Origin: Candidatus Gallimonas intestinigallinarum
GTDB taxonomy: Bacteria > Bacillota_A > Clostridia > Christensenellales > Borkfalkiaceae
Direction: 5' to 3'
Assembly (NCBI GenBank): GCA_019116405.1
Contig: DXBS01000131.1
Location: 1-7,331 of the forward strand
Length of the DNA stretch: 7,331 nt
Below are positions 1 through 7,331 of the stretch, in pieces. Under the pieces are notes generated by a model. It saw nothing but the letters and a program-made list of their open reading frames with translations. It ran no database searches and had not been told where the DNA came from. Position 1 is the first letter of the stretch. Each line of letters opens with the position of its first letter. Made by a program: the position numbers and the translations under genes.

Positions 1-408
1 CTGACCATTCTCAGAAGAGAGGAGGGCAAGAAGTACAACGAGCTCTGCCGCCCCGACGAGAACGGCGAGGAGTATATCCCGCCCGTCTATTCCTCCTTCG
101 ACGAGGCGCTCATGAGCTATCAGCTCAAGGATGTGCATTGTCAGGACGAAATTTACGTCCGCCGCACCGTGGAGCTGCCCGCGGGCAAGTTCGACGATCT
201 CGAACTTCCCTACGAGCGCATCTATGACAGGGACGCCAACGTTCCCAACAACGGGCTGCGCGGGCATGTCTACGTCACCAGGGACGAGGCGACCGGGCAC
301 ATGTTCGTCACGGGTATGCTCAAGACGACGGTCGGCAGGATCATCTACAACGACAACATGCCGCAGGATCTGAACTTCGTCCGCCGCGAGAAGCCGAGGA
401 CTATTTGA
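1..408 (+). CDS. rpoC: RNA polymerase beta' subunit, upstream fragment (5' end outside window, 3' end at a frameshift)
   Basis: This is the middle of the RNA polymerase beta' subunit, the catalytic subunit that forms one pincer of the core enzyme. The frame is open from base 1 and encodes 135 residues before TGA at 406-408. Recognisable family landmarks are LTILRREEG near the start (the segment that follows the catalytic Asp triad in other RpoC proteins), YSSFDEAL, and the motif TVGRIIYN followed by MPQDLNFV. The Asp-triad motif itself lies upstream of the window. The RpoC-like sequence continues in another frame from base 405. Inserting one C in the CC at 394-395 restores a smooth reading, EKPEDYLKLEL, through the junction. 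The stop is therefore most simply a one-base deletion or a sequencing or assembly error, but a natural split cannot be excluded. Identity is very secure; whether the break is real is not. Confidence 0.93.
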   Translation: MTILRREEGKKYNELCRPDENGEEYIPPVYSSFDEALMSYQLKDVHCQDEIYVRRTVELPAGKFDDLELPYERIYDRDANVPNNGLRGHVYVTRDEATGHMFVTGMLKTTVGRIIYNDNMPQDLNFVRREKPRTI

Positions 409-2255
409 AGCTCGAGCTCTCCACCGAATTTATCGGCGGCGCAAGGGCGATCGGCAAGAAGCACCTCGCGCGCATCGTCGAAGCTTGCTTCAAGACGGGC
501 TATGCGCCCAAGGCGGCGGCCGTTCTGGACGCCATCAAGGAGCGCGGCTACAAGTATTCGACGCTCGCCGCACTCACGACCTCCGTCTTTGATATGAAGA
601 TCCCCGCAGAGAAGGACGCAATCGTTCAGAATGCGGAGGAGCAGGTTGCCGGCATCGCAAAGAAGTATGCGCGAGGCCTCCTGCGCGAAGAGGAACGCTA
701 CAACGCGGTCATCAAGGTCTGGGACGACGCTACCGATCAGGTCGCAGGGCTTTTGAAGAAGCAGGGCGAAGCGGATAAGTTCAACCCCATCTGGATGATG
801 GCGGACTCGGGCGCCCGCGGTTCCATCGACCAGATCAAGCAGCTTTCGGGCATGCGCGGCCTCATGGTCAACCCGCAGGGTAAAAAGATCGAGGTCCCCG
901 TCAAGTCGTGCTTCAGAAACGGACTCTCCGTTCTTGAGTACTTCATCTCCTCGCACGGCGGCCGTAAAGGTCTTGCAGACACGGCGCTCAAGACGGCAGA
1001 CTCGGGCTATCTTACCCGCCGTCTCGTCGACGTCTCGCAGGACGTCATCGTCCGCGAGGACGACTGCTGCGCGGGCAAGCGTCCCCGTCCCACCTTCGTC
1101 AAGGCGATCACCAACGGCTCGGGCGACATCATCGAATCGCTTGAGGACCGTCTGGCAGGCAGATTCGCCGCCGAAGATATCCTCGACGACGAGGGCACCG
1201 TCCTCGTTGCCTGCAACGAGATGATCTCCGAGAACATGGCAAAGACGATTGCGGGCCTTGAGCGCTACAAGACGAGCGGCGTACCCATCCGCTCCATCTT
1301 CAATTGCACCACGCGCTACGGCGTGTGCGCAAAGTGCTACGGCAAGGACATGGCGACCACCCTTCCCATCAAGGTGGGCGAGGCGGTCGGCGTCATCGCG
1401 GCGCAGTCCATCGGCGAGCCCGGCACCCAGCTCACGATGCGTACCTTCCACACGGGCGGTATCGCAGCGACGGGCGACATTACGCAGGGTCTTCCCCGTG
1501 TCGAGGAACTCTTCGAGGCGCGCAAGCCCAAGGGCGTTGCGACCATCTGCGAGTTCGCCGGCATCGCGCAGGTGGACGACAAGGACAACAACCTCAAGCA
1601 CATCGTCATCGTCGAAGAGGGCACGGGCGTGCCGCTCAAGGACTATGAGCTTCCCTTCAATGCGGAGCTGCTCGTCAAGAACGGCGACAAGGTCGTCCCC
1701 GGTACCCAGCTCAACGCAGGTTCGGTCAACCCGCAGGATATCATCCGCGTCGAGGGTGTCAAGGGCGTGCAGGACTATATCCTTCACGAAGTCCAGTCCG
1801 TCTACCGTTCGCAGGGCGTCGATATCAACGACAAGCACGTTGAGATCATCGTCCGTCAGATGATCCGCAAGGTCCGCATCGAGAACGCGGGTACCACCGA
1901 TATGCTGCCCGGTCAGTTCGTCGATATGTTCACCTTCGAGGAGCAGAACGAAAAGACCATCATGGCGGGCGGCGTTCCCGCGACGGCAAAGCGCGTGCTT
2001 CTGGGTATTACCAAGGCGGCGCTTGCAACCGACTCCTTCCTGTCGGCAGCCTCCTTCCAGGAGACCTCGCGCGTCCTCACCGAGGCGGCGATCTGCACCA
2101 AGCGCGATCCGCTCATCGGTCTGAAGGAGAACGTCATCATCGGTAAGCTCATTCCCGCAGGTACGGGCATGAAGGACTACAAGAACGTCTCCGTGCAGAC
2201 CACGGGCGGCTATCGCGACGTGATGGCGCCTGCTTCGGAAACGGAAAATGCATAA
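405..2255 (+). CDS. rpoC: RNA polymerase beta' subunit, C-terminal part (bridge helix, trigger loop, zinc site)
   Basis: This is the C-terminal part of RNA polymerase beta'. Numbering from TTG at 405: GKKHLARI with GYKYSTLAALT (residues 17-58) is the segment after the RpoC1/C2 boundary; ADSGARGSIDQIKQLSGMRG (133-152) and the bridge helix region LEYFISSHGGRKGLADTALK (177-196) follow. Zinc-site cysteines are C221 or C222 with C301, C308 and C311 (NCTTRYGVCAKCYG). The trigger-loop region runs from GEAVGVIAAQSIGEPG to MRTFHTGGI, with the catalytic-region His at 349. The end is a typical RpoC C terminus without long lineage insertions. Frame 405 overlaps the upstream stop by four bases (TTGA), and GAGG at 396-399 could serve as a weak ribosome site for the TTG. 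I consider the start an artefact of the frame break rather than a proven initiation codon. Intrinsic terminators follow, so this is the end of its transcription unit. Confidence 0.95.
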   Translation: MKLELSTEFIGGARAIGKKHLARIVEACFKTGYAPKAAAVLDAIKERGYKYSTLAALTTSVFDMKIPAEKDAIVQNAEEQVAGIAKKYARGLLREEERYNAVIKVWDDATDQVAGLLKKQGEADKFNPIWMMADSGARGSIDQIKQLSGMRGLMVNPQGKKIEVPVKSCFRNGLSVLEYFISSHGGRKGLADTALKTADSGYLTRRLVDVSQDVIVREDDCCAGKRPRPTFVKAITNGSGDIIESLEDRLAGRFAAEDILDDEGTVLVACNEMISENMAKTIAGLERYKTSGVPIRSIFNCTTRYGVCAKCYGKDMATTLPIKVGEAVGVIAAQSIGEPGTQLTMRTFHTGGIAATGDITQGLPRVEELFEARKPKGVATICEFAGIAQVDDKDNNLKHIVIVEEGTGVPLKDYELPFNAELLVKNGDKVVPGTQLNAGSVNPQDIIRVEGVKGVQDYILHEVQSVYRSQGVDINDKHVEIIVRQMIRKVRIENAGTTDMLPGQFVDMFTFEEQNEKTIMAGGVPATAKRVLLGITKAALATDSFLSAASFQETSRVLTEAAICTKRDPLIGLKENVIIGKLIPAGTGMKDYKNVSVQTTGGYRDVMAPASETENA

Positions 2256-2262
2256 ACATCTC

Positions 2263-2295
2263 AAGGGACCCGCTGTTTGGCGGGTCCTTTGCTTT
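2263..2295 (+). terminator. Intrinsic terminator after rpoC
   Basis: Eleven-pair stem, AAGGGACCCGC (2263-2273) with GCGGGTCCTTT (2280-2290), including one G-T wobble, and a six-base loop. A broken T-rich tail (GCTTTA) follows. It begins eight bases after the rpoC stop. The tail is weak, which may explain the second terminator downstream. Confidence 0.8.
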
Positions 2296-2373
2296 ATAGC
2301 CTTATCCCGTGCGTCCGGCTCGCTGGAGCGGGGTGTTCCGAAGGGACGGAGGGCTGCCTGATCAATCGACTTG
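2296..2373. other. Intergenic spacer between two terminators, some secondary structure, no gene seen
   Basis: No credible coding region was found. The DNA can fold: GCTC-GCTG-GAGC lies inside a larger element closed by CGTCC and GGACG. No known RNA family was recognised. It may be a remnant or part of the rpoC 3' untranslated region. Confidence 0.3.
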
Positions 2374-2400
2374 AAAACGTCCGCCGTGCGGGCGTTTTTT
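2374..2400 (+). terminator. Second intrinsic terminator downstream of rpoC
   Basis: AAAACGTCCGC (2374-2384) pairs with GCGGGCGTTTT (2388-2398) around a three-base loop, with one T-G wobble, and the 3' arm runs into six T. This is a better terminator than the one at 2263 and isolates rpoC from the lipoprotein gene. Confidence 0.85.
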
Positions 2401-2437
2401 ACTACCAAAAAATTTTTTTGAAAAATTTTGCAGATAC

Positions 2438-2471
2438 TCCAACAAAAGGGGAGGCCCGTACGTTGTATAGG
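2438..2471 (+). promoter_or_regulatory. Candidate ECF-sigma promoter of the lipoprotein gene
   Basis: No acceptable sigma-A promoter was found between the terminator and the lipoprotein start. An ECF-like arrangement is present instead: TCCAAC ending at 2443, a 17-base gap, then CGTTGTATAGG (2461-2471). This resembles the AAC plus CGT core of many Firmicutes ECF promoters. The match is by eye and is only suggestive. Confidence 0.35.
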
Positions 2472-2513
2472 TGAAAGGCGCCCCCCACAAACAAATCAAT
2501 GGAGGAAAGTATC

Positions 2514-3545
2514 ATGAAAAAGTTTATCGCAATTTGTTCGGCAGTATTGGCAGGTACGGCGCTTCTCGCGTTCGCGGGATGCGACACAGGCTCGGAGCAG
2601 GGCAACCTGATCTCGGGCGGACTGGGCGGCGAGGGCACGCAGGTTGAGGCGGGCGCACGTGATGCCTACGGCGTCGGCGCGGTCACAACGGCGGAGCTTC
2701 TCTCCGCGCTCGCCCCCGCAGCGGAGGCGGCGCCGCTCTCGCAGGTCACGGAAGGTGGCACGGCGGCACAGCCCACGCAGGAGGAACTGGAGAGCTTCAA
2801 CGAGTACTTCGTCACGCTCAACACCTTCCTCGGCGGCGAAGGGTTTACGACGACGGTCGTAGAAAATCCCGATGCGGACTATGCCTTCGACTACAAGCTC
2901 ACCGTCGAAGGGACGCAGCTGGACGGCACCGTCATCTCGCAGGTCATGTACTATTCGGAGGAGAGCGTCGCCGTCCGTCCCGACGATGACGACAACGAGC
3001 GCGTGGAGGCGTACCGCCTGACGGGCGTTGTCATCCTCGACGGCGTCTCCTACGAAATGGGCGGCTACCGCAGCGTGGAGACGGAGGAGGAGCGCGATGA
3101 GACGGAAGTCAGCGAGGAGCTGTGGATCCGCGCGTCGCACCCCACCGAAACGGGCACCTATGTGCAGATGAATCTGGAGACGGGCACGGAAGAGGAGCAC
3201 GGCGAGACGGAGACCGAGCGCGAATATGTGTACAGCATCTACCGCGGCGGCAGCCTTGTCGAGCGCGCGAGCGTCGATTTTGAGACGGAGTACGAGAACG
3301 GCAGGACGGAGACGGAGTACGAGCTGGGCATCCTTAGAAACGGTGAGCGCACCACCTATGAGGTCGAGCGTGCGGAGCGCGCGAACGGCACCGTCACCAT
3401 CGGCGTCAACTATCGCCTCGCAAGCGGCGAGCGCGGCAGTTTTGTGATCACGCAGACCGCGGACGGGCTCAGCTATGCCTTCGACGACGGCGGTCGCATC
3501 GATTTCGACGACGACCGTGACGATTGGGATGATTGGGACGACTGA
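2514..3545 (+). CDS. Acidic secreted lipoprotein with Asp/Trp-rich C terminus
   Basis: A 343-residue predicted lipoprotein of unknown function. The start at ATG 2514 is chosen because GGAGG (2501-2505) sits eight bases upstream and the protein then begins with a normal lipoprotein signal: MKK, a hydrophobic stretch, and the lipobox FAGC with the modified Cys at residue 23. The earlier in-frame ATG at 2499 overlaps the ribosome site and would add five polar residues. After the Cys comes a Gly/Ala/Thr-rich linker to about residue 75. The remainder is rich in Glu, Thr and Tyr with alternating patterns that suggest a beta-rich fold. The last 14 residues are DFDDDRDDWDDWDD. I do not recognise a named family. 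It precedes the tethered sigma factor gene, which also ends in a poly-Asp tail, so an extracytoplasmic partner or target of that sigma system is a reasonable inference. A candidate ECF promoter lies upstream. Confidence 0.82.
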   Translation: MKKFIAICSAVLAGTALLAFAGCDTGSEQGNLISGGLGGEGTQVEAGARDAYGVGAVTTAELLSALAPAAEAAPLSQVTEGGTAAQPTQEELESFNEYFVTLNTFLGGEGFTTTVVENPDADYAFDYKLTVEGTQLDGTVISQVMYYSEESVAVRPDDDDNERVEAYRLTGVVILDGVSYEMGGYRSVETEEERDETEVSEELWIRASHPTETGTYVQMNLETGTEEEHGETETEREYVYSIYRGGSLVERASVDFETEYENGRTETEYELGILRNGERTTYEVERAERANGTVTIGVNYRLASGERGSFVITQTADGLSYAFDDGGRIDFDDDRDDWDDWDD

Positions 3546-3561
3546 TCGCGGCTGATCGCGG
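3542..3561. repeat. Two tandem copies of CTGATCGCGG at the lipoprotein stop codon
   Basis: The ten-base unit CTGATCGCGG occurs twice in direct succession. The first copy contains the TGA stop of the lipoprotein gene. It is probably a small tandem duplication; no function is evident. Confidence 0.7.
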
Positions 3562-3575
3562 GAAGCATGGAAGCC

Positions 3576-3599
3576 GGCGCCCTCTTGACAGAGGGCGCC
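3576..3599. promoter_or_regulatory. Perfect inverted repeat enclosing the -35 box of the sigma gene
   Basis: GGCGCCCTC (3576-3584) and GAGGGCGCC (3591-3599) are perfect complements, nine pairs, with TTGACA as the six-base centre. It could be an operator, or a hairpin at the end of the lipoprotein mRNA. No T tract follows on either strand, so it is not a classical terminator. Confidence 0.65.
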
Positions 3600-3614
3600 A
3601 AAACCTGATATAAT
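3585..3614 (+). promoter_or_regulatory. Sigma-A promoter of the tethered sigma factor gene
   Basis: TTGACA (3585-3590), an 18-base spacer, then TATAAT (3609-3614) with an upstream TG extension (TGATATAAT). Both hexamers match consensus perfectly. The predicted start near 3621 leaves a leader of about 14 bases that includes the ribosome site GGGAGG (3623-3628). The sigma gene therefore appears to be driven by the housekeeping sigma rather than by itself. Confidence 0.88.
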
Positions 3615-3634
3615 CAAGCGACGGGAGGAAAAGC

Positions 3635-5218
3635 ATGTCGCTCGATCAAGCCATGACAAGACTGGCGGCGGGAGAGAAGGCCGCCTTCGATGAGATCTAC
3701 CGCGCAACGCGCAGGACGGTCTACTATATCGCGCTCTCCTATGTGCGCGAACGCATGCTCGCCGAGGACGTCATGCAGACGACCTACTTAAAGGTGCTGG
3801 GAAATGCGTCGCGCTACAAAAAGGGGACGAATGCGAACGCATGGATCGCGCGCATCGCCCGCAACGAGGCGATCGACCTTCTGCGCCGCCGCTCGCGCGA
3901 GCTTTCGGTGGACGAGCGGGAGAATCCGCTCCCCTTCGGCACGCAGGACGTGGACGACTATGGGCTTCTTATCGACCTTGCGCGGCGCATCTTAAAACAG
4001 GAGGAATTCTCCGTTCTGATGCTCGCGGCGACGGAGGGCTACAAGCGGCGGGAGATCGCGCAGATGCTCTCCATGCCGCTGCCCACAGTTTCATGGCACT
4101 ATACGCGTGCGGTCAAAAAGTTGCAGCACGCGCTTCAGGAGGAAAAGCGCGAACAGAGAACAGGAGGCGGGATCGTGCAAAGAGGGGAACTGGAACGCGA
4201 ACTCCGCCGCGAGGCGGAAGAACATACGCCCGACGTGTACGAGCGGGTGGTCACGGCGCAGCCCGACGGCAAGGCGGGCGAGGTCGTCGCGGCAGCGCGT
4301 CCGCGCAGGTCGCTGATCATCGCTGCATGCGCCCTTGCTGCCGTTTTTCTCGTGCTCGTCTGCCTGCTGCCCGTCCTGCTTGCGGGCGGCGGCGCGGCGG
4401 GGCTCTCGGGCAACTTGTACATCAGCATCAACCCTGCGGTGGAGTTTATCGTGGAGGAGGACCGCGTCATCAGCGTGCGGGCGCTCAATCGGGACGCGGC
4501 GCTTCTCCTTAGCGGCGAGGACTTCACGGGGCTCTCGCCCGAGGACGCGGGCGAAAAATTTGTACAGCTCTCTGAAAACAAGCATCTCATCACGGCAGAG
4601 GGCGTGGGCGTGACGGCGACGGGCGAGGACGCTGCGGCGCTCGAACAGCGCGTGCGCGACCGGCTTGCGGGCAGCACGCAGAATTATGCGGTGCACGATA
4701 TGTCCCAGAGCGATCTGGATGCGCTCATCGCCGCCTATGACGAGCAGGCGATGGGGGACTTCGAGGACTATCTGGAGCGCGAACTTTCCCACCTGCGCAC
4801 CGACTTTGCCGAACGCGTGCACACGCTCATGGAGAGCTATTCTGCCGATCTTGACGCGGTGTTTGCGGGCAGCATGACGCAGGCGGCGTTCAATGAGAAA
4901 TACCTCTACCTCGGCGAGGACTGCATCTTTGATGACGGCGATGAAACGCAGCGCGAACTTTCGGAGAACTTTGCAGAGCTCAAGCGCGAGATCGAGCGCT
5001 ACGGGGACGACTACATCTTCGAAGAATTATTTGATGAGTTCATCGAGGCGGTCGAGGAGTTGTATGAATCGGACGTCGAACAGGGCGGCGACGACGGCAA
5101 CGATGACAGCGACGACGATAATGATGATGACGACGATGACGACGATGGCGATGACGACGATGACGACGATGACGACGATGATGATGACGACGATCGCCGT
5201 CGGGACAGAGACAGGTGA
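3635..5218 (+). CDS. Membrane-tethered ECF sigma factor fused to an RsgI-like anti-sigma/sensor domain with poly-Asp tail
   Basis: A 527-residue fusion. Residues 17-86 are sigma region 2 (AFDEIYRATRRTVYYIALSY, then AEDVMQTTYLKV and ARNEAIDLLRRR). Residues 110-168 are region 4 with the helix-turn-helix YKRREIAQMLSMPLPTVSWH. Residues 181-225 form a charged cytoplasmic linker that looks like the N terminus of a separate anti-sigma protein (HTPDVYERV). One hydrophobic helix spans about 226-250. Residues 259-345 match the RsgI middle domain (YISINPAVEF, then DRVISVRALNRD), including the Asn266-Pro267 pair at which RsgI proteins autocleave. Residues 350-480 are charged and mostly helical; 486-520 hold 30 Asp in 35 positions, and the end is RRRDRDR. 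The likely role is promoter selection after proteolytic release from the membrane. Start: ATG with GGGAGG six bases upstream. ECF sigma and RsgI-like anti-sigma are usually separate genes, so the fusion is odd; an internal start at 4175 may also yield the second half alone. Confidence 0.88.
   Translation: MSLDQAMTRLAAGEKAAFDEIYRATRRTVYYIALSYVRERMLAEDVMQTTYLKVLGNASRYKKGTNANAWIARIARNEAIDLLRRRSRELSVDERENPLPFGTQDVDDYGLLIDLARRILKQEEFSVLMLAATEGYKRREIAQMLSMPLPTVSWHYTRAVKKLQHALQEEKREQRTGGGIVQRGELERELRREAEEHTPDVYERVVTAQPDGKAGEVVAAARPRRSLIIAACALAAVFLVLVCLLPVLLAGGGAAGLSGNLYISINPAVEFIVEEDRVISVRALNRDAALLLSGEDFTGLSPEDAGEKFVQLSENKHLITAEGVGVTATGEDAAALEQRVRDRLAGSTQNYAVHDMSQSDLDALIAAYDEQAMGDFEDYLERELSHLRTDFAERVHTLMESYSADLDAVFAGSMTQAAFNEKYLYLGEDCIFDDGDETQRELSENFAELKREIERYGDDYIFEELFDEFIEAVEELYESDVEQGGDDGNDDSDDDNDDDDDDDDGDDDDDDDDDDDDDDDRRRDRDR
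4162..4177 (+). promoter_or_regulatory. Internal ribosome binding site and GTG at the sigma/anti-sigma junction
   Basis: AGGAGG (4162-4167) is followed after seven bases by GTG (4175-4177), in frame with the fusion and encoding Val181. Translation from here would give a 347-residue protein starting MQRGELERELRREAEEH, which looks like a normal anti-sigma N terminus. The placement between the sigma domain and the membrane part suggests an ancestral two-gene arrangement that lost its stop codon, or dual expression. Confidence 0.55.
5091..5194 (+). repeat. GAT/GAC repeat encoding poly-aspartate
   Basis: A trinucleotide-type repeat of GAC and GAT codons interrupted by a few Gly, Asn and Ser codons. 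A nine-base unit, GATGACGAC, recurs: two tandem copies at 5126-5143, three at 5150-5176 and one at 5183-5191. It encodes runs of 8 and 15 consecutive Asp. Such repeats can change length by slippage. Confidence 0.9.
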
Positions 5219-5219
5219 C

Positions 5220-5247
5220 AAAAAACGGGCGCAGCGCCCGTTTTTTT
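5220..5247. terminator. Intrinsic terminator after the sigma gene, possibly bidirectional
   Basis: ACGGGCG (5225-5231) pairs with CGCCCGT (5235-5241) around the loop CAG. It is flanked by A5220-5225 on one side and T5241-5247 on the other, so it can terminate either strand. It starts two bases after the stop codon. Confidence 0.92.
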
Positions 5248-5258
5248 GTGTGCGGAAG

Positions 5259-5278
5259 CGTCTGTCGCTTGACAGACG
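5259..5278. promoter_or_regulatory. Inverted repeat overlapping the -35 box of the arsR-type gene
   Basis: CGTCTGTC (5259-5266) and GACAGACG (5271-5278) are perfect complements with a four-base centre. The -35 hexamer TTGACA overlaps the second arm. The arrangement recalls the hairpin at 3576-3599 and may be an operator. Confidence 0.55.
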
Positions 5279-5297
5279 GCGCCGCCTGTGCTACTAT
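5269..5297 (+). promoter_or_regulatory. Sigma-A promoter of the ArsR-family gene
   Basis: TTGACA (5269-5274), a 17-base spacer and TACTAT (5292-5297) preceded by TGC, which gives an extended -10. An AT-rich inverted repeat, TATTT-AGA-AAATA (5297-5309), directly follows at the expected transcription start and is a candidate site for autorepression. Confidence 0.75.
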
Positions 5298-5329
5298 ATT
5301 TAGAAAATAATCGAAATACGGAGGGGGAT

Positions 5330-5611
5330 ATGCCAAAAACAGCAAAGCAGGACATCTGGGGCGCGCTCGCGGATGGTACGCGGCGGGAGATCTTGTTGCT
5401 GCTCAGGTCCCGCCCGCACACGGCGGGGGAACTTGCCGATCAGTTCGAGCTGACTGCGGCGACCGTCTCCCATCACCTCGCCGTGCTGCGGGCAAGCGGA
5501 CTGGTGCATGTCGAGCGGCGCGCGCAGACGCTCATCTATTCGCTCGCTGCGGAGGGCTTTGGGGAGGTCTCCGCCTATCTGAAGCTGTTTGCGCGCGGCA
5601 GGCGCAAATGA
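5330..5611 (+). CDS. ArsR-family winged-helix transcriptional regulator without cysteines
   Basis: A 93-residue DNA-binding repressor of the ArsR/SmtB family. The N-terminal helix DIWGALADGTRREILLLL is the hallmark opening; AGELADQFELTAATVSHHLAVLRASGLV (about residues 32-59) is the helix-turn-helix, with TVSHHL in the recognition helix; VHVERRAQTLIYSL is the wing. It contains no Cys at all, so the classical CxC metal site of ArsR, CadC and SmtB is absent. The architecture resembles the SdpR-like subgroup, but no SdpI-like membrane gene follows. ATG 5330 is chosen because GGAGGGGG (5320-5327) lies just upstream; an earlier in-frame start at 5288 would fall inside the promoter. It appears monocistronic. 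Likely self-regulated through the palindromes at its promoter; the effector and other targets are unknown. Confidence 0.9.
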   Translation: MPKTAKQDIWGALADGTRREILLLLRSRPHTAGELADQFELTAATVSHHLAVLRASGLVHVERRAQTLIYSLAAEGFGEVSAYLKLFARGRRK

Positions 5612-5630
5612 CATATCCGCGTTTGCGCGG
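5602..5630. other. Alternative hairpins at the end of the arsR-type gene
   Basis: CCGCG (5617-5621) can pair with CGCGG (5626-5630), or GCGCAAA (5602-5608) with TTTGCGC (5622-5628). No T tract follows, so termination here would be weak. No stronger terminator is seen before the mntP promoter. Confidence 0.35.
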
Positions 5631-5646
5631 GAATAAGATAAAACGC

Positions 5647-5674
5647 TTGACTTCCGCCGCGCGTATGATATAAT
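5647..5674 (+). promoter_or_regulatory. Sigma-A promoter of the riboswitch-mntP unit
   Basis: TTGACT (5647-5652), a 16-base spacer and TATAAT (5669-5674) with an upstream TG extension. The start is predicted near 5681, giving a leader of roughly 200 bases before mntP, as expected for a riboswitch-controlled gene. Confidence 0.87.
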
Positions 5675-5678
5675 AGGA

Positions 5679-5700
5679 GTATATACAGTAGGGTATATAC
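5679..5700. repeat. Duplicated palindrome GTATATAC at the mntP transcription start
   Basis: GTATATAC occurs at 5679-5686 and 5693-5700, separated by AGTAGG. Each copy is self-complementary, so the pair is at once a direct and an inverted repeat. It lies immediately after the -10 box, over the expected start site, where it could be a repressor operator or a small 5' hairpin. Confidence 0.6.
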
Positions 5701-5706
5701 ACATCC

Positions 5707-5788
5707 ATTGAGGGAGTAGCAGACGCTTTTGCGTAGCAAGTCAACATACTGACTTCGGTCTGGCTTGCTTTTGATTGCGAGACTCATG
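5707..5788 (+). ncRNA. yybP-ykoY manganese riboswitch aptamer
   Basis: The aptamer shows the conserved family landmarks: GGGAGTAGC (5712-5720) in the first loop, a small ACGC/GCGT hairpin (5723-5734), and a third arm with GCAAG (5736-5740) pairing CTTGC (5764-5768) that contains the conserved CAACATACT loop and a TTCG-capped hairpin (CTGAC-TTCG-GTC). It closes with GCGAGACTCA, whose CTCA (5783-5786) pairs TGAG (5709-5712) as P1. Members of this class bind Mn2+ and usually activate Mn exporters. The gene downstream is the Mn efflux pump MntP, which fits exactly. Confidence 0.94.
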
Positions 5789-5853
5789 ACGGTTTTTTTG
5801 CCGTACATGCAGTCTGCTCCGAACAAGATCGCGTACGGCAGGCAATGCCGTAC
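5785..5853 (+). promoter_or_regulatory. Riboswitch expression platform with competing helices
   Basis: TGCCGTAC occurs identically at 5799-5806 and 5846-5853, and both copies can pair with GTACGGCA at 5833-5840. The first pairing is an antiterminator, the second the terminator. A third hairpin, CATGACGG (5785-5792) with the CCGT and CATG of 5801-5809, sequesters the antiterminator strand and shares CA of CTCA with the aptamer's P1. Mn2+ stabilising P1 should therefore free the antiterminator and turn transcription on. Confidence 0.75.
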
Positions 5854-5861
5854 TTTTTTTT
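5833..5861 (+). terminator. Riboswitch-controlled intrinsic terminator upstream of mntP
   Basis: GTACGGCA (5833-5840), loop GGCAA, TGCCGTAC (5846-5853), then eight T (5854-5861). It is a perfect eight-pair stem with a textbook tail, located between the aptamer and the mntP ribosome site. Confidence 0.93.
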
Positions 5862-5877
5862 GCCTTCGGAGGGATTT

Positions 5878-6456
5878 ATGGACGTTTATTTCTATCTCAA
5901 CGCGATCGGGTTTGGCATAGGATTGGCGATGGACGCCTTTTCCGTTTCCATGGCAAACGGGCTGAACGAGCCGCGCATGAAGACGGGCAAGGCGGCTGGC
6001 ATTGCGGGCGTGTTCGCCTTTTTCCAGATCATCATGCCCCTTTTAGGGTGGTTCTGCGTCCACACGATCGCCTCAGCTTTCGAGGCGTTCCGCCCCGCCA
6101 TCCCCTGGATCGCGCTCATCCTGCTCGCCTTCATCGGCGGGAAGATGCTCTTTGAGGGCATCCGCAACAAGGGGGAGGCGGAAAAGACCGCCGTCGGCAT
6201 CGGCGCGCTCTTCCTGCAGGGCATCGCGACCTCCATCGACGCCCTGTCTGTCGGCTTTACCATCGCCGATTTCACCTTTTTGATGGCGCTCACGGAGTGT
6301 CTCATCATCGGCTGCGTGACCTTCCTCCTGTGCTTTGCGGGCGTGTTCATCGGCAAAAAGTTCGGCACCAGGCTCGCGGGCAAGGCGAGTATTTTGGGCG
6401 GCGTCATCCTCATTCTTATCGGGCTGGAGATTTTTCTCACGGGCATTCTCGGCTGA
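5878..6456 (+). CDS. mntP: Manganese efflux pump MntP
   Basis: A 192-residue integral membrane protein, close to the usual MntP (formerly YebN) length, that exports Mn2+ from the cytoplasm. It has six predicted membrane helices arranged as two related halves, each opened by the family motif: GLAMDAFSVS (residues 15-24, Asp19) and GIATSIDALSVG (115-126, Asp121). IGGKMLFEGIR (86-96) and KASILGGVILILIG near the C terminus are also typical. ATG 5878 is chosen because GGAGGG (5868-5873) precedes it and because the earlier in-frame ATG at 5845 lies inside the terminator hairpin. Expression is expected to rise with Mn2+ through the leader riboswitch. A very strong hairpin follows at 6497. Nothing is unusual in the protein itself, and the combination with a yybP-ykoY leader makes the assignment firm. 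Confidence 0.95.
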   Translation: MDVYFYLNAIGFGIGLAMDAFSVSMANGLNEPRMKTGKAAGIAGVFAFFQIIMPLLGWFCVHTIASAFEAFRPAIPWIALILLAFIGGKMLFEGIRNKGEAEKTAVGIGALFLQGIATSIDALSVGFTIADFTFLMALTECLIIGCVTFLLCFAGVFIGKKFGTRLAGKASILGGVILILIGLEIFLTGILG

Positions 6457-6496
6457 GTTTTTTACATACGTCCGCGAAAATTCGTACATAGAGTAT

Positions 6497-6548
6497 TCCG
6501 CCGCGGGGCGCGCTGAGATCAGCGCGCCCCGCGGCGGATATATTTTTT
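6497..6548 (+). terminator. Very strong GC-rich hairpin with T tail, probable mntP terminator
   Basis: Twenty consecutive bases (6497-6516) are perfectly complementary to 6519-6538, leaving a two-base centre (GA; about six bases in a realistic loop). TATA and six T (6543-6548) follow. The stem is almost entirely G and C. It lies about 40 bases after the mntP stop and before the next promoter. Its length is well beyond the usual 7-10 pairs, so other roles such as mRNA 3' protection are possible. Confidence 0.75.
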
Positions 6549-6570
6549 CCGATTTTCTTTTGAAAAAGTA

Positions 6571-6599
6571 TTCCCTTACGGCAAAAAATATGGTATGAT
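6571..6599 (+). promoter_or_regulatory. Probable extended -10 promoter of the HelD-like gene
   Basis: TATGAT (6594-6599) with TG at 6591-6592 makes an extended -10. The best -35 at a 17-base spacing is a poor TTCCCT (6571-6576). The predicted start is near 6606, which leaves a 22-base leader. Confidence 0.55.
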
Positions 6600-6627
6600 G
6601 GGTATTATCCATGCGAGGAGGGAAGCG

Positions 6628-7331
6628 ATGTCGGAGAAACTGACGCTCAAAGAACGGCTTGATCCGAAAAAGCACGCCGATAAGGCGTGGTATCTTGCGC
6701 TCCTCGATCAGGAGGCGCAGTTCGCCTACGAGCGGGATCATCTCGACGCGGTGCTCAGAATGCTCAAGGTGTTCTATATCCTGCGCTATCGCAGGCAAAT
6801 CGCGCAGCTGCGGGAGGAGTGCGAAGAACTCCGCCAAAAGGAGCACTACAGCGCCGAGGACTTCTGCACCCTGCAGGAAAAGAAGGCGGAGATTGCAGAG
6901 AATACCCGCCGTATGAATGAATACAAGCCCTATTTTTCCGAGCCCTACTTTGCGCGCATGGACGTCGTGGACGACAAGGAGGGCTACAACAGCTACTATA
7001 TCGGCAAGAAGGGGGACGTCAATTTAGAGATTGTGGACTGGCGCGCCCCGCTCGCCGTCAGGTACTACCAGAAGAGCCGCGTCACTTTCACGATCAACGA
7101 GTACGAGTACCGCACCGTGCTGCGCCGCGCGCTCTCCGTCAAAAACGGCAGAGTGCTGGATTTCAAGAACGAGTACCTCTCCGTCGGCGACGTCTTAACG
7201 CCCGAGGAGATCGGCGGCAGGGACGAGGAGATCCTGTTCGATCCGTACCTGCGAAGCATCATTCAGAGCCGCAAGGACGACGTCAAAGTCCGCGATATCA
7301 TCCGCACCATTCAGGAACAGCAGTTCGACAT
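6628..7331 (+). CDS. helD: HelD-like RNA polymerase-recycling ATPase, N-terminal part (3' end outside window)
   Basis: The frame is open from ATG 6628 to the window edge, 234 complete codons. AGGAGGG (6616-6622) lies five bases upstream. Residues about 25-100 form a long charged helical stretch, as expected for the N-terminal coiled-coil arm that HelD inserts into the RNA polymerase secondary channel. PYFSEPYFARMD (101-112), YYIGKKGDV (123-131), the hallmark IVDWRAP (135-141) and DIIRTIQEQQF (223-233) follow in family order. The last motif normally lies just before the Q motif and Walker A site of the UvrD-like ATPase core, which would begin outside the window. HelD removes stalled RNA polymerase from nucleic acid. 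I use the symbol by family resemblance; a general UvrD-like helicase label is the alternative. It is transcribed separately from mntP. Confidence 0.87.
   Translation, partial: MSEKLTLKERLDPKKHADKAWYLALLDQEAQFAYERDHLDAVLRMLKVFYILRYRRQIAQLREECEELRQKEHYSAEDFCTLQEKKAEIAENTRRMNEYKPYFSEPYFARMDVVDDKEGYNSYYIGKKGDVNLEIVDWRAPLAVRYYQKSRVTFTINEYEYRTVLRRALSVKNGRVLDFKNEYLSVGDVLTPEEIGGRDEEILFDPYLRSIIQSRKDDVKVRDIIRTIQEQQFD

Follow-up and report, generated by a model that had tools for sequence, protein, structure and literature searches.

The genes of a sigma factor and its anti-sigma factor are usually neighbouring pairs that often overlap, an arrangement that helps to fix the ratio of the two products. In C. 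thermocellum, an ECF sigma factor with an RsgI-like partner is represented by Sig24C/Rsi24C, a pair that was not found in the open-access papers searched. Proteins in which the two partners are joined have also been described. IutY of P. putida is an ECF sigma factor fused to a membrane anti-sigma factor and is freed by Prc and RseP (PMC8999054 and PMC5411451, both as partly available), and ECF48, ECF52, ECF53 and some ECF36 have been described as fusions, mostly from their domain structure (available part of PMC8999054).

In RsgI6 of C. thermocellum, self-cleavage at an Asn-Pro bond is followed by a signal that parts the pieces, by RseP cleavage of the membrane helix and by removal of the cytoplasmic fragment through ClpXP (PMC12203970, in the sections available). 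According to the same sections, this pathway has been extended in vitro to other RsgIs, in two cases through chimeras only, and ClpXP in vitro fully degrades most RsgI fragments; RsgI8 is without self-cleavage, and a block of self-cleavage in B. subtilis RsgI leaves signalling not fully stopped. Here, we analyse a stretch of DNA of 7,331 nucleotides (the window) in which, as elsewhere in a group of uncultured Clostridia of the gut, an ECF sigma factor and an RsgI-type anti-sigma factor share one reading frame.

Results

The fused gene (3635..5218; all features of the window given here are on the plus strand) encodes 527 aa, and an ECF sigma factor, a cytoplasmic anti-sigma segment, a single membrane helix and an extracytoplasmic regulatory region of the RsgI type are found in this one polypeptide. 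Sigma region 2 (aa 21-88, 3695..3898; PF04542, 5.3e-16) and sigma region 4 (aa 120-163, 3992..4123; PF08281, 5.1e-6, 26.5 bits against a cut-off of 25.7) both score above their cut-offs, as expected of an ECF sigma factor (sigma-70 group IV, with regions 2 and 4 only), and TIGR02937, the sigma70-ECF model, scores 67.4 bits against 42.9. The anti-sigma segment consists of two predicted helices (aa 183-208, 4181..4258; AlphaFold helices 183-197 and 202-208), in which ELERELRREAEEHTPDVY is conserved. The membrane helix follows at about aa 227-250 (4313..4384; AlphaFold helix 225-248, with hydropathy and a motif scan), and the motif scan found the XAA motifs IAA and LAA in it. The periplasmic RsgI_M domain (aa 262-350, 4418..4684) contains a SINP motif (aa 264-267, 4424..4435) with a predicted self-cleavage site at Asn266-Pro267. 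RsgI_N, which we take to be PF12791, the N-terminal SigI-binding domain, was not among the 10 Pfam matches of the window protein up to an E-value of 1. The earlier note had read these domains from a single frame and had proposed profile searches of the sigma regions and the RsgI middle domain; this reading is confirmed. With a pTM of 0.30, the AlphaFold model says nothing on the placement of the anti-sigma segment against the sigma factor.

The outer part of the protein comprises a helical domain (aa 358-478, 4706..5068; AlphaFold helices), which is a candidate sensor, and an acidic C-terminal tail (5069..5215), where Asp/Glu account for 30 of the last 40 residues and for 17 to 30 across 27 aligned proteins. 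Asp-rich tails end both the fused protein and the product of the upstream lipoprotein gene (tail at 3483-3545), which suggests a shared ligand, e.g. a cation or a cationic peptide. A hairpin with a T-run at 5216..5250 (fold energy -17.3 kcal/mol) is the likely intrinsic terminator of the fused gene; it is absent from the list of the consensus scan.

At the junction of the sigma factor and the anti-sigma segment lies an internal Shine-Dalgarno sequence, AGGAGG (4162..4167), of which GGAGG (4163-4167) is read in frame as Gly-Gly. It is followed by an in-frame GTG (codon 181, 4175..4177), the start codon of a nested anti-sigma reading frame of 347 aa (4175..5218) that is the predicted second product. 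This nested GGAGG and start, the main feature of the locus, had been missed in the earlier note. The statement there that no free anti-sigma gene is adjacent holds for a separate gene, but the nested Shine-Dalgarno sequence and start (4163-4177) most likely provide a free anti-sigma factor. We consider it likely, from the features of the sequence set out below, that the gene makes two products, a tethered sigma factor and a free anti-sigma factor.

The neighbours in the 7.3-kb window are rpoC, a lipoprotein gene, an ArsR-type regulator, mntP and one further frame. In the first 2255 positions rpoC is found in two overlapping frames (1-408 and 405-2255). Since this gene is essential, an error of assembly or sequencing at the base level around position 400 is suggested, and with it that the window sequence is not error-free. 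A sub-threshold match to the manganese riboswitch RF00080 (5698-5815; 18.9 bits against a gathering score of 45, E 0.025) adjoins mntP (5878-6456) on its upstream side, and at the gathering score Rfam gave no match in the window.

Of the 29 hits of a protein search, 26 with identities of 55-97% went into an alignment which, with the query included, comprises 27 proteins, among them P0027 with an unrelated N-terminus and P0026 without membrane helix and SINP. Asn-Pro is present in 25/27 and missing in P0021 and P0026; the membrane helix is missing in P0026 alone (1/27), and XAA motifs were found in 20 of the 25 correctly scanned membrane helices and were absent in 5. Among the named contigs of the relatives are those of Candidatus Gallimonas caecicola and merdae, which come from chicken gut, and the genus Gallimonas is placed in Clostridia. 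Two variants of the fusion deserve mention. In L044 and P0021, a natural variant, an insertion replaces SINP, so that Asn-Pro is lost while fusion and nested start are kept, and in L047 and P0026 the membrane helix and SINP are deleted in frame and the nested start is kept. The latter may represent an untethered form or arise from an artefact of assembly.

Among the genomes of the same family, 194/398 gave a match at 1e-20. The full-length fusion is present in sixteen of these, G156 carries it with an in-frame deletion of membrane helix and SINP, and G157 has a frame break 3' of the junction; P0016, with by eye the same N-terminal leader, is intact. Together with the window these 18 genomes constitute 19 fused rows (window, L001-L005 and L079-L091), and the arrangement, fused or split, is known for these and for 24 split loci. 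In the wider order, 7/297 drawn genomes matched at 1e-45, and a row that spans the fusion came from G005 itself and no other. A tree of the sigma part places all 19 fused rows in one clade (97/96, the values of that tree itself) and the 24 split rows outside it, and the fusion is thereby conserved across homologues, a point that the earlier note had left to be checked. That all fused loci belong to one clade counts against our preferred explanation. The sigma factors of the sister lineages are homologous (50-62% identity), and 22/24 split loci match an RsgI-type anti-sigma query, the exceptions being L032 (= L006) and L055 (= L094). Contrary to the reading in the earlier note, an ECF sigma factor in the place of SigI is consequently not special to the fusion, since sister genomes pair a homologous ECF sigma factor with a separate RsgI-type anti-sigma factor.

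The distance from HYxRA to GG is 19-22 aa in the 18 junctions measured, i.e. the length of the linker varies by up to 3 aa, and no stop codon is found in the linker of any fused row (0/19). Since the linker changes by whole codons only and stays open throughout the clade, the fusion looks selected. One may argue that the fusion is incidental: separate sigma and anti-sigma factors would do the work, the anti-sigma factor arising from the nested start and free sigma being constitutively cut from the full-length chain, and the missing stop would simply be tolerated. Outside the clade the operons are split, a nested start would provide inhibitor by itself, and P0026/L047 retains frame and nested start without a membrane helix. 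Neutral loss of the frame would however be expected under such tolerance, and although linker length varies, the stop is missing from 19/19 rows (the break in G157 lies further downstream); we regard an incidental fusion as improbable.

The conservation of the nested start was analysed at 18 junctions, those of the window, the 16 full-length genomes and G156, with G157 left out. In all 18, GGAGG is followed exactly 7 nt on by an in-frame NTG, which is GTG in 15, ATG in 2 and TTG in 1. The linker residues encoded here vary (GGGIV, GGGVV, GGAGV, GGSVV, GGSAM, GGGRM, GGGGL and others). Elsewhere in the 18 genes GGA is used for 75/613 Gly codons and GGAGG opens 4/59 other Gly-Gly pairs. Codon 177 is GGA in 18/18, whereas the codon varies in the 13 other of the 14 Gly columns that are conserved in at least 17/18 proteins. 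In a tree of 17 genes (G156 left out), third-base changes range from 0 to 9 across the 43 fourfold columns that are fully conserved, and codon 177 is alone among them with zero; the adjoining codon 178 has at least 6. Shine-Dalgarno sequence and start codon of the nested gene are thus both conserved, in a manner that points to selection at the DNA level. The control was GGAGG followed 4-9 nt on by an in-frame NTG at other places in the genes: 8/18 have such sites, with up to five extra ones in L044, but never at a spacing of 7 nt and without conservation over the set. The mRNA is on average less folded at the nested start (-6.3 kcal/mol) than the gene mean (-10.0 kcal/mol) and the sigma starts (-7.1 kcal/mol).

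A relic would be expected to decay at synonymous sites, and the unchanged GGA at codon 177, against changes in 42/43 fourfold columns, is at odds with the notion that the full-length tethered sigma is the sole product and that GGAGG...GTG is a functionless remnant of the ancestral two-gene operon. The start residue, moreover, varies between V, M and L while its codon stays NTG. A single product would agree with a full-length frame that is unbroken and conserved, the split relatives show from where such a remnant would stem, and chance GGAGG...NTG sites do exist in these genes; taken together, we find this reading quite unlikely. That ribosomes slip at GGAGG, terminate early and so release free sigma is very improbable: internal Shine-Dalgarno-like sequences can stimulate frameshifting, but the first stop in another frame lies 1 to 270 codons off without conservation, so frameshifting does not fit, and the invariant NTG at 7 nt would be left unexplained.

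A selected fusion together with a nested start conserved at the DNA level makes it most likely that the gene yields both the tethered sigma and the free anti-sigma factor. Several observations count against these two products: in L028 and L038 (2/18) the junction is no less folded than the gene, GTG is a weaker start than ATG, and GGAGG with a nearby in-frame NTG is also met elsewhere in 8/18 genes, if never at 7 nt.

The nested NTG lies 13 residues before a conserved EA/ES in 18/18 fused loci. In the split loci the separate anti-sigma factor starts 13 residues before EA/ES in 19/23, a register that is not blind, as these starts were our own choice among codons close to the sigma stop, aided by Shine-Dalgarno matches. 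Of the remaining four, two were unmatched by the pattern, one starts at 12 and one at 17, the last with a nearer start that was passed over. GGAGG is found 4-7 nt 5' of the anti-sigma start in 12/23 split loci, and the split layout is often GGAGGGAAGGCATGA, in which the anti-sigma ATG overlaps the sigma TGA. From the two layouts we infer that a one-base change in spacing would join the frames without loss of the start.

The fused gene is preceded by a SigA-type promoter, TTGACA-18-TATAAT (3585..3614), with 12/12 consensus positions and a TG extension. A TTGAC...TA element lies between lipoprotein and sigma in 19/19 fused loci, 17 identified by regular expression and 2 by eye; in L082 and L087 the SigA-type element was found by eye and has a weaker -10. 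An inverted repeat, GGCGCCCTC/GAGGGCGCC (3576-3599), flanks the TTGACA of the -35 and is a possible operator. By eye it is alike in L001, L079 and L003, and it is not present in all loci.

An ECF-type promoter is found 5' of the lipoprotein gene (2439..2467), with CCAAC (-35) and CGTTGTA (-10) 17 nt apart. ECF promoters typically have an AAC triad in the -35 (available part of PMC6056542). By regular expression, CCAAC-N17-[CT]GTTNNA is present 5' of the lipoprotein gene in 19/19 fused loci and L006, and by pattern it was found in 15/20 of the split loci L059-L078 and also in L093. Taken by itself, the window contains this pattern, with 2 mismatches allowed, no less often than expected by chance, and the promoter call accordingly rests on conservation.

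A genome-wide search of 19 genomes with this pattern recovered the lipoprotein site in 18/18 fused genomes; five hits lay elsewhere, and the reversed-pattern control gave three. A second pattern recovered the site in 17/18 fused genomes and G006; it gave two further hits, against none for the control. A larger regulon was considered and set aside at this level of extra hits (5 vs 3 and 2 vs 0 for the two patterns), and one of the extras (G002, L113) appears, by reading of the sequence, to lie inside a coding region. The few extra hits suggest that, apart from its own neighbour, the sigma factor probably has few targets; the genomes scanned are metagenome assemblies that may be incomplete, and further targets are possible. 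In the distant relative L010, CCAAC-N17-TGTT is found directly before the sigma gene (3945) and again downstream (5780), a different layout that may reflect autoregulation of the sigma gene itself.

The lipoprotein gene (2514..3545), the predicted target of the sigma factor, encodes a lipobox recognised by eye (AFAGC), beta strands and an acidic C-terminus. A homologue lies upstream, by tblastn, in 19/19 fused loci, in 20/20 of the split loci L059-L078 and in L006 and L093; none was detected upstream in L094. The window protein has no Pfam family above cut-off and no PDB fold match at E<=0.001, with a mean AlphaFold pLDDT of 71.3. It has 249 protein homologues, of which 120 were listed, and a match to DUF4988 at 7e-4 is seen in 1/58 aligned members. 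In L087 (G160; 6208 to 5482, minus strand) the lipoprotein gene seems, by eye, to be interrupted: the match breaks off some 700 bases short of the sigma gene, and a tail-like stretch turns up again closer to that gene.

The separate anti-sigma factor of L006 (4513-5694) does not match the RsgI-type query, and its ectodomain shares homology with the upstream lipoprotein (37.7% identity). It reads as a sensor swap, with a lipoprotein-like domain in place of RsgI_M, and this homology ties the lipoprotein to the signalling. The anti-sigma factor of L094 may resemble that of L006 (27% over 51-197).

Discussion

In the mechanism that we propose, the fused gene would be transcribed from its SigA-type promoter, and ribosomes starting at 3635 would produce the full-length protein, in which the ECF sigma factor is covalently tied to a membrane-anchored RsgI-type anti-sigma factor. 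Ribosomes starting at the nested GTG (4175) would produce the anti-sigma factor alone, so that inhibitor would always exceed sigma. The ectodomain would cut itself at Asn266-Pro267 and its pieces would hold together until a signal pulls them apart, whereupon a site-2 protease would cut the membrane helix. The freed sigma-containing fragment, perhaps trimmed by ClpXP, would then switch on the ECF-type promoter of the lipoprotein gene.

Self-cleavage and the RseP and ClpXP steps, by which sigma would be released, are predicted from the homology with RsgI, that is from Asn-Pro and the XAA motifs, and we hold the chances of the whole release pathway to be about even. Full degradation of the released fragment by ClpXP would destroy the attached sigma factor, which argues against such a pathway. 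The proteins that lack Asn-Pro (2/27), the membrane helix (1/27) or XAA motifs (5/25) also count against it, as does the fact that other RsgIs do not always need self-cleavage. Either the released sigma-containing fragment would be active, as in IutY, or ClpXP would halt at the Gly-rich junction, the latter being speculation. Taken furthest, every sigma chain would be made attached to its inhibitor, and inhibitor alone would come from the same frame as well; one mRNA would set the ratio, free sigma would need proteolysis, and the junction would carry two codes, GGAGG for the ribosome and a Gly-rich ClpXP stop that spares sigma. This comprehensive scheme is tentative, and we consider it rather doubtful as a whole.

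The step from a split pair to a fusion is visible once in the tree, with fusion and old start both retained, and the system offers a clear test of why an excess of inhibitor is needed despite attachment. For RsgI signalling it poses the concrete question of how a sigma factor that forms part of the ClpXP substrate outlasts this step. With a regulon that seems to be tiny and to consist of the gene next to it, the circuit lends itself to reconstruction in a laboratory strain.

The earlier note had taken the tethered sigma for an undescribed design. This is too strong, since IutY and the ECF48, ECF52, ECF53 and some ECF36 fusions were already known. Like the protein described here, IutY (an ECF243 hybrid) is a single chain with an ECF sigma factor, one membrane helix and an anti-sigma region that is extracytoplasmic, and it is released through regulated intramembrane proteolysis (PMC5411451 and PMC8999054, as partly available). 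IutY functions in cell-surface signalling with the IutA receptor, whereas the present locus has an RsgI-type ectodomain, a lipoprotein neighbour and a conserved nested start. No outer-membrane receptor gene is present among the neighbours in the window, and a word search of the available part of the IutY paper (PMC5411451) found no mention of a nested or internal start. ECF48, ECF52, ECF53 and some ECF36 likewise join an ECF sigma factor to membrane anti-sigma parts, but these are of the zinc-finger type in Actinobacteria, or are N-terminal membrane parts with DUF2275 (PMC8999054, in the part available).

With the SigI/RsgI systems of B. subtilis and C. thermocellum the locus shares RsgI_M with Asn-Pro, a single membrane helix and XAA motifs (available part of PMC12203970), and thus possibly the same RseP and ClpXP steps. 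It differs in that the sigma factor is not SigI but of the ECF type, with regions 2 and 4, that RsgI_N was not found among the Pfam matches, and that sigma and anti-sigma occupy one frame. The two-gene sister operons (L058/L093 and L059-L078) are alike in their homologous sigma and anti-sigma factors, the upstream lipoprotein and, mostly, the ECF-type promoter, but their sigma gene has its own stop, often in an ATGA overlap with the anti-sigma start. Among the matches listed in a search of the open-access literature, judged by titles and the beginnings of abstracts, no report of an RsgI-type ECF fusion or of a nested start in a sigma/anti-sigma fusion was recognised. Fused sigma/anti-sigma proteins are already known, and what is new here is the RsgI type, the nested start and the history from split to fused.
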